64,000 bases of DNA from an uncultured Rhodospirillaceae bacterium (GCA_913043025.1 CAJWLM010000001.1:62001-126000), one strand, 5' to 3'. Counted from the first letter of the stretch, positions 1-64,000 are shown. The notes: generated by a model from the letters alone, not told the origin. A program made the numbers and translations.

Positions 1-650
1 CTCGTCGGTCTCCTGATGGGTATGCTCGGAAACTCGAACAACTTGGGATAACGATAGAGCCAGAAAATATAATAACATCAGGAGTGGCAGTGGGAAATTT
101 TGTCAGGCAGCTTGATGCTCCCCCAAAAGTTCATATCATTGGAAGTGCAGCATTGCGCAAATTAGTTCTTGCTGCAGGAGCATTGGAGAGTGATGAAGCG
201 GAGTACGTGATCGCAGGGATTGATCTTGACCTCAGTATGGGAGATTTTACGATTGCTGTTCGGCACTTGATTAACGGAGCTAAGCTTCTAGCTACCAACA
301 CCGATGCCATAATTCCCACCCAAGATGGCCCTGAGCCTGAAGCGGGCTCGGTAGTGGCTTTTTTAGAGGCTTCAAGCGGGCAGCAGGCGCGTAATTTTGG
401 CAAGCCTCAGCAAGCAATTTTTGATTTGGCAATCGAGCGTGTAGGGGTTCCACGGGACTCAATAGTTATGATTGGTGACACTTTGGCGACAGATATTGCC
501 GGTGCCACCAGTGCGGGTTTGCGCTCAATTCTCGTGGAATCTGGAAATCCTATTTCTGATTTTGAACAAGATATAATGCCTACAATGAGGATTGCTAATC
601 TCGGACAAGCCTTACCTTTCATATTAAAAAATACAGAAAAAACCGAGTAA
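1..650 (+). CDS. HAD-IIA family sugar/nucleotide phosphatase, 5'-truncated by window edge
   Basis: The reading frame is open from base 3, so the gene starts before the window; a GTG at 84 is only an internal codon. The first visible residues (RRSPDGYARKLEQLGI, then an IITSG segment) match the part of HAD subfamily IIA (NagD-like) proteins that follows the 'TNS.R' motif and leads into the C2 cap. Near the C-terminus the run VMIGDTLATDI is HAD motif IV, with the acidic pair that binds Mg2+. The nucleophile Asp motif (DxDG) would lie upstream of the window. The likely role is a cytosolic phosphatase on a small phosphorylated metabolite; the substrate cannot be told. It converges on nrdB, whose terminator lies between them. 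Confidence 0.8.
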   Translation, partial: RRSPDGYARKLEQLGITIEPENIITSGVAVGNFVRQLDAPPKVHIIGSAALRKLVLAAGALESDEAEYVIAGIDLDLSMGDFTIAVRHLINGAKLLATNTDAIIPTQDGPEPEAGSVVAFLEASSGQQARNFGKPQQAIFDLAIERVGVPRDSIVMIGDTLATDIAGATSAGLRSILVESGNPISDFEQDIMPTMRIANLGQALPFILKNTEKTE

Positions 651-841
651 ACTTTTCAGTTTTTCAAAGATTTCGTCATTTTAGGAAAATTCACTTTCAC
701 CACGAAAAATGGTTCTTATGCTTTTGGCGCGCCATTCCGTGTGTATTCTAGAGCTTAGAACTATCTTTCATAGGGCCAAAAGTGTAGCCGCGGAGCGTAA
801 TGATTAATTTTTTATTTCTCTGGTGCTGAATTTTAAAAAAT

Positions 842-871
842 CCCCCCAGCTCGGGACATTGAGCTGGGGGG
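842..871 (-). terminator. Rho-independent terminator of nrdAB
   Basis: A perfect 11-bp stem (CCCCCCAGCTC paired with GAGCTGGGGGG) with an 8-nt loop. Read on the minus strand it is followed by a T-rich run (complement of 835-841). It lies about 45 bases past the nrdB stop. A second, weaker hairpin (877-884 with 892-899) lies between it and the stop codon. Confidence 0.88.
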
Positions 872-914
872 TTAGTAGCCCTTAAAAAGAGTAAGGGCTT
901 CTTCCAGGGAGGAA

Positions 915-1874
915 CTAGTCGAAAGCTTCGTCCCACGTGCCGCGAGTTGCGGCCTTAGAGTATTCAGTGGCACGGTTTTCAAAGAAGTTTGCATGCTCGA
1001 CACCGTTCAGCATTTCGTCGAGCCACGGGAACGGATTTTTCTCAATATGATGCATTGGCTGTAAGCCAAGTTGCATTAATCTGCGGTCAGCAATGTATCT
1101 TATGTAACTTTTAACTCCGTCGGCATCGATACCTTCCACTCCCCCAAGTTCAAATGCTAGATCTATAAAGGCATCTTCGTGGTTTACGACCGTAGAGCAA
1201 TTTACGTATAACTCGTGCTGCAATTTTTCATTCCATACCTCATCATTTTCTTTAATGAAGGTACGGAAAAGCCTGATAATTGAGGCAGTATGTAAACTTT
1301 CGTCTCTTACCGACCACGAAACAATTTGCCCCATGCCTTTCATTTTGTTGAATCTTGGAAAGTTCATTAGGATCGCAAAACTAGCAAATAGTTGTAAACC
1401 TTCTGTAAATGCTCCAAATACTGCCAAAGTTTTTGCAATATCCTCTTTCGTCTCTACGCCCCATTGCTGCATATAGTCATACTTATCTTTCATTTCTTTA
1501 TATTTTAAGAAGGCTTGATACTCATCTTCTGGCATGCCGAGGGTATCCAATAGATGTGAGTAAGCCGCAATGTGGATAGTTTCGATATTTGAAAAAGCTG
1601 CAAGCATCATCTGTATCTCTGTTGGCTGAAATACACGTGAATAATTTTTCATGTAGCAGTTATTTACTTCAACATCAGATTGCGTGAAAAATCTGAAAAT
1701 TTGCGTGAGCAGGTTACGCTCTGCATCCGATAATTTATTGCGCCAATCTTTAACGTCATCGGCGAGCGGCACTTCCTCAGGAAGCCAGTGCACTCGTTGC
1801 TGTGTCAGCCAAGCATCATATGCCCATGGGTATTGAAATGGTTTGTATATTGGGTCTGATTTTAATAGCGACAT
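915..1874 (-). CDS. nrdB: Ribonucleoside-diphosphate reductase, beta subunit (class Ia)
   Basis: The small subunit of aerobic ribonucleotide reductase. It holds the di-iron/tyrosyl radical cofactor that starts reduction of ribonucleotides in the alpha subunit. The 319 residues show the ferritin-like fold signatures: an Asp ligand in FFTQSDVEVN, the Glu and His ligands and the radical Tyr in ETIHIAAYSH, and later ligands around SVRDESLHT. Because the Tyr is present this is a conventional tyrosyl-radical protein. It lies 53 bases downstream of nrdA on the same strand and precedes a strong terminator, so the two form one operon that ends here. Confidence 0.96.
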   Translation of the reverse strand: MSLLKSDPIYKPFQYPWAYDAWLTQQRVHWLPEEVPLADDVKDWRNKLSDAERNLLTQIFRFFTQSDVEVNNCYMKNYSRVFQPTEIQMMLAAFSNIETIHIAAYSHLLDTLGMPEDEYQAFLKYKEMKDKYDYMQQWGVETKEDIAKTLAVFGAFTEGLQLFASFAILMNFPRFNKMKGMGQIVSWSVRDESLHTASIIRLFRTFIKENDEVWNEKLQHELYVNCSTVVNHEDAFIDLAFELGGVEGIDADGVKSYIRYIADRRLMQLGLQPMHHIEKNPFPWLDEMLNGVEHANFFENRATEYSKAATRGTWDEAFD

Positions 1875-1927
1875 TTTTTTGTTTAGTCCTTGATTTTGGC
1901 GCTTGAGGGCACGAATTTAAGGCCTGT

Positions 1928-3946
1928 CTATTGGCAGGCTAAACATTCCTCATAGTCGATTTGGGTTGCATCATATTTGTCATCTTGATTTTCAAGATGC
2001 GGGTTCGTTGCTTCATCTCTAGTCGTTTGGGTAGCAACAACTTCTGCTCTCTGGATTGATTTAGACCGACAGTAGTAGAGTGTTTTTACGCCTTTTTTCC
2101 AAGCTTGAAGGTGTAACTGATGAAGGTCTCGCTTATGAACGTCTGCTGTAAGAAAAAGGTTCACTGATTGTGATTGACAAATTTTAGGCGCACGGTCTGC
2201 TGCATGCTCTATTATCCAACGTTGATCTAATTCAAATGCGGTACGAAAAACATCTTTTTCATCTTGACTTAGAAAGTCCAGATGTTGGACCGAACCCTCA
2301 TTGGTTGTGATTGAGGTCCATACCTCTTCGGTGTCTTTGCCTTTTTTTGCAAGTAATTGTTTAAGATGTTTGTTACGAACGTTAAATGAGCCAGATAGAG
2401 TTTTATGAGTGAAACTATTTGCTGCCACAGGCTCAATACCCGGAGAGGTACCTCCGCAAATAATTGATGTTGATGCATTCGGAGCTATGGTCATCTTTGA
2501 TGAAAACCGTTCCATTATGTTGAATTCTGCCGCGTCTGGGCATGCGCCGCGTTCTTCGCCAAGCTTAACTGAAGCGTTGTTAGCTTGACCTCGAATGTGA
2601 TCAAACATTCGTTTATTCCAGACCTTTGCCATAGCACTCTCAAAAGGAATCATCTTTGATTGCAAGAAAGAATGAAAGCCCATTACGCCCAGCCCAACTG
2701 AACGCTCGCGCATAGCCGAGTAAGTCGCTTTTTTAAAATCATCCTGAGCATTATCTATGAAGTCACTCAAGACATTATCGAGGAACCTCATTGAATCCTC
2801 TATGAAAGTTGGATGATCTTCCCACTCGGCAAAACGTTCTAGATTAACCGAGCTAATACAACACACAGCAGTTCGGTCACCACCATCTTTATCCCGGCCG
2901 GTTGGCAGTGTAATTTCGGTGCAAAGATTTGACATTTTGACATGTAGCCCAGCAAGCTTGTGATGCTCGGGGATAGCTCGATTTACATGATCAATAAAAA
3001 TTAAATATGGTTCTCCCGTCTCTACCCGTGCAGTCAGAATTCGAATCCAAAGATCTCGTGCACATACTTTCCGTAAAACAGTGCCATCTTTAGGACTTGT
3101 AAGGCCCCATTCTTCATCATTTTCTACGGCACGCATGAATGAGTCAGGTATTACAATACCGTGATGCAAGTTTAGAGCTTTTCGGTTAGGATCACCTCCT
3201 GTCGGACGCCGCATTTCTATAAATTCTTCAATTTCAGGGTGGCTTACGGGAACATAAACAGCCGCTGAACCTCTGCGGAGCGAACCTTGACTGATGGCAA
3301 GTGTCATAGAGTCCATAACTCGAATGAATGGCACAATGCCCGAAGTCTTCCCGTTAGCACCAACTTGTTCTCCGATTGAGCGTAAATTACCCCAATAACT
3401 TCCTATTCCACCGCCGCGTGCTGCGAGCCAAACATTTTCATTCCAAAGGTCTACGATACCATCCAAGCTATCACCCGCTTCGTTTAAGAAACATGAAATT
3501 GGCAGCCCCCTATTCGTGCCACCATTTGAAAGGATTGGGGTTGATGGAGTAAGCCATAACTTGCTTAAATAATCGTATAATCGTTGTGCATGTGCAGAAT
3601 CGTCTCCATAATGCAGTGCAACCCGACCAAAAAGATCTTGGAAACTCTCACCTGGCATTAAATATCGATCTGATAACGTTTCCTTGCCAAAAGTTGTTAG
3701 CAACTGATCACGACTGCGATCTAAGGTGATACGATTACCACGCTCATTCTGAACAGTATCTCGCACGTCTTCAGTCAGTTTCTTATCTAATTCACAGTTT
3801 GTGTTAATGACCGGATCAGGTGACTGTTGTGTGGTTTTTTTCAAAACCCCGTTTATGGATTCTTCTATGTTCGAGTCAAAAAAGTTATCCACAACCGCGT
3901 CTTCAAGGGTCTCTTCCCCTAAATATGTATCGGTTGCGTCGCTCAT
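1928..3946 (-). CDS. nrdA: Ribonucleoside-diphosphate reductase, alpha subunit (class Ia)
   Basis: The catalytic subunit of ribonucleotide reductase; it makes deoxynucleotides with NrdB and a thioredoxin or glutaredoxin donor. Visible motifs are the active-site Cys in LPISCFLN, the thiyl-radical Cys and Glu in NLCTEITLPTG, the partner Cys in VCCISSVNL, and a C-terminal shuttle pair (ECLACQ). The open frame reaches 3979, but the ATG at 3946 has an AGGAGGGG ribosome site just upstream and is preferred, giving 672 residues. The first ~70 residues are acidic and show no ATP-cone signature, so dATP activity control may be missing. The promoter region carries paired NrdR boxes. Confidence 0.96.
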   Translation of the reverse strand: MSDATDTYLGEETLEDAVVDNFFDSNIEESINGVLKKTTQQSPDPVINTNCELDKKLTEDVRDTVQNERGNRITLDRSRDQLLTTFGKETLSDRYLMPGESFQDLFGRVALHYGDDSAHAQRLYDYLSKLWLTPSTPILSNGGTNRGLPISCFLNEAGDSLDGIVDLWNENVWLAARGGGIGSYWGNLRSIGEQVGANGKTSGIVPFIRVMDSMTLAISQGSLRRGSAAVYVPVSHPEIEEFIEMRRPTGGDPNRKALNLHHGIVIPDSFMRAVENDEEWGLTSPKDGTVLRKVCARDLWIRILTARVETGEPYLIFIDHVNRAIPEHHKLAGLHVKMSNLCTEITLPTGRDKDGGDRTAVCCISSVNLERFAEWEDHPTFIEDSMRFLDNVLSDFIDNAQDDFKKATYSAMRERSVGLGVMGFHSFLQSKMIPFESAMAKVWNKRMFDHIRGQANNASVKLGEERGACPDAAEFNIMERFSSKMTIAPNASTSIICGGTSPGIEPVAANSFTHKTLSGSFNVRNKHLKQLLAKKGKDTEEVWTSITTNEGSVQHLDFLSQDEKDVFRTAFELDQRWIIEHAADRAPKICQSQSVNLFLTADVHKRDLHQLHLQAWKKGVKTLYYCRSKSIQRAEVVATQTTRDEATNPHLENQDDKYDATQIDYEECLACQ

Positions 3947-3991
3947 ATCCCCTCCTATCCACAGCTGTGGAAAGAACAAACTGTGTATAAA

Positions 3992-4038
3992 ACACTATAT
4001 TTCGTAAATTACGTTTTTCAACATACCATATATTGCAA
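3992..4038. promoter_or_regulatory. Tandem NrdR boxes upstream of nrdAB
   Basis: Two imperfect palindromes resemble the NrdR consensus (acaCwATATaTwGtgt): 3992-4007 (12 of 16 positions by eye) and 4023-4038 (11 of 16, with a clean CATATAT core). Their starts are 31 bases apart, three helical turns, which is the usual spacing for cooperative NrdR binding. The nrdR gene itself is not in the window. Confidence 0.7.
3994..4021 (-). promoter_or_regulatory. Predicted sigma70 promoter of nrdAB
   Basis: On the minus strand a -35-like TTGAAA (complement of 4016-4021) is followed after 16 bases by a -10-like TATAGT (complement of 3994-3999). The -10 lies inside NrdR box 1 and the -35 is directly next to box 2, the expected geometry for repression. 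Transcription would start about 40 bases before the nrdA ATG. Confidence 0.6.
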
Positions 4039-4129
4039 TTCTGTCACCTAGAACAGAGTGTGAACATGCAAATTTATGAATAAATATCTGTTTCGGGCCG
4101 CACGATATTACAAAGTTGCTTCGAATTAT

Positions 4130-4144
4130 GTTCTATTTTTGTTC
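4130..4144. promoter_or_regulatory. Possible LexA (SOS) box, alphaproteobacterial type
   Basis: An exact direct repeat GTTC-N7-GTTC, the form of LexA operator known from alphaproteobacteria. It lies about 185 bases upstream of the nrdA ATG and about 110 bases upstream of the predicted -35, so it would have to act on a second, more distal promoter. Chance occurrence in AT-rich DNA is possible. Confidence 0.4.
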
Positions 4145-4383
4145 TTTTTCCAAGAAAAAATTTGTTCTCTCATTAAACTTTCGGCCTCGCAAGGCTTTCT
4201 TTAAGGCATTCTGTGGCCCGTAAAAAAATAGAAATGGAGTTGTGCTCAACGGAAAATTTGAAGTCATTTTAGACTCAAAAAATACTAACTATTCGGCCTC
4301 AGAAGCAGATCACACATGAAATCATGCGCAGGAAAAATTGCTGAGGATATTTTGAGTGTAACCTATAGTGACGCCCATTCTGT

Positions 4384-5502
4384 TTATCGGCGTTGCAGCC
4401 AAATGCCCGAGACAACTAACAAAGTCATCGACCAATAAATAAGGTCTAGCGATACTGTTGCTATAAGGCTGCCCGCTATGAGTGGTCCGCCAGCCGCGCC
4501 TACATCACGCCAGGTTTGCCCTATAGCTATACGGCGAAGAGCCGTCTCCTCAGTATTACGAAGTGCTATTTCTGCGGGCCAGAGTGCTGCGATGAAAGAG
4601 CGTCCCAATACAGCTAACAGGCCTCCCACGTACAAAGAGCCATACGCTAAGAATGCAAACCCAACTGCAGTTATTAAAGTGGACCAAAAAAGAAGTAAAT
4701 TAGTACCATATTTATCACCCAAAATACCGCCCAGTGGAGCTAACAATGCTTCTGAACCGCGACGAATCCCCAGTAGAACTCCCCCAGCAATCATGGCGGA
4801 GTTGATTGAGCTTACCTCTGCAATACTCAAAGTTATGGCCATGGCAAAGACGCCATCGACAGTAAAACCAGCAATGAACATGAACCAATCAAAGCGATTA
4901 GGTGTAGGAAGCCACTGTGTTTTTTTTGGTTTTGGCTTCCGCCCCTCCTTTGGTAGTAGTAGGGCGACCGGAATAGCCACTGTACTTATAACGCCAAGCA
5001 CAATAAATATCTCAGTTGGCCCAATGGCTATTGCTCCAAGTGGACCCAAAAGAAGGACAGCTGTTGGGCAGATTTGTTGGACTGAGCGGCTAAAACCTAC
5101 TCTTGTTCCAGCCTTGGATCTATCCTTAACAGCATATGCGAACACTACTAACGTGAGAGACGCAAAACAAAGCCCCCATGTAACTCTTGCAATAAGCAAG
5201 ATTGGCCAGCCGGTTGTAAGCCCATAGGCTAATGTTGAGAGAGAAGCCGCTATAGCTGATATTATGGCGAGGTTACGGGGTCCAATGCGCTCCGCAAAGG
5301 CGGCAATAGCGCCGTACGCGAAAATCCGTATTAATCGGTTTGCAGCCAAGAGAACGCCAACCCAAAATATGGTAACGCCAAACAACTCGGCATTTACCGG
5401 CAATATGACATAGATTAGTACATCACCTAATAGTGCCAAAGACAGTACTGCCGCAGACAGCAAAGTGGGTCCAACACCTAACGCCTTCTCAGCTTTTTTC
5501 AT
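4384..5502 (-). CDS. Major facilitator superfamily transporter
   Basis: A 372-residue integral membrane protein with about 11-12 hydrophobic segments, close to the usual MFS length. The loop after helix 2 reads FAERIGPRNLAI, a variant of the MFS A-motif (GxxxDRxGRR), and the matching loop in the second half reads GGILGDKYGTN. It is probably a proton-coupled exporter or importer in the inner membrane; the substrate cannot be inferred. It is the last gene of a minus-strand group with the quinone oxidoreductase (27 bases away) and the ketopantoate-reductase-like gene. Confidence 0.85.
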   Translation of the reverse strand: MKKAEKALGVGPTLLSAAVLSLALLGDVLIYVILPVNAELFGVTIFWVGVLLAANRLIRIFAYGAIAAFAERIGPRNLAIISAIAASLSTLAYGLTTGWPILLIARVTWGLCFASLTLVVFAYAVKDRSKAGTRVGFSRSVQQICPTAVLLLGPLGAIAIGPTEIFIVLGVISTVAIPVALLLPKEGRKPKPKKTQWLPTPNRFDWFMFIAGFTVDGVFAMAITLSIAEVSSINSAMIAGGVLLGIRRGSEALLAPLGGILGDKYGTNLLLFWSTLITAVGFAFLAYGSLYVGGLLAVLGRSFIAALWPAEIALRNTEETALRRIAIGQTWRDVGAAGGPLIAGSLIATVSLDLIYWSMTLLVVSGIWLQRR

Positions 5503-5529
5503 ATTCCATACTTCTTATGCATTGCCAAC

Positions 5530-6519
5530 TTAGCTGTTTTTCAGCAATAGTTTTCCTTTGGTTGCTCCAGCTTCCATAATTTGATGCGCCTCCTTTGTTT
5601 TGAATAATGGTACGATTTTGTCGATGTTGACGTTCAGTTTGCCCTGTCGATATAGATCGAAAAGATCTCCAGATCGCATCAATCTTTCTTCGCGGTTCGA
5701 TATATAGTCAGCCAGATGCGGGCGAGTGAAAAATACCGACCCAGCTTCGGCAAGAGCCAATGGGCTAATAGCTTCGACAGGTCCGGACGCAGCCCCATAG
5801 TTAACACAAGTACCTCGTTTCTTAGTTGCCCGTAGGCTGTCAGCAATAGTTATTTTTCCAATGGAGTCATAGACTACATGCACACCCTCTCCATTGGTAA
5901 GCTCAAGCACTAACTCGGCAAAATTTTCTTTCTTGTACAAAATCGTGTGGTCGGCGCCATTGACTAGAGCCAAGTCAGCTTTTTCTTGGCTGCCAACTAG
6001 TGCAAAAACTTTCGCCCCACGAGCCTTTGCAAGTTGAACCAATAGTTGTCCAACTCCGCCTGACGCCGCGTGAATGAGGCATCGATGGTTAGGACCTATA
6101 GGGAATAGTGAGTGCGTGAGATAATGGGCTGTTGATCCTTGTAACATTAATGCGGTGGCGATATCGAAAGGAATATCCTCTGGTACCGGTATGATTTTCC
6201 AGGCGGCAACTTTGGCGAATTCGGCATAAGAACCGAGTTCTGTGCAATAGGCAACACGATCCCCCAGGTTAAGGTTTCTTACACCTTTGCCAAGAGCCTT
6301 AATAATCCCGGCTCCCTCCATCCCAAGCGTCATTGGCAAACTTTGTGCATAGGTTTGCGAATTGGCGTACAGCCCATTTCGCATATAGATATCAATGAAA
6401 TTTACACCTGCTATTTCGATATCAATTAAGACCTCATTTTCTTGTGGAACGGGAGTTGGAATCTCATCGTAAGAGAGACGACTTTGATCGCCATATTCTG
6501 CTACCCGTATTGCTTTCAT
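5530..6519 (-). CDS. NADPH:quinone oxidoreductase-like zinc-free alcohol dehydrogenase family protein
   Basis: 329 residues of the medium-chain dehydrogenase/reductase superfamily, quinone oxidoreductase branch. The N-terminal GroES-like domain has the typical IAGVNFIDIYMRNGLY segment. The Rossmann domain carries HAASGGVGQLLVQLAKARGA, the NADPH-binding signature. No structural zinc Cys cluster is seen, as expected for QOR. It would reduce quinones or alpha,beta-unsaturated carbonyls with NADPH in the cytosol. Its start overlaps the stop of the upstream ketopantoate-reductase-like gene by 4 bases (ATGA), so the two are translationally coupled. Confidence 0.88.
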   Translation of the reverse strand: MKAIRVAEYGDQSRLSYDEIPTPVPQENEVLIDIEIAGVNFIDIYMRNGLYANSQTYAQSLPMTLGMEGAGIIKALGKGVRNLNLGDRVAYCTELGSYAEFAKVAAWKIIPVPEDIPFDIATALMLQGSTAHYLTHSLFPIGPNHRCLIHAASGGVGQLLVQLAKARGAKVFALVGSQEKADLALVNGADHTILYKKENFAELVLELTNGEGVHVVYDSIGKITIADSLRATKKRGTCVNYGAASGPVEAISPLALAEAGSVFFTRPHLADYISNREERLMRSGDLFDLYRQGKLNVNIDKIVPLFKTKEAHQIMEAGATKGKLLLKNS

Positions 6520-7520
6520 ATGCTATTCGCTTTGCTTTCCATGCGGGAATAAAGTCCAGCCAGTTGAGCTTTTTGGCAAGTAAGCGCATAGACTAAGTCA
6601 ATGGTTGGTGTCGCTATTTGGGCGAGTCTGCCTAATTCTGATACAGAGCCAACAAGCGCATCGAGTTCGAGTGATTTTCCGGCTTCAAAGTCCTGTAGTG
6701 TGGATGATTTGGCATTACCAAGAGTGGCAAGGCCATTTAAGCGTTTGTTGATCTCAGGACAAGCATTGGAGCCGAAGGCCTTAGCCACTGAGGAGGCTTC
6801 TTTGATTATATTGTGTAATACATCGCGCATGCCGGGTGCACCGAAGATGCCTTCAAATCCTGATTCCAGCAGCACGCTCACGGGGTTACCTGTGATATTT
6901 GAATACAGCTTAGACCAAATTTCGGATCGTATATCCGGTGTAGGTTGGATTCTCAGCCCGCTTGGAGTGAGAGCAGCGACTACACGTTTCACTCTATCGC
7001 TTTCGCTATTGTTTGGCTCACCAATGAGGAAGGTACCACCAGCGTTATGTTCAACTATACCGGGTTTTATAATGTTGCTTGCGATGTGAACTACACAACC
7101 CAAAGCCTTCTCTGGACCAAAAGTTTTTAGTATGTGTCCACCGGGATCAACACTATCCAAATATTCCGCTGAATGATTGTTGTCGATACCATGGAAGAAC
7201 CACCACGGAATGCCGTTTACGATATGCATAACAGTTGTATCAGCACCAATCAAAGGTTCAATTTGAGCAAGTGCGGGTGTTAGGGTATGGGCTTTGACCC
7301 CTAAAATTAAAAGGTCTTGTTGGCCAAGTGATGAAGTGTTGTCGGTAGATTTAATTTTAACTTTCCACTCTCCATCTCTGTCGCGGATTCTGAGTCCCTC
7401 TTTTTGGATTGCCTTCAAATGGGTGCCGCGGGCAACGATTGTAACAGCAGCACCGCCCCTTATCATTCGGCCGGCAAGTATACTACCAACTGCACCGGCT
7501 CCAAATATACATATCCTCAT
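6516..7520 (-). CDS. 2-dehydropantoate 2-reductase family protein (ApbA/PanE-like)
   Basis: 334 residues with an N-terminal Rossmann motif ICIFGAGAVGSILAGRM that binds NAD(P)H and a C-terminal helical domain with the catalytic Lys and Asn region IWSKLYSNITGNP. The family reduces 2-ketopantoate in pantothenate synthesis, but many members act on other 2-oxo acids. Here the neighbours are a quinone oxidoreductase and an MFS permease rather than pan genes, so a catabolic role is equally possible. First gene of the minus-strand group, divergent from the MaoC pair. Confidence 0.85.
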   Translation of the reverse strand: MRICIFGAGAVGSILAGRMIRGGAAVTIVARGTHLKAIQKEGLRIRDRDGEWKVKIKSTDNTSSLGQQDLLILGVKAHTLTPALAQIEPLIGADTTVMHIVNGIPWWFFHGIDNNHSAEYLDSVDPGGHILKTFGPEKALGCVVHIASNIIKPGIVEHNAGGTFLIGEPNNSESDRVKRVVAALTPSGLRIQPTPDIRSEIWSKLYSNITGNPVSVLLESGFEGIFGAPGMRDVLHNIIKEASSVAKAFGSNACPEINKRLNGLATLGNAKSSTLQDFEAGKSLELDALVGSVSELGRLAQIATPTIDLVYALTCQKAQLAGLYSRMESKANSI

Positions 7521-7651
7521 GCTAAGGTACTCATTACTAATTCAACTGGATTAATGGCCTCGAAATAAGCATGCGTCAATGCTGTTGGCTCTCGACGAAA
7601 AGTGGTAAGCGTAATAAGTTATATGAAAGGGTGTACTTGTGGAGAGAATCT

Positions 7652-8518
7652 ATGATTAATGAAAAAAGTTTGGAAGAGGCCAGAGCATGGATAGGAAGGT
7701 CTAAGACCCTTGAAGGCATTGTGACTCCTTACGCTGCCAGCTGTATGGCGGCGACGTTAGACCGAAAGAGTTTTGAATTCCAGAATGGTGACGATGTCCC
7801 ATCTGTTTGGTACAGGCTCGGATTTCCTGAGCTTTCACCGTTGTCTGCTTGTGGCCGTGACGGCCATCCGGCACTTGGGGAATTTATGCCCCCGAGTCCG
7901 TTACCTCGACGAATGTACGGTGGAACGACGATGACTTTTAATCATCCAGTTAGGGTTGGTGAGCCGATAACTAAGATCATGAGCATAGCAGACGTGACAG
8001 CTAAGGAAGGCCGTTCCGGGGATTTAATGTTTGTTACGGTTCGTCAGGAAATTGCTGATAAAGATGGGGTGGCTATTACAGATGATCGCATGCAAATTTA
8101 TCGTGGAGAAGCAACGGCCGGCTCAAGTGCAAGTCATAAGCCAGCTCAGCCCCCAGAAGGGGCACAATGGATCAAAGAAATAGAACCATCTCCGATTTTG
8201 TTATTCAGGTTTTCGGCGCTGACAATGAATAGTCACCGTATACATTATGATCGGTCTTACGTGACTGAAGTTGAGGGGTATCCGGGGCTCGTTTTCAACG
8301 GTGGACTCACAATGATTATGCTTTTAGAGCTTTTTCATGAAAATAAGCCTAAAGCGACCTTAAAGACAATCAAAGTAATGGCGCGTTCCGCACTTTATGA
8401 TATAGCCCCCTTTACTGTTAATGGAAAGGAAGGGGAAGAGCCGGGGACTGCCAGTTTGTGGGCGGTCAATCCGACTGGTGGATTAGCTTACACGGTAGAT
8501 GTGGAGTACGAGGAATGA
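7652..8518 (+). CDS. MaoC-like hydratase/dehydratase (FAS1-like dehydratase domain), copy 1
   Basis: 288 residues with two hot-dog halves. The N-terminal half (about 1-150) matches the FAS1-like dehydratase fold; the C-terminal half has the run RFSALTMNSHRIHYD, the hydratase motif with the catalytic Asn-His pair seen in mesaconyl-C4-CoA hydratase and HTD2-like enzymes. It probably adds or removes water on an acyl-CoA. The open frame begins at 7571 but the ATG at 7652 has a GGAGAG site 4 bases upstream and fits the family. It overlaps the next gene by 4 bases. Confidence 0.82.
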   Translation: MINEKSLEEARAWIGRSKTLEGIVTPYAASCMAATLDRKSFEFQNGDDVPSVWYRLGFPELSPLSACGRDGHPALGEFMPPSPLPRRMYGGTTMTFNHPVRVGEPITKIMSIADVTAKEGRSGDLMFVTVRQEIADKDGVAITDDRMQIYRGEATAGSSASHKPAQPPEGAQWIKEIEPSPILLFRFSALTMNSHRIHYDRSYVTEVEGYPGLVFNGGLTMIMLLELFHENKPKATLKTIKVMARSALYDIAPFTVNGKEGEEPGTASLWAVNPTGGLAYTVDVEYEE

Positions 8519-9381
8519 GCGAAGAGATAGGGCTCAGTGCTGAGGAATTACGAAGTTGGATTGGGCGTAGCATTGAAGAAGAGGATGTCGTTACTGCAGC
8601 GCCGATCATGAATTATGCTGCAACCATGGATTGGGAAGTATCAGAAGTTAAGGACGGCGATGAAATTCCACCCGGCGCTCATTGGTTTTTTTTCCATGAT
8701 CGTACCCGCCACTCAGAGCTTGGTGAAGTTGGATTACCTAAAAGAGGCGACTTCTTGCCGCCTGTGCAGCTCGCTCGTCGTATGCACGCAGGCAACCGTC
8801 TTGAGTATTTGAAGCCGCTACATGTAGGGGAAAAAATACATAGGAAAACTGAAATTCACGATATAACGCCAAAAATGGGTGGTACTGGCCAACTTGTTTT
8901 TATTGTTACTCGCAATACCATTTCAGGTGAGGCTGGACCAGCATTAATAGATGATCGGACAATAGTTTATCGAGAAGCGGCCAAGCCAAGCGATACAAAA
9001 CGAAAGCCCGCGCCTCCACGAGACGATGCGGTTTGGGAAAAAGTTTACCAGGCCGATCCCATACAGATGTTTCGGTTTTCAGCCCTTACCTTTAATGCAT
9101 CTCGAATCCACTATGATTACAAGTATGTAACCGAAATTGAAGGCTACCCAGGGCTTATAGTGAATGCACGGCTCACGACGAGTCTTTTGATAGATTTTTG
9201 CTTGGAAAAAAACAAGGGCAGGATACTGACAGAGGTGGCTACGAAATTTGTCCGTCCACTTTTTGATTTTGCGCCCTTTAGTTTATCAGGTAAACCAAAT
9301 TCCACCGGTGATGGTGCAACTATGTGGGTGGCTGACCCAGACGGAGCGACGGCTATGGTTTCAGAAATGCGGTTTGGCTGA
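8515..9381 (+). CDS. MaoC-like hydratase/dehydratase (FAS1-like dehydratase domain), copy 2
   Basis: A paralogue of the preceding gene, also 288 residues and colinear throughout: ELRSWIGRSIEEEDVVT at the N-terminus, RRMHAGNRLEYLKPLHVGE in the middle, and RFSALTFNASRIHYDYKY as the hydratase motif. The start is the ATG at 8515 that overlaps the stop of copy 1 (ATGA). The tandem, coupled arrangement suggests either a heterodimeric hydratase or two enzymes acting on related acyl-CoA intermediates. Both copies keep the Asn-His pair, so neither is obviously the inactive partner. Confidence 0.82.
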   Translation: MSEEIGLSAEELRSWIGRSIEEEDVVTAAPIMNYAATMDWEVSEVKDGDEIPPGAHWFFFHDRTRHSELGEVGLPKRGDFLPPVQLARRMHAGNRLEYLKPLHVGEKIHRKTEIHDITPKMGGTGQLVFIVTRNTISGEAGPALIDDRTIVYREAAKPSDTKRKPAPPRDDAVWEKVYQADPIQMFRFSALTFNASRIHYDYKYVTEIEGYPGLIVNARLTTSLLIDFCLEKNKGRILTEVATKFVRPLFDFAPFSLSGKPNSTGDGATMWVADPDGATAMVSEMRFG

Positions 9382-9599
9382 GATACGATGCAGTCATTAA
9401 ATTACAGCTGGGGCACTCAGATATATTAGGATGACAGTTTTTATACGACTTGTAGCATAGAGGTTTGAATAGGGTGAATTGGCGCTGTACCAGAGCCTGT
9501 TTTTCAAACATTTTTTCTAAACTGAAAAACGAACCAAAAAACAAATTGATTTTGCGTATAACTGCTTGAGCGCATGAAATAGGAAGTAAGGATATCGAG

Positions 9600-10769
9600 G
9601 TGACAAAAAAGGAAGAGGAAAAACCCCGAACAAGTTCATTGATCGGTCTCGGTAGGTTCTCCCCCCTTGTATCGGTTTACAAGTGGTTGCCTGGTTTAAA
9701 ACCACAACACTTAGCTGCGGCAGTCCTAGTTGTCGTTGGCGTAGTTTGGAGTGGATTTGAGATACGTTCTCGAATGACTCATGTTTACGAATATGATGCT
9801 CGCATAACCGGAAATCTAATTACAATCTCAAGCCGTGTACCAGGTTGGATTACTGAAATCCCAGTGCGTGAGGGACAGGTTATTAGCGTGGGTGACGTCC
9901 TAACGGTTATAGATAAGCAAGAGTCTGAGCTGTTAGTTCGCCAGCTAGGGTCTGAAGTAAAAGCCACCGATGCATCCCTTAATCGTCTACATGCGCGTCG
10001 TGACTTGGTAGCGAAACAATCTGAAAGTCAATATCAAACGGCAGTATCGTCACTGAACGGGGCTAAGTCAGTTGTCCAGGCATTGAAGGTTCATCGTGAG
10101 GTGGCGCGGACTGAATTGCAGCGTACAAAGACGTTGTTTAAGAAGAAGGTGATCCCGCGTATTCAGTTAGAGCAGGCCATGACACGTGCGCAGCAAGTAA
10201 ATGTTGAATACCAAAAAGCATTAGCAAGCCTTCAATCTTTGGAAGCCCGCTTGGATGAAGCGGCGGCAAATCTCAATCGGGTTCAGGTATTGGATGAAGA
10301 AGGCCAGGTCTTGCGGCAACGTATAGAGCAGCTGGGAGCAAAACTTGAGCGGCAGAAAATTGATCTTACGGATCGTACAATTAAGAGTAAAATTGAGGGC
10401 GTTGTCGATAAAATTTTTGTTGATGTTGGGGAATATGTGACACCTGCACAACGGCTCGCCATCATACATGACCCAAATAAGATTTGGGTCGAAGCCAACA
10501 TTAAAGAAACCGAGGTTCGCAAACTAAGGATTGGCCAGTCTGTAGATATTGCTGTTGATGCTTTCCCCGACCTCAAGATTATCGGGAAGGTTGAAGCAAT
10601 CGGTAATTCTACGACGAGCGAATTCGCGCTGCTTCCCACGCCAAATCCCAGCGGTAACTTTACTAAAATTACGCAACGGTTGCCAGTTCGAATCAAGGTA
10701 GAGCAGGAGAAGGGACTGCTACGTCCTGGCATGATGGTCGAGGTCAATATTGACATCCGAGACCGATGA
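9600..10769 (+). CDS. emrA: HlyD/EmrA-type membrane fusion protein of an efflux pump
   Basis: 389 residues. One N-terminal membrane anchor (AAAVLVVVGVVWSGFEI), a biotinyl-lipoyl-like half (RVPGWITEIPVREGQVI), a long coiled-coil hairpin (about 110-240, with LQRTKTLFKKKVIPRIQLEQ), a second lipoyl half (IEGVVDKIFVDVGEYV) and a beta-barrel. This is the periplasmic adaptor that links a DHA2-type permease to an outer-membrane channel. It starts at GTG 9600 behind an AGGAAGTAAGGA site. Its last 20 bases overlap the start of the first permease gene. No TolC-like gene is in the window. Confidence 0.9.
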   Translation: MTKKEEEKPRTSSLIGLGRFSPLVSVYKWLPGLKPQHLAAAVLVVVGVVWSGFEIRSRMTHVYEYDARITGNLITISSRVPGWITEIPVREGQVISVGDVLTVIDKQESELLVRQLGSEVKATDASLNRLHARRDLVAKQSESQYQTAVSSLNGAKSVVQALKVHREVARTELQRTKTLFKKKVIPRIQLEQAMTRAQQVNVEYQKALASLQSLEARLDEAAANLNRVQVLDEEGQVLRQRIEQLGAKLERQKIDLTDRTIKSKIEGVVDKIFVDVGEYVTPAQRLAIIHDPNKIWVEANIKETEVRKLRIGQSVDIAVDAFPDLKIIGKVEAIGNSTTSEFALLPTPNPSGNFTKITQRLPVRIKVEQEKGLLRPGMMVEVNIDIRDR

Positions 10770-12312
10770 TAACGGACGCGTAGAGGAATACACCCCTACT
10801 GATCGCTGGATAATAACCATTGTTGCTATGTCCGGTACATTTTGTATGTTCATCTCGGCAACTATTGTTAACGTTGCAATTCCAAGCGTTATGGGAGCTT
10901 TCGGAGTTGGCCAAGATCAGGCCCAATGGGTAGCTACGGCTTATCTTGCGACTATGGTTGCAAGCCAACTTCTCAGCCATTGGTTCGTAAGGGCTTTTGG
11001 CACGCGGCTCGCCTACGTCATTATTATATGTATTTGGTTGTTTGGTACTCTTGTTTGTACCACGACAACCACCCTAGATTTCTTGGTTCTGGGTCGGGTG
11101 CTGCAAGGCATGGGAGCCGGGGTGATGCAACCCTTGGTTATGGTGCTGGTGTTTAAAGTCTACCCTGCTGATAAACGTGGTTTCGGAATGGGTATATACG
11201 GCATGGTAGCGACTTTAGCGCCGACTTTCGGTCCGTTACTAGGTGGGTACGTAATCGACTATTTTTCTTGGAGAACAATATTCTACGCACCGGTGCCCCT
11301 GGCAGTTGTAGGACTGATTTTTGGTCCTATCTTTATACCAGGAGATCGCCCGAGAGGACCTTTGCCAAGATTTGATTGGTCGAGTTACATACTCCTTTGC
11401 ATAACCTTGTGCTGCATCATTTCGATGTTGTCCAACAGCCGGAGATGGGGTTGGGATTCCAACATGATGATATACACGATTCTAATAGGCTTAGCCGCCG
11501 GCATATGGTTCATAAAAATACAAGCGCAGGCAACGCTTCCAATGCTAGACTTCTCGCTTTTCCGTCACGGACGTTTCAGTGCGGCGGTGGCGGTATCTTT
11601 TGTTTTTGGTATGGGCAACTTTGCCTCAAGTTATATGGTCCCAGTATTCTCTCAGGTGGTCCAGGGGTTTACACCTAGTAATGCGGGTCTTGTAATGATG
11701 CCGGCAGGAATTCTTCTATCGGCAGCCCTTCCTTTTACCGGAAGGCTCTCGGATCATGTGCCGGCACACATAATGGTCATGGCGGGTCTTACACTATTTG
11801 CTGCTGGCGCTATTCTTATGAGCGGAGCAGATGTGAACACTTCTTTCTTGAGTCTTATGATTTTTATAATCATAAGTAGATTTGGCCTTGCGTTTATTTT
11901 GCCCTCACTCACCACTGCGGCTTTCAATGCAATTGAGCCGGAGGAACTAAATCAAGGCGCTGGTGCGTTAAACTTTCTTCGGCAACTCGGTGGTGCATCT
12001 GGTATTTCAATACTGGTTATCACAATGGAGAACCGAGCTCAGTTCCATGGCACGAGTCTTACCGCTACTCAGACTCCCGGTAACAACGTTAGCCGCGAAC
12101 TGTTGGGTACAGTTAGTAATTTAATGGGGCAACACGGACTACCAGATGCACTACATACAGCGGGCGCATTGCATTATCTTGGCGAAATTGTCTATGCGCA
12201 AGCCTATACACTAGGCTTCAAAGATGGCTTCCTAGTTCTTGCCTTATTTTTCATTCTAGCATTATTGCCAGCATACGCCATGCGCGAGCGCCCGCTACAT
12301 ACGGAGAAATAA
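10750..12312 (+). CDS. emrB: DHA2-family MFS multidrug efflux permease, copy 1 (EmrB-like)
   Basis: 520 residues with about 14 hydrophobic segments, the DHA2 topology of EmrB/QacA. Segments typical of the family are SATIVNVAIPSVMGAFGV in helix 1, FLVLGRVLQGMGAGVMQPL in helix 4 and GMVATLAPTFGPLLGGYV (motif C, antiporter signature) in helix 5. The most upstream start is a TTG at 10750, overlapping emrA by 20 bases; no ATG occurs before residue 27, which is inside helix 1, so a non-ATG start is required. With EmrA it would export hydrophobic toxic compounds using the proton gradient. Confidence 0.9.
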   Translation: MTSETDDNGRVEEYTPTDRWIITIVAMSGTFCMFISATIVNVAIPSVMGAFGVGQDQAQWVATAYLATMVASQLLSHWFVRAFGTRLAYVIIICIWLFGTLVCTTTTTLDFLVLGRVLQGMGAGVMQPLVMVLVFKVYPADKRGFGMGIYGMVATLAPTFGPLLGGYVIDYFSWRTIFYAPVPLAVVGLIFGPIFIPGDRPRGPLPRFDWSSYILLCITLCCIISMLSNSRRWGWDSNMMIYTILIGLAAGIWFIKIQAQATLPMLDFSLFRHGRFSAAVAVSFVFGMGNFASSYMVPVFSQVVQGFTPSNAGLVMMPAGILLSAALPFTGRLSDHVPAHIMVMAGLTLFAAGAILMSGADVNTSFLSLMIFIIISRFGLAFILPSLTTAAFNAIEPEELNQGAGALNFLRQLGGASGISILVITMENRAQFHGTSLTATQTPGNNVSRELLGTVSNLMGQHGLPDALHTAGALHYLGEIVYAQAYTLGFKDGFLVLALFFILALLPAYAMRERPLHTEK

Positions 12313-12313
12313 A

Positions 12314-13894
12314 ATGGCGGCTGGAGATATGGCAGAGCTTGAGGCTCGGTATGGACCTAATTTCCCATGGTTAGTTGCAGCTGCAGGGGTTACGGGAACT
12401 ATATCAATGGTGCTTTCAGCAACTATAGTTAACGTTGCAGTGCCAAGTGCGATGGGCGCATTTGGTGTTGGTCAAGACCAGGCACAATGGATGGCAACTG
12501 CCTTCATAGCGACTATGGTTGCTAGTCAATTGCTGGCAGCTTGGTTTATAGATGCTCTGGGGGAACGGTTAACCTACACGGTCATCGCAGTCGTTTTCCT
12601 TTTTGGGAGTTGGCTCTGCTATCTAAGTCCGACCATGGATATTTTGATACTGGGACGGGTTATTCAGGGTATTCCAGCAGGTATTATACAACCCTTAATG
12701 ATGTCAGTAATCTATCGCGCTTTCCCTCCTGAAAAGAGAGGTTTGGCGATGGGGATTTATAGCACCGGGCTAATGATGTCGCCGATGCTTGGACCTGTAG
12801 CCGGCGGATACATTATAGATGAACTGAGTTGGCGTCATATTTTTCTATTTCCTTTGCCATTTTGTGCCGCGGCTTTGGCCTTGGGTTTCTTTTTCCTCCC
12901 CGGAACATGGAAGGTTCGTCACCTACCGCGATTTGACTGGTCAAGTTACATCCTTCTAGTAGCGGCAGTATTCTTATTGTTAACAGCTCTCAGCAATGGA
13001 CAGCGCTATGGCTGGTCGTCGAACTACATCCTCACCTTATTCTTCCTAGCCTTGATCGTGGGTGGTTGGTTTATCCACCTACAACTACGCAGTGCGGCGC
13101 CTTTGTTGGACTTTTCTCTATTCTATAATGCCCAATTTAGTGCTGCAGTGATCGTTTATTTTGTTTTTGGAATGGGTAATTTTGCTTCAAACTATATAAT
13201 TCCAGTGTTTGTTCAAGAGGTACAGAATTTTTCTGCTACGTTGTCGGGCTTAGTCTTACTTCCTGCGGGTATTATGGTTGTATGCTTAGTTTCGTTTATG
13301 GGTAGACTTACTGACCTCGTTTCTCCTCACTACATGGTAATGATCGGGCTTGGGATGTTTGCGCTCGGCAGTTTTCTCATGAACGGTTCCGACGTTAATA
13401 CAGCTTTTTGGACCTTTGCTGTTTTCGTTATGATAAGCCGGTTTGGGATGTCGATGATATTACCTGCTCTTAATACCGCCGCCTTGAGAGCACTCTCCCC
13501 TGAGGAATTGAACAAAGGTTCTGGTACAATGAATTTTCTTCGCCAGCTTGGTGGAGCGTTTGGAGTTTGTGGCTTGGTGGTAGCTATGGAACAACGAACA
13601 CAATTTCATGCGGATGCACTAGTAGCGACTCAAACCCCTGAAAATTTAATAAGCAGAGGTTTGTTGGATCAAGTGGGGCATCTTCTCGGGGAGCTTGGGG
13701 TGCCAGAGGCTATTCGTGGTCCTGGGGCTTTACATTACTTGGGTGATATAGTTTCGGCTCAGGCTAGTACACTCGGCTTTAAAGACGGGTTTTTGATTAT
13801 CAGTGTAGTCTACGTTGTCGCCATGTGTCCCGCTTGGATTCTTGGCAGTTCGAAACCTCCGGTAAAAAAACGTCAATCTAGTCATAAAAAATAA
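12314..13894 (+). CDS. DHA2-family MFS multidrug efflux permease, copy 2 (EmrB-like)
   Basis: 526 residues, clearly paralogous to the preceding permease along its whole length: SATIVNVAVPSAMGAFGVGQ against SATIVNVAIPSVMGAFGVGQ, and QFHADALVATQTPENLISR in the same place near the C-terminus. It starts one base after the stop of copy 1, so it is in the same operon. Having one adaptor and two permeases is uncommon; they may form alternative pumps with different substrates or a heteromer. It ends directly against the Sel1 gene on the opposite strand with no gap. Confidence 0.9.
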   Translation: MAAGDMAELEARYGPNFPWLVAAAGVTGTISMVLSATIVNVAVPSAMGAFGVGQDQAQWMATAFIATMVASQLLAAWFIDALGERLTYTVIAVVFLFGSWLCYLSPTMDILILGRVIQGIPAGIIQPLMMSVIYRAFPPEKRGLAMGIYSTGLMMSPMLGPVAGGYIIDELSWRHIFLFPLPFCAAALALGFFFLPGTWKVRHLPRFDWSSYILLVAAVFLLLTALSNGQRYGWSSNYILTLFFLALIVGGWFIHLQLRSAAPLLDFSLFYNAQFSAAVIVYFVFGMGNFASNYIIPVFVQEVQNFSATLSGLVLLPAGIMVVCLVSFMGRLTDLVSPHYMVMIGLGMFALGSFLMNGSDVNTAFWTFAVFVMISRFGMSMILPALNTAALRALSPEELNKGSGTMNFLRQLGGAFGVCGLVVAMEQRTQFHADALVATQTPENLISRGLLDQVGHLLGELGVPEAIRGPGALHYLGDIVSAQASTLGFKDGFLIISVVYVVAMCPAWILGSSKPPVKKRQSSHKK

Positions 13895-14773
13895 TTACCG
13901 AATAGGTTTCCAACTGTTTGCCATTTTTTCCGCCGCCTTCTGATCTTTCATCGAAATATCTGCGCTGAGTTCAGCTCTATGTTCGGCTGCTTTTATGTGC
14001 CCGCTTTTCGTAGCCAAAATAAGGTACATCAGACCCTTTGCTGGATTTTTTTCAATTCCTTTTCCGCGGATGAGTCTCACACCTATATGGTTTTGTGCTC
14101 TAACGTGGCCCTGATCGGCCGCAGCTAAAAACCATTTTGCCGAGAGTCCAAGACTTCTTGAAACTCCCTTGCCATCTCGGTATCGCTTGCCTAAGTTATA
14201 TTGTGCCTTATCGAATCCTTTTTCGGCTGCCAAAGCAACGTATTTCGCAGCCTTTACCTGATCCTGGTCGATACCAAAACCGTAGTCATACATTCTACCG
14301 AGGGCATACTGTGAGCGCACCAAACCAAGGTCAGAAGCTTTTTTTAGCCAGTCAACAGCTTTTTTATAATTTTGTTCTACGCCATTGCCCACAATGTAAG
14401 CCATAGCAATGTTGTGTTGGGCCTCCGCATCCCCATTTTCTGCTGCTTTCTCCCACCATTGAACTGCGCGCTTGTAACTTTGCGCTCGGCCTTTCCCCTC
14501 TGCGAACATTACGCCGATATTGAATTGAGCTCGGGGGTCTCCTTTCTCAGCCAGAGGTTTCCAGATTTTGAGGGCACCAATAAAATTACCATTTTGATAT
14601 GCATTCCATCCAGCTCTGAAATCAGCTTTTGCACTCGCGATGACCTCACAATTTACCATTATAGTGGTCGCTACCATGGCTACTAGTGCAAGTGAGTATC
14701 GTCTATACTTACAGCTTCCAATGGAATTTCGGGCTCTTCTTTTGCCTATCATCATTAGTTTCCTTACTGTCAT
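13895..14773 (-). CDS. Sel1-repeat (TPR-like) protein with N-terminal signal anchor
   Basis: 292 residues. After a basic N-terminus there is one hydrophobic segment (about 30-50), probably a signal peptide or anchor. Then come about five to six Sel1-like repeats of about 36 residues with the signature AxxNIGVMxxxGKGxxxxxxxAxxWxxKAA (examples: AQFNIGVMFAEGKG, AQHNIAMAYIVGNG, AQYNLGKRYRDGKG). Such solenoids bind partner proteins, often in the periplasm. Its ATG overlaps the stop of the upstream MlaC-like gene (ATGA), so the two are co-translated. Function unknown. Confidence 0.85.
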   Translation of the reverse strand: MTVRKLMMIGKRRARNSIGSCKYRRYSLALVAMVATTIMVNCEVIASAKADFRAGWNAYQNGNFIGALKIWKPLAEKGDPRAQFNIGVMFAEGKGRAQSYKRAVQWWEKAAENGDAEAQHNIAMAYIVGNGVEQNYKKAVDWLKKASDLGLVRSQYALGRMYDYGFGIDQDQVKAAKYVALAAEKGFDKAQYNLGKRYRDGKGVSRSLGLSAKWFLAAADQGHVRAQNHIGVRLIRGKGIEKNPAKGLMYLILATKSGHIKAAEHRAELSADISMKDQKAAEKMANSWKPIR

Positions 14774-15411
14774 TTCGGAGCCCTCACGCCGAATGAGGAG
14801 GCTTTTGCGCGAAGCGTTTCTATAAGGCCTTGCATACCGCTTTTCTTTATAATGGTAGTAAATTCGGCACGCTGAGCCACAACCATGCTAATTCCCTCAA
14901 CCATGACATCCAGTATCAGAAATGCACCTTTCGAGTAGCGAATGCGCCAACTCGCTTTTAAAGGGGGACCACTAGGGCGCTGAATTTCGGTTGTAACGAG
15001 TACGTCACCTTTTTTTCCGACATTTTTAGAGGCGGTGATTGTAAACTGTTCACCAGCGTAACCACCTAATCTCTTTGCATATGTTAATGTAATAAAACTT
15101 TCAAAAAGATCTCGGTACACGCTTTTTTGCTCATTAGAGGCGCTGCGCCATGCGCGTCCGACGACAAATCGGCCAATTGCTTCAATTGCAAGATTTTCAC
15201 CTAAAAGTGTGCGGACTTTGTGTTCGCGCTCGGTGAGCGGGATGCCCTTGTCGCCAAGTATGCCAAGGGTCTTCGTTGCAAGTTTGTCCATATACCGCTT
15301 AGCGTCATCAGGGACAGTAGCTGCACTAGCATTTTCATTAGCGATATGCAGGGAGGTAAGAAAAATAGCGATACAAACCCACCGCATGATAGAAACATTA
15401 GGTCTAAACAT
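14770..15411 (-). CDS. MlaC/Ttg2D-family periplasmic phospholipid- or hopanoid-binding protein
   Basis: 213 residues. The open frame extends to 15447, but the ATG at 15411 follows a GGAGAGGCG site and gives a clean signal peptide (SIMRWVCIAIFLTSL...). The mature part has the MlaC-type features AIGRFVVGRAWRSASNEQK and the C-terminal DVMVEGISMVVAQRAEFTTI. MlaC shuttles lipids between the inner and outer membranes in the Mla pathway. Here it is not with mlaDEF; its only partner is the Sel1 gene, coupled by a 4-base overlap. Some orphan members sit with hopanoid genes, which are not present here. Confidence 0.85.
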   Translation of the reverse strand: MFRPNVSIMRWVCIAIFLTSLHIANENASAATVPDDAKRYMDKLATKTLGILGDKGIPLTEREHKVRTLLGENLAIEAIGRFVVGRAWRSASNEQKSVYRDLFESFITLTYAKRLGGYAGEQFTITASKNVGKKGDVLVTTEIQRPSGPPLKASWRIRYSKGAFLILDVMVEGISMVVAQRAEFTTIIKKSGMQGLIETLRAKASSFGVRAPK

Positions 15412-15635
15412 CGCCTCTCCGCAAATAGGTGGTAGGATAAGATACAAGTACTACTCGGTAGTCACAAAACCATCAAGATTTGGTTTTAAAACTTAAAAAA
15501 AAACTTTGATATGTTTTACACTAGGGCCAATGATGATTTTGGCAGGATTGTAAATGTTGCGAGCTAGTTTTATTGATACAAGAAAACAGGCAACATAATT
15601 CGGAAAATCGCGATGGGTTTCAGGGAGAGTTGAAA

Positions 15636-16523
15636 ATGGGCAATAAACAAGATGATATGAGGGTCGTCCCCCTAGATGCGCCACTAGGAGCTGAGATTGT
15701 TGGTATCGATCTCAGTGAGCCTTTATTGGATGATACGATCCATAGAATTTTACAGGCTTGGTATGATCATGTGGTTATTTTTTTTCGCGACCAAAAACTC
15801 AGTAACAGAAATCTTGTGGCCGTAGCAGAGTATTTTGGAGAGCCAGAGCACTCTCCACCAAACAAGTCCGGAAATACTTGGTTGGCTGAATTTCCCGAAT
15901 TAACTTGCATTTCTAACATCAAAAAGGATGGAAGGCCTATTGGTAGTTTGGGTAACGGTGAAGCGATATGGCATACAGATATGTCGTATATAGATAAACC
16001 GCCAACGGCGAGCATGCTTTACGCTTTGGAAATTCCAAGCGCTGGCGGTAGCACTCATTTTATGGATATGTATAAGGTCTATGAAACTCTGCCCGATGAC
16101 ATCAAAGAAAAAATTTGGGGAAGGTTGGCAGTGCACGATGCGACTTACACTAGCGCTGGTGAAGTACGTAAAATTTATGAGGAATTTGAGGGCAATACAG
16201 ATTCTGAAAAAGCTCCTGGTGCACATCATCCTCTAGTAGTGTCTCATCCAGAGACGGGGAAACGAGCTTTGTTTTTAGGACGGAAATCAGGTGCATCGAA
16301 TATTATTGGAGAAACTGATACAGAATTATTTAATAGGCTTTGGGATCATTGTGATGCCAGTTCATTTTCGTGGGGACACGATTGGCGCGTGGGTGACTTG
16401 CTTATCTGGGATAACCGTTGTTGCATGCATTATCGAGAATCGTTCAACGATAATGATCGTCGTAGAATGCATCGCGCACAAATAAAAGGTGCTTCTCCTC
16501 GGGCGGCATGGTCCCATTCATAA
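15636..16523 (+). CDS. TauD/TfdA-family 2-oxoglutarate/Fe(II) dioxygenase
   Basis: 295 residues from an ATG at 15636 behind an AGGGAGAG site (the frame is open from 15573). The iron-binding triad is visible as HTD in IWHTDMSY (about residue 112) and the distal His in CCMHYRESF; the Arg in RRMHRAQIKG would bind 2-oxoglutarate. The family hydroxylates taurine, alkylsulfonates, alkylsulfates, 2,4-D-like ethers and related compounds. The true substrate cannot be told. The gene is monocistronic or leads into the MmgE/PrpD gene 184 bases on. If it acts on a sulfonate it would release sulfite, which the aprMBA/sat locus could oxidise. Confidence 0.88.
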   Translation: MGNKQDDMRVVPLDAPLGAEIVGIDLSEPLLDDTIHRILQAWYDHVVIFFRDQKLSNRNLVAVAEYFGEPEHSPPNKSGNTWLAEFPELTCISNIKKDGRPIGSLGNGEAIWHTDMSYIDKPPTASMLYALEIPSAGGSTHFMDMYKVYETLPDDIKEKIWGRLAVHDATYTSAGEVRKIYEEFEGNTDSEKAPGAHHPLVVSHPETGKRALFLGRKSGASNIIGETDTELFNRLWDHCDASSFSWGHDWRVGDLLIWDNRCCMHYRESFNDNDRRRMHRAQIKGASPRAAWSHS

Positions 16524-16707
16524 TGGCTATAGCTCTGCTGGATCTGTTTAATTAGGGCTCATTCTACCAACGGTGGGTTTTTTATCGCGAGCGCATAACA
16601 GAGATAACTATGACATGACTTTGAATGTTACTGAAACTGGTTATGTGACTGGTTGATCTTCAACCAAATGGTGTCATTGCGTTGCATTTCAAGAAAGGGG
16701 CATTTTT

Positions 16708-18099
16708 ATGGGATTTGCTAAAAAGTTTGCGGAAAGTATTGGCAGCCTAGGGACAGAAATTTTAAACGAAGAAGTAAATCGTTGGGTGATATACGGATTG
16801 CTCGACTACATTGCGGTAACTTTGGCGGGCTCAAACGAGCCGTGCACCGAAATTGCGCGCAAAGTATTTGGGCGCGGGTCAGTTGGTAAATCTCTCATTT
16901 ATGGGAAAGCATGTAGAATGAGTGCTCTTGATGCGGCACTTGTAAACGGGACAGCGTCGCACGCCCATGATTTTGATGATATGAATAATTCGATGGGTGG
17001 TCATCCCTCGGCAGTTTTGTTCCCAGCTATTTTGGCACTTGCTGAAGATACTAATGCGACAGGTAAAGAGATAATGCATGCCTACGTCGTCGGTTTTGAG
17101 ACGCAAGCCCGGTTGGGTAAAGCTGTGCACATGCACCATTATGAGAAGGGGTGGCATCCTACTTCCACTATGGGGACATTCGGAGCGACAGCAGCATGTT
17201 GCACTCTTCTTAAAATGACGCCTGCTCAAATTGAAAATGCGATAGCGATCGCAGCTTCAATGGCATCAGGTATAAAGTCTAATTTTGGTACTATGACTAA
17301 ACCTCTACATGCGGGACTTGCCTGTCGTAATGGCATTCAGGCTGCATGCTTGGCGCAGGCCGGTTTCATGGGTGCTCCCGATGCTTTCGAACATAGTCAG
17401 GGGTTCTTTGAGGTATACAATGGCAGTGGCACCTACAACATTGAAAAGGTCTTTGATGGTTTTGGTGATCCTCTTGATATTTTGGACCCAGGTATAGCTA
17501 TTAAGCAATATCCCTGTTGCGGTTCAACACACTCGGCTGCTGACGTGGCAATAGAGCTTTACGAAGATGAAGGAATACCTATTGATAAAATCAAGCACGT
17601 GGATGTTTGGACACATCCACGTCGTTTGAAACACACTAATAAACCTAATCCTCAGGGAGTACTTGATGCAAAATTTTCAGTCCAGTATGTAGTGTCCCGA
17701 TGCTTGTTGGAGGGGCGAGTTATTCTCGAGCATTTCGAGAAGGGGGCATACAATGATTCAACTGTACGATTGCTTATGAGCCGTCTAAAAGCAGCACCTC
17801 ATCCAGATATGGATCCAGAATCTTACGATCATTTTGGTGCTGAGGTGCGTGTTGAAAAAGAAGACGGTACGGTGGTCGTTCGAACTACAAAAGCAGCTCG
17901 TGGGCGCTCAACCTCTGATCCTATTTCAGCAGAAAAAATGAGAGCAAAATTTAATACATGTGCAGCAAGGGTCTTGCCCCTTGAGCGAGCAAATGCTGTG
18001 TACGAGGCAATTCAAGAAATTGAAGAGTGCGATAGCATTCAGTCTTTTTCTTCACTCGTAGAAAATGGGGATGCTGATTTAACTTGTGCAGCCGAATAA
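16708..18099 (+). CDS. MmgE/PrpD family protein
   Basis: 463 residues, the usual length of the family. Diagnostic segments are TASHAHDFDDMNNSMGGHPS near residue 90 and KQYPCCGSTHSAAD near 270. The family includes 2-methylcitrate dehydratase and immune-responsive cis-aconitate decarboxylase, but most bacterial members of this branch lie in catabolic clusters with unknown substrates. An AAGAAAGGGG ribosome site precedes the ATG. It converges on the minus-strand SDR with only 3 bases between the two stops. Confidence 0.88.
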   Translation: MGFAKKFAESIGSLGTEILNEEVNRWVIYGLLDYIAVTLAGSNEPCTEIARKVFGRGSVGKSLIYGKACRMSALDAALVNGTASHAHDFDDMNNSMGGHPSAVLFPAILALAEDTNATGKEIMHAYVVGFETQARLGKAVHMHHYEKGWHPTSTMGTFGATAACCTLLKMTPAQIENAIAIAASMASGIKSNFGTMTKPLHAGLACRNGIQAACLAQAGFMGAPDAFEHSQGFFEVYNGSGTYNIEKVFDGFGDPLDILDPGIAIKQYPCCGSTHSAADVAIELYEDEGIPIDKIKHVDVWTHPRRLKHTNKPNPQGVLDAKFSVQYVVSRCLLEGRVILEHFEKGAYNDSTVRLLMSRLKAAPHPDMDPESYDHFGAEVRVEKEDGTVVVRTTKAARGRSTSDPISAEKMRAKFNTCAARVLPLERANAVYEAIQEIEECDSIQSFSSLVENGDADLTCAAE

Positions 18100-18102
18100 T
18101 AC

Positions 18103-18843
18103 TTAGCTTAAAAAGCCCCCTCCATTAACGTGTATCGTTTGACCGGAAATAAATCGTGCATCTGGACTACAGAGAAACTGAATGGTCCGACCAACGTCGG
18201 CAGGCTCGCCGACAAATCCCACAGGGGGAACATTTCCAGAGGGTTCTCCCGCACTGGCAGCTCTCTCGCCGCCAATACGCCCTGGAGCAACTACATTTAC
18301 CGTGATACCGTCGGCAGCTAGTTCATTGGTGAGGCAATGCATAAGGCCAACCAAGCCCATTTTGCTAGTGGATACGTGACATCGGTCTGGGTACCCGAGG
18401 TGAGGGCCTATACCCCCCAAGAAAATTATTCGGCCCCACTTCTTACCAATCATATATTTCACAGCTGATCGAGTGCAAAGAAAGGAACCATTTAACACTA
18501 TAGATGTGATTTCCTTCCATTCTTTGAAAGACATATCAACTATTTTATTGTGACCTCTATTCGCGGCATTATTTACAAGAATATCCAGACCTCCATACGC
18601 ACTAGCAACATGACCAATCATTTCTTTCACCTGCGCTTCGTCTGTTATGTCAGCCATATGAACCATGGCTGTGCCTCCTGCATCATTTATCTCAGCGACA
18701 ACATTTTCAGCAAGTGTTTTGGAGTTTTTGGCATTGATAACAATTTTGGCACCATCTTCAGCAAGCCGAATGGCCGCGTCACGGCCAGAACGTCGAACCG
18801 CCCCCGTTAGTAGGGCAACCTTGCCTGTGAGCGGTTTGTTCAT
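18103..18843 (-). CDS. Atypical short-chain dehydrogenase/reductase lacking the catalytic Tyr
   Basis: 246 residues with an SDR fold: LLTGAVRRSGRDAAIRLAE as a divergent cofactor-binding motif, NNAANRG after strand 4, and GQTIHVNGGGFLS as the C-terminus. Where classical SDRs have Y-x-x-x-K the sequence reads CHVSTSK, so the Tyr is replaced by Val while the Lys remains; the Ser before it is also absent (FLGGIGPH). It may bind NAD(P) without classical catalysis or use another acid. An AAGGA site precedes the ATG. Its minus-strand neighbour is a CaiB-type CoA-transferase 137 bases upstream. Confidence 0.82.
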   Translation of the reverse strand: MNKPLTGKVALLTGAVRRSGRDAAIRLAEDGAKIVINAKNSKTLAENVVAEINDAGGTAMVHMADITDEAQVKEMIGHVASAYGGLDILVNNAANRGHNKIVDMSFKEWKEITSIVLNGSFLCTRSAVKYMIGKKWGRIIFLGGIGPHLGYPDRCHVSTSKMGLVGLMHCLTNELAADGITVNVVAPGRIGGERAASAGEPSGNVPPVGFVGEPADVGRTIQFLCSPDARFISGQTIHVNGGGFLS

Positions 18844-18979
18844 TTCTATTATCCTTCGTTAAAGTTCCAAGAGTGTTGCAAGGCTTAGTCTAAAGCCGTC
18901 TTGATAATACCTAAATTGGTTGTTTTCAGAGAATGATGATTGTAAAATCTAGCCTATAATCCACTATTCTCGCTGAGGC

Positions 18980-20197
18980 TCAAACGATTACTTCTTTATC
19001 GCGTAACTTTCTTATTTCCTCATCATCATAGCCGAGAGATTTAAGTACTTCCTCATTATATTCACCGTATTCTGGTGTCTTTAATCGAGCTCCTTTTTCG
19101 TGCCCCTGAATGTTGATAGCATTGCCATTAATTTCGGTCTCGCCCAGTTCTGGGTGTTCGACTTTCCAAGTAACACCAAGGTGTTTTACCTGCGGATCTT
19201 CCACTAGCTGTGCAATATTGTATTGTGGGCCGCAGGGCACGCCAATCTCATTCAATCTAGCTACCACCTCTGAGGTAGGAAAACGCCTCGTCACCTCGGA
19301 GACTGCTTCATTCACAGCGATCCTATTTTTAAATCTGAGATCGTTAGTCCGAAAGTCCTCGACCTCTAATAGCTCCTCGCAGTCAAGCGCTTTACAAAAC
19401 CTTTTGAACATATGATCCCCGCCGGCTGCCAAGTTCACATGGCCATCTTTTGTTGGGAAAAGATTAGTGGGTACATTTATGGGGTGCTCATTACCAACTT
19501 GTGGTGGTAGATCTCCAACCATAGTCCAGCGAGCCAGCTGGTAATCGAGCATGCCAACCATTGCTTCTAAAAGTGAAGTATGTACCCAACGGCCTTTGCC
19601 AGTGCGATGACGTTCATGCAGGGCCGTCAATACGCCGATGGCAAGATACATGCCGGCGGTCAAATCACATATCGGGATACCTACACGCATTGGACCTCGA
19701 TCCGCTTCACCGGTAATTGATTGCAAACCACCCATGCCTTGGGCGATTTGGTCCACGCCAGGACGTGGAGCGTAGGGACCGGTCTGCCCAAATCCTGAGA
19801 TTGATCCATAAATAATTCTAGGGTTAATTTCTTCACATTCTCGGTAACTAATCTTAAGTCGATTTTTAACATCGGCACGAAAATTTTCAACGATGATGTC
19901 GGCTTTGGCGACCATTTTCATGAAAATAGCGTGCCCCTCCGGTTTTTTTAGGTCCAAAGTCACACTGCGCTTGTTTCTGTGAAGATTAAAAAAGTCAGGT
20001 TGATTTCGTTGGGTATTTTGGCCTTTCATGCGCGGGTCCGCCTTAGCTGTGGCTTCAACCTTTATAACGTGTGCCCCCCAATCAGCCAGCATACGAACGC
20101 AAGTGGGCCCGGCGCGGGCGCGTGTCAAATCGAGCACAACAAGATCGGACATAGGTAAGTCGTTATTTGCAGCTGATGCATCAAGCGGGTTAGACAT
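18980..20197 (-). CDS. CaiB/BaiF-type (class III) CoA-transferase
   Basis: 405 residues from the ATG at 20197, which has an AGGGAGAA site; the frame is open for 62 more codons upstream but that part does not look like the family. Segments: DLVVLDLTRARAGPTCVRML at the N-terminus, IYGSISGFGQTGPYAPRPG (the conserved GFG/PGVD region) and GIPICDLTAGMYLAIGVLTA. The enzyme moves CoA between an acyl-CoA donor and a carboxylic acid, activating it for catabolism. It is on the same strand as the atypical SDR downstream and the carbamoylase-like gene upstream, so an operon is possible. Confidence 0.9.
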   Translation of the reverse strand: MSNPLDASAANNDLPMSDLVVLDLTRARAGPTCVRMLADWGAHVIKVEATAKADPRMKGQNTQRNQPDFFNLHRNKRSVTLDLKKPEGHAIFMKMVAKADIIVENFRADVKNRLKISYRECEEINPRIIYGSISGFGQTGPYAPRPGVDQIAQGMGGLQSITGEADRGPMRVGIPICDLTAGMYLAIGVLTALHERHRTGKGRWVHTSLLEAMVGMLDYQLARWTMVGDLPPQVGNEHPINVPTNLFPTKDGHVNLAAGGDHMFKRFCKALDCEELLEVEDFRTNDLRFKNRIAVNEAVSEVTRRFPTSEVVARLNEIGVPCGPQYNIAQLVEDPQVKHLGVTWKVEHPELGETEINGNAINIQGHEKGARLKTPEYGEYNEEVLKSLGYDDEEIRKLRDKEVIV

Positions 20198-20530
20198 GAC
20201 GGTTCTCCCTGGTTGAAAAATCTCAAACAAGCCTATCTCAAGCAGTTCCGCCTGCATAGCTGCAGATATTTTTGTTCCTGGTGGATAGTTTGAATTGGCG
20301 CTAACAACTGCGGTCTTGCGGCAATAAGAGCAATTAGCGGTGATGCCCCTGACCACTTTTATAATTAGGAAGTTATTGACCATTGGAAGAATACTTCCGA
20401 AGGTCTGAAATCATGCCAAGAAAGTAGGCATGAGTGCTAAATTAAACGAACCAAACGATACAAAATTACTTGCGGTTAGAAAAACACGTGGAATTATTAG
20501 CCATTTTCCGGGAAATTAGAATGATAATCT
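20198..20530. other. Intergenic region between carbamoylase-like gene and CoA-transferase
   Basis: 333 bases. It contains an inverted repeat TCATGCC/GGCATGA (20411-20417 with 20427-20433, 9-base loop), which could be a weak terminator for the upstream gene or an operator, and the open upstream extension of the CoA-transferase frame (to 20383), which I regard as non-coding. No clear promoter seen. Confidence 0.4.
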
Positions 20531-21475
20531 TCATCTATTTGCACCGCGCTGGTTTGTAATAATTCCATATTCTTCTATGCGCCGGTTTTTTTCAAAATTA
20601 AACATTAAGCGACGTGACTCCTCAGCAGCGTCAAGGTCAATCGTGTGCGTAACAATCTCGTCGGCGAGCGTCTTTGTTTGTGCGGCGAGTTTTCCGTTAG
20701 GGTCAACAATGACGCTCGAGCCAACCATCGGCGAACCATCCTCAGTACCAGCCTTTGCAACAGATACTACCCAATTTGCATTTTGATAAGCACCAGCTTG
20801 AACTGTCAAATTACTGTGATAGGTGTAAAGCTCTTCCTCATTTTCCCCAGTATGCCTATTTGATGCGACAGAATTGTAGCCAATCAGAACAATCTCTGCA
20901 CCTTTAAGAGCAAGGACCCGAAAAGTCTCGGGCCAGCGCCGATCATTACAAATAGCCATCCCAATTTTTGCCCCGAAAGCCTCTGTGACTGGAAAGCCCA
21001 GATTCCCGACAGAAAAATATTTTTTTTCGAGCTGCTGCCGAGCATATTCTTGCACAGGAGCTGAGGTCCCTGGTAGGTGAATTTTTCTATACTTATTTAT
21101 GATATGGCCTTCGGGGCTCACTAAAATAGCAGTATTGTATCGACGTTTGGTATTTCTCTCGACACTCAATTCGGCATAGCCCACATAAAACCCAACTTTT
21201 GCATCTTTCGCCACCTTGAACAGATTTTCGTTATTCTTGTTAGGCATATCGGTTTCAAAATACTTATCCAGTGCCGCCTCATCTTGAATCAGGTATCGTG
21301 GGAAAAAGGTAGTGAAGGCAAGTTCTGGGAATACAATGAGGTCTGCTTTATTTGCAGCGCCTTTTTCAACTAAGCTTATCATTCGGTCTAGGATCACTGA
21401 TCGCTTATCTGTCGGTTGATTTGGGCCCATTTGAGCTGCTGCAACACGGATCTCTCTCCCCACAACCACCTCCAT
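20531..21475 (-). CDS. Carbon-nitrogen hydrolase, N-carbamoyl-D-amino acid hydrolase-like
   Basis: 314 residues of the nitrilase superfamily. The catalytic triad can be placed: Glu in IVFPELAFTTFFPR, Lys in NKYRKIHLPG and Cys in GMAICNDRRWPETFRV. These segments, the downstream QAGAYQNANWVV and the C-terminal FNFEKNRRIEEYGI match N-carbamoyl-D-amino acid hydrolase closely; that enzyme splits N-carbamoyl amino acids into amino acid, CO2 and ammonia. The ATG at 21475 overlaps its own GGAGG, so the GTG four codons later (21463) may be the real start. The neighbourhood lacks a hydantoinase, so the natural substrate may be another carbamoyl or ureido compound. Confidence 0.85.
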   Translation of the reverse strand: MEVVVGREIRVAAAQMGPNQPTDKRSVILDRMISLVEKGAANKADLIVFPELAFTTFFPRYLIQDEAALDKYFETDMPNKNNENLFKVAKDAKVGFYVGYAELSVERNTKRRYNTAILVSPEGHIINKYRKIHLPGTSAPVQEYARQQLEKKYFSVGNLGFPVTEAFGAKIGMAICNDRRWPETFRVLALKGAEIVLIGYNSVASNRHTGENEEELYTYHSNLTVQAGAYQNANWVVSVAKAGTEDGSPMVGSSVIVDPNGKLAAQTKTLADEIVTHTIDLDAAEESRRLMFNFEKNRRIEEYGIITNQRGANR

Positions 21476-21891
21476 AAAAATTATCTCAAAAAAGAATCTG
21501 AACTAATTTCTAGGGTAGAGTCAATCAATACAGCTCCCGTAATAGAGACCTGAGATCATCGCTATGGAGCGCATGGAAATTAATTTGATTTGCAATACAC
21601 AATCTTAACTCCAAATACTATGAGCCAAAAAGTATTAGTGAAGCATCATATCTTCTGCAACTTAGTTAACATAACTCAGCCAAAATGCTATTATCGCAAA
21701 GGTTGGACTTTAGTTCCTAAATTATTTTTCATTCTGAAAATTAAGATATGCCAAACGTTGAGAAGTGAAATAAAATTCTTCAAAACATTAGGGTGTCGGC
21801 CTTTCAGAAAAGAGATTTTAAAATAACGCGCTGTTGTTAATAACATTCCCATCGTGCTGATAATGGTTACGTTCAAATGACGGAGGCTTGT
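21476..21891. other. Intergenic region, no recognisable gene
   Basis: 416 AT-rich bases between two divergent genes (carbamoylase-like on minus, glutathione transferase on plus). Promoters for both must lie here, but I see no convincing -35/-10 pair, RNA gene or repeat. The only open frames are short and lack ribosome sites. Confidence 0.4.
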
Positions 21892-22563
21892 ATGAAATTT
21901 AGATTATGGGGACGCCCAAGTTCAGCTCGGACCCAAAAAATTATGTTAGCATTGGCGGAGCTCGGCATTGAGTATGAATATATGCTTGCAAGTGCAACTA
22001 TGGGTCCCAATGGGTCCGTTGCAAAAGGTGGGACACCGTTTGGTATCGTAGATACTCCGGAATACCGGAAGATGAATCCAAATGGCACGGTGCCTACTAT
22101 AAATGACGATGGCTACGTTCTCTGGGAATCGAATGCGATAATACAGTATCTTGGCATGCAGTATGATCCCAAACTGTTTTACAACGATGATGTGAGGCTT
22201 TTTGCTTCTGCTGCTCGTTGGCTAATGTGGGAGAATAATCAACTCATCCCGCCGATGCATAACCTGGTGATGCATCTCATACGATTACCAGCGAGTGAGC
22301 GCAGCGCCACCAAGGCTAACAATATGCGGCTCAAGTTAATCGAACAATTTAACATTATTGAGAAGCAGCTTGAGGAAACAAGATTTTTAGCGGCAGATCA
22401 CTGGACAATGGCTGACATACCTATGACAATACGTTGCCATCGCTGGAACCTATTGGACATAGAGCGCCCTGAAATGCCGAACATAGAGCGATATTACGCT
22501 GATATAAAAAAGCGTCCATCCTTTGCCACTATTTCTGATCCATCTATGCACATTGAAGGTTAA
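21892..22563 (+). CDS. Glutathione S-transferase family protein
   Basis: 223 residues from the ATG at 21892 behind a CGGAGG site. The N-terminal thioredoxin-like domain begins KFRLWGRPSSARTQKIMLAL, with Ser in the place that activates glutathione, and continues with MNPNGTVPTINDDGYVLWES, the cis-Pro and ES motif that hold the glutathione gamma-glutamyl group. The C-terminal all-helical domain ends near residue 215. A small insertion (MGPNGSVAKGGTPFGIV, about 40-57) lengthens the usual loop before helix 2. Possible roles are detoxification or a dedicated catabolic step. It converges on the TauD gene with a 4-base stop overlap. Confidence 0.88.
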   Translation: MKFRLWGRPSSARTQKIMLALAELGIEYEYMLASATMGPNGSVAKGGTPFGIVDTPEYRKMNPNGTVPTINDDGYVLWESNAIIQYLGMQYDPKLFYNDDVRLFASAARWLMWENNQLIPPMHNLVMHLIRLPASERSATKANNMRLKLIEQFNIIEKQLEETRFLAADHWTMADIPMTIRCHRWNLLDIERPEMPNIERYYADIKKRPSFATISDPSMHIEG

Positions 22564-23417
22564 ACTGTGGGGCCGTCGCCAGCAACGGTCGTGCGGTGTA
22601 AAACCCGTTTATGATTAGCGACATCCCAAGTTCGACCGCGATGTAGCACAGCCCTGTTGTCCCATATGACAAGGTCTCCCACTTTCCACTGATGGGAATA
22701 AACGAATGCTTTTTGTGTTGCATGCTTAAGCAATTGGGCGAGAAGAGATTTTCCGTTTTCTTCATCCATGCCTTCGATCAAAGTGGCATGTCCTCCAATG
22801 AATACTGCTTTGCGATTTGTAACCGAATTTTTTCGGATGAGGGCCTGGCGCACCGGTGGAAGGTTCTTTTTTTGCCAGTCAGAGAGTTGTCCTCCAACCA
22901 TTTTGCGTGTAGTTGCGAAATCATGGATTACTACTTTATTTTCGAGGTAATTTTTCATGTCTGGCTCCAGAGTATCGTATGCAGCTCTCATGCTTGCAAA
23001 CTCGGTTTCGCCGCCCTTGGGGGGAAGTATACGCGCGTGAAGCATCGAACAAAGCGACGGTATGGGTTTAAAGGAACTGTCCGAGTGCCAGATCATATTT
23101 GCCGATTGATAGATCATACGCTCATCTTCTGGTGGAATGATTTTTCCATTTCTATCCTCATTATGCATCACAGATATATGGCGTGGTTTTTCATCATTGC
23201 CTAGGTGCGGTGCCATCATCTCCAAGTCGCCAAAGCGTTGTGAGAATTCTATTTGTTGATCGTCATCAATGTCCTGATCGTGAATTACGATAACGGAATA
23301 TTTTTCAAATGCGGTTCTTACATCATTAAAATCATTTTCTGACATATGGCGCGTAATATTTATTCCTTCAACTCGTGCCCCGAATCTCGGATGCAATTGG
23401 GTGATTTTAACACTCAT
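22560..23417 (-). CDS. TauD/TfdA-family 2-oxoglutarate/Fe(II) dioxygenase
   Basis: 285 residues. HSD in MIWHSDSSF and the distal His in AVLHRGRTWD are the iron ligands; the Arg in KRVLHRTTVAG would bind 2-oxoglutarate. LGDLEMMAPHLG-like and PPKGGETEFASMRAAYD segments are typical of the TfdA side of the family (2,4-D and other aryloxy or alkyl ethers), so cleavage of an ether or a sulfonate is possible. It is coupled by a 4-base overlap to a small membrane-protein gene upstream on the same strand. Confidence 0.88.
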   Translation of the reverse strand: MSVKITQLHPRFGARVEGINITRHMSENDFNDVRTAFEKYSVIVIHDQDIDDDQQIEFSQRFGDLEMMAPHLGNDEKPRHISVMHNEDRNGKIIPPEDERMIYQSANMIWHSDSSFKPIPSLCSMLHARILPPKGGETEFASMRAAYDTLEPDMKNYLENKVVIHDFATTRKMVGGQLSDWQKKNLPPVRQALIRKNSVTNRKAVFIGGHATLIEGMDEENGKSLLAQLLKHATQKAFVYSHQWKVGDLVIWDNRAVLHRGRTWDVANHKRVLHRTTVAGDGPTV

Positions 23418-23797
23418 TTACTTTTTTCTTTCCTGGGTTCCCGCGTCATTAATATCAAAGCAAGGCATCCAGCAATTGCTGCAAAAAAACAGAATAGGGT
23501 GGTGAAAGTTACTGCAATCGAGCTCATTGAACCAAATAGCATAAGCCCGAGACCAATCAGTATTGAGATTATGGATCCAGCGCGCAAACAGCTTTTGTTA
23601 TTCGTGTGTCCACAAATAAGGTTCCACCCCGCACGGGCAAAAAACCACATTGGCAATATTATAGTGCCGCAATAAATCTCTCGAAAAATGTGTTTACCAC
23701 CGGATATAAAAGCTAAATGCAAGAGCCACACGAACTGCATGAATAGCAATAATGCTGCCAAAAGCGTAATCCATGGAGCTAAGCGCTGTGGCGTCAT
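23414..23797 (-). CDS. Small integral membrane protein of unknown function
   Basis: 127 residues with about four hydrophobic segments (roughly 10-32, 40-60, 72-90 and 95-115) and a basic tail (REPRKEKSK). I do not recognise a family. Its stop overlaps the ATG of the TauD gene, so it is the first gene of a two-gene minus-strand unit; it could be an inner-membrane partner of uptake or a signalling protein. It starts 69 bases from the divergent SDR gene. Confidence 0.7.
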   Translation of the reverse strand: MTPQRLAPWITLLAALLLFMQFVWLLHLAFISGGKHIFREIYCGTIILPMWFFARAGWNLICGHTNNKSCLRAGSIISILIGLGLMLFGSMSSIAVTFTTLFCFFAAIAGCLALILMTREPRKEKSK

Positions 23798-23866
23798 ATC
23801 AACCTTCTAGGTTCTTCAAACACTTTGATTATGACATAAAACCTGAAATTAAATCGAGAGGGACGT

Positions 23867-24715
23867 ATGGGAGAACTCAACGGAAAAATCTTGGCATTGA
23901 CCGGAGGCAGTAAAGGCATTGGTCGAGCCGCAGTCGAACTATTTGCAAAAGAGGGTGCGGCAATTGCTATGTGCGGGCGCACTGCTGACACTCTTAATCG
24001 CGCAGCAAAAGAATTGCGGGAACGATATGGTGCGACGGTATTGCCTATTGTAGCTGATATCATGGATCGAGAATCGGTGGATGCGTTTACTGCTGAAGTT
24101 GGCGAGACCTTCGGGCGAATAGATATGCTTGTCAATAATGCAGGCGAATCAGAACAGCATAAAAGTGATAAGATTGTTCGCCCTGTTTTATCGGAAGACC
24201 CCGTTGGGGCTTCATATTTGCCAGCCAGTCGGTTTTCTGAAATGGATGAAAAAGAATTTCAAGTTGCTTTTGAGCGTAAATTTTTTGGAATGTTGCGTGT
24301 GACCCAATCAGCGCTTCCTTGGATAAGGAAAGCCAATTCAGGCAGCATTGTGAACATTACCTCTACAAAAGGTATCCAGCCGGGCCCACGCACGGCTACA
24401 TCAGCAATAGCTTGGGCGGCATGTATGAATTGGACTCAAGGATTATCGCTTGAGCTTGGACCCGAGAATATCCGTATTAATATAGTGTCTGTCGGTGGGA
24501 TAGTAACACCTAATCTGATGAGCGCGTATGAACGGTGGGGCAAAGGTATGAGTGAAGAAGAATACTTTCTACCACGGACGCAAAATGTCCCTCTTCAGCG
24601 ATTAGGAACAGCAGAAGAGGTGGCAGAAGCGATCTATTTTCTTGCATCTCCTAGGGGCGGCTACGTCACTGGTCAGTGCGTTGCGACGGATGGAGGCGGC
24701 GTGCGGGTGATTTAA
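23867..24715 (+). CDS. Atypical short-chain dehydrogenase/reductase (catalytic Tyr and Lys replaced)
   Basis: 282 residues. The cofactor motif TGGSKGIGRAAVELF, the following CGRTADTL (Arg suggests NADP) and LVNNAGESE are normal for an SDR. The expected Y-x-x-x-K site falls in PGPRTATSAIAWAACMNW, which has neither residue, while the Ser in NITSTKGIQ is kept. The C-terminal LASPRGGYVTGQCVATDGG is typical. An insertion of about 30 residues follows NNAG. A GAGAGGGAC site precedes the ATG. It is the first plus-strand gene before the selenoprotein pair, 164 bases upstream. Confidence 0.82.
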   Translation: MGELNGKILALTGGSKGIGRAAVELFAKEGAAIAMCGRTADTLNRAAKELRERYGATVLPIVADIMDRESVDAFTAEVGETFGRIDMLVNNAGESEQHKSDKIVRPVLSEDPVGASYLPASRFSEMDEKEFQVAFERKFFGMLRVTQSALPWIRKANSGSIVNITSTKGIQPGPRTATSAIAWAACMNWTQGLSLELGPENIRINIVSVGGIVTPNLMSAYERWGKGMSEEEYFLPRTQNVPLQRLGTAEEVAEAIYFLASPRGGYVTGQCVATDGGGVRVI

Positions 24716-24879
24716 ATTCTATTTTCTGATGAGATTTCGATCCATAGAATTATCTGGTTCATCAATATCAGGTTGAAAACGTTGTTTGGCTTTATTGCGC
24801 AAATAGGGGGCTTTTCGATTTAGCTGCGGGCATGCTAAATTTTAATTCTTTCTGGTTTAGGTTGAGAGGAGGACTCGCA

Positions 24880-26598
24880 ATGGACATCTATGACCCCTCG
24901 AGTGCAACGGAAATAACCGAACTATATTCACCGCGTTTGAATAGTTTGGATGGAAAGAGAATTGCTTTACTTTCGAATGATAGTTGGCAGGCCCATCGGA
25001 CATTGCCGTTGGTAGGCGATATGCTGAAAACTGAGTATCCTTCCATTGAAATAATACCATATGAGGAATTTCCTATTGGCAATGCTGTTATCGACTCAGA
25101 TGCATCCGTCGTAAGGGCAAAAGAGCTTGCCGTTGACGGCGTGCTAATAGGGAATGCTGCCTGAGGTAATTGTTCTACCGCCTGCGGCCGTGCTGCCGCC
25201 AGATTAGAAGCTTCCAAAATTCCAACTACAATTTTTGCACGCGAAGATTTTGTGGGGGTAGTGAAAAATGCAGTAGCTGGTCTCGGGTTTGACCGCGAGG
25301 CACCTATGGTAGAGTTCCCTATAGATGTATTTTTAATCGAAAGTGACCTCTCTCCTGTCAAAAAAGCAAAAAAGAAATTTATTGATGGGTTTATCAATTG
25401 GAATTCAGCAGTAAGCAATTTGGGATTGCGCAATGCCGAAATGATAAATCTCGTCATTGGAGATGATGAACAAGCGCTAGTTGCGGCGAATAACCTATTC
25501 ATAAAAAATCTCTGGTCGGATGGGCTCCCCATTATACCGCCGACCCCAGATAAGATTGAATGGATTCTTAAAGGGACAGACAGAGCCCGCGATGAAAAAT
25601 TAGGAAAATTCATGCCTCGTGGGGGCATAGTCACTATTGAAACCATTGCTGTCTCACTTGCGATGGCTGGTGGACGCCCGGAGTATTTATCAATTCTTAT
25701 TGCCGCGGTCGAGGCTATCCTTCATCCGTCAATGGATCATGATAAATGGCAGTCAACCTCTGGAATGACTTTTCCTGTTATTATAGTGAACGGACCGGCC
25801 GCTTCGGACATTCGGATAAACTCTGGGTTTGGGTTGATGGGACCAAACCCTCAGGCTCCAGCAGGTGGAATTATAGGGCGCGCGGTAAGATTGATGCAGC
25901 AAAATGTTGGAGGTGCCTTGCCTGGGGTTGGGACAATGGCGATTTTTGGAGCTATGAGATATACAAACGCCGTAATTGCGGAGGCCGAAGATACATTTCC
26001 CGATGATTGGGAAACACATGCCACTGAGTGGCATGGCGTGCCGCGCGGCACTAACGCTGTCTCCGTATTCATCGCTACTGGCGGCGCTAATATTATTCGC
26101 CGTGGTACGGGGAAAGAAACTTTGAATGTCGAAGCCGAGGATAGTCTTCGGCGTATCTCTACGTATATGCAGACGGCTAATCCGCATTACATTCGGGGGT
26201 GGACAGGTGGAACAGCTGGCGCGGTGATAATTTCACCAGTGGTAGCAAAACAATTAGCAAATCTGGGATGGACAAAGACACAGATCAAAGAATTTCTGTG
26301 GGAGAATACTAAAATCGATAAGAACACAGTTATATCATCTGGTCTCGAACAATGGATTAGAGCTTCAACTGATCCTGTAGCTCAGGCTGCCTCAATCGAC
26401 CCATGGCCTATTTGCCAGAGGCCCGATGGTATAATGGTTTTAGTAGCTGGAGGGGCGCATCCCACCCATAATTTCTGGCTGCAAGGAAATGCTTTGACTG
26501 TTGGCAAAAAAATCGTCGAAACGCCCTCTAATTGGACAGAATTGCTTGAGCAAGCCGATCGTGATCTCGGTTGCGCCGACGATGTTTGTCTTGTCTAA
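24880..26598 (+). CDS. Putative selenoprotein 1: UGSC-like domain fused to a large uncharacterised domain (UGA at codon 95 read as Sec)
   Basis: Read through one in-frame TGA (25162-25164) this gives 572 residues. The start is the ATG at 24880, 7 bases after GAGAGGAGG. Residues about 1-190 match the UGSC (seleno)protein layout: a Rossmann-like N-terminus (GKRIALLSNDSWQAHRTLPL), then GVLIGNAA-U-GNCSTACGRAAAR, then a helix and strand (KIPTTIFAREDF). The Sec is followed by Cys at +3 and +7. Residues about 200-572 form a second conserved domain with DGLPIIPPTPDK, GGRPEYLSILIAAVEA, VNGP, NSGFGLMGPNP and RLMQQNVGGALPG, a family I know only as hypothetical. It ends in a Cys-x4-Cys tail (GCADDVCLV). 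The UGA sits at the same place in the paralogue downstream, which argues against a sequencing error. Function is unknown; a redox or metal-binding role is inferred. Confidence 0.85.
25162..25217 (+). promoter_or_regulatory. Candidate bacterial SECIS element of selenoprotein 1
   Basis: Starts with the UGA codon. A 5-bp GC stem (25184-25188 with 25195-25199) encloses a 6-nt loop CGUGCU at 25189-25194, with G and U at loop positions 2 and 3. Two more pairs (CU with AG) follow across a bulged C, and a lower stem UUCUA/UAGAA can close the structure. The loop begins 25 bases after the UGA, within the usual bacterial SECIS distance. Confidence 0.7.
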
Positions 26599-26625
26599 TG
26601 GAGGTATAAGAATGGAGGAAAGTAT

Positions 26626-28356
26626 ATGCCTGAGCTTGAAGTATTTGATCCTACTGGGGCAATAGAAATTGAACAGATTCATGCTGCTCGATTTGCCAGC
26701 CTTGCTGGCAAAAAGATCGGACTCGTGTCGAATGATGAATGGCAAGCTCATCGTACTTTGCCACTTGTTGCGGATTTATTGCAATCGACGTGTAAAGATA
26801 TCGAGGTTCTTGGCTCGGAAAATTTTCCAGTAGGAAATGATCCGATAGACACAGAAGAGCTTGTGAGGGTTGTGCAGGACCTCGAAGTAGATGCAATCAT
26901 AATAGGTAATGCCGCCTGAGGGCGTTGCGCTTCTGCATGCGGCCGTGCTGCCGCTAGACTAGAGATCGCTGGCATCCCCACAGTCTTGCTTGCTAGGGAC
27001 GAGTTTGTGGGAATTATAAAAAATACTATGTCTGGATTTGGATTCGATGCAGACGCGGCGCTCGTAAGTTTTCCAATAGAATTATTTATGACCGAAAGTG
27101 ATCTGTCCTCAATTCATTCGGTGTTTGAGAATTTCATATCAGGCCTTACAACATGGGAACCAAGCGCTTCAGCTATTGGAATCAATAAGGCCCCCAGTGT
27201 GAAGTTAGCTGGCGAAGATTTTGAGGATGTTGCAGCCCAAATTCATAATTGGTTCATGATCAATAATTGGGGAGATGGATTACCCATAAATCCTCCAACC
27301 AAGAAACGGGTTAACAATATACTCCGTGGTACTGACCTTGCCCGTGAGCATGTTATTGGTAAACTTATGCCTCGTGGCGGATTGGTTACGGTTGAGGCAG
27401 CATCGGTTGCGCTTGCAATGGCCGGAGGTCGTCCAGAATACCTATCGGTGTTGTTGGCAGCGCTTGAGGCAATTCTTGACCCCGCATTAAAACATGCTAG
27501 TTGGCAAGCATCCTCTGGTAGTCAGTTTCCCGTTGTCATTGTAAATGGGCCAATTAGTCGCCAAATTCGGCTTAATTCTGGGTTCGGACTTTTGGGATCA
27601 AACCCCCAGCGGCCTGCAGGAGTCTCAATTGGCAGGGCGATTCGTTTCCTCCAGCAAAATGTTGGTGGTGCGGTGCCAGGCATTGGAACTATGGCAATAT
27701 TTGGACCCATGCGTACTACAAACGTTGTTTTTGCTGAGGATGATGAAAACTTGCCAAAGGGATGGAAGTGTTTTGCATCTGACCGTCATGGTTTCCCATC
27801 ACTCTGCAATGCGGTGTCAGTCGTAGCATGTTCGGGTGCCATGAATATTATGCGGCGTGGAACGGGTAAGGAGACTGCTGAAGAAGAAGTAGAGCAAAGT
27901 CTTAACCGTGTGGCACGCTATTTATCTCAGGCCACTTTCCATTATCTTGCGGGATACGAAAAGGGCACACCAGGCATATTAATGCTATCAAGTGTTCTTG
28001 TGGAACACCTTGCAGAGCTTGGTTTCGGTCAGGGTGAGCTAAAGACAGAGCTTTGGAGCCGAAGTCGTATTCCACAAAAAGATATTGATCTATGTGGACT
28101 GTCACAGTGGCTGGAGATGGATGCGAACTCGGTTGTAAAGAACTCAAGCAGCGTTGATCCATGGCCTATCACCGCAGAGCCTGATAACATTTCACTTGTA
28201 GTAGCTGGTGGCGGTCACCCAACTCATAATTTCTGGTTTCAGGCCAATTCTCCATCGGTGGCAGGTAGAAAAATTGAAACACCGGACTGTTTTGATGAAT
28301 TATTAGATGTTGCGGATAGGGAGCTAGGCTGTGGGTCCGATATTTGTTTAATTTAA
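26626..28356 (+). CDS. Putative selenoprotein 2: paralogue of selenoprotein 1 (UGA at codon 98 read as Sec)
   Basis: Read through one in-frame TGA (26917-26919) this gives 576 residues; the start is ATG 26626, 7 bases after GGAGG. It is colinear with selenoprotein 1: GKKIGLVSNDEWQAHRTLPL, AIIIGNAA-U-GRCASACGRAAAR, DGLPINPPTKKR, GGRPEYLSVLLAALEA, NSGFGLLGSNP, RFLQQNVGGAVPG and a final Cys-x4-Cys tail (GCGSDICLI). The two genes are 27 bases apart and so co-transcribed. They have diverged a good deal at the protein level, so the duplication is not recent, yet both kept the UGA; that suggests selection for Sec rather than Cys. Translation requires selA, selB, selC and selD elsewhere in the genome. 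Confidence 0.85.
26917..26972 (+). promoter_or_regulatory. Candidate bacterial SECIS element of selenoprotein 2
   Basis: The same apical structure as in copy 1: stem 26939-26943 with 26950-26954 and loop CGUGCU at 26944-26949. The 17-base core UGCGGCCGUGCUGCCGC is identical in both genes at every codon position, while the bases between the UGA and the core differ. A 4-bp lower stem UUCU/AGAG is possible. Confidence 0.7.
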
Positions 28357-28535
28357 GGTGCCGTTGGTTGGATCCATTTCAACCTTAAGATTGATGTCAA
28401 AGCTGTAAGATTATGCTTGTCATCCGAGAGATTAGAATTTCGTCGAAGATTTTAGTTCAAAGCGTGCTTAACATCTTCGTAACCCTCGATTTGGGTAATT
28501 TTGCTGGTGCCCGCGGCACAACCAGATAGGAGAAC

Positions 28536-30590
28536 ATGTTGAAAAATAAAATTAGCTTAGAAATTGTTGATCGCGTGCCATTTGCAAACGGGTATGAATT
28601 TGGAACGACTGGTCCCTACGAGAAGCTGAAGGGTTGGGCACACTTTGCTGTAGATCCCAAAGGCAATTCTCAAAAGTCGGTAGTCGATATCGACAAAGCA
28701 GCGTTAAACGAAGAGGGGTTAGTAGAATTTTCAGCCGAGTTCTTGATGCTTCTACCAATTAATCCAGACAAAGGTAACGAACGACTTTTTTTCGATTGGG
28801 GTAATCGCGGTAATGTTCGTGCTCTCCAGTTTTTTAATGATGCCCCGCACTCTAACGATCCCATAACAGCTGATGACGCAGGAAACGGTTATTTGATGCG
28901 TCGAGGGTACAGCTTTGTCTGGGGGGCCTGGCAAGGTGATATTTTGCCGGGGGACGGCCGGGTAACAATGAAGATCCCTGTAGCTACCGAAAAGGGGAGT
29001 CCAATCACAGGAATAGTGCATCAAGAATTTATTCCTGGCAGCCCCACAGCATGTTTCGCTCTGTCAGGACGGGCAGCGACACGAAGCCATCCGACTGTTT
29101 CTCGTGATACGGCACAGGCACTCTTGACCAAAAGGCGTTATGCAGAGGGCGAAAGAATTACTATCCCGGAAGAGGACTGGGAGTATGCGCAGGTCATAAG
29201 TGGTGCAGGTGTGTCTGGTGAGACCACGCGCGGGTCCTCTGAAACGGCGATTTTACCGTCCGATGAATTTATACACTTACACGGCGGCTTTCAGCCAGGC
29301 TGGATTTACGACTTGATTTACGAGGCGAGGGATCCACTAATAATGGGATTAGGGCATATTGCAGTTCGCGATCTCGTAGGTTTTTTGAAATATGGCAATA
29401 AAGATTCACAGGGAAATCATAATCCCGTAAAAATTAAAAAAGCTTTTGGATGGGGACGTTCTCAGACTGGTCGCTGTATTAGGGACTTTATCTATCGTGG
29501 TTTCAATTGTGACTCCGGTGGACGTCAAGTTTTCGATGGTTTGTTGCCCCATGTATCTGGCGCTGGAAGGATGTGGCTTAACCATCGGTTTGCGAATGCA
29601 GTTTCTATGGCAGGTCAGCAGTACGAAGATCACTTTATTTATGCTGACAGGTTTCCATTTTCGTATGCTGAATGTGAGGATCATTTAACAGGGAAAACGG
29701 ATGCCATTTTAACACGGCCCGATACAGACCCTCTTGTAATGCATTCGCAGACTGCTACTGAATATTGGCAGCGGCGTGGCTCACTTGTTCACACCGACAC
29801 GCGAGGTAACGATCTCCCTCAGCCAGAAACGGTTCGGATTTACCTTTGGGCAAGCTCACAACATAGTTCGTCACCCATCGATAGTGCGCCAGAAAAAGGT
29901 ATTTGTACTAATTATTCAAATATAGTGACCACTTCGATGATTTTTCGTGCCATGCTTGATGCAATGGATGCATGGTCAACCAATGGGAAACAACCACCTG
30001 ACTCACAAATTCCGACTCGAAAAGATGGGACGCTTATTTCCTACGAGGAATGGCGCGCGCAATTTCCTGATATACCGGCAAATATGGTTCCAACTGAGCC
30101 TGCAAGTCTTAAGTTGTTAGATTTCGGTCCCGGCGAAGACGAGGGGATACTGTCATTTCCACCACAGATTATTGATAATGATGGGTATACGATATTAGTT
30201 CCGTCATCCGACGAGGACGGAAATGATGTTCCCGGTATCCGTGCTCCGATGGTGCAAGCCCCGATGGGAACTTACGTTGGATGGAATATTCGGGCGCGGG
30301 GGCACGGTTACGGAGCAACTTACGAGTTCAATGGAAGCTATATTCCATTCCCTGACTCTCCCGAGGAGCGAGTCTTCACGCATGATCCTAGGTCATCCGT
30401 ACTTGAGCGTTATAAAACATCAGATGAATATATTGCTGCTATTAAGGCAGCGTGTGAACGCCTTGTAGCTGATGGCTTAATGATTGAGGAAGATATCTCC
30501 CAGGCTCTCATTACGGCTTCTAATTGGGGCCGGCCCCGCCATGTGACGAGGCTGCCAGAAAACACATCAAAAGAAAAGACGATGTTCTAA
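28536..30590 (+). CDS. Alpha/beta hydrolase domain-containing protein (large, Abhydrolase_10-like)
   Basis: 684 residues. The serine nucleophile elbow is likely GRSQTGR in FGWGRSQTGRCIRDFIYRGF (about residue 310). The conserved N-terminal NGYEFGTTGPYEKLKGWAHF and LFFDWGNRGN segments and the C-terminal GWNIRARGHGYGATYEFNGS belong to a family annotated only as 'alpha/beta hydrolase domain-containing'. No signal peptide is seen, so it is cytosolic. A hydrolase acting on an ester or amide intermediate is inferred. It follows the selenoprotein pair after 179 bases and precedes the Cox-like genes, all on the same strand. Confidence 0.82.
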   Translation: MLKNKISLEIVDRVPFANGYEFGTTGPYEKLKGWAHFAVDPKGNSQKSVVDIDKAALNEEGLVEFSAEFLMLLPINPDKGNERLFFDWGNRGNVRALQFFNDAPHSNDPITADDAGNGYLMRRGYSFVWGAWQGDILPGDGRVTMKIPVATEKGSPITGIVHQEFIPGSPTACFALSGRAATRSHPTVSRDTAQALLTKRRYAEGERITIPEEDWEYAQVISGAGVSGETTRGSSETAILPSDEFIHLHGGFQPGWIYDLIYEARDPLIMGLGHIAVRDLVGFLKYGNKDSQGNHNPVKIKKAFGWGRSQTGRCIRDFIYRGFNCDSGGRQVFDGLLPHVSGAGRMWLNHRFANAVSMAGQQYEDHFIYADRFPFSYAECEDHLTGKTDAILTRPDTDPLVMHSQTATEYWQRRGSLVHTDTRGNDLPQPETVRIYLWASSQHSSSPIDSAPEKGICTNYSNIVTTSMIFRAMLDAMDAWSTNGKQPPDSQIPTRKDGTLISYEEWRAQFPDIPANMVPTEPASLKLLDFGPGEDEGILSFPPQIIDNDGYTILVPSSDEDGNDVPGIRAPMVQAPMGTYVGWNIRARGHGYGATYEFNGSYIPFPDSPEERVFTHDPRSSVLERYKTSDEYIAAIKAACERLVADGLMIEEDISQALITASNWGRPRHVTRLPENTSKEKTMF

Positions 30591-30852
30591 CGATTTTCAC
30601 TGCAATGTTTTGAAGCGGAAGACATATGGCCAGATGAGCCCATCTACATGTGCAACAATTAGTGTCCGAGGTTGGCGGAGAATCTGGTTAAAATTTTGAA
30701 AGGTAGAAACAGCGGAGGTAGAGTGACTTTAAAAATAACAATGCTTAAACTGGTAATGCGCACTAAAATTATAAATATTGACGTAGGTACTGGCAGGAAA
30801 TTTATGTACCTTTTACATTTCTGGCGTTGTTTTCTTCTTAGGGGGCTAAGCA

Positions 30853-31419
30853 GTGAAATTAGAAAATAACTTCTCCGTCGCCGCTGCGCCGAAGGAGGCG
30901 TGGGCTATCCTTGTTGATGTTGAGCGTGTTGCCCCATGTTTGCCAGGGGCAAAGCTGACTGAGGTTACTGATGACAACGCCTTTAGGGGCAAAGTTGACG
31001 TAAAGCTTGGTCCTGTCAGTCTAACTTTTGATGGCAATGTGAAGTTCGTTGAACGGGACGATGACAAATATTTTGCAATCCTCAAAGCTGATGGCCGTGA
31101 GGCGCGAGGTCGCGGGGGTGCTCAGGCGGATATACAGTTCAGTTTGGATGGAGCAGATGGTGGATCAAATGTAAGGGTGACGACCGATTTAAATTTAATC
31201 GGTCCGGTTGCTCAATACGGCAGAAGTCAGGGAATAGTAGCGGCAGTCTCGGAAGAGATGGTAAGCCAATTTGCTGCGTGTCTTGAAGAGAAGGTGGTTA
31301 GTGGGCAAAAGGTGGAATTTGGAAAGCTAAACGATGCTGGAGCATCAGGTGTAATGATATTTATTGGTGCTTTGAAACGATGGATTTTCAACATTCTCAA
31401 TATTGGATTATCCCGATGA
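30853..31419 (+). CDS. coxG: CoxG-like SRPBCC family protein
   Basis: 188 residues. It begins KLENNFSVAAAPKEAWAILVDVERVAPCLPGAKLTEV, the start of the CoxG/SRPBCC fold, with FRGKVDVKLGPVSLTF following. CoxG proteins accompany molybdenum hydroxylases of the CO-dehydrogenase type and may tether or help assemble them. The start is a GTG at 30853 after a weak AGGGGG site. A hydrophobic or amphipathic C-terminus (FIGALKRWIFNILNIGLS) suits membrane attachment. Its stop overlaps the ATG of the FAD subunit by 4 bases. The 262 bases before it hold no convincing gene. Confidence 0.88.
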   Translation: MKLENNFSVAAAPKEAWAILVDVERVAPCLPGAKLTEVTDDNAFRGKVDVKLGPVSLTFDGNVKFVERDDDKYFAILKADGREARGRGGAQADIQFSLDGADGGSNVRVTTDLNLIGPVAQYGRSQGIVAAVSEEMVSQFAACLEEKVVSGQKVEFGKLNDAGASGVMIFIGALKRWIFNILNIGLSR

Positions 31420-32291
31420 AGCCCCCCGTTTTTGAATATCATAGACCAGAAAGTCTGGACGAGGCACTCGAGCTTTTAGCAACATTAAGTGATGTGAAGA
31501 TTTTGGCGGGCGGGCAATCATTGATGCCGATGATGAATTTTCGTTATGTAATGCCGGCGCACATTATCGACATTAATAGGATAAAAGAGTTGGGTGAAAT
31601 TCATAGAGTGCATGATGGGGTGAAGTTTGGTGCGATGGCCCGGCATGATCAAGCAAAGAAATCAGAAATTATCCTTGAACACTGCCCGCTTATTGCTGCT
31701 GGCATGGAACATGTTGCCCATGCGCAGATACGAAATCGAGGAACTATAGGAGGCTCTCTTGCTCACTTAGATCCGTCAGCTGAATGGCCTGCCCTTCTTG
31801 CTGTTCATGATGCAACGTTACGTGTGCAAAGCAAATCTGGTGAGCGTGATGTGCCCATACTTGAATGGTCTCAAGGTTTCATGACCCCTAATCTTGTAGA
31901 GGATGAAATGCTTACTGAGATTACAGTGGCTATATGGCCTGAAAAGCACGTGTACGGATTTGCCGAGTTGGCACGACGCAAAGGTGACTTTGCGCTTGCT
32001 GGCGCGGCCGTGCTACTTGATTTTGATGGTGAAGTAATATCGCGAGCGGCATTGGCTCTCCTGGGAGTGGAAGTAGGTCCTATTCGTATGATTGACGCAG
32101 AAAACTTATTAGTGGGTGAGATACCGAGCGATGAATTATTTCGCGAGGCGGCAGAGCACGTAACCGTAGTCGCTGGCATAGACGACGTTCACGCTTCTGC
32201 GTCATATCGTAAAAAGGTTGCGTCAGTTATGGTAAGACGGGCACTAGAACAAGCTTCTCATCAGCACAAGAGCCAGGCATTAGCGGCATGA
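31416..32291 (+). CDS. coxM: Molybdenum hydroxylase, FAD-binding medium subunit (CoxM-like)
   Basis: 291 residues. The two FAD-contact motifs are clear: AGGQSLMPMMNFR (about residue 33) and RNRGTIGGSLAHLDPSAEW (about 107). The C-terminal CO-dehydrogenase flavoprotein domain follows. This subunit passes electrons from the iron-sulfur protein to quinone or NAD. The ATG at 31416 overlaps the coxG stop and is preferred over the TTG/ATG codons upstream; its own stop overlaps the coxS start by 4 bases. Confidence 0.93.
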   Translation: MKPPVFEYHRPESLDEALELLATLSDVKILAGGQSLMPMMNFRYVMPAHIIDINRIKELGEIHRVHDGVKFGAMARHDQAKKSEIILEHCPLIAAGMEHVAHAQIRNRGTIGGSLAHLDPSAEWPALLAVHDATLRVQSKSGERDVPILEWSQGFMTPNLVEDEMLTEITVAIWPEKHVYGFAELARRKGDFALAGAAVLLDFDGEVISRAALALLGVEVGPIRMIDAENLLVGEIPSDELFREAAEHVTVVAGIDDVHASASYRKKVASVMVRRALEQASHQHKSQALAA

Positions 32292-32764
32292 CTACAATGC
32301 ATGAGATTACGCTAAAAGTTAATGGCGCAGATTACGCCTGCGAGGTTGAGGGGAGGCTAACTCTAGCCGACTTCCTGCGTCATCAGATTAATCTTACGGG
32401 CACTCATTTGGGCTGCGAGCACGGCGTTTGTGGTGCATGTACAGTATTGGTTAACGGCAAGACGGCACGTGGTTGTTTGATGTTAGCGGTGCAAGCAGAT
32501 GAAGCTGAGATTACTACGGTTGAAGGGTTAGCAGTTAATGGTGAGTTAAATGATTTGCAGCAGGCATTTATGGAGCATCATGCTCTACAATGCGGTTTTT
32601 GTACTCCCGGTATGCTCATGACATTAACGGAATTACTCGAGGAAAATCCCCACCCAAAAGAACAGGATGTGCGCGAAGCAATTTCTGGCAACATCTGCAG
32701 ATGTACCGGCTATCAGGGTATCGTCGCGGCAGCTCTTGCCGTTGCTGAACAGCGAGATTGTTAA
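32288..32764 (+). CDS. coxS: Molybdenum hydroxylase, 2Fe-2S small subunit (CoxS-like)
   Basis: 158 residues with eight cluster-binding Cys in the two expected groups: GCEHGVCGACTVLVNGKTARGC for the plant-type ferredoxin cluster split over two motifs, and LQCGFCTPGM plus NICRCTGYQG for the second cluster next to the molybdopterin. It transfers electrons from Mo to FAD. It overlaps coxM by 4 bases and is followed after 21 bases by a crotonase-type gene rather than directly by the large subunit. Confidence 0.95.
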   Translation: MTTMHEITLKVNGADYACEVEGRLTLADFLRHQINLTGTHLGCEHGVCGACTVLVNGKTARGCLMLAVQADEAEITTVEGLAVNGELNDLQQAFMEHHALQCGFCTPGMLMTLTELLEENPHPKEQDVREAISGNICRCTGYQGIVAAALAVAEQRDC

Positions 32765-32785
32765 AATTTATTGGGGTTATAGTCC

Positions 32786-33523
32786 ATGATTAATGAGCAT
32801 TTGATATTTGAAGAAAAAGCACCATACCTTCACATAACTGTCAATAGGCCTGAAGATGGAAACAAATTTCTTGATGATATGCTTGTATTGTTAGCTGCAA
32901 AAGTTGATGAAGCAACCGCCCAAGGCGGGCTCAGTGGAATCATTCTGAGGGGTGCTGGGACTGATTTTAGCCATGGTCGCGAACAGGTGATTGGGGCCGA
33001 GGGCCCGCCAGTAAATGCCTATGATGCAAGAACTCGTTTTATGGATCGAATCCTGAATGTTTATGAATCATTCCGGAAGTTCCCTTCGCCAATAATCACT
33101 GTGGTGCAGGGCAAGGCGCTTGGCTTTGCGTGTGCACTTGTCGCTGGGTCGGATGTTGCTATCGCAAGCGAAAAAGCAACCTTTGCGCTTCCAGAAATGC
33201 TTCATGGGACGCCGCCTACACTAGCGATTTCTGCACATACTAAAGTTGCCCCAAAGACCGTTGCGCACTTGATCTTTTCGGCCAAGGAAATTGACGCTCA
33301 GCATGCGTTAGCATCTGGCTTAATAAGCCAAGTCGTTTCACATGGAGAATTAGAGAAGACTGTTGCTGGATTTCTTGAGGCATTAGGAAAATTTGACCAA
33401 ATTGATATAGCTACTGTTAAGAAATACATTGCTGCCGCCCCGGGATTACCGGCTGACATCGCGTCTGATTTAGCGGGATATACTATGGCAACAATTAAGT
33501 CTCGCCACAGCACCTACAAGTAA
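32786..33523 (+). CDS. Enoyl-CoA hydratase/isomerase (crotonase) family protein inside the Cox-like operon
   Basis: 245 residues. The crotonase fold is shown by LSGIILRGAGTDFSHG (first oxyanion strand) and SPIITVVQGKALGFACALVAGSDVAIAS with the second oxyanion Gly. The usual catalytic Glu pair is not obvious: the region reads ALPEMLHGTPPTLAI, which keeps one Glu. The substrate is probably an acyl-CoA linked to the product of the Mo hydroxylase. It lies between coxS and coxL with 21- and 10-base gaps, so it is part of the operon. Confidence 0.85.
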   Translation: MINEHLIFEEKAPYLHITVNRPEDGNKFLDDMLVLLAAKVDEATAQGGLSGIILRGAGTDFSHGREQVIGAEGPPVNAYDARTRFMDRILNVYESFRKFPSPIITVVQGKALGFACALVAGSDVAIASEKATFALPEMLHGTPPTLAISAHTKVAPKTVAHLIFSAKEIDAQHALASGLISQVVSHGELEKTVAGFLEALGKFDQIDIATVKKYIAAAPGLPADIASDLAGYTMATIKSRHSTYK

Positions 33524-33533
33524 AAGGCCGTAT

Positions 33534-35861
33534 ATGTCATCTTTTGGATCTTCAGCTAAACGTGTAGAGGACCCGGTACTCTTGAGGGGAGAGGGCAAGT
33601 TTACGGATGATATTCATTTGCCGGGCTTGCTGACTGCCGCGATGCTGCGTAGCCCTTACGCGCATGCCCGTATAAAATCTATTGATACTTCAACAGCTCT
33701 GGAACTGGATGGTGTTCACCTCATTCTAAAGAACGCAGATCTTGCGCTTGAGTATACGACTACAGAGTTGCCATTGATGGTGCCAAACCCCTTAATCACC
33801 AAGCCCGTAACACCTCATATGTTGGCAAAGGATTATGTAAGATATGTTGGCGAACCTATTGCCTTAATTGTGGCTGAAGATCGCTACATAGCGGAAGATG
33901 CCTTGGAAAGAGTAATAGTCGATTATGAGCCATTGCCCGTAGCTGGCGATTTTCGGGAAGCTGTAAAGAGAAATGCTGCCACAGCTCATCACGAGATTGA
34001 GGATAATGTTTGCGCGGAATTTGTTCAGGCATTTGGGAATGTGGACGAAGTTTTTGCAAATGCGCCTCACATCTATAAAAATACATTTTTTCAGCACCGT
34101 GGGGCAGCCCATCCGCTTGAAACACGTGCAATGATGGCAACTTATGATGAATTGTCAGATCATCTGACATTTTATGCAGCAAGTCAGTCGCCGCACCGTG
34201 TTAGGGAGATTTACGCAAAATTACGTGGAATAGATGACAATCAGGTGCGTGTTGTTGTTCCTGATATTGGGGGTGGCTTCGGGGCGAAGGGGCAAACCTA
34301 TCCCGAATATTTTTCTGTTGCTGCTGCTGCCAGGTTGCTACGGCGACCGGTGAAATATATGGAAGACAGACGTGAAAATTTTACAGCTACTCATCATGAG
34401 CGTGATCAACTTTGGACGGCTGAGATCGCGTTCAATGATGATGGTAAACTTCTAGGGTTTCGTGGAACTCTTCTTCATGATTCTGGAGCGTACGTGCCAT
34501 GGGGTATCATCACACCATACATCGCCGCATCCACCGTACCTGGTCCATATCTTCTGCCCGCTTATGAAATGAAGGTTACCTGTGTTCTCACCAATAAGGT
34601 GGCCGTCACACCTGTAAGGGGAGCCGGTCGTCCTCAAGCTGCTTTTACAATGGAGCGCATGATGGATACGGCGGCCCTGGAATTAGGCCGGGACCCCGCG
34701 AGTCTCCGCCGTCAAAATTACATCCCTGCCGATCAAATGCCTTACAAAATGGGACTTATATTCCGAGATGGAAGTCCAATTACCTATGACAGCGGTGACT
34801 ATCCCGCTTGTCACGATAAAGCTATTGAATTATCCGAATATGATAGTTTTAAAGAGAGGCAAAAGGCAGCGCGTTCAGAGGGTCGATTTATAGGAATAGG
34901 AATTGCCTCTTATGTTGAAGGAACTGGATTAGGACCCTTTGAGGGTGCAAATATTAGGGTCGCTCCATCGGGGAAAGTTACTATCCATTACGGGGCCTCC
35001 GCACAAGGGCAGGGACATCAAACCGTCTTTGCTCAAATTGCTTCAGACCAGCTAGGAGTTGATCTGGCTGATATAACGGTAATCGGTGGTGATACGCAGG
35101 GCTGTCCATACGGAATAGGCACCTTTGCAAGCAGAGCCATCGTTAATGCGGGTAATGCGGTTCACCAGGCATCTGAAGCCGTTAGGCAGAAAATCATTAA
35201 AGCGGCTTCTTATATGATGGAAGCTGCTGAGGAGGACATGGACCTCGCTGAAGGTTCTGTGTTTGTGAAAGGCGTTCCCAAAATGTCCAGAACATTAGGA
35301 GAGGTTGCTGAATTTGTTAATGGTAAACCGGGCTTTACGTTGCCTGGTGGTATCGAGCCGGGATTGCAGGAATTAAGTTATTTCACACCTAAACAGGCGG
35401 CCTATGCTAATGGAACACACTTAGCCGAGGTAGAGGTGGATGTTGAAACTGGTTATGCAAAGGTTTTGCGATATTGGTCGGGACATGATTGTGGAAAGAT
35501 GATCAATCCAATGACGGTTGAGGGGCAGGTTTTGGGTGGGGTTGCGCATGGGCTCGGCAACGCTTTATTCGAATGGATGCGATACGACGAGAATGCTCAG
35601 CCAGTTACAGTGAACTACGGAGAATATTTACTTCCGTTAGCAAGTGACATGCCCCATGTTCAGCAAGTCCATCAGGAAATTCCAACACCACAAAATCCAC
35701 TCGGCGTTAAGGGTGCTGGGGAGGGCGGTACTATTCCAGCTATTGCGGCCATAATTGGTGCTATTGAAAATGCATTAAAGCCTTTTGGTGTTCGTATTTC
35801 AGAAGCTCCCATAACTCCGCCTCGATTATTAGAATTAATAGAATGTGCTCGTAAAAATTAA
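33534..35861 (+). CDS. Molybdenum hydroxylase, molybdopterin-binding large subunit (xanthine dehydrogenase family, CoxL-like)
   Basis: 775 residues, the normal length. Cofactor segments: VVVPDIGGGFGAKGQTYPE (Mo-pterin contact), TPVRGAGRPQAAFTMERMMD, YGASAQGQGHQTVFAQIASD and GVKGAGEGGTIPA, whose Glu is the catalytic base. The active-site loop is VRGAGR, like the so-called form II proteins (AYRGAGR), and not the AYRCSFR of true CO dehydrogenase, so this is probably a hydroxylase or dehydrogenase of an aldehyde, heterocycle or acyl compound. The Mo-insertion genes coxDEF are not in the window. Confidence 0.92.
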   Translation: MSSFGSSAKRVEDPVLLRGEGKFTDDIHLPGLLTAAMLRSPYAHARIKSIDTSTALELDGVHLILKNADLALEYTTTELPLMVPNPLITKPVTPHMLAKDYVRYVGEPIALIVAEDRYIAEDALERVIVDYEPLPVAGDFREAVKRNAATAHHEIEDNVCAEFVQAFGNVDEVFANAPHIYKNTFFQHRGAAHPLETRAMMATYDELSDHLTFYAASQSPHRVREIYAKLRGIDDNQVRVVVPDIGGGFGAKGQTYPEYFSVAAAARLLRRPVKYMEDRRENFTATHHERDQLWTAEIAFNDDGKLLGFRGTLLHDSGAYVPWGIITPYIAASTVPGPYLLPAYEMKVTCVLTNKVAVTPVRGAGRPQAAFTMERMMDTAALELGRDPASLRRQNYIPADQMPYKMGLIFRDGSPITYDSGDYPACHDKAIELSEYDSFKERQKAARSEGRFIGIGIASYVEGTGLGPFEGANIRVAPSGKVTIHYGASAQGQGHQTVFAQIASDQLGVDLADITVIGGDTQGCPYGIGTFASRAIVNAGNAVHQASEAVRQKIIKAASYMMEAAEEDMDLAEGSVFVKGVPKMSRTLGEVAEFVNGKPGFTLPGGIEPGLQELSYFTPKQAAYANGTHLAEVEVDVETGYAKVLRYWSGHDCGKMINPMTVEGQVLGGVAHGLGNALFEWMRYDENAQPVTVNYGEYLLPLASDMPHVQQVHQEIPTPQNPLGVKGAGEGGTIPAIAAIIGAIENALKPFGVRISEAPITPPRLLELIECARKN

Positions 35862-35874
35862 GATAGGAAACGTG

Positions 35875-36666
35875 ATGGATCTTGGTATCGAAGGTAAACG
35901 TGCATTAGTCATGGGCGGAAGCTACGGAATGGGGAATGGCATTGCCCGGGCCTTGGCAGCGGAAGGGGTAAGCATTTATCTTACCGCGCGCAGTGGAGAT
36001 CTTCTCGCTGAGCAGGCTAAAAATATTTCGAAAGAATTCGGCGTCCAAGTTGAATTCGGTACTTGTGACCTTCTTAAATCGGGCGAGCTTGAGACGATGC
36101 TTGACGACGCACATAGCAAGTTTGGCGGAATTGATATTCAATTTAATAATTGCGGTGGGCCGCCAAGACTGTTGCCATCCGAAGCAGATGAAAAACTCTG
36201 GCATGAATGGTTTGATGTGATAGTGATGGCAGCAATTAAGGCGACGGGTTATGCGCTTCCCGGAATGCAAGAACAAGGTTGGGGTCGAGTCCTAACTATG
36301 ACGTCGTCTAATATCTATAATGCGTCGGTCGTGAATGTGCTTTCAAGTTCGTTGCGCATGGCACTTGTTGGCTGGTCAAAAGCACTATGTAAGGAAGTTG
36401 CTAAAGACGGCATTACGGTTAATTGCCTGGTGCCTGGCCGTATTTATACTGATCGGGTTAGGGCCGGTGATGAAGTGCGCGGAAAACACCTCGGCATCTC
36501 AGCGGACGAAGCACGAGATCAGATGGTTAAAAATGCTCCAATGGGGCGAGATGGTAAAATTGAGGAAATGGGTGCCTTGGCCGCTATGCTATGTGGCATG
36601 CCAGCTGGTTACATTAATGGCTCTGTTCTCCGTGCAGATGGTGGCCGTGTTGGCGTAAATTTCTAA
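35875..36666 (+). CDS. Atypical short-chain dehydrogenase/reductase (Tyr/Lys-lacking branch)
   Basis: 263 residues from the ATG at 35875, chosen over the upstream frame start at 35845 because it gives a family-like N-terminus (MDLGIEGKRALVMGGSYGMG). The cofactor motif GGSYGMGNGIARAL and NNCGGPP are SDR-like. The expected Y-x-x-x-K region reads VLSSSLRMALVGWSKALCKE, lacking both residues and resembling a known SDR branch with 'S..LR..VVGW.K'. The C-terminus INGSVLRADGGRVG is typical. It follows coxL after 13 bases and is likely the last enzyme gene of the operon. Confidence 0.83.
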   Translation: MDLGIEGKRALVMGGSYGMGNGIARALAAEGVSIYLTARSGDLLAEQAKNISKEFGVQVEFGTCDLLKSGELETMLDDAHSKFGGIDIQFNNCGGPPRLLPSEADEKLWHEWFDVIVMAAIKATGYALPGMQEQGWGRVLTMTSSNIYNASVVNVLSSSLRMALVGWSKALCKEVAKDGITVNCLVPGRIYTDRVRAGDEVRGKHLGISADEARDQMVKNAPMGRDGKIEEMGALAAMLCGMPAGYINGSVLRADGGRVGVNF

Positions 36667-36687
36667 AGCCAACGGACATGTACAATT

Positions 36688-37416
36688 ATGGAACCTAAAA
36701 TACAGTTGCGCTCAGAAAAGCTTTATTGCGTCTTAATCTCGACTTTTGTGGTTTTATTGGTCATTACAAATATCATTGGGGTCAAACTATTCTTAGCATT
36801 CCCGACAGCAATGCCCAATGGGCTTTTCGGTGAACCAATAACACTTACTACTGGGTTGATCACATATCCATTGACGTTTCTTCTCACTGACTTTGTTTGT
36901 GAGGTCTATGGTCGAAGACGCGCAAACTTAATGGTTTTTACGGGTTTCGGACTGAGTATACTGGCATTACTGTTCGTTCAAGTTGCTCTAACCTTGCCTG
37001 GTGCCCCTGCGTGGTCATCAGGTAATGAACATTTTGAAACCATAAGGGAAATGCAGATTGCTTATGAGTCAGTCTTTACATTGCCAGGGTTTTTAATTTT
37101 TGCATCCATGACCGCATATCTGATAGCTCAGCTTATTGATGTGCGTTTATACCATTTTTGGAAACGTGTTACATCAGGACGCCACTTGTGGCTCAGGAAT
37201 AACGCCTCAACCATGTTCTCTCAGCTGATAGATACAATAATCGTAAATTCAATTTTTCTCAAATGGGGCATGGGGCTTGGATGGCAGCTGGTAATACAGA
37301 TCATTATCGCGGCGTATCTTTTTAAAATACTGATTGCTGCGATTGATACGCCACTTATATATGCGGGTGTTGCTCTATCTCGCAGATTTGGCCTTAGTCC
37401 GTTACCCGCAGCTTAG
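36688..37416 (+). CDS. Queuosine precursor transporter (VUT family, YhhQ-like)
   Basis: 242 residues with about six hydrophobic helices. Family signatures are LLVITNIIGVKLF at helix 1, LITYPLTFLLTDFVCEVYGRRRANLMV and SMTAYLIAQLIDVRLYHFWKR, with LRNNASTMFSQLIDTIIV later. The family takes up preQ0/preQ1 or queuosine bases for tRNA modification. It starts 22 bases after the SDR stop, so it may be read from the same transcript, though its role appears unrelated. No preQ1 riboswitch can fit in the gap. Confidence 0.9.
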   Translation: MEPKIQLRSEKLYCVLISTFVVLLVITNIIGVKLFLAFPTAMPNGLFGEPITLTTGLITYPLTFLLTDFVCEVYGRRRANLMVFTGFGLSILALLFVQVALTLPGAPAWSSGNEHFETIREMQIAYESVFTLPGFLIFASMTAYLIAQLIDVRLYHFWKRVTSGRHLWLRNNASTMFSQLIDTIIVNSIFLKWGMGLGWQLVIQIIIAAYLFKILIAAIDTPLIYAGVALSRRFGLSPLPAA

Positions 37417-37534
37417 ATATCGAAGAAAGTGAACGGTATTAACAGCGTAAAATTTGCACTTGTGATATTTGGGATCGAACAAAGTGTCTTGTTTTCAGGG
37501 GCATAGTCGTACCTTATGATTTTCTGACACATTT

Positions 37535-38347
37535 CTAAACAATTGGGTCGCTGACGAAAGGCTGTAAGCCGCCAAAATCACCGATCAAACTCATATGAGC
37601 GATAAGCCCAATATCAGGTTGCCAGATATAGACTGGGCAGGCGGGTGGTTCGAGACTGAAACCTCTATCGGCATCAGTCTCCAATGCCATAGGTAATTGA
37701 AATGCAATGCTGGGTGAAACGGACGCTATTGTACCTGCCCAACTTACCTGTAATTGTCGGTGGAGATGACCGCAGACAATCCGAATGACCTGTGGATTTT
37801 GCTCAATGATATTTGCTAAGAGCTCACTCCCTTGAAATTGATGCCTGTCAAGAAAATTGACGCCCGTCTTGAACGGGGGATGATGCATAAATATAAGCGT
37901 AGGTTGATCGGGCTTTTCATGAAGAATGTTTTGCAGCCATTCGCAGCGTTTGCCGCATATTTCGCCCTTATTTTCGCCCGGTATCATTGTGTCAAGGCCG
38001 ATTAGCCGCAGAGGGCCCGTATCAACCGAGTATTGCAGAAATGTTCCACTTTCTGGCAAGTATCCCAAATCAGAGAAATGCTCGCGTATCAAAGTACGGT
38101 TATCGTGATTACCTGGTATGACATAATAAGGCGAGCGAAGTTGGTCGAGCTTTTTACGTAAGTTTGCATAATTTTGACGTTTAGTTCGTTGAACTAAATC
38201 ACCCGTCACCAAAATTGCATTAGGTGGTGTTTCCCAAGAATTTATGTGTCCAATAGCATTTTCAAGGGCTACTTCGGTGTCAATTTTTTGTTTGAGAAGT
38301 ATACCATCATCGCGCAGATGCATGTCCGATATTTGAGCTATGATCAT
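37535..38347 (-). CDS. Calcineurin-like phosphodiesterase (CpdA/Icc family)
   Basis: 270 residues from the ATG at 38347. The metallophosphoesterase motifs occur in order: DMHLRDDG (D-x-H), VTGDLVQR (GD), PGNHDNR (GNHD), FMHHPPF and CGHLHRQ (GHxH). This is the layout of class III cyclic-nucleotide phosphodiesterases such as 3',5'-cAMP phosphodiesterase. It is 43 bases downstream of sat on the same strand. Since the family also hydrolyses other phosphodiesters, a link with sulfur-nucleotide by-products is possible but only inferred. Confidence 0.85.
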   Translation of the reverse strand: MIIAQISDMHLRDDGILLKQKIDTEVALENAIGHINSWETPPNAILVTGDLVQRTKRQNYANLRKKLDQLRSPYYVIPGNHDNRTLIREHFSDLGYLPESGTFLQYSVDTGPLRLIGLDTMIPGENKGEICGKRCEWLQNILHEKPDQPTLIFMHHPPFKTGVNFLDRHQFQGSELLANIIEQNPQVIRIVCGHLHRQLQVSWAGTIASVSPSIAFQLPMALETDADRGFSLEPPACPVYIWQPDIGLIAHMSLIGDFGGLQPFVSDPIV

Positions 38348-38390
38348 CCTATCGCCACGACCGGAGGAGGGGTGCATTTTAAATGTCTAA

Positions 38391-39563
38391 CTATTTTAAA
38401 GTGGAATAGTATTTTCTCAACACTTCAACAACTTCCGGACGACTAAACTCAACAGGAATATCATCGCCATTTTCCAGCATCTCTCGAAATTTTGTGCCAG
38501 AAATTTGGACGCGGTCTTCTGGCTTACTTGGACTTGTTTTTTCCGTTGCCATTCCCTGGCATTTTTTGCAATAGAAGGTTATGTCAATTTTAAGTGGCTG
38601 GGTTTCTAGTGCCCCTTCCCAAAGCTCATCAAAAATTTCTTGCGCGTCGTACGGTCCATAATAATCTCCGACACCGGCATGATCACGCCCCACAATAAGA
38701 TAGGCACAACCAAAATTTTGCCGGATTAATGCGTGAAATAGGGCCTCTCTTGGGCCAGCGTAACGCATTTCAATTGGATATCCGCCTTGCAAGGCTGTTC
38801 CAGGGACAAAATAGTTATCGATCATTGTAGCGATGGCTTCAGTTCGGGTTTCAGCGGGGATATCTCCTTCTTTTAACTTCCCGAGCACTTGGTGTATGAA
38901 AACCCCGTCTGTGATTTCAATTGCTATTTTGACAAGATGTTCATGACTTCGATGCATAGGATTCCTAGTTTGAAAGGCGGTCACTTTGGACCAGCCTAGT
39001 TCATCAAAAAGTGCTCTTGTCTCAGCGGGTCTGAGATAAAGGTCCTTGTAATCGTTGGGCATGTCACCTTCATCAAAGACTTCGATGGATCCGCCCAGGT
39101 TTATATCACGTTGTTCAAGAACTTTTTTGACACCGGGATGGTTCACATCGGTAGTCCCGAATATATTATTATTTTCAAAATCTTTATCGATTTCAAATTT
39201 CTCAGAGACATGCATGATCGCCATGGCCTTGCCAGTATCCTCATCAAATAACGCAACATCGTCACCGATTTTAATTTGGTCCGCCAAGCTCCGGTCGGCA
39301 GAAAGCGTTATTGGGATTGGCCAGAATAATCCATTTTGGAGTTTCATTTCGGCACAGGTTCCATGCCAATCAGCCTCACACATAAAGCCGTCTAGTGGTG
39401 TGTAAGCACCCATCGATAACATCAGCACATCGGATGTTTCACGGCTAGACATTGGAACTTTGATGAGATTGTCTGTTCGTTTGCTCGCGGCCACCCGATC
39501 GCTTTTTGCAAGTAGTAATGCGTTTAAGCTTTTACCCCCATGCGGTGTCACTAAGTTTACCAT
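38391..39563 (-). CDS. sat: Sulfate adenylyltransferase (ATP sulfurylase, dissimilatory type)
   Basis: 390 residues; the start is the ATG at 39563 with TAGGAG 7 bases upstream. Nucleotide-binding motifs: AFQTRNPMHRSHEHLVK (QxRNPxHxxH) and IVGRDHAGVGDYYGPYDAQE. A Cys pair (FYCKKCQGM) near the C-terminus fits the zinc site of the dissimilatory type. No APS-kinase domain is fused. In the oxidative direction it turns APS and pyrophosphate into sulfate and ATP. It is divergent from aprMBA, whose product supplies APS. Confidence 0.95.
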   Translation of the reverse strand: MVNLVTPHGGKSLNALLLAKSDRVAASKRTDNLIKVPMSSRETSDVLMLSMGAYTPLDGFMCEADWHGTCAEMKLQNGLFWPIPITLSADRSLADQIKIGDDVALFDEDTGKAMAIMHVSEKFEIDKDFENNNIFGTTDVNHPGVKKVLEQRDINLGGSIEVFDEGDMPNDYKDLYLRPAETRALFDELGWSKVTAFQTRNPMHRSHEHLVKIAIEITDGVFIHQVLGKLKEGDIPAETRTEAIATMIDNYFVPGTALQGGYPIEMRYAGPREALFHALIRQNFGCAYLIVGRDHAGVGDYYGPYDAQEIFDELWEGALETQPLKIDITFYCKKCQGMATEKTSPSKPEDRVQISGTKFREMLENGDDIPVEFSRPEVVEVLRKYYSTLK

Positions 39564-39891
39564 CGACAATCTCCTAATTCTCCATTCACGACCTCTTCTA
39601 GCAAAGGATTTGGCAGGCTGACCAGAAATTTTAATTGCTGGTGGTGGGATGTGTTTTGTTCAATCAATGTCCAGCGTGGAAAATATGCTCATGCGTCTAA
39701 GCTTCCAATGCAAGTTTTGGAAAAATTTAAGCCCAGAAAAATTCGAATGGCCGCCTTAAGATGGGTCAAAGTATGAGATGAAGGCGATCTTCTCTTGACC
39801 CAAGCCCATTCTGAGTGCACAACGGTACTAGCAACTGTCAACCGGGATTGGCTGCCGACGGCAAGCGGCGTCTGATCCGGAGGGGGGAGAT
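39564..39891. other. Divergent regulatory region between sat and aprMBA
   Basis: 328 bases that must hold both promoters. A -35-like TTGACC at about 39795 points toward aprM but has no convincing -10 at the right distance. A small GCCG/CGGC inverted repeat lies near 39853-39868. The ribosome site of aprM (GGAGGGGG) is at the right end. No gene or RNA was recognised. Confidence 0.4.
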
Positions 39892-40677
39892 ATGTTCTCA
39901 ATAAATCCATTTGCTACGCTCTCATCATCCGTAGCACCTATCATCATGCAGAGTTATGTTGTGATAATGGTTCTCCTAGTCGCCTTGGGGACCATTTACG
40001 ACACGATACATCGTGGAAGTGCCAAGTATTTTTTTTCTAATTGGGGAAAAGCTAAGAAGTCCAGTTTGCGAACATTGGGCGGTGGAGAAATGGTGGGGCA
40101 CGCTGTTAAAACCGCTGTAGCGAATGTTGCGCTGTCCAGTGAGTTTTGCAATCAGAAGCGCCGAATAGCCCACCTGTTAGGCATGTGGGGCTTCACTATA
40201 TATGCGTTGGCGACCGCAGTTATGGTGTTTCAGTATCCGACCCCAACAAGTCCTACTCCGGCAATCATCCCGCAGCTTTGGTGGTTGGGTGCTGCCATGG
40301 TTTGTATTGGTGGCTACTGGTTTTGGTTTTTCATTCGTGTGGATGTATTGGCCGAGGGTGGTTCGCCATTCCGCTTAATGAGAGCAGATATGTTTGTTGT
40401 TCTCTTGATGACGAGCTGTACGGTAGCTTTGATATGGGCCTATTTGCAGGGGATAGAGAGTGCATGGGCTAATGTTTCTCTCGGAATATACTTAATCCTC
40501 ACAACAGCTCTTTTCGGATCGGTGCCCTGGACGAAATTCGCACACATGTTCTTCAAACCTGCGGCTGCTCTGCAAAAACGTGTGGCTATTGCAGATGGAT
40601 CACGCAGTAATCTTCCGGAACCAGCTGATAAGCCGGCGACCCTAGGTGACCCGCGACGCCACCCCTCAAATTACTGA
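39892..40677 (+). CDS. aprM: Adenylylsulfate reductase membrane anchor AprM
   Basis: 261 residues with about five to six membrane helices (roughly 15-35, 100-120, 127-148, 165-185 and 195-213), basic loops and a Pro-rich C-terminal tail. It sits directly before aprB and aprA, in the order known for the aprM-type loci of sulfur-oxidising bacteria and marine alphaproteobacteria. It is thought to take electrons from AprBA into the quinone pool. His residues in EMVGHAVKTA, RIAHLLGMWGF and KFAHMFFKP are candidate haem ligands. Ribosome site GGAGGGGGGA is close to the ATG. Confidence 0.9.
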   Translation: MFSINPFATLSSSVAPIIMQSYVVIMVLLVALGTIYDTIHRGSAKYFFSNWGKAKKSSLRTLGGGEMVGHAVKTAVANVALSSEFCNQKRRIAHLLGMWGFTIYALATAVMVFQYPTPTSPTPAIIPQLWWLGAAMVCIGGYWFWFFIRVDVLAEGGSPFRLMRADMFVVLLMTSCTVALIWAYLQGIESAWANVSLGIYLILTTALFGSVPWTKFAHMFFKPAAALQKRVAIADGSRSNLPEPADKPATLGDPRRHPSNY

Positions 40678-40715
40678 TTAATCTTTATTCGTTCAACTAG
40701 GAGAAAGTTAAACCA

Positions 40716-41234
40716 ATGCCAACTTTCGTATATATGACCCGCTGTGATGGCTGTGGACACTGTGTTGATATATGTCCCTCAGATATCATGCACATCGATA
40801 AAACATACCGACGTGCGTACAACATTGAACCCAATATGTGTTGGGAGTGCTACTCTTGTATTAAGGCCTGCCCTCAGAACGCGATTGACGATAGAGGCTA
40901 CGCTGACTTCGCTCCAATGGGACATAGTGTTCGCGTCCTTCGCGAACCCGAAAAAGGAACGATTTCTTGGAAATTAAAATTTCGCGACGGTACGGTAAAA
41001 GAGTTTGTGTCGCCTATTCGGACAACTGAATGGGGCTCAATTCCGTCTGCGGAGACATACAACGCACCCAAATCAAATGAATATAAAACCCAAGAACTAT
41101 CACATGAGCCTGACGCACTTAACCTTGAAGATGGCTTGCCGGCTTTGGTGCCAGACCAGCTTGAAAAATACAGCGTACCGAATGCGGTAGGCCATAACTC
41201 CAAATCAAAACAACTCAAGCAGGAGGCAGTTTGA
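40716..41234 (+). CDS. aprB: Adenylylsulfate reductase beta subunit
   Basis: 172 residues. The N-terminal part carries two 4Fe-4S motifs: CDGCGHCVDICP and CWECYSCIKACP. The following segment (DRGYADFAPMGHSVRVL and TISWKLKFRDG) is the AprB-specific extension that wraps around AprA. It relays electrons from the FAD of AprA to AprM. An AGGAG site lies 13 bases ahead of the ATG; the stop shares one base with the aprA ATG (TGATG). Confidence 0.96.
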   Translation: MPTFVYMTRCDGCGHCVDICPSDIMHIDKTYRRAYNIEPNMCWECYSCIKACPQNAIDDRGYADFAPMGHSVRVLREPEKGTISWKLKFRDGTVKEFVSPIRTTEWGSIPSAETYNAPKSNEYKTQELSHEPDALNLEDGLPALVPDQLEKYSVPNAVGHNSKSKQLKQEAV

Positions 41235-43075
41235 TGGGGCTGTTTGGAGGTAGAAAAACTATCACCGTTGATACCGATATATTGGTAATCGGTGGGGGAA
41301 TGGCCGGCTGTGGAGCGACTTATGAGTCCCGTTTTTGGGGCCGGGACCTCAAGGTCGTTACCGTAGAGAAAGCCAACATAGAACGCAGTGGTGCGGTGGC
41401 CCAGGGCTTATATGCAATAAATTGCTACATGGGAATGCAATGGGATGAGAACCAACCAGAAGATTTTGTTCGGTATGCCCGAAATGATTTGATGGGCTTA
41501 ACTCGCGAAGATCTCAGTTATGACATTGCTCGCCATGTGGACTCGACTGTTCATAAATTCGATGAATGGGGATTGCCAATTATGCGTGACCCTGAGACTG
41601 GACGCTATCAGCGTGAGGGTAAATGGCAGATTATGATCCATGGTGAAAGTTACAAGCCGATTGTTGCCGAGGCAGCTCGTAAGGCTGCGGATGAGGTTTA
41701 CAACCGCATTATGGTTACGCATCTGCTAAAGGATAAAAATAATGCAAATAGAGTTTCTGGTGCGGTCGGCTTTAATGTCCGAACCGGTGATTTTTATGTT
41801 TTCCGTGCCAAGGCAGTCATAGTTTCGGCAGGTGGAGCATCTCATATATTTAAACCGCGTGCCGTTGGAGAGGGAATGGGACGTACGTGGTATGCACCAT
41901 GGAGTAGTGCCTCTGCTTATGCTTTGCCAATTTTAGCCGGAGCAAAGATGACCCAGATGGAAAACCGTATCGTCCTTTGTCGTTTCAAGGATGGCTATGG
42001 CCCGGTTGGTGCTTACTTCTTGCATCTCAAAACATATACAGAAAATGCATATGGTGAGAACTATGAAAAAACATGGTACGAACACACCAAAAATCTTGTT
42101 GGCGATTACATAGATCGAGAGCCAACACCAACTTGCTTGCGCAATCATGCTTTCCATGAGGAAATGCGCGCTGGTCGCGGTCCTATTCGTATGGTTACAA
42201 AGGAAGCATTTCAGGACCCCCATAAGGAGACTGTTGGGTGGGAAAACTTCTTGGGCATGACTATAGGGCAGGCAGTTGTTTGGGCCTCGCAAAATATTGA
42301 CCCAAAGCATACGAATCCTGAACTGACTACGTCTGAACCATATGTGATGGGCTCCCATGCAACTTGCTCTGGCGCATGGGCCAGTGGGCCAGAAGATTAT
42401 GCACCTGATGAATATCAATGGGGATATAACAGGATGATGACCGTGGACGGGTTGTTCGGTGCGGGTGATACAATAGGCGGTACAGCACACAAATTTTCAT
42501 CTGGTTCGTTCACTGAGGGACGTATTGCCGCCAAAGCAGCTGTTAATTATGTGAATGATCTCAAGGATCAACCTGAAGTTTGTGAGCAAGAATATCAGGA
42601 GCTTGAGGAAATAATTTACCAGCCACTCGAAAACTATAGGGTCGGTCGCAATGAAATTGTTGCTGGGACTGTATCACCAAGTTACATGCTGCCGATCCAG
42701 GGGCTCCAGCGACTTGAAAAGATTATGGATGAGTACGTTGGTGGTATATCAGTTGGGTATGTTACCAATGAACCAATGTTAGAGCGCGGTCTTGAGCATC
42801 TACAAATGCTGAAGGAGGATATTCCACACCTCGGAGCTGAAGATTTGCATCAGCTGCAGAGAGCCTGGGAGTTACATCATCGTGTATTAGCATCTGAGTG
42901 CGTAACCCAACATACGCTTTTTCGTAAGGAAACTCGTTGGCCAGGTTATTATTATCGGGGTGATCACCCAAAACTTGATGATAAAGATTGGCATTGCCTT
43001 ACTCTGTCTCAATACGATAAGGAAAACGACAGCTGGCAAATGGATAAGGCGCCCGTGTATCACATAGTCAATTGA
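41234..43075 (+). CDS. aprA: Adenylylsulfate reductase alpha subunit
   Basis: 613 residues; the ATG at 41234 has AGGAGG 7 bases upstream inside aprB. The FAD-binding motif LVIGGGMAGCGATYESRFWG is near the N-terminus; KANIERSGAVAQGLYAINCY and GLFGAGDTIGGTAHKFSSGS are AprA signatures, and the C-terminal helical region is complete. The enzyme interconverts APS with sulfite and AMP. With sat, and without dsr genes here, the likely direction is sulfite oxidation, for energy or to remove sulfite from sulfonate breakdown. It is followed by a strong terminator. Confidence 0.96.
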   Translation: MGLFGGRKTITVDTDILVIGGGMAGCGATYESRFWGRDLKVVTVEKANIERSGAVAQGLYAINCYMGMQWDENQPEDFVRYARNDLMGLTREDLSYDIARHVDSTVHKFDEWGLPIMRDPETGRYQREGKWQIMIHGESYKPIVAEAARKAADEVYNRIMVTHLLKDKNNANRVSGAVGFNVRTGDFYVFRAKAVIVSAGGASHIFKPRAVGEGMGRTWYAPWSSASAYALPILAGAKMTQMENRIVLCRFKDGYGPVGAYFLHLKTYTENAYGENYEKTWYEHTKNLVGDYIDREPTPTCLRNHAFHEEMRAGRGPIRMVTKEAFQDPHKETVGWENFLGMTIGQAVVWASQNIDPKHTNPELTTSEPYVMGSHATCSGAWASGPEDYAPDEYQWGYNRMMTVDGLFGAGDTIGGTAHKFSSGSFTEGRIAAKAAVNYVNDLKDQPEVCEQEYQELEEIIYQPLENYRVGRNEIVAGTVSPSYMLPIQGLQRLEKIMDEYVGGISVGYVTNEPMLERGLEHLQMLKEDIPHLGAEDLHQLQRAWELHHRVLASECVTQHTLFRKETRWPGYYYRGDHPKLDDKDWHCLTLSQYDKENDSWQMDKAPVYHIVN

Positions 43076-43086
43076 TAAATTAAGAA

Positions 43087-43124
43087 AATATGGTTGGGTA
43101 TTATTTTACCCGGCCATATTTTTT
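43087..43124 (+). terminator. Rho-independent terminator of aprMBA
   Basis: A 14-bp stem (43087-43100 with 43107-43120, including two G-T wobbles) with loop TTATTT, followed by a run of T to 43124. It begins 11 bases after the aprA stop. Confidence 0.9.
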
Positions 43125-43138
43125 GTTATTAGCATCTC

Positions 43139-43558
43139 ATGGAAGAGAGCTACTTTCTATTATTTTTAAGCGCATTACTCGCAGCAACTATCGTACCGAT
43201 TTCTTCGGAAGTGATGTTGATGGGCTTTGTAACAGCATCGAACAAAGACGCCTGGTCTTTTTTTTTAGTCGCAAGTGCAGGCAATATTCTTGGTGCGGTT
43301 ATTAACTGGCTATTAGGCCGCTTCTGTATCACTTGGCAGAAATTTAAATGGTTTCCGGTCTCAAGGGTACGTCTGAATAAAACAACTAAGTGGTTTAACC
43401 GGTTCGGTGTCTGGAGCCTGTTGCTTGCCTGGGTCCCAGTTGTTGGTGACGCGCTTACTGTGGCCGCTGGTTTTTTTCGCATTCGATTTTGGCTTTTCCT
43501 TGTTTTAGTAACCGTCAGTAAGGCGGGCAGATACGCTGCTATATTGATCCTTTTTTAA
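43139..43558 (+). CDS. YqaA-family (DedA-like, VTT domain) membrane protein
   Basis: 139 residues with about four hydrophobic segments. Features typical of YqaA: ATIVPISSEVMLMGFV at the N-terminus, ASAGNILGAVINWLLGRF, and WVPVVGDALTVAAGFFRI. DedA-superfamily proteins act in the inner membrane, probably in lipid scrambling or proton-linked transport. It begins just after the apr terminator and ends convergent with the lyase gene. Confidence 0.85.
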   Translation: MEESYFLLFLSALLAATIVPISSEVMLMGFVTASNKDAWSFFLVASAGNILGAVINWLLGRFCITWQKFKWFPVSRVRLNKTTKWFNRFGVWSLLLAWVPVVGDALTVAAGFFRIRFWLFLVLVTVSKAGRYAAILILF

Positions 43559-43587
43559 TCTGAATTACGAAAAGAAAAAATTTGGCA

Positions 43588-44538
43588 TTATTTCTTCGCC
43601 ATTTGATTATAACTCTCGTACCCTGCCACTTGCCGGCCCTCGAGATGCTTGTTGTCATATTCGACAGTTTGGCGCTCAATTTCCCACATATCCGGAAGCC
43701 CAATAGCATCTTCAATTTCCTCGCGTACCTCTTTGGCTTTTTCCATATCAAAAGATGCGACACCAGTTTCTTGTACACCTTTCCAAAGGTCAATTACGCC
43801 AGCAACAGATGCTAAGATCGTTGCCAGTGGATAAGAAATCATTTGAAACCCGTATGCCTCAATTTCTTCTATAGGCAAACCATTAAAATAAGTGGTCGTT
43901 GAGAGTGTTGCATCGGTATCTGGGAACTCCTGTCTAAACCGTTCCATGGAATCTTTTGTCCTGGTCATAGGCTGAATCGAGTCCACCCCCATCTCTTTTA
44001 ATGCTCTCGCTCGCCGTCCCGCCTCTTTCCAAGAGCCATTAACTGCATTTCCCGCATCCGTTCGTCCCGAGATTAGTATATCTGCACCATTTTTTTCACG
44101 AGACTTCAATGCAAATTCAATCCGCCTCATAAATTCATCAAAACCAACTACGTGTTCGAGACCACGATGGTAGGAGGCTCTCTTAGGGAAGAATTGGTCT
44201 TCTATATTTATTCGTGCGATTCCAGCCTTGTGAAATTCTTTTACTGTTCGCATGATATGAACCGGCTCACCATACCCGGTGCCAGCATCTGATATCACCG
44301 GAATATTGACATGGTCAGCAACTTTTCGCGCCGCCTCAATTTGTTCAGTCATGGTCATCACAGGCTCTGGCGTAACCAAATGAGCACCAGTCATCCAGCC
44401 GGCGCATTGGCAGCATTTAAATCCCATTCTCTCAAGAATGCGGCCCATTAAAGGGTCATGCGCTCCTGGAATTATAATTGTTTCTCCGCTCTTTATTAGG
44501 CTTTTGAGTTTAGCGGCTGGCGATTGTTCGGTTAACAT
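43588..44538 (-). CDS. Isocitrate lyase/PEP mutase superfamily protein
   Basis: 316 residues from the ATG at 44538, which has TAGGA 8 bases upstream; the frame is open much further only because it runs antiparallel codons inside the crotonase gene. The TIM-barrel signature is IIPGAHDPLMGRILE, VISDAGTGYGEP and ARINIEDQFFPKR. Where isocitrate lyase has KKCGH and methylisocitrate lyase PKRCGH, this protein has PKRASYHRG, so it belongs to another branch, perhaps a C-C lyase for a 2-hydroxy or dialkylmalate-type acid. It follows the crotonase gene by 10 bases, so both act in one pathway. Confidence 0.85.
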   Translation of the reverse strand: MLTEQSPAAKLKSLIKSGETIIIPGAHDPLMGRILERMGFKCCQCAGWMTGAHLVTPEPVMTMTEQIEAARKVADHVNIPVISDAGTGYGEPVHIMRTVKEFHKAGIARINIEDQFFPKRASYHRGLEHVVGFDEFMRRIEFALKSREKNGADILISGRTDAGNAVNGSWKEAGRRARALKEMGVDSIQPMTRTKDSMERFRQEFPDTDATLSTTTYFNGLPIEEIEAYGFQMISYPLATILASVAGVIDLWKGVQETGVASFDMEKAKEVREEIEDAIGLPDMWEIERQTVEYDNKHLEGRQVAGYESYNQMAKK

Positions 44539-44548
44539 ATGGGGCATC

Positions 44549-45358
44549 CTACTTCTGATCGGTGAGTTTTTCCCAATTATAAAGTGGTGGTTCTTTATCC
44601 CTGAAGCGTCGGACCGCTTCTTTGTGGAAATCAGTCTCGCGAACCAGACACTGTGCGTAAACTTCGAGTTCCATAAGGGCTCGAAAGTCCAAATTGAAGG
44701 ATTGGTTAAGCACATTCTTGGCCGCCCCGATAGCATCGGTTGAGGCATGGGTAAAACGACTAGCGAACTCGCGTGTTTCATCCATAGCAGTCTCCTGTCC
44801 AACAATCTCAAGGACCATGCCCAATTCTTTCGCCTCCTCAGCGTAAACTCGGCGTCCAGAGTAAATAAGTTCTTTTGCACGCTGCTGACCAACAAGTCGG
44901 GGCAATATGTAAAACCCCCCCCAGTCAGGCACGAGCCCTATGCGAGCGAATGCTTGCATGAAAAATGCGCGAGGTGTAGCAAAAACAAAATCAGCTAATA
45001 GTGCAATATTGCACCCGGCGCCTGCCGCTGCGCCATCTACAAGACTTATAACGGGCAGTTCTAAATGCAGGATGTCGTATATCCTGTGGTGTCCGGATCG
45101 CATGCGAGTGCGGTGGTCCATAGGGGTCATCTTTCGTTCGGCCATTCCTTTCACATCCCCGCCCGCACAGAAATGGCCGCCGGCACCTGTTAATATGACT
45201 GCTTTAACTTCCTCGCCTGCTTTGGATTTGACCTCTGCCAATGCATTCTCAATATCAAGTCTCATTTCTTCGCTGAGTGCATTGCGCGCTTCAGGGCGGT
45301 TGAAGGTAATAGTGGCAATCTTATCGCTTACATCGAGCTGGAGGTGGGTATACGACAT
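44549..45358 (-). CDS. Enoyl-CoA hydratase/isomerase (crotonase) family protein
   Basis: 269 residues from the ATG at 45358 (GAGGA site). Crotonase motifs: TFNRPEARNALSEEM, VILTGAGGHFCAGGDVKGMAE (first oxyanion pocket) and LVDGAAAGAGCNIALLADFVFA (second). The Glu/Asp after it lies in FARIGLVPDWGGFYILPRL, where Asp replaces one usual catalytic Glu and matches the 'LvPDgG' isomerase-like subgroup (PaaG type). It would hydrate or isomerise an enoyl-CoA in fatty or aromatic acid breakdown. Confidence 0.9.
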   Translation of the reverse strand: MSYTHLQLDVSDKIATITFNRPEARNALSEEMRLDIENALAEVKSKAGEEVKAVILTGAGGHFCAGGDVKGMAERKMTPMDHRTRMRSGHHRIYDILHLELPVISLVDGAAAGAGCNIALLADFVFATPRAFFMQAFARIGLVPDWGGFYILPRLVGQQRAKELIYSGRRVYAEEAKELGMVLEIVGQETAMDETREFASRFTHASTDAIGAAKNVLNQSFNLDFRALMELEVYAQCLVRETDFHKEAVRRFRDKEPPLYNWEKLTDQK

Positions 45359-45477
45359 TGCATCCTCGCGGGCTTGTTTAATCACAGATCTTAAACATAT
45401 TACGGCAATGGATTAAGACCTTTCAAGGGATCACATGAACAGCTGGAACATGAAAAGGCGATAGGTAAGGAATACAG

Positions 45478-46392
45478 CTACCTGATTTCCCGTAAAATGT
45501 CTTTTACGCTGATGCCATGTGCAGCTAGCAAATCGTCATGCCCTCCATATCTGTGAATAAAAGCGTCTTTGAGCGTAAAGCAATGTAATTCACAACCCGC
45601 ATGAATATCCCAAGCAATCTGTTTAGTGCGGGAGGAGAGACCTCCTTCGGGTGCATGTTCCTCAATCACAATCACTTTTTTGTGATTACTTAATATGTTT
45701 TCAATATTTTCTCGATCCAATGGTTTTAATGTGTGGGCTGAGACCAATGAAACAGACTTTCCTTCCTTTAAAAGTATTTTAGCGACCTCGTTTGCGTGTT
45801 TCATAACAACACCATACGAAAGTATGCATATGTCAGTGCCTCTAAAGAGGTATCTCAATCGCCCAAACTGCCAAGGCTCTATAGCTTGTTTTGTAAGCTC
45901 GGGTTCACCGGACTTACCTAGACGCAGATATATCGGACCATTTTTTTGTTCAGCGCAATATTTTACCGCCTCTTCTACCTCTAAAGGGTCGCAAGGTGCA
46001 ATGATTTGCATATTGGGAATTGCGCCGGCAACGGCAATATCTTCTTGCGTGTGGTGGGTGCCGCCGAGTGTTGAATATATGACCCCAGCTCCCATGCCAA
46101 CCACTGTTACGGGCAAGTTTTGGTATCCCAGATCGTCTCGAACGAACTCGAAAGGGCGATATAAAGAGAATGAAGCAATTGTGTAAGCGAAGGGTTGGCA
46201 GCCCTTAAGTGCGAGACCGGCACAAATACCTATCATACTTTGTTCCGCCACACCTACGTTTATGAACCTGTCTGGATACTGGCGACTGAAATCGGCCATG
46301 CTACCGGCTGGCGAGATATCTGCCACTACAACAAAGATATCAGGGTTGGTCGTCGCAGCTTTATAAAGCGCCTCAGCAAAAATATTCCTCAC
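45478..46392 (-). CDS. Transketolase, C-terminal half (split enzyme, pyrimidine and C-terminal domains)
   Basis: 304 residues. ISPAGSMADFSRQYPDRFINVGVAEQSMIGICAGLA is the pyrimidine-domain start with the catalytic Glu in VAEQ; the C-terminal domain follows (VIVEEHAPEGGLSSRTKQI). It starts at a GTG (46392) that overlaps the stop of the N-terminal-half gene by one base. Split transketolases like this are common in polysaccharide and rare-sugar clusters as well as in central metabolism; next to two epimerases, a role in making an unusual sugar precursor is inferred. Confidence 0.9.
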   Translation of the reverse strand: MRNIFAEALYKAATTNPDIFVVVADISPAGSMADFSRQYPDRFINVGVAEQSMIGICAGLALKGCQPFAYTIASFSLYRPFEFVRDDLGYQNLPVTVVGMGAGVIYSTLGGTHHTQEDIAVAGAIPNMQIIAPCDPLEVEEAVKYCAEQKNGPIYLRLGKSGEPELTKQAIEPWQFGRLRYLFRGTDICILSYGVVMKHANEVAKILLKEGKSVSLVSAHTLKPLDRENIENILSNHKKVIVIEEHAPEGGLSSRTKQIAWDIHAGCELHCFTLKDAFIHRYGGHDDLLAAHGISVKDILREIR

Positions 46393-47234
46393 TAAAAATC
46401 AACTCCTGGGTGTGCTGCCCTAAGTTCATCTAACGCAATCTCATACTCCTTTGTGTTCGGAGAACGGTAGTGCCAAATAGGCACATTTTCCATGAAGCTG
46501 ATGCCTTTGCCCTTTGTTGTTTTGCATATTGCTGCCATTGGTTTCTTGCCACTACGTGCATCAATAGTCCTGTAGATATTTAATGAGTCGTGCCCAGGCA
46601 TCTCTACTGTCTCCCATCCGAAAGCGGAGAGTTTTTGGTCAACAGGATAGAAACTTGGATGCGTTTCAGACGTGCGTCCTAAGCTTTGAAAGTCATTATT
46701 ATCGATAAAAACAACAAGGTTATTAATCTCGAGTGAAGATGCCATCATAATTGCCTCCCAAGTTGAGCCCTCTTGTATTTCACCGTCACTAAGAACGGCA
46801 TAAATAACACCAGGATCTTTTTTACGTTTTTCGGCAATTGCCATTCCGACAGCCATTGGAAGACCGTGTCCCAGTGACCCTGTGGAGGCCTCGATGCCTG
46901 GGTTGCCATAATCTGGGTGACATCCTAATCGTCCGTGAGGTGTACAATATTCTTCCATATCAGTTTTAGTTAGAATGCCCATAGCCTCCAAAATTACGTA
47001 TTGGATCATACATCCATGGCCCTTTGACATTATAAACGTGTCTACCAGGGTATTTACCTCACCCGAATACCGCATTAGTCCGTAATATATGCATTCTACA
47101 ATCTCCGCACACGAAAACGCTGAGCCAATGTGTAATGCTCCCACCTGTTGAGATATCTCAAGTATACGCTTACGAAAATTTAGGCACCGTAAAGCGGCGG
47201 CTTTTGGATCATATGTATCTGCAAGTGGTCTCAT
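46392..47234 (-). CDS. Transketolase, N-terminal half (split enzyme, thiamine-diphosphate-binding domain)
   Basis: 280 residues. The TPP and Mg2+ motif is AVLSDGEIQEGSTWEAIMMASSLEINNLVVFIDNNDFQS (GDG-type start, NN end); HIGSAFSCAEIVECIYY and GSLGHGLPMAVGMAIAEKR are conserved cofactor and substrate contacts. It works as a heterodimer with the following gene. It follows the epimerase genes after 66 bases on the same strand. Confidence 0.9.
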   Translation of the reverse strand: MRPLADTYDPKAAALRCLNFRKRILEISQQVGALHIGSAFSCAEIVECIYYGLMRYSGEVNTLVDTFIMSKGHGCMIQYVILEAMGILTKTDMEEYCTPHGRLGCHPDYGNPGIEASTGSLGHGLPMAVGMAIAEKRKKDPGVIYAVLSDGEIQEGSTWEAIMMASSLEINNLVVFIDNNDFQSLGRTSETHPSFYPVDQKLSAFGWETVEMPGHDSLNIYRTIDARSGKKPMAAICKTTKGKGISFMENVPIWHYRSPNTKEYEIALDELRAAHPGVDF

Positions 47235-47300
47235 GAATAATCACCATTATTCTGTCGGCAATGCTATTTCTACCTCAGAGCAGTTGGATGCTGCATTTTT

Positions 47301-48317
47301 TTACTCCGAGGTATTCTCCTGGTCTTGGCCGAGATACTTGAACCACTTTTTCGTGGCGTTCTCTATAGATGCACTATCCCACAATGGGGCTTCTTTCCAA
47401 TAATTAATATCGTCGAGAGTTTTTGCTACTCCTTCCTCAAAAGAGATCTTTGGTGACCAATTGAGGTCACGTCGAATTTTATTGATATTTGCGTGGGTAC
47501 AGCTGGGTTCACCAGGACGTTTTGGAATAAATGTTGCCGTTCCTCGTAGGAGTTTTACAAGATGTAAAATTGATTGGGGGCTCCCGGCGCCGAGATTCCA
47601 TATTTGCCCGGATAGCTTTGTTCCCGCAGCTGCAAAAAAAGCCTGTGCTACATCCGTTACGTAAAGGAAGTCGCGCCTTTGATTGCCATCACCGACCACT
47701 GTCAAAGGTGTGTTAGCTAGAATTTGCCGCAAAAAAACCCCAAAAACCGCGCCATACGCACCTGAAGTACGTGACCTTGTGCCAAAGGCATTGAATATAC
47801 GAAGTGAATTCACCGGCAATCCATATACTTTGTTCCAGTGAAAAGAGGCTTGCTCGCCCATATATTTCGATAATGCGTAAGGATATTGTGGATGTATCGA
47901 ATGTTCCTCGTCTGTTGGTGTTGTGGCAATGCCATAACAGGAGGAGGATGCAGCATAAACAAACTTTGAGGCGTCGTTCCAGCGAGCTGCCTCAAGCACT
48001 TTAATCGTTCCTTGTACATTAACGTCCATGTATTCCTCTGGAGCCTCAATTGAGGGGACAATATCGCCGATACCGGCGAAATGCAGAACATATTGTACGT
48101 CCTTAAAAATTAAGTCCTTGCTTTTTATTTTTCGAATATCTCGTTTCTCGAATGTAAGAGCAGAATTATTGGCGTGTTGTGCAAAATTGGCCTCTCGTCC
48201 TCCAATCAAATTATCAATTATACGGACCTCAAACCCTTTTGTGAGGAGAAGGTCTACCACATGACTTCCAATGAAGCCTGCGCCGCCGGTTACAACGGCG
48301 ACCTTTTTTTTCTTCAT
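47301..48317 (-). CDS. NAD-dependent epimerase/dehydratase (UDP-glucose 4-epimerase-like)
   Basis: 338 residues of the extended SDR family. NAD motif VTGGAGFIGSHVVDLL, catalytic Tyr and Lys in YPYALSKYMGEQ, the preceding Ser in YAASSSCYG, and SLRIFNAFGTRSRTSGAYG (the RxxNxxG region that contacts the sugar nucleotide). It probably epimerises or dehydrates a UDP- or GDP-sugar. It overlaps the stop of the upstream epimerase gene by 4 bases. Confidence 0.9.
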   Translation of the reverse strand: MKKKKVAVVTGGAGFIGSHVVDLLLTKGFEVRIIDNLIGGREANFAQHANNSALTFEKRDIRKIKSKDLIFKDVQYVLHFAGIGDIVPSIEAPEEYMDVNVQGTIKVLEAARWNDASKFVYAASSSCYGIATTPTDEEHSIHPQYPYALSKYMGEQASFHWNKVYGLPVNSLRIFNAFGTRSRTSGAYGAVFGVFLRQILANTPLTVVGDGNQRRDFLYVTDVAQAFFAAAGTKLSGQIWNLGAGSPQSILHLVKLLRGTATFIPKRPGEPSCTHANINKIRRDLNWSPKISFEEGVAKTLDDINYWKEAPLWDSASIENATKKWFKYLGQDQENTSE

Positions 48318-49318
48318 GAGGCACGCCGCTTTTTTAGGGTACGGACATTATAATATTTGTCATCGGTCATACTATTCGGTAATTTCTCCTGTTGGAATAC
48401 GCGAACTAATTCACGAATGGCATCCTCTATTGAATGCTTCGGAGTAAAGCCCAGCGATTTTTTTATTTTTTCTGAATTTATATGATAACTGCGTATATCG
48501 TCGGTCGGTTCAGTTATAATCTCAATTGGGTTTCGTTCTGGCAGCATTTCCTCCACAACGTTTTTCACCAATTGTGCGATTTCCATGATGCTCATATTTT
48601 GGTAGCCACAATTGAAGATTTCACCCTGCACCCGATCTACTGGGGCCTCAATCAGTAGTGAAACAAGATCGCAGTAATCTTGGATATGCAAGTTGGGCCG
48701 AAGTTGACTTCCCCCGAATACGCGAATTTTTTTGTTTGTAAAAGCGTGATTAGTTAAGATGTTAACAGAAAGGTCCAGGCGTTGCCTTGGTGCATGACCG
48801 CAAACTGTTGCCGGACGAAAGATGACACCGGTGAATTGGTCATCTGCGTGAGTGTGTAAGATGGGTTCACACATTCCTTTATATTTATTGTAAAGCGTGA
48901 GAGGAACTAATGGGTGATCCTCAGTCACATGTGTTTTGTTGGAAACGCCATACACAGAACTTGAGGAGGCATAAACAAATCGTCGGACGCCCGCACTTTT
49001 TGCTGCCAATACCATCGGTTCAAATGCTTCGAAATTGATTGTTGTACTCAAATCTTCATCGAGTTCAAAACTTGCATCGTTAGAAATACACGCAAGATGG
49101 ATAACAGTATCACAGTCTACAAAAGCGGCTGCGATTTTTTGCGTATCGCGGATATCTCCTTCAATCACCGTTAGGTTCGGGTGCTCAGTCGGCAGAAAAT
49201 CCGATCCAAAATACATTACATCATATACAGTTATATTGTATCCCTTATCTAGCAACTGCGGAACAAGGCGGCTCCCACAGTATCCAGCCCCACCTGTCAC
49301 CACTAGATTATTTTGCAT
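48314..49318 (-). CDS. NAD-dependent epimerase/dehydratase
   Basis: 334 residues, extended SDR. NAD motif VTGGAGYCGSRLVPQLL, Ser in YASSSSVYGV, catalytic Tyr and Lys in LYNKYKGMCE, and GVIFRPATVCGHAPRQRLD. The segment FGGSQLRPNLHIQDYCDLV resembles nucleoside-diphosphate-sugar epimerases that act on carboxylated or branched sugars. It is the first gene of a four-gene minus-strand cluster (two epimerases, split transketolase) and begins 117 bases from tRNA-Val. Confidence 0.88.
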   Translation of the reverse strand: MQNNLVVTGGAGYCGSRLVPQLLDKGYNITVYDVMYFGSDFLPTEHPNLTVIEGDIRDTQKIAAAFVDCDTVIHLACISNDASFELDEDLSTTINFEAFEPMVLAAKSAGVRRFVYASSSSVYGVSNKTHVTEDHPLVPLTLYNKYKGMCEPILHTHADDQFTGVIFRPATVCGHAPRQRLDLSVNILTNHAFTNKKIRVFGGSQLRPNLHIQDYCDLVSLLIEAPVDRVQGEIFNCGYQNMSIMEIAQLVKNVVEEMLPERNPIEIITEPTDDIRSYHINSEKIKKSLGFTPKHSIEDAIRELVRVFQQEKLPNSMTDDKYYNVRTLKKRRAS

Positions 49319-49435
49319 TTTAATTCAGCCTCTCACAGATAGCGTTGTACGATTTTAATAGAGAAGCAATTTTTATTCCAATGACGGATTTGATATTTGC
49401 CGAGAATATAATTACTACGCCTATTCTTATTGGGC

Positions 49436-49510
49436 TGGTGGGCGCGGCTGGGATTGAACCAGCGACCCCCGCCGTGTGAAGACGGTGCTCTCCCGCTGAG
49501 CTACGCGCCC
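49436..49510 (-). tRNA. tRNA-Val (anticodon CAC), CCA encoded
   Basis: On the minus strand the gene folds into a full cloverleaf: acceptor stem GGGCGCG/CGCGCCC, D arm GCTCAGCGGGAGAGC, anticodon stem CCGTC/GGCGG around loop TTCACAC (anticodon CAC, Val), T arm with GGTTCAATCC and a genomic CCA end at 49436-49438. No adjacent direct repeat of its 3' end was seen. Confidence 0.95.
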
Positions 49511-49683
49511 TGGATACCATTCAAATTGGGCAAATTTTAGTAAGGGCGGTTCGTTTGTCTGTCAAGTTTCGTAATTTTCTTTCCAACGAAAAAATCCGTG
49601 AATGCCCCAGAATACAGATCGTCGGGATTATTTCTTCATATACGGAAGGTTGATTTGTAGTTTTTTAAACGTATTTTTTGGAA

Positions 49684-50511
49684 ATGACGTTAACAAAAAA
49701 ACTTCACTCATTTGCCTTGGCCTCTATTTTGGCATCTTCATTATTATTTTTTAAATTAGCAGAGCTTCGAGCGGCTTCGATCAAACTTTCTTACGATGCT
49801 TACGCCGGTCCTTTGTACGTTATGTCCGCTCGTGTTTCGTTGTCTTTGAAAGGTGACCGGTACCGTATTGAAACCCAGAGTAAGACGGAAGGGTTAGCCG
49901 CTTGGTTTTCTTCCTGGAAATCAAAGAGCATAACGGAAGGGCACATACGCAATGGCCGATTAATTCCACTTTATTATACCGTGAACTCTGTGGTTGACAA
50001 CCAACCCCATAGAGTGAAACTTCGATACATTAAAGGTCAGCCGCTACTTGAGGAGCTCTTGCCGGCGCCAGACGGAGTACGTCGTCTTGCCGTGCCATCG
50101 GAAATGTGGCCTCAAACCATCGATCCGTTAACCATGACGTTAAGAATTCTTACGGGGGTCTCGAAAGGGCAGTTGTGCGTAGGCATTCATCAAGTATTTG
50201 ACGGTAGACGACGTTATAACATGGGCCTAACACCTGGCATCATTTCAGAATTACAAGCTACCGCTTCTTCAGTTTTTGCCGGAGATGCTCAAAGCTGTGC
50301 TCTTGAGATAGAGCGATTAGGCGGTTTTTATAAAAAGAAATCAGCAACCGGCAGACCCCTCCTGTCGCCAACACTCTGGGTGGCACGCCCCTTTGAGGAT
50401 GGGATACCGGTTCCCGTTAAATTTGTGGCCAGGTCCAGTTTTGGTGTTTTCCGCATTTATCTAACAAGGGCTGAAAAAGGTGGCGAGTTGATTGAGTTAG
50501 AAAAAGACTAA
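49684..50511 (+). CDS. DUF3108 domain-containing protein with signal peptide
   Basis: 275 residues. An N-terminal signal peptide (FALASILASSLLFFKLAEL) precedes the DUF3108-like beta-rich domain: KLSYDAYAGPLYVMSARVSLSL, YRIETQSKTEGLAAWFSSWKS and RPLYYT-like segments, then a mid-part TIDPLTMTLRILTG and the C-terminal VKFVARSSFGVFRIYLTRAE. It is probably periplasmic or outer-membrane associated; no biochemical role is known for the family. The ATG at 49684 is used; a TTG two codons earlier is also possible. Confidence 0.85.
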   Translation: MTLTKKLHSFALASILASSLLFFKLAELRAASIKLSYDAYAGPLYVMSARVSLSLKGDRYRIETQSKTEGLAAWFSSWKSKSITEGHIRNGRLIPLYYTVNSVVDNQPHRVKLRYIKGQPLLEELLPAPDGVRRLAVPSEMWPQTIDPLTMTLRILTGVSKGQLCVGIHQVFDGRRRYNMGLTPGIISELQATASSVFAGDAQSCALEIERLGGFYKKKSATGRPLLSPTLWVARPFEDGIPVPVKFVARSSFGVFRIYLTRAEKGGELIELEKD

Positions 50512-50791
50512 AACTACCAAAAATCCGGGTTCTTCATGCTGCGATTAAAGCGGTTGCTGGTGGAAGCGCGCGAAGCTGGGCACTGTCCATTATGCGGATC
50601 GCGGGGTTTTGGAAAGAGGGTAAAATTATTACGAAAACAAATGAGCTGCCGCGGATCTGGTTCGGCAGGCCAGTGAAGGAATTGACAATAGTGCCAGTGA
50701 AGTTTGAAGCTAATTATCGATTTTGGTGTTTTACGCATATACCTAACTGCCTTGAAGGCAGGCTCGATAATAAGGATGTTGGATTAATTCG
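50512..50791. other. Intergenic stretch with an unassigned small open frame
   Basis: 280 bases between DUF3108 and the HAD gene. One plus-strand frame (ATG 50536 to stop 50676, 46 residues) is basic and has HCPLCGSRGFGKR, a single Cys-x2-Cys knuckle, but only a weak ribosome site (GGG). Another frame is open from 50592 to 50852 and runs into the opposite gene. A hairpin CTGCC-TTGAA-GGCAG lies at 50747-50761 without a T run. None of these is assigned. Confidence 0.3.
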
Positions 50792-51463
50792 TTATTGCCT
50801 AGCTAAGTTGACAAGCGCCTCCGGAATTTCATTTAACCCGTCGACTAAATAGGTCGCACCAAGCTCATCCGGAGGAGTTTTCGTATACCCGTAAGTCACT
50901 GCTATTGAACAAACCTGAGCTGCATTTGCACATTCAATATCGTTAATACTGTCGCCTATCATAACTGCTCGGTCTGTCGTGCCTCCAATTTCATTAAGTA
51001 GTCGTAATAAATGCTCTGGATTAGGTTTGCGCACCGAATAAGTGTCCCCGCCGGCGATGGCTGTAAAAAAATGTGCGATGTTGAGCCCTTCACAGAGCCG
51101 CACAGTTGCATCGTAAGCTTTATTGGTGCACAGCGCTATGATGTGCCCATCAGAAGCAAGTTTTTCTAGCGTGGAAAAAGCGTTTGGATACAGGGGCGTT
51201 TCTTCTACAGGTTGCTGGTTATAAAGTGTCTTAAAGCGGTCTACGTATGCACTTAAGTCTTGAGGGGCAGCGCCCGTTTTTTTCATAGCTTTTTCAATTG
51301 TTACGTGGATCCCTTGCCCCACCATGGCCTCAACCTCATTTACCTCCAATGCTGGCCGATTTAATTCGCCTAACATTTTATTTATACAAGCGGCCATACC
51401 AATGGCACTTTCAACTAATGTTCCATCAAAATCGAAAACCACAAAAGGAAATGATTTCACCAT
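50792..51463 (-). CDS. gph: Phosphoglycolate phosphatase-like HAD hydrolase
   Basis: 223 residues. HAD motifs: FDFDGTLVES (nucleophile Asp and the acid-base Asp), ALCTNKAYD (motif II Thr), KPNPEHLL (motif III Lys) and VMIGDSINDIECA (motif IV). A helical cap follows motif I (about 15-85). The layout matches Gph, which removes 2-phosphoglycolate formed during DNA repair or photorespiration-like reactions. AGGAAG precedes the ATG. An open question is whether it acts on phosphoglycolate or another small phosphate. Confidence 0.87.
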   Translation of the reverse strand: MVKSFPFVVFDFDGTLVESAIGMAACINKMLGELNRPALEVNEVEAMVGQGIHVTIEKAMKKTGAAPQDLSAYVDRFKTLYNQQPVEETPLYPNAFSTLEKLASDGHIIALCTNKAYDATVRLCEGLNIAHFFTAIAGGDTYSVRKPNPEHLLRLLNEIGGTTDRAVMIGDSINDIECANAAQVCSIAVTYGYTKTPPDELGATYLVDGLNEIPEALVNLARQ

Positions 51464-51527
51464 ATATTCTTCCTATCTCCTATATCTGTCATATCTTAGA
51501 TTGTAGATATGACTGGTCCAAGAGATT

Positions 51528-53087
51528 TTAGTATGAGGACCCTAGTAAAAGCTTGCGAAAGAAACTTGGATCAGCGATATCTTCGCCACCGCACACGACA
51601 TCTTCTAAAAGAGATTGATCAATCAAAGGCTGGTTCTGCTCATTGTAAGTAGGAGTAAGAATTCGACATCGTTTAGTTAATTCTTTCTGGATGTCTTTAT
51701 TAAACCGCAAAAGACCGAAATTAAAAAAAACAATCGGCCGGTCAGTTGTGAGTGCTATCGAAAAAGTTGTTGATGCAGGGATGTCCATTATTAAGACGTC
51801 ACTGTCATTTAGTGCTTGCTCGAAACTGATATCGGAAGTTTTTGCTAAACATTCTATAGGAGGAATTTTTCCGCGCAGAAGGCCTTCTGGATGAGGTTTG
51901 CATGTGAGGGCCACTGGGAGGAGATTTAATGCTTCCACCAATCGAAGTTGCCACTCCAAGTAGGGAACGCCCGGCAATATAGGTGTTGAGGTCTGATAGA
52001 ATCCATAAAATGCTGTCGATACATAGAGGACGCGCCGGCGTGCTGGTTTACTGTGGCGAAAGGCGGCCTTACCCACATCAAGTCCGGGGTCACCGTCATG
52101 ACCATGCACTTCAACTTTACGCATGTCCTGAGTCAGTGAAACTGCATTTTTAATCATTTCTGACATCGCACTCATCTTAGTGGGCATTATGTAGCGGCTC
52201 GAGACAGCCAGTTCGTTGAAAGAAAATTGCATATGAGCTTGTGAAAGTGCTGCCGTCCCGCCATGATCGAATCTCCAGACTTCACCTCCGCGTCTAAGCA
52301 CTTCAAGTCCTAAAGCACGGCCCGGATACGCAGCTCCAGTTCCCGTCCAAATTGAAGATGGAAGGTCAGTTAAGTTTTGTAATTTGCCCAAAGTAATCGA
52401 AGCTCGGGTGATGCTATCAATCAAAAAAGGTTTTATTACGCGTTTCAACCTCGCTGTATGAACTTTATCGAGACTGGTAAACTTAATGACGTTAGCTAAA
52501 ATGTCGTCAACGAACGTCATGACTTTTTCATCGGATGTGCCTGTAGATATCAGGTCCATTAGTTCTTGGAAAAAGACATCGCCATGTCGGTATCTGACGT
52601 GAGAGCCACTCTTTTTGGCATAGTCTCGGAGCAAGCTGTTATGGCTGAGAGCTGTTGCTTTAGGATTGAAAAGATTGGGAATAAAAGTTTTATAGGTACT
52701 CCAAGTCATGGTTCGAATAACCTGACGTGCTGTGCGATAACTAAACCCAGTGATTTTACCGTGATGGCCAGCACTCTGAATGCCCTGTTGTGCTTTTCCA
52801 CCTCTTAAAAGTTCAAGCTCTCCAGGGCCAAATAAATAGTGGTCTTTCCCTTCTGCCTGAACTACATGCGCTGCCTCGACCAAAGCCCCAAGTTCACTTG
52901 GTCGTCCTAATAAAAGGATGTCACGTAAGTCGGGCTTCAAACTATTCGCATAAAGTATTAAGCTTCGATAAAGCTCTGCATGTATATCGTAAAGTTGTGT
53001 TGGCGAAAGCGGCCAGCGAAATGCTCCTCTCCACTTCGCTGTAATTGCCTCCTTTTGAGTGAGGTCGAAGGGAATAGGTGTAATCAT
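51528..53087 (-). CDS. Uncharacterised protein with GT-B-like features, possibly surface-glycan related
   Basis: 519 residues; I do not recognise a specific family. The C-terminal half has features of GT-B or polysaccharide-export (capsule/CDP-glycerol-transferase-like) proteins: LPVALTCKPHPEGLLRG with a KPHP segment, SDVLIMDIPASTTFSIALTT (an S-T-x-x-E-like donor loop with Asp instead) and RPIVFFNFGLLRF. The N-terminal half includes PSELGALVEAAHVVQAEGK. No signal peptide or membrane helix is seen. Its neighbours are sugar and cell-wall genes (gph, glmU), so involvement in envelope glycans is plausible. Confidence 0.6.
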   Translation of the reverse strand: MITPIPFDLTQKEAITAKWRGAFRWPLSPTQLYDIHAELYRSLILYANSLKPDLRDILLLGRPSELGALVEAAHVVQAEGKDHYLFGPGELELLRGGKAQQGIQSAGHHGKITGFSYRTARQVIRTMTWSTYKTFIPNLFNPKATALSHNSLLRDYAKKSGSHVRYRHGDVFFQELMDLISTGTSDEKVMTFVDDILANVIKFTSLDKVHTARLKRVIKPFLIDSITRASITLGKLQNLTDLPSSIWTGTGAAYPGRALGLEVLRRGGEVWRFDHGGTAALSQAHMQFSFNELAVSSRYIMPTKMSAMSEMIKNAVSLTQDMRKVEVHGHDGDPGLDVGKAAFRHSKPARRRVLYVSTAFYGFYQTSTPILPGVPYLEWQLRLVEALNLLPVALTCKPHPEGLLRGKIPPIECLAKTSDISFEQALNDSDVLIMDIPASTTFSIALTTDRPIVFFNFGLLRFNKDIQKELTKRCRILTPTYNEQNQPLIDQSLLEDVVCGGEDIADPSFFRKLLLGSSY

Positions 53088-53376
53088 TTAAAGACCGCTG
53101 ACTGTAGATGTATTTCAATAGGTAGTTTCGGGTTTTCGGCCCCCGAAAATCCGATTTTCTGGATAACTTATGATGATATCAGCATTTCCTCTGAGCAACA
53201 ATTCAAACAAATCAAGAAGTTTTACGGTAATAGTCTGGGATATAATGTCTGTGCCAACAATAACTTATTTATTTTATACCGGCTGAAAAACAGAGAAACA
53301 AATTGTGACTTGGCGCAAAATTAGAGCTATGGCAGATTCATGGCTGTTTTTTAGCATTTATTTTCTTTGGATTCTT

Positions 53377-54747
53377 ATGGCTGAACACAAAACTATCGCT
53401 ATTATTTTAGCAGCTGGTAAAGGCACTCGGATGGTGTCAAAATTACCCAAAGTGATGCACCCCGTTGCTAATCAACCCATGATTGGTCATGTTTTGACGG
53501 CAACGGCGAAACTAATGCCGAGCAAAACTTTTGTTATCGTTGGCCCCGGAATGAGTGAGGTTTCAAGTTTTGTGAAACCCCATAAGACCGTTTTGCAGGA
53601 GAAACGCCTCGGCACGGCGGATGCTGTAAAGACTGCTATGCCAATGATTGCTGACACTGAGGCCGAGACAGTCCTCATACTTTACGGCGATACGCCGCTT
53701 ATTCGTTCCGGAACTTTACAAAAGATGTTGCAAGCGCGTTCCTCCGGGGCAACCCTCGTGGTACTGGGATTTAGGCCAAATCATCCTGGCAGTTATGGTC
53801 GATTAAAGCTCAATAAAGAGGGTTGCCTGGAAGCAATTATTGAAGCCAATGAAGCGACCGCGGCTGAATTAGAGATTGGACTGTGCAACTCAGGGGTGAT
53901 GGCAGTTGATGCTTCACAATTGGGTGTTCTTTTGGCTGAAGTTGGCAATGATAATACAAAGGGTGAATATTATCTCACCGATATCGTGGCATTAGCGCGC
54001 TTACGTGGCATGGAGTGTGGCGTTGTCGAAGCTTCGGCAGAGGAACTGATTGGTGTCGATGATCGCGCAGCTCTGGCAGAAGCGGAGTACACATGGCAGA
54101 TGGCCCGCCGCACTCGTGCTATGCAGGAGGGTGTAACGCTTTGCGACCCTGGTACTGTTTGGTTTAGTAGTGATACTGATATTGGAAAAGATGTGGTTAT
54201 TGGCCCAAATGTAGTTTTCGGGCCGGGTGTGAGCATTGCTGACAATGTGGAGGTTCGTGCTTTTAGTCATCTTGAGGGAGTGCGCATTGAGGAAGATGTA
54301 ACGGTAGGACCTTTTGTGCGGTTAAGGCCTGGAGCGGTGTTGAAAAAGGGATCAATGGTTGGAAATTTTGTCGAAGTAAAAAATTCGGTACTCGATAAAG
54401 GCTCTAAAGCGGCCCATCTCTCATACATAGGCGACGCTGATATTGGTGAAAAAACCAACATTGGTGCCGGAACAATCACCTGTAATTATGATGGTTTTAA
54501 CAAAAACCGAACTGTAATAGGTAAGTCTGCATTTATTGGATCCAATACCGCTTTGGTTGCACCTATCAATATTGGGGATGGGGCTGTAGTCGGAGCTGGA
54601 AGTGCAATAGAGGCCGATGTGGCAAAGGATGCTTTAGCGCTCTCTCGTGCTAAGCAAATCAATCTTCCGGGGCGGGCTCATGCGCTTCGCAAGAAATTAG
54701 TAACTCAGAAGACATCAATTAAAAATCAAAAAAAGAGCGAAGATTAA
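53377..54747 (+). CDS. glmU: Bifunctional UDP-N-acetylglucosamine pyrophosphorylase/glucosamine-1-phosphate N-acetyltransferase
   Basis: 456 residues from the ATG at 53377; an upstream frame to 53305 is not conserved. The uridyltransferase domain starts IAIILAAGKGTRMVSKLPKV, with YGDTPLI as the metal site. The left-handed beta-helix begins near residue 250 with hexapeptide repeats (VVIGPNVVFGPGVSI, VTVGPFVRLRPGAVL) and the acetyltransferase site KAAHLSYIGDADIG. It makes UDP-GlcNAc for peptidoglycan and lipopolysaccharide from the product of GlmS and GlmM. glmS follows after 2 bases, so the two are one operon. Confidence 0.97.
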   Translation: MAEHKTIAIILAAGKGTRMVSKLPKVMHPVANQPMIGHVLTATAKLMPSKTFVIVGPGMSEVSSFVKPHKTVLQEKRLGTADAVKTAMPMIADTEAETVLILYGDTPLIRSGTLQKMLQARSSGATLVVLGFRPNHPGSYGRLKLNKEGCLEAIIEANEATAAELEIGLCNSGVMAVDASQLGVLLAEVGNDNTKGEYYLTDIVALARLRGMECGVVEASAEELIGVDDRAALAEAEYTWQMARRTRAMQEGVTLCDPGTVWFSSDTDIGKDVVIGPNVVFGPGVSIADNVEVRAFSHLEGVRIEEDVTVGPFVRLRPGAVLKKGSMVGNFVEVKNSVLDKGSKAAHLSYIGDADIGEKTNIGAGTITCNYDGFNKNRTVIGKSAFIGSNTALVAPINIGDGAVVGAGSAIEADVAKDALALSRAKQINLPGRAHALRKKLVTQKTSIKNQKKSED

Positions 54748-54749
54748 TT

Positions 54750-56582
54750 ATGTGCGGGATTGTAGGCATTATAGGAAATCAGCCGGTAGCGCCACTGCTT
54801 ATGGAGGGGCTGAGGCGTTTGGAATACCGCGGTTACGATTCTGCAGGGATTGCTACACTTCGCGATGGATCCATTGAAAGGCGCCGGTCAGAGGGTAAAA
54901 TTATTAATCTGGAATCTCGATTAGATGCCCAGCCAGTCGATGGGAATATCGGTATCGGCCATACGCGGTGGGCCACACATGGTGTGCCATCTGAGACAAA
55001 TGCGCATCCTCATGCAACCTCTCGAGTTGCAGTCGTGCACAATGGTATCATAGAGAATTTCCAGAAGTTGCGTGAAGAACTCACAGAATACGGCAGTCAA
55101 TTTGTAACTGAGACTGATACCGAGGTAATTGTTCATTTAGTTAGCCATTACCTCAATAAGGGCGCCAATCCTGAAGAGGCGGTAGCGCTCAGCCTTCCCC
55201 GGCTTGAAGGTGCTTTTGCCATAGTGCTTATATTTGCGGGCGAACAGGATCTAATGATCGGAGCACGACTTGGTAGTCCCTTAGCTATTGGTTTTGGCGA
55301 TGGCGAGATGTATATCGGCTCCGACGCCCTGGCTTTAGCTCCCTTGACCCAGAAACTTTGCTACTTGGAAGATGGTGACTGGACTGTAATTAGGCGTGAT
55401 GGACCCGAGATATTTGATAACAATCACAAACCAATTCTGCGCCCAGTAGTTCAGACTGCGATGTCCGGTGCCATGATCGGCAAAGGAGATTTCAGGCACT
55501 TTATGTTGAAAGAAATTTATGAACAGCCGACTGTTATTGGAGAAACTTTAAATACAATGCTTAATCCGGTAACCCGAACTATTACACTACCTCCAATGCC
55601 TATCGATTTAACAAATATCTCACGTGTTTCGATAAGCGCATGTGGTACTGCTTATTACGCCGGTTTGGTAGGCAAGTATTGGATTGAACGGCTAGGGCGT
55701 TTGCCCGTTGAACTTGATGTGGCTTCTGAGTTCAGATATCGGGAAGTTCCTATGGAGAGCGACGGCTTGTCCTTGTTTATAAGCCAATCAGGCGAGACAA
55801 TGGACACTCTGTCAGCTCTTCAATATGCGGCGCAGCAAAAACAAAAAATTGTATCAATTGTAAATGTTGATGAAAGTTCCATCGCGCGTGCATCAGATGC
55901 GGCATTACGAACTCTAGCCGGACCCGAGATTGGAGTGGCTTCTACAAAAGCTTTTACTACGCAATTAACAGTAATTGCTTGCCTTGCCATTGGTTGTGGT
56001 CGAGCTCGCGGCACATTGAATAAAGCTGAGGAAGCTGAGCTGTCACTTGCGCTGTCTGAAGTGCCGGGCAGGGTGGCTGAGGTGCTAAAAAATAATGAAA
56101 CAATCGCTGAAATAGCCGAGACCATAGCTGATGCACGTGATGTTCTTTATTTGGGTAGGGGTACGTCATATGCGATCGCTCTTGAGGGTGCATTAAAATT
56201 AAAGGAAATTTCCTATATCCATGCCGAAGGGTATGCTGCCGGGGAGATGAAGCATGGTCCGATAGCTCTTATTGATGAAGATGTTCCAGTTATAGTCATA
56301 GCGCCGGGGAATGATCCTTTATTTGAAAAAACAGCATCGAATATGCAGGAGGTTATTGCGCGAGGCGGTAAAGTAATACTCATTTCAGACAAAGATGGAG
56401 TGTCCCGTTTGCAAGGACACGCTTCTCCCTTCGCGACAATTACTTTACCAAAGGTGGATCCCTTCGTCGCGCCAATTCTGTATTCTGTTCCAGTACAACT
56501 TCTCGCCTATCACACAGCTATTCTTAAAGGCACCGATGTTGACCAACCACGTAATTTGGCCAAAAGTGTGACTGTGGAATAG
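54750..56582 (+). CDS. glmS: Glutamine-fructose-6-phosphate aminotransferase (isomerising)
   Basis: 610 residues. The N-terminal nucleophile Cys follows the start Met (MCGIVGIIGNQPVAPLL); the glutaminase domain has GHTRWATHG and HNGIIEN. Two SIS domains follow (ISACGTAYYAGLVGKYW, SLFISQSGETMDTLSAL), and the C-terminus DQPRNLAKSVTVE is the conserved tail. It makes glucosamine-6-phosphate from fructose-6-phosphate and glutamine. No glmS ribozyme precedes it, as expected outside Gram-positives. Confidence 0.98.
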   Translation: MCGIVGIIGNQPVAPLLMEGLRRLEYRGYDSAGIATLRDGSIERRRSEGKIINLESRLDAQPVDGNIGIGHTRWATHGVPSETNAHPHATSRVAVVHNGIIENFQKLREELTEYGSQFVTETDTEVIVHLVSHYLNKGANPEEAVALSLPRLEGAFAIVLIFAGEQDLMIGARLGSPLAIGFGDGEMYIGSDALALAPLTQKLCYLEDGDWTVIRRDGPEIFDNNHKPILRPVVQTAMSGAMIGKGDFRHFMLKEIYEQPTVIGETLNTMLNPVTRTITLPPMPIDLTNISRVSISACGTAYYAGLVGKYWIERLGRLPVELDVASEFRYREVPMESDGLSLFISQSGETMDTLSALQYAAQQKQKIVSIVNVDESSIARASDAALRTLAGPEIGVASTKAFTTQLTVIACLAIGCGRARGTLNKAEEAELSLALSEVPGRVAEVLKNNETIAEIAETIADARDVLYLGRGTSYAIALEGALKLKEISYIHAEGYAAGEMKHGPIALIDEDVPVIVIAPGNDPLFEKTASNMQEVIARGGKVILISDKDGVSRLQGHASPFATITLPKVDPFVAPILYSVPVQLLAYHTAILKGTDVDQPRNLAKSVTVE

Positions 56583-56640
56583 GTTCCAACGTGGGTGTTA
56601 TTCACCGTCCGATGACGTTGATGTGTTCTTCTGTTTCGAG

Positions 56641-56934
56641 ATGGTTTTAACAATTCCGAACGTGCGGGTGGTTGCCTATTCGGAATATCAATTTTTCCTT
56701 CACGACAAAATTAAAGAACTTCATGACGCTGGAATGGGGTATCGCCGTATTGCTCATTGGTTACGTGAGAGAGGATACAAGACGCCGAGGGGTAAACGTT
56801 TCTTTGCAAATCACGTCTTTTCGATTTTGAAACGAAAACGAGAGAGGGATGCTAACAAAAGTCGGGCAGTTAAGACCGAATATCGGAATTTCTATCTGGA
56901 ATTCATTGAGCGGAAATTGATTAACTCCGAGTAA
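56641..56934 (+). CDS. Short recombinase-domain-like protein
   Basis: 97 residues from ATG 56641 (a GTG at 56623 is possible). The middle, KIKELHDAGMGYRRIAHWLRERGYKTPRGKRFFANHVFSIL, resembles the 'Recombinase' helical domain of large serine recombinases (I..L...G.gy..IA..LN..g..TPrGk.w....V..iL), but there is no resolvase catalytic domain before it. It could be a remnant of a mobile element or a stand-alone DNA-binding protein. The basic stretch RKRERDANKSR would suit nucleic-acid contact. Confidence 0.6.
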   Translation: MVLTIPNVRVVAYSEYQFFLHDKIKELHDAGMGYRRIAHWLRERGYKTPRGKRFFANHVFSILKRKRERDANKSRAVKTEYRNFYLEFIERKLINSE

Positions 56935-56980
56935 CGTCCCTCTCTTACTCACACACCCAAAATCCACTATAATCAGTCCT

Positions 56981-57580
56981 ATGAGAAAACTGACCGCAAC
57001 ACTTTGCCTGATGATTGCTGTGCTTGTTGGAAGTGCGGGAATGAGTGCGAGTGCTGATTTCCAAAAAGGATATGCCGCATACCAAAGTGGTGATTACGCA
57101 ACTGCTCTGCGTGAGTTCCAACCTCTTGCGAAACAGGGATACGCCCCTGCCCAATTCAATCTGGGTGTGTTGTATGAAGAGGGACTAGGTGTTCCAAAGA
57201 ATAATAAGACTGCGATGAAGTGGTACTCACTTGCTGCCGTACAGGGACACGCAAAGTCCCAGTACAATATGGGTGTGATGTACTCCAACGGAAAAGGTGT
57301 TCTCCAAGACTATAAGACTGCTGTGAAGTGGTACAGACTTGCTGCCGAACAGGGACACGCAAAGTCCCACACCAATTTGGGTGTGATGTATGGAACTGGT
57401 AAAGGAGTACTAAAAGATTATATCTATGCTCATATGTGGGGAAATATTGGTGCTATGAATGGAAACAAGAAAGGTGCTGGGTTGCGAGACTTTGTTGGAA
57501 CGAAAATGACCCCTGCCGACATCTCCAAAGCACAAGACCTTGCCCGTGAATGTGTCCGCAAGAAATACAAAGGGTGTTGA
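56981..57580 (+). CDS. Secreted Sel1-repeat protein
   Basis: 199 residues. Signal peptide about 1-25 (TATLCLMIAVLVGSAGMSASA), then about four Sel1-like repeats: APAQFNLGVLYEEGLG, KSQYNMGVMYSNGKG and KSHTNLGVMYGTGKG with W..LAA..GHA helices between. The C-terminal YAHMWGNIGAMNGNKKGAG and MTPADISKAQDLARECVRKKYKGC is the usual end of periplasmic Sel1 proteins in this group. Two repeats are nearly identical in DNA, 108 bases apart, so the gene has recently expanded or been homogenised. Its partner is unknown. Confidence 0.85.
   Translation: MRKLTATLCLMIAVLVGSAGMSASADFQKGYAAYQSGDYATALREFQPLAKQGYAPAQFNLGVLYEEGLGVPKNNKTAMKWYSLAAVQGHAKSQYNMGVMYSNGKGVLQDYKTAVKWYRLAAEQGHAKSHTNLGVMYGTGKGVLKDYIYAHMWGNIGAMNGNKKGAGLRDFVGTKMTPADISKAQDLARECVRKKYKGC
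57206..57400 (+). repeat. Tandem 108-base DNA repeats inside the Sel1 gene
   Basis: The block beginning at 57206 is repeated beginning at 57314 with only scattered changes; a stretch of about 20 bases (acagggacacgcaaagtccc) is exact in both. One unit equals 36 codons, one Sel1 repeat. Confidence 0.85.
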
Positions 57581-57664
57581 GTGAATGAATAGCGGGGACC
57601 AACCCCGTAAAATGGCAATGCTGGTTACGGTAGAGTAATTTCCAAAGGACGTGTTTATAAATGG

Positions 57665-57898
57665 TTATTTGTAAATGTTTAATCCCTCAACGATCCAAGC
57701 AATCACCTTTAAAATTATACCTAAAATTAAAGGTGGTAGTATGATAGTAGCAACGGGGAAGAGGTAGTATAATGGACCCAATTCATCTGCAACGAAAATG
57801 ATGTCTTTTATTCCATCATACGTTCCAGCAGTTACTCCACACACCCATATAAAGGAAAGAGTAAGCCAAATCCAAAACAAGAAGCGTTTCAATTCCAT
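57665..57898 (-). CDS. Small membrane protein of unknown function
   Basis: 77 residues with two hydrophobic segments (about 6-25 and 44-72) joined by a short acidic loop (YDGIKDIIFVADELG). The ATG at 57898 follows GGAG by 9 bases. No family recognised; it sits alone on the minus strand in a region of small accessory genes. Confidence 0.55.
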   Translation of the reverse strand: MELKRFLFWIWLTLSFIWVCGVTAGTYDGIKDIIFVADELGPLYYLFPVATIILPPLILGIILKVIAWIVEGLNIYK

Positions 57899-57941
57899 AA
57901 CCAATGGCTCCGTAAATGTGTATATGATACACGGTTATTTT

Positions 57942-58010
57942 TCAAAACTTACCGTTCACTATCAAATAAAATAAATCCAAGAATGGTATTAAACCAAGCG
58001 AGAGATTTCT
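57942..58010 (-). pseudogene. C-terminal fragment related to the small membrane ORF at 58554-58697
   Basis: Read on the minus strand it gives LGLIPFLDLFYLIVNGKF then stop, which resembles the LGAMPVLGLFYLSVNDGF tail of the frame at 58554-58697. The DNA upstream has no matching first helix in frame, so this is probably a decayed copy of the same small gene. Confidence 0.4.
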
Positions 58011-58143
58011 ACGGTGTGTTATACAGGCCGTGGGACTGCGACAATTCCACCTTTGGGTAATAGAGAGAAGATAATTGGAAGAGGAGAAAGTCCATGAGTT
58101 ACTCAGATAACATCGAAGTCGTTTAGTTAAGAAGTGCAAAATA

Positions 58144-58473
58144 ATGGAAAAGTTCACCGCAAAATTTCCGATTGGGCAAGTAGTGCGCCACCGCCGACAT
58201 CCTTTCCGCGGTGTCATTTTTGATGTCGACCCGACGTTCTCAAATACCGAGGAGTGGTGGCAGTCCATTCCCGAAGAATCACGGCCGAGGAAAGATCAGC
58301 CATACTATCACTTGTTCGCTGAAAATTCTGAGATCACTTACATTGCGTATGTCTCCGAACAGAACCTACTGCTAGATGATACCGGTAAACCTGTTAGGCA
58401 CCCAGCGGTCTCCTCAGTTTTTAATGGAATGGAGGATGGTCGCTACGTATTGCGGACGGAACACGCACATTGA
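58144..58473 (+). CDS. hspQ: HspQ/YccV-family heat-shock protein (hemimethylated-DNA-binding-like)
   Basis: 109 residues. Family features: FPIGQVVRHRRHPFRGVIFDVDPTF at the start, DQPYYHLFAENSEITYIAYVSEQNL in the middle and a short C-terminus near NGMEDGRYVL. In E. coli HspQ binds hemimethylated DNA near oriC in vitro and adapts substrates to Lon; the role here is inferred only from the family. The ATG at 58144 is used. Confidence 0.9.
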   Translation: MEKFTAKFPIGQVVRHRRHPFRGVIFDVDPTFSNTEEWWQSIPEESRPRKDQPYYHLFAENSEITYIAYVSEQNLLLDDTGKPVRHPAVSSVFNGMEDGRYVLRTEHAH

Positions 58474-58553
58474 ACCCAAACCATAATCTGCATTTGAGAG
58501 CCCGCCCCTAAAATGCACCATGTTCGTTCGGAATCTCCTAGATATTAAAAATT

Positions 58554-58697
58554 TCAGAAACCATCATTCACTGATAAATAGAATAAACCCAAGACCGGCA
58601 TCGCACCAAGAATGAATAAGAACGTAATTATGGATGATAGGGACAGAGACTTCAAAGGACGATAGATTAATATCCAGACGCACCATCCTATTATCAA
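58554..58697 (-). CDS. Possible small two-helix membrane protein (TTG start)
   Basis: 47 residues from a TTG at 58697 with GAAGG about 11 bases upstream. Two hydrophobic segments (IIGWCVWILIY and SIITFLFILGAMPVLGLFYL) are joined by a basic loop. It is not certain that this is expressed; the related tail at 57942-58010 suggests a small gene family with one decayed member. The rest of the 450-base gap 58474-58923 shows no other gene. Confidence 0.35.
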   Translation of the reverse strand: MIIGWCVWILIYRPLKSLSLSSIITFLFILGAMPVLGLFYLSVNDGF

Positions 58698-58923
58698 TAT
58701 TATAATGAAACCTTCAATTCAGTCCTCACCCGTTTCTTCAAAACCACGCCAAATCTTCATTCCTGTTATGTCCCACACTTAATCGAAGGATGAGCCTGTC
58801 ACCTCCGTTGAAGAGTTTGTTTAAAGTTGAGACGAAAATGTCTAATATCAAAAAACAATCATAACCTAAAAAATGATTTGAGATGAGACATGTCCAGTCA
58901 TTTGTGTCGAGAGAGGATCCGCC

Positions 58924-59328
58924 ATGAAACCCGACTTTAAAGAAGGGAATACCACCAACCGGCGCATTGTTATAAATAAGGACCGTACCATTACAGTCGC
59001 TGGGGGAGAATTTGATGTTTACGCTACGCCGGAAATGATTCGAGATATCGAGCAAACTTGTAAATCATATATACTAGAGTTTGCCGAGGAAGGTGAGGAC
59101 TCAGTGGGAACACAGGTTAATATTTCTCACATAGGTGCCACTCTTAGAGACATGTCAGCAGAAGTGACTGCCACCGTCAAATCAATCGATCGTCGTCGTA
59201 TTACGTTTGATATTTCTGTAAGAGACGAATTTGATGAAGTTGGTATTGGAACTCATGAGCGCTTCATCACAGACGCCGCCAAATCAGCAGAACGCCTAAG
59301 GGCAAAGGCAAAAAAGGCTGGCATATAA
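58924..59328 (+). CDS. Hot-dog thioesterase, FlK (fluoroacetyl-CoA thioesterase)-like
   Basis: 134 residues forming one hot-dog domain. FDVYATPEMIRDIEQTCKSY and SVGTQVNISHIGATLRDM match the FlK-type layout, in which the Thr, Glu and His of 'TP.mi..iE..c' and 'vgt.V.i.Hi..t' form the active site; DEVGIGTHERFI is the typical C-terminal strand. It would hydrolyse an acyl-CoA thioester in the cytosol. A GAGAGGATC site precedes the ATG. The substrate is not deducible and fluoroacetate should not be assumed. Confidence 0.8.
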   Translation: MKPDFKEGNTTNRRIVINKDRTITVAGGEFDVYATPEMIRDIEQTCKSYILEFAEEGEDSVGTQVNISHIGATLRDMSAEVTATVKSIDRRRITFDISVRDEFDEVGIGTHERFITDAAKSAERLRAKAKKAGI

Positions 59329-59366
59329 TTATTTGTATATAGCGTAAATATTTGGTTTTGGACGGG

Positions 59367-59816
59367 CTAGGGTCTCATCGCTTCTTGAACAATCATTTCC
59401 ATCCGGTCTAAAAATTTAGACCGATCTGCCTTGCCAAAAGGGGGAGGGCCACCAGTCATTTCGCCAGTTTCGCGAATCCCCTCCTTAATTGCTCGAGTGG
59501 CAAGAGCCGTGCCGATATTATCGTCTGTAAAAATGTTGCCGTTAGGTCGTATCGCGAAGGCACCCTGTTTAAGGCATCGTGCGGCTAGGGGAATATCATT
59601 GGTCACGCATATGTCTTCTCGACCGATGTGGTCTGCAATCCAATCGTCGGCGGCATCTGCGCCCTGGGTAACAACCACAACCTGTACCAGTGGATTCAGT
59701 GACGGTCGTAGTCCGCCATCGCATACCAAATAGGTCTCGAGCTGGTGTCGTGTTATCACCCGTTCTACCTCGTCCTTCACAGGACAAGCGTCAGCATCAA
59801 CATATATTTTAACCAT
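59367..59816 (-). CDS. YaiI/YqxD family protein (UPF0178)
   Basis: 149 residues. Signature segments are KIYVDADACPVKDEVERV at the start, VVTQGADAADDWIADHI and ICVTNDIPLAARCLKQGA, with conserved Asp residues arranged as in PIN/NYN-like nucleases. The biological role of the family is not settled. It converges on the thioesterase gene. Confidence 0.92.
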   Translation of the reverse strand: MVKIYVDADACPVKDEVERVITRHQLETYLVCDGGLRPSLNPLVQVVVVTQGADAADDWIADHIGREDICVTNDIPLAARCLKQGAFAIRPNGNIFTDDNIGTALATRAIKEGIRETGEMTGGPPPFGKADRSKFLDRMEMIVQEAMRP

Positions 59817-59917
59817 TATAAAAATAAAATTTTCACGAATTTAATCTGTAGTTTTTGATTGTATCAGGGTTTGCGGGACTGTCGGGCTTATCTGTAAGTT
59901 TGTTGAGACCCTTCATA

Positions 59918-61054
59918 TCAGTAGTCCATTAGGTCGAAGATGTCCTTCATGTAGTTTGGTGCAGTGCTGAATACAATGACAATCCGATTGCGATTTGGGT
60001 CAACGCCAATGCGCTGTCCGCCGTAACCTACCCACCAAAACTGTTCCCCACGGAGCCAAGTTTGAAATCCGTAACCATCAAAACCACGACCCTGAGGAGC
60101 ATCATTTTCTATACGCCCCTTGCTTTGCTTGCTGGTAGCTTGGCGCATATAATCTCCCAGGCAGCCATTCTCTTTAGTACGTTCAAGACTCCATAATGCT
60201 AATCTAGCCCAGTCAGGCATTGTCGCATAAAATCCACTAAATGAGAGCGGAGTTCCGTTACGATCAGTTAACCAGAATGCATAATTGCCTGCACCAATTT
60301 TACTCCAAAGGTTACGGCTAAATGCATCAACCATGTTAGTATCACGAGCTGTGGCTGCTATTACACGCTCAAGACTAGCAGTGTCATGGCCATGGTACCT
60401 AAATTTGGTTCCTTGCGGTGCGCTTTGACTTGCTACACGAAATAGATCCATCATTTCTATTTGGTTCGTTTTTGTAAGTTTTTGAAACTGTTTTGGAATA
60501 GTGTGTCCATGTTCTGTTGGCTTCGCATGTCCAGATGCCATGCGCAGGCTATTATAAATTTCTACATCCTTATAAAATGTAAAAGCTATGTCGGGCGCAT
60601 ACTTGCCGATTGGATCGCTAAGGCTACGAATACGACCATCACACAGCTGTTGTCCCAACGCATACGCCGTAAGGCTTTTTGCCATGCTCATTGAGAGAAA
60701 TTTGGTATCTTTATTGCTGCTACGTTTATAGTTCTCAAACACGATAGCGCCATCCTGAATTACCATTAGGGCAACATTGTCCTCATTGGTAATCAGATAC
60801 TTTGCTTCCTGAACTAACCCCCAGCTGCCTTTACGATAAGGTAGTGTTCTTACGTTAGAACTTGGGGGCAGACGCTTCAACTCTGTGTGGTTTCGGTCAA
60901 GTTCGTTGCCTGTTAATAGGCTATAACGTAAACGGTTTTCCGCCTTCGCAATTGCTGAGAGGGCAAAAATGAAAACAGTTGTGACAATTAATAAGTTATT
61001 TACTAATGAGGAGATTTGTCCCTCAAAATACAAATTAAACTTGGTATTAGTCAT
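59918..61054 (-). CDS. Serine hydrolase (beta-lactamase/6-aminohexanoate hydrolase-like), membrane-anchored or secreted
   Basis: 378 residues. An N-terminal hydrophobic segment (LLIVTTVFIFALSAIAKA) is a signal peptide or anchor. The nucleophile and Lys lie in SMSMAKSLTAYALG (S-x-x-K). The Tyr motif is RYHGHDTASLERVI, resembling the 'Y.s.DT.lL' form of 6-aminohexanoate-dimer hydrolase relatives rather than the Y-x-N of class C beta-lactamases. The C-terminal GYGGQRIGVDPNRN is in place of the KTG strand. It acts in the periplasm on an amide or ester; the substrate is unknown. Confidence 0.85.
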   Translation of the reverse strand: MTNTKFNLYFEGQISSLVNNLLIVTTVFIFALSAIAKAENRLRYSLLTGNELDRNHTELKRLPPSSNVRTLPYRKGSWGLVQEAKYLITNEDNVALMVIQDGAIVFENYKRSSNKDTKFLSMSMAKSLTAYALGQQLCDGRIRSLSDPIGKYAPDIAFTFYKDVEIYNSLRMASGHAKPTEHGHTIPKQFQKLTKTNQIEMMDLFRVASQSAPQGTKFRYHGHDTASLERVIAATARDTNMVDAFSRNLWSKIGAGNYAFWLTDRNGTPLSFSGFYATMPDWARLALWSLERTKENGCLGDYMRQATSKQSKGRIENDAPQGRGFDGYGFQTWLRGEQFWWVGYGGQRIGVDPNRNRIVIVFSTAPNYMKDIFDLMDY

Positions 61055-61180
61055 TTGAACCCTCTGCCCTCTATCTCGTGTATTCCTCCATCAAAGATCA
61101 ATCGGGCATTGGAGGTGAAAGTATTCCCAATAGCCAAAGAAAGCTGTAATTTTAGGAAATAATAATGGTGTCTGAATATT

Positions 61181-62038
61181 TTAACGCCATCCTTGCCAAT
61201 CTAATCGAGGCGTATCGTTGCAATATCCCCATTTTCCAAAAAATGCCTTTGTCCCGTCTATTTGGAACCAAACTTTTCCATGATAAAAACTTCCATTCAC
61301 GCTATTCTGACAACGCTGACTGCTCTTATCCTGGATCCATTGCCCGTTAAACCGAGCCCCATTATTCTTGTAGGCTCCTATGAAACGGCCGTTACTCCAA
61401 TCATAGCTACCTACACGTCCATCAGCTCCTGGGATGTTATGTAATACTATATTTGTCGTACTCTTACTTCCATTAGGGTTTGTCCATTCGGATTGCCATG
61501 TTTTTGATATGTAACGGGCAGTATCATTTGACGTCGTTTCGAGGGGCTGAGGCTTCTGTGGTATAAATTCACCAGAAAATTTCAAAGGTGCGGGATTAGA
61601 AGGCGGTTTTGAAACCGTCTTTCGGCTCAATATGCGAGTGGATTTGATGCTACATTTGGCAAATGATTGACCGTCTTTTTGTAGTTGGTACATCATTTCG
61701 TAAAATTCAAATCGATTTAACCGATTCATATCGTTATATCGTTCGTATTTTAGATACTTTAGTGTTCCATTTTTGAAAAATGTAACCCTCGAATTTCCTT
61801 GAATTTCTATATAGCGCCCGTTTGGGCGTCTATCGTTGAAATTGAAATTCCGCATCCCTAAGACTATTTTACGCGATTTATCGATTTTATATTCAGCATT
61901 CCAAGTAAGTCGGTTGACCCCCACACCGCTGCTAGCCTGCTGGCACGAAAGTGTTGTTGAAATTATGTCAGCATTAGCGGATCTGATAGTGAATACAGCC
62001 GTTAAGGCAATGCAAAAAAGCGCGAAATTAATTTTCAT
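61181..62038 (-). CDS. Secreted protein of unknown function
   Basis: 285 residues from the ATG at 62038 (the frame is open to 62071); this start gives a clean signal peptide, KINFALFCIALTAVFTIRSANA. The N-terminal half (to about 150) is basic and has two Cys; the C-terminal 110 residues form a Trp/Gly-rich domain: TWQSEWTNPNGSK, SYDWSNGRFIGAYKNNGARF and GKVWFQIDGTKAFFGKWGY. That pattern suggests a beta-barrel-like repeated fold. I recognise no family. Confidence 0.65.
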   Translation of the reverse strand: MKINFALFCIALTAVFTIRSANADIISTTLSCQQASSGVGVNRLTWNAEYKIDKSRKIVLGMRNFNFNDRRPNGRYIEIQGNSRVTFFKNGTLKYLKYERYNDMNRLNRFEFYEMMYQLQKDGQSFAKCSIKSTRILSRKTVSKPPSNPAPLKFSGEFIPQKPQPLETTSNDTARYISKTWQSEWTNPNGSKSTTNIVLHNIPGADGRVGSYDWSNGRFIGAYKNNGARFNGQWIQDKSSQRCQNSVNGSFYHGKVWFQIDGTKAFFGKWGYCNDTPRLDWQGWR

Positions 62039-62242
62039 TATACGTTCCAAGAAGTGCGTAGTCTGACACAAGTTTAATGATCGATTTCATCAAATTATAC
62101 AAATGTTTTGATTCACGCACCAAAGATTAATTCTTTTTAAATAAAAAGGCCTTTGAAATATACCGCTGTAGTTGTTGATATCGGTAAAACATTGTTATTG
62201 GAGTGCTTTGGTTTTTTTAGGTTTGTGTCTAGAATGTAGATC

Positions 62243-62659
62243 ATGCGAAAAATCACACCCATACTGTTTCTTACTCTCTTCTTTACAAGCACATGCGCAT
62301 CCACTTCATCTGCAAAATGGACGAGGCTATTTGAGAATTCCCAGGGAACAGCATATGTAGATTTCGAAAGAATTAGGGAAAAGAATGGATACGTTTATTT
62401 CTGGTCTTTGGTCGATTACCTTAAGCCAACCGGAATAGGATTTTTGTCATCTAAAGCTCACATTAAAGGCGATTGCAGCTTATCCCGGGTGCAGATTTTA
62501 AGATATGTACACTATACGAAATCAATGGGCCGCAATAATGGACAAAGTAGTGAGCGTAAAAGCCCCGAGTGGAGGTACCCGCCGCCGGTATCTTTGATGG
62601 AGATAACTTTAAAATCTGTTTGTAAACACGTTTCCTTCTCAAAGTCTATTTCGAGGTAG
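62243..62659 (+). CDS. Secreted protein with surface-adhesin E-like domain
   Basis: 138 residues. Signal peptide about 1-24 (ITPILFLTLFFTSTCASTSSA). The mature part begins WTRLFENSQGTAYVDFERIREKNGYVYFWSLVDY, a pattern (W..l......YVD...I...g..v..W.l.Dy) seen in small secreted proteins with an adhesin-E-like domain, with two Cys (GDCS and SVCKH) that may pair. Its role in this organism is unknown. It may share a transcript with the TauD gene 124 bases downstream. Confidence 0.6.
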   Translation: MRKITPILFLTLFFTSTCASTSSAKWTRLFENSQGTAYVDFERIREKNGYVYFWSLVDYLKPTGIGFLSSKAHIKGDCSLSRVQILRYVHYTKSMGRNNGQSSERKSPEWRYPPPVSLMEITLKSVCKHVSFSKSISR

Positions 62660-62783
62660 ATTCGACATTCCCGGAAACAAAAAAATTTAGGATACGAAGT
62701 TTTCAGCTTAACAGATGACACTTGGCCTTTTATTCGATTTTACTGGCTGCGAGGATCGGGTATGGATGAAAGGAGATTTAAAA

Positions 62784-63662
62784 TTGGATATAAAAATACA
62801 AAAGTTATCTGAACACATTGGCGCCGAAGTACGGGGCGTTGATCTTTCAAAGCCTATGGATGACAAGGCAAAAAATATCCTTAACAAAGCCTTGGCCGAA
62901 CATGTCGCCCTAGTTATAAAAAACCAGAATTTTGACGCTGACATGTTTGTAAACGCGGCTGTTGCATTTGGAAAACCCACTCGGCAAAATTTTACAAAGT
63001 TCGCCTGTAAAGAACAGCCATTGGTTTCTTACGTCTCAAATACTTTTAAAAGTGCTGAAGGAAAAAGAGTGTACCACTCTACCTATTGGCATAGCGATCA
63101 TGTTAATCGCCAAGAACCGCCAAAGTATACCGCGCTTTATGCGCTTGAAATGCCGGTAAGCGGAGGTGGCGATACGGGTATTTTCAATACTTGCGCAGCC
63201 TTTGAGTCACTATCGGAAGGGTGGCAAAAAAAATTAAAGTCACTGAAAGGCATTCACGGTTTTAAAGGTTCATCAAAAACAGCTGTATCCCACAAGTTGG
63301 GGGTATCTCAAAAACTAATAGAGGACTTACCTGTAACCCATGACTTGGTCAGACGGCATCCCGATACAGGGAAACTGGCAATATATTTACACCAAGGTAA
63401 GCTGAAAAACTTTTTGGGAATGCAAGGAAAAGAGAGCCAAGAATTAATATCAGAGGTTTTTCAGCTTACGCTGAAGCCAGAGTTTATTTATCGCCATCAA
63501 TGGCAGTTGGGTGACATGTTAATTTGGGATAACAGGCAGAGCATGCACCAATCCTACAAAGATTACAAATTGAGTGAAACGCGAACTTTATTCCGCATTA
63601 TAGGTGGGTCGGATAAGCCCCTATCGAGACTGGAAGAAGCGGAAAATTTAAAAAGTGCCTGA
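62784..63662 (+). CDS. TauD/TfdA-family 2-oxoglutarate/Fe(II) dioxygenase
   Basis: 292 residues from a TTG at 62784, chosen because AGGAG lies 8 bases upstream and the protein then begins DIKIQKLSEHIGAEVRGVDLSKPM like its relatives; ATG 62766 or 62715 are alternatives. Iron ligands: HSD in YWHSDHVNR and the distal His in SMHQSYKDY; the Arg in LFRIIGGS would bind 2-oxoglutarate. PVSGGGDTGIFNTCAAFE is typical of the family. This is the third TauD-like gene of the window and the most divergent. The substrate is unknown. Confidence 0.88.
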   Translation: MDIKIQKLSEHIGAEVRGVDLSKPMDDKAKNILNKALAEHVALVIKNQNFDADMFVNAAVAFGKPTRQNFTKFACKEQPLVSYVSNTFKSAEGKRVYHSTYWHSDHVNRQEPPKYTALYALEMPVSGGGDTGIFNTCAAFESLSEGWQKKLKSLKGIHGFKGSSKTAVSHKLGVSQKLIEDLPVTHDLVRRHPDTGKLAIYLHQGKLKNFLGMQGKESQELISEVFQLTLKPEFIYRHQWQLGDMLIWDNRQSMHQSYKDYKLSETRTLFRIIGGSDKPLSRLEEAENLKSA

Positions 63663-63785
63663 GTGCTGGGCTATTCTAAATATGCCTAACCAATGTATTA
63701 ACCTTGAGTAAATCTAAAAACGGTTCATGGAAGCAAGCTCCCCTAAAAAAATTCACAGACCATAATTAAAAAGTGATTGAATTAA

Positions 63786-64000
63786 TGCGTATAAAGAAAC
63801 TATCCGTAATATTTTTTCTTGCAGTATGTTTCCTCTTTGGCTGTGATCATGATGGATATGCGGATACACTTTGGAGCAAACTGCAGTCTGGCGAACACTT
63901 CGTTTTAATTCGCCACGCACTTGCACCGGGATATAGCGATCCTGGTAACTTCGACGTGGAAGATTGTAACACACAGCGTAACCTAAGTGATGAGGGTCGC
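63786..64000 (+). CDS. Histidine phosphatase family lipoprotein, 3'-truncated by window edge
   Basis: The first 71 codons are visible. A lipoprotein signal peptide ends in LFGC (SVIFFLAVCFLFGC), so Cys becomes the lipidated residue. LWSKLQSGEHFVLIRHALAPG contains the RHG-type motif of the histidine phosphatase superfamily (here R-H-A), followed by CNTQRNLSDEGR, the usual second element before 'GR.qA'. It continues beyond the window. It is probably a periplasmic phosphatase. Confidence 0.8.

Follow-up and report, generated by a model that had tools for sequence, protein, structure and literature searches.

Two adjacent open frames, A and B, lie on the plus strand of a 64,000-nucleotide stretch of DNA (hereafter the window; G000:C1:62001-126000), each interrupted by a single in-frame TGA. 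The locus raises the question of whether these codons are read as selenocysteine (Sec) and, if they are, what kind of protein is being made in duplicate. The window belongs to a 3.08-Mb, 97% complete genome, whose nearest named relatives are Rhodospirillaceae MAGs. Frame A extends from an ATG at 24880 to a TAA ending at 26598 (572 amino acids) and is preceded by the ribosome-binding-like sequence AGGAGG (24867-24872); frame B extends from an ATG at 26626 to a TAA ending at 28356 (576 amino acids), behind GGAGG (26614-26618). The TGA is codon 95 in A (25162-25164, motif GNAA-U-G-N-C-STAC) and codon 98 in B (26917-26919, motif GNAA-U-G-R-C-ASAC). A reading made from the sequence alone had described these as adjacent paralogues in which frame and homology continue past the TGA, and both frames and alignment were as claimed: the two read-through proteins align end to end with 50% identity, their TGA codons fall in one column, and they share the motif GNAA-U-G-[NR]-C-x-x-x-C-GRAAARLE. 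The predicted splitting by gene callers was also observed. ORF calling broke frame A into 24832-25164 and 25252-26598, and called 26986-28356 on frame B. TGA is the normal stop of 17 of the 51 ORFs in the window, and hence there is no genome-wide change of code; a code in which UGA means Trp or another residue throughout was ruled out by this count together with relatives that carry Cys, not Trp.

The N-terminal part of each product belongs to the UGSC family. PF24696 matched residues about 1-178 of A (24880-25413; 64.3 bits, 1.9e-17) and the corresponding region of B (26626-27168; 71.5 bits, 1.2e-19), both over the Pfam gathering cut-off of 25. The family link proposed by the sequence-only reading thus stood, while the literal motif did not, A having UGNC and B UGRC. 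The two proteins differ from known UGSC proteins (PF24696, NF041046) in this motif, in their tandem duplication and in their scores with the equivalog model NF041046, 38.9 bits for A and 47.3 for B, which lie under the NCBIfam cut-off of 125. The same model gave 149.5 and 113.2 bits with two split UGSC proteins of the same genome (loci L067 and L068, respectively). We refer to the fused subfamily of the tandem pair as type A. A second, divergent fused subfamily, type B (L073, L074, L075, L077, L078), is about 30% identical to type A and has a Cys immediately before the Sec (CUGSC/CUGAC).

The sequence-only reading had named absence of selABCD from a complete genome as grounds for refutation, and this test did not refute it: selA, selB, tRNA-Sec and selD were all found. 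The genes for SelA (5.6e-174), SelB (1.6e-132) and tRNA-Sec (71.2 bits; identified by ARAGORN as tRNA-SeC, anticodon tca) lie side by side at C4:29084-32685. selD (3.3e-92) is located on C2 within a 754-aa protein that contains a Pyr_redox_2 domain, an Ndh-SelD fusion in which an NDH-like flavoprotein domain is joined to SelD (L072:6152-8416, G000:C2).

Retention of the UGA was examined in relatives. The TGA was kept in 28 of the 28 full-length type-A genes read, which range from Alphaproteobacteria to a betaproteobacterium, and no replacement of Sec by Cys was seen within type A. Three genomes of the window's genus and two of another genus carry the tandem pair with the same TGA, in separate MAGs (L021, L044/L069, L022, L023/L070), and it recurs in about 17 relatives with a single copy, drawn from Alphaproteobacteria, a 'Lambdaproteobacterium' and a betaproteobacterium. 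A tree places the A and B copies in separate, fully supported clades, and each clade includes both genera; the duplication therefore predates the divergence of the genera, with Sec retained in both copies ever since. Compared with the near relative G002, dN/dS of gene A was 0.25 before the UGA and 0.07 after it, and that of gene B was 0.21 and 0.059. A conserved-TGA screen against the same genome found non-coding frames conserved too at that distance. The earlier argument that both copies are under selection for Sec is supported by the UGA kept in relatives and by the strong purifying selection after it.

A conserved hairpin 3' of the UGA, which had been suggested as a check, was found in A, in B and in relatives. 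Over 216 conserved residue columns, identical codons were in excess by a mean of 0.07 (sd 0.13); the gene's maximum, 0.47, fell at residues 100-107, immediately after the UGA. Encoded there is the hairpin GCGGC-CGUG(C/U)U-GCCGC, about 20-37 nt past the UGA, present as GCGGC-CGUGCU-GCCGC at 25184-25199 in A and at 26939-26954 in B. In split and type-B relatives, a 6-9 bp hairpin that differs in sequence occupies the same place, for example GCCCGC-CGUGUU-GCGGGC and GUCGUGGA-GUU-UCCAUGAC, and it is weak in the Cys homologue L122. The folding energy of the two 55-nt stretches was no better than that of shuffles (z -0.63 and +1.55), and changes in the stem among type-A genes are confined to one side, with none two-sided. 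Since the simple hairpin score of A and B is equalled by 24% of the other positions in both genes, it is codon conservation and the other subfamilies that carry the case for a SECIS, and together they make the hairpin a probable bacterial SECIS.

Cys-for-Sec homologues, also sought at the suggestion of the earlier reading, were found in distant relatives. Five genomes in a 398-genome draw from the phylum contained UGSC. The split forms of G200 and G334 have Cys at the Sec site ('SDCGSC' and 'VHCGSC'), and selA was over the cut-off in neither genome. selA was present in G196 and G368, which carry Sec forms, and in G001, G002, G005 and G009; G053 has Sec-type genes but gave no selA match, in a genome that is only 77% complete. 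Public plasmids supply further Cys forms: those of Variovorax boronicumulans and Neorhizobium are fused, and others come from haloarchaea, Roseovarius and Variovorax. Two Cys-type genes appear damaged. One in G334 (L125:6700-7400) has a frameshift and a further in-frame TGA, and is a decayed or mis-assembled copy; the fused form on Neorhizobium galegae pNgVX (HCSTC; L131:5731-7399) is apparently frameshifted and annotated as two overlapping hypothetical proteins.

These computed recoding signals support the identification of A and B as real selenoproteins. That the UGAs are true stops, leaving pseudogenes or two pieces made through downstream re-initiation, would agree with the splitting of both frames by ORF callers and with a plasmid annotation from Acidovorax sp. 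T1 that ends such a gene at its UGA, but is hardly credible, because the first in-frame starts past the UGA (GTG at 25252, TTG at 26986) would lose the most conserved stretch, CGRAAARLE, both sides of the codon are under purifying selection, the TGA persists in 28 genes, selABCD is intact and relatives have Cys replacements.

The C-terminal two thirds of A and B constitute a separate domain, a feature overlooked by the sequence-only reading, as were a published report of such a fusion and the likely relationship to GrdB/PrdB, both described below. This partner domain spans residues 192-572 of A (25453-26595) and positions 27214-28353 in B, and ends in both with a C-terminal CxxxxC. The remaining 380 residues of the protein, which it comprises, had no match in Pfam, NCBIfam or PDB. 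Its model is of high confidence (pLDDT 89.2, pTM 0.91), and the structure search gave only weak matches (a cyanuric-acid-hydrolase type at E 0.13; best VIA Z 5.0), so that no fold was assigned. Across 38 partner domains, D214, G215, P217, P221, T252, G305, G333, R334 and E368 (copy A numbering) are invariant. When the same 398 genomes were searched with the partner alignment, it matched exactly the five UGSC genomes, and the two domains were fused or adjacent wherever read. UGSC and partner therefore form, as far as tested, an obligate pair, whether in one chain or in neighbouring genes.

Split gene pairs contain the same two domains in adjacent genes and occur in the window genome (L067 and L068), in Roseovarius THAF8 and on haloarchaeal plasmids. 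They differ from A and B in being two chains, not one, with either Sec or Cys, and their partner mostly has a conserved Cys (AGC) where fused type A has AGG. In the window genome, one pair of a stand-alone partner and a Sec-UGSC gene follows closely on selABC at C4:33403-35019, and a second is located at C6:8717-10229. At the first of these loci (L067:7048-13025, G000:C4), selA-selB-selC is followed by a CMD/AhpD-like gene, the stand-alone partner domain and the Sec-UGSC gene, selenoprotein genes thus being attached directly to the Sec machinery. In G368 (L126), a UGSC/partner pair adjoins selB.

UGSC was described as a major selenoprotein family, among the most abundant selenoproteins of ocean metagenomes, in the 2008 survey of Zhang and Gladyshev (PMC2398784), which also reports a 'UGSC/Unknown_1 fusion'. 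This kind of fusion was therefore already known, likewise with Sec in UxxC and with the UGSC domain fused to a second domain, and the partner domain of A and B is probably its 'Unknown_1'. The survey proposes a thioredoxin-like fold for UGSC, from which the model obtained here differs.

As modelled by AlphaFold (mean pLDDT 79.9, whole chain), the UGSC domain has a five-stranded Rossmann/flavodoxin-like fold, in which the Sec begins the helix that follows the third main strand. Among the VIA matches listed, it resembles receiver and B12-binding Rossmann-like chains with Z of 9-11, and thioredoxin was not among the 50 matches listed for the UGSC part. A Foldseek search of PDB with the whole model gave no match at E 0.001. 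A profile comparison by hhalign aligned UGSC with GrdB/PrdB-like proteins of the same genomes over 139 columns, Sec on Sec (P 91, E 9.5e-7), with a score of 48; the best of eleven control families scored 19. Furthermore, the next-best NCBIfam models after UGSC's own were GrdF, GrdB, GrdH and PrdB in 8-10 of 16 members (best 2e-4). A profile match to succinate dehydrogenase flavoprotein (4e-5) was confined to 57 residues of an enzyme with no relation to UGSC and was discounted as a chance similarity. These comparisons point to a likely distant relationship between UGSC and the GrdB/PrdB Sec domain.

GrdB, GrdF and GrdH (of glycine, sarcosine and betaine reductase) and PrdB (of D-proline reductase; PF07355/TIGR04483) share with UGSC the UxxC Sec site and about 140 aligned columns, and the Grd system is thioredoxin-linked, a further likeness. 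In contrast, only the region of the Sec domain aligns, and PF07355 did not match the A and B proteins at E 0.001. The UGSC partner is a domain without a significant family match, and the UGSC system occurs in marine alphaproteobacteria and, as Cys forms, in haloarchaea. Searches for GrdA and GrdE gave no match here, and the controls were likewise without a match. As a separate observation, the window genome contains a second tandem pair of putative selenoproteins, which are GrdB/PrdB-like with the motif UPNCTR (L113:4041-5928, G000:C3, minus strand); similar UPNC/UPQC copies are found in most near relatives.

Thioredoxin functions recur around UGSC genes. An N-terminal thioredoxin-like domain with CxxC is fused to the partner in L068, L122 and L126, with the best support in L122 (TIGR01068, 4e-5). 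Genes for flavoproteins resembling thioredoxin reductase (TrxR; TIGR01292, 1e-67 to 1e-121) were detected at 8 of 27 split or type-B loci, 1 of 25 type-A loci and 0 of 43 other loci, the last being shorter on average. On annotated plasmids, the order partner-UGSC-trxB is seen in Roseovarius, and trxB lies near the pair in Variovorax SRS16. In the window, the tandem pair itself has no thioredoxin or TrxR gene as a neighbour.

The tandem pair is embedded in a conserved gene cluster. Upstream is an SDR oxidoreductase gene (23867-24715), and downstream are genes for an alpha/beta hydrolase (Abhydrolase_10, 28536-30590; PF20091, 4.1e-35) and for CoxG-like, FAD (CoxM-like), 2Fe-2S (CoxS-like), enoyl-CoA-hydratase-like and molybdopterin (CoxL/XDH-like) proteins (30853-35861), all on the plus strand. 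This last group was assigned from PF06240 (CoxG-like), PF00941 and PF02738, with the CoxS-like and enoyl-CoA-hydratase-like genes recognised by inspection. The order is the same in both genera: GST-like, TauD, SDR, A, B, Abhydrolase_10, CoxG, CoxM-like, CoxS-like, enoyl-CoA-hydratase-like, CoxL/XDH-like, SDR. Its gene content resembles that of a pathway for breaking down an organic compound. At other loci, the pairs adjoin transporters of the TRAP or TTT type as well as CaiB and MmgE/PrpD-type enzymes. The duplication that gave A and B is old and the two copies have stayed together in this catabolic-looking cluster; they thus probably act on related substrates or form a heteromer.

These neighbourhoods bear on what the selenol does. 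Binding of a metal or metalloid, a role suggested for certain other selenoprotein families of recent date, would make use of the soft ligands offered by the UxxCxxxC cluster and, in A and B, the C-terminal CxxxxC. We regard this alternative to substrate reduction as improbable, given that the neighbourhoods read showed no recognisable metal resistance genes and that the thioredoxin/TrxR association suggests turnover. Somewhat less improbable, though still unlikely in our estimation, is that A and B are selenoproteins of a different kind, with UGSC as a thioredoxin-like oxidoreductase or a peroxidase-type repair protein rather than a substrate reductase of the GrdB/PrdB type. The 2008 survey and a 2026 review (PMC13188914) both place UGSC among thioredoxin-like folds, the latter listing it without a function; UxxC is also a thioredoxin-type motif, and thioredoxin and TrxR neighbours would suit general redox repair. 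On the other side, the predicted fold resembles receiver and B12-binding chains, the profile similarity is to GrdB/PrdB, and an obligate partner of 370 aa in catabolic, transporter-rich neighbourhoods is unlike general repair.

The explanation that we favour as a whole, and consider fairly probable, is that A and B are recoded, two-domain selenol reductases, related to GrdB/PrdB, fed by thioredoxin and maintained as duplicates in a catabolic cluster. SelB, guided by the hairpin just 3' of the codon, would insert Sec at UGA codons 95 and 98, and each product would then be a single chain of two domains that are made elsewhere as two neighbouring proteins. The UGSC domain would present its U-x-x-C-x-x-x-C redox motif on a fold of the Rossmann/flavodoxin type, and the partner domain probably carries the substrate site, with the invariant Arg334 and Glu368 (copy A) as candidate residues. 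Because the fold of the partner is unmatched, its enzymatic role is a guess. The selenolate of UxxC may attack the partner-bound substrate, as Sec does in GrdB, after which a Se-S bond would form with the Cys three residues on. Thioredoxin would restore the selenol, and could itself be fed by the TrxR-like flavoprotein or, in some relatives, be replaced by the fused thioredoxin domain. The fused form would keep the halves together, and the C-terminal CxxxxC of A and B may relay thiols. We infer this reductase chemistry, the path of electrons and any division of labour between A and B from the observations above.

More tentatively, and with rather less than even confidence, we propose that UGSC and its partner represent an undescribed selenoenzyme system driven by thioredoxin and TrxR, a branch of the glycine/D-proline reductase superfamily in which the Grd/Prd partners were replaced by a new enzymatic domain. 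This system would serve organic-acid catabolism in marine bacteria and, in its Cys form, haloarchaea, and in two genera would have been duplicated into the fused tandem pair. New here are the exact co-occurrence of both domains (in 5 of 398 genomes), the recurrent association with thioredoxin and TrxR, and the distant kinship with GrdB/PrdB accompanied by a predicted flavodoxin-like fold. An obligate partner, a thioredoxin/TrxR link and a connection to the GrdB/PrdB superfamily provide a concrete, testable biochemical hypothesis for UGSC proteins.

Genes of this type are truncated by standard annotation. On the Acidovorax sp. T1 IncP plasmid (NZ_CP021650; L127:5929-6219), the public annotation of a fused Sec-UGSC gene covers the first codons only and ends at the UGA, the remainder of its 557-aa read-through frame carrying no annotation.
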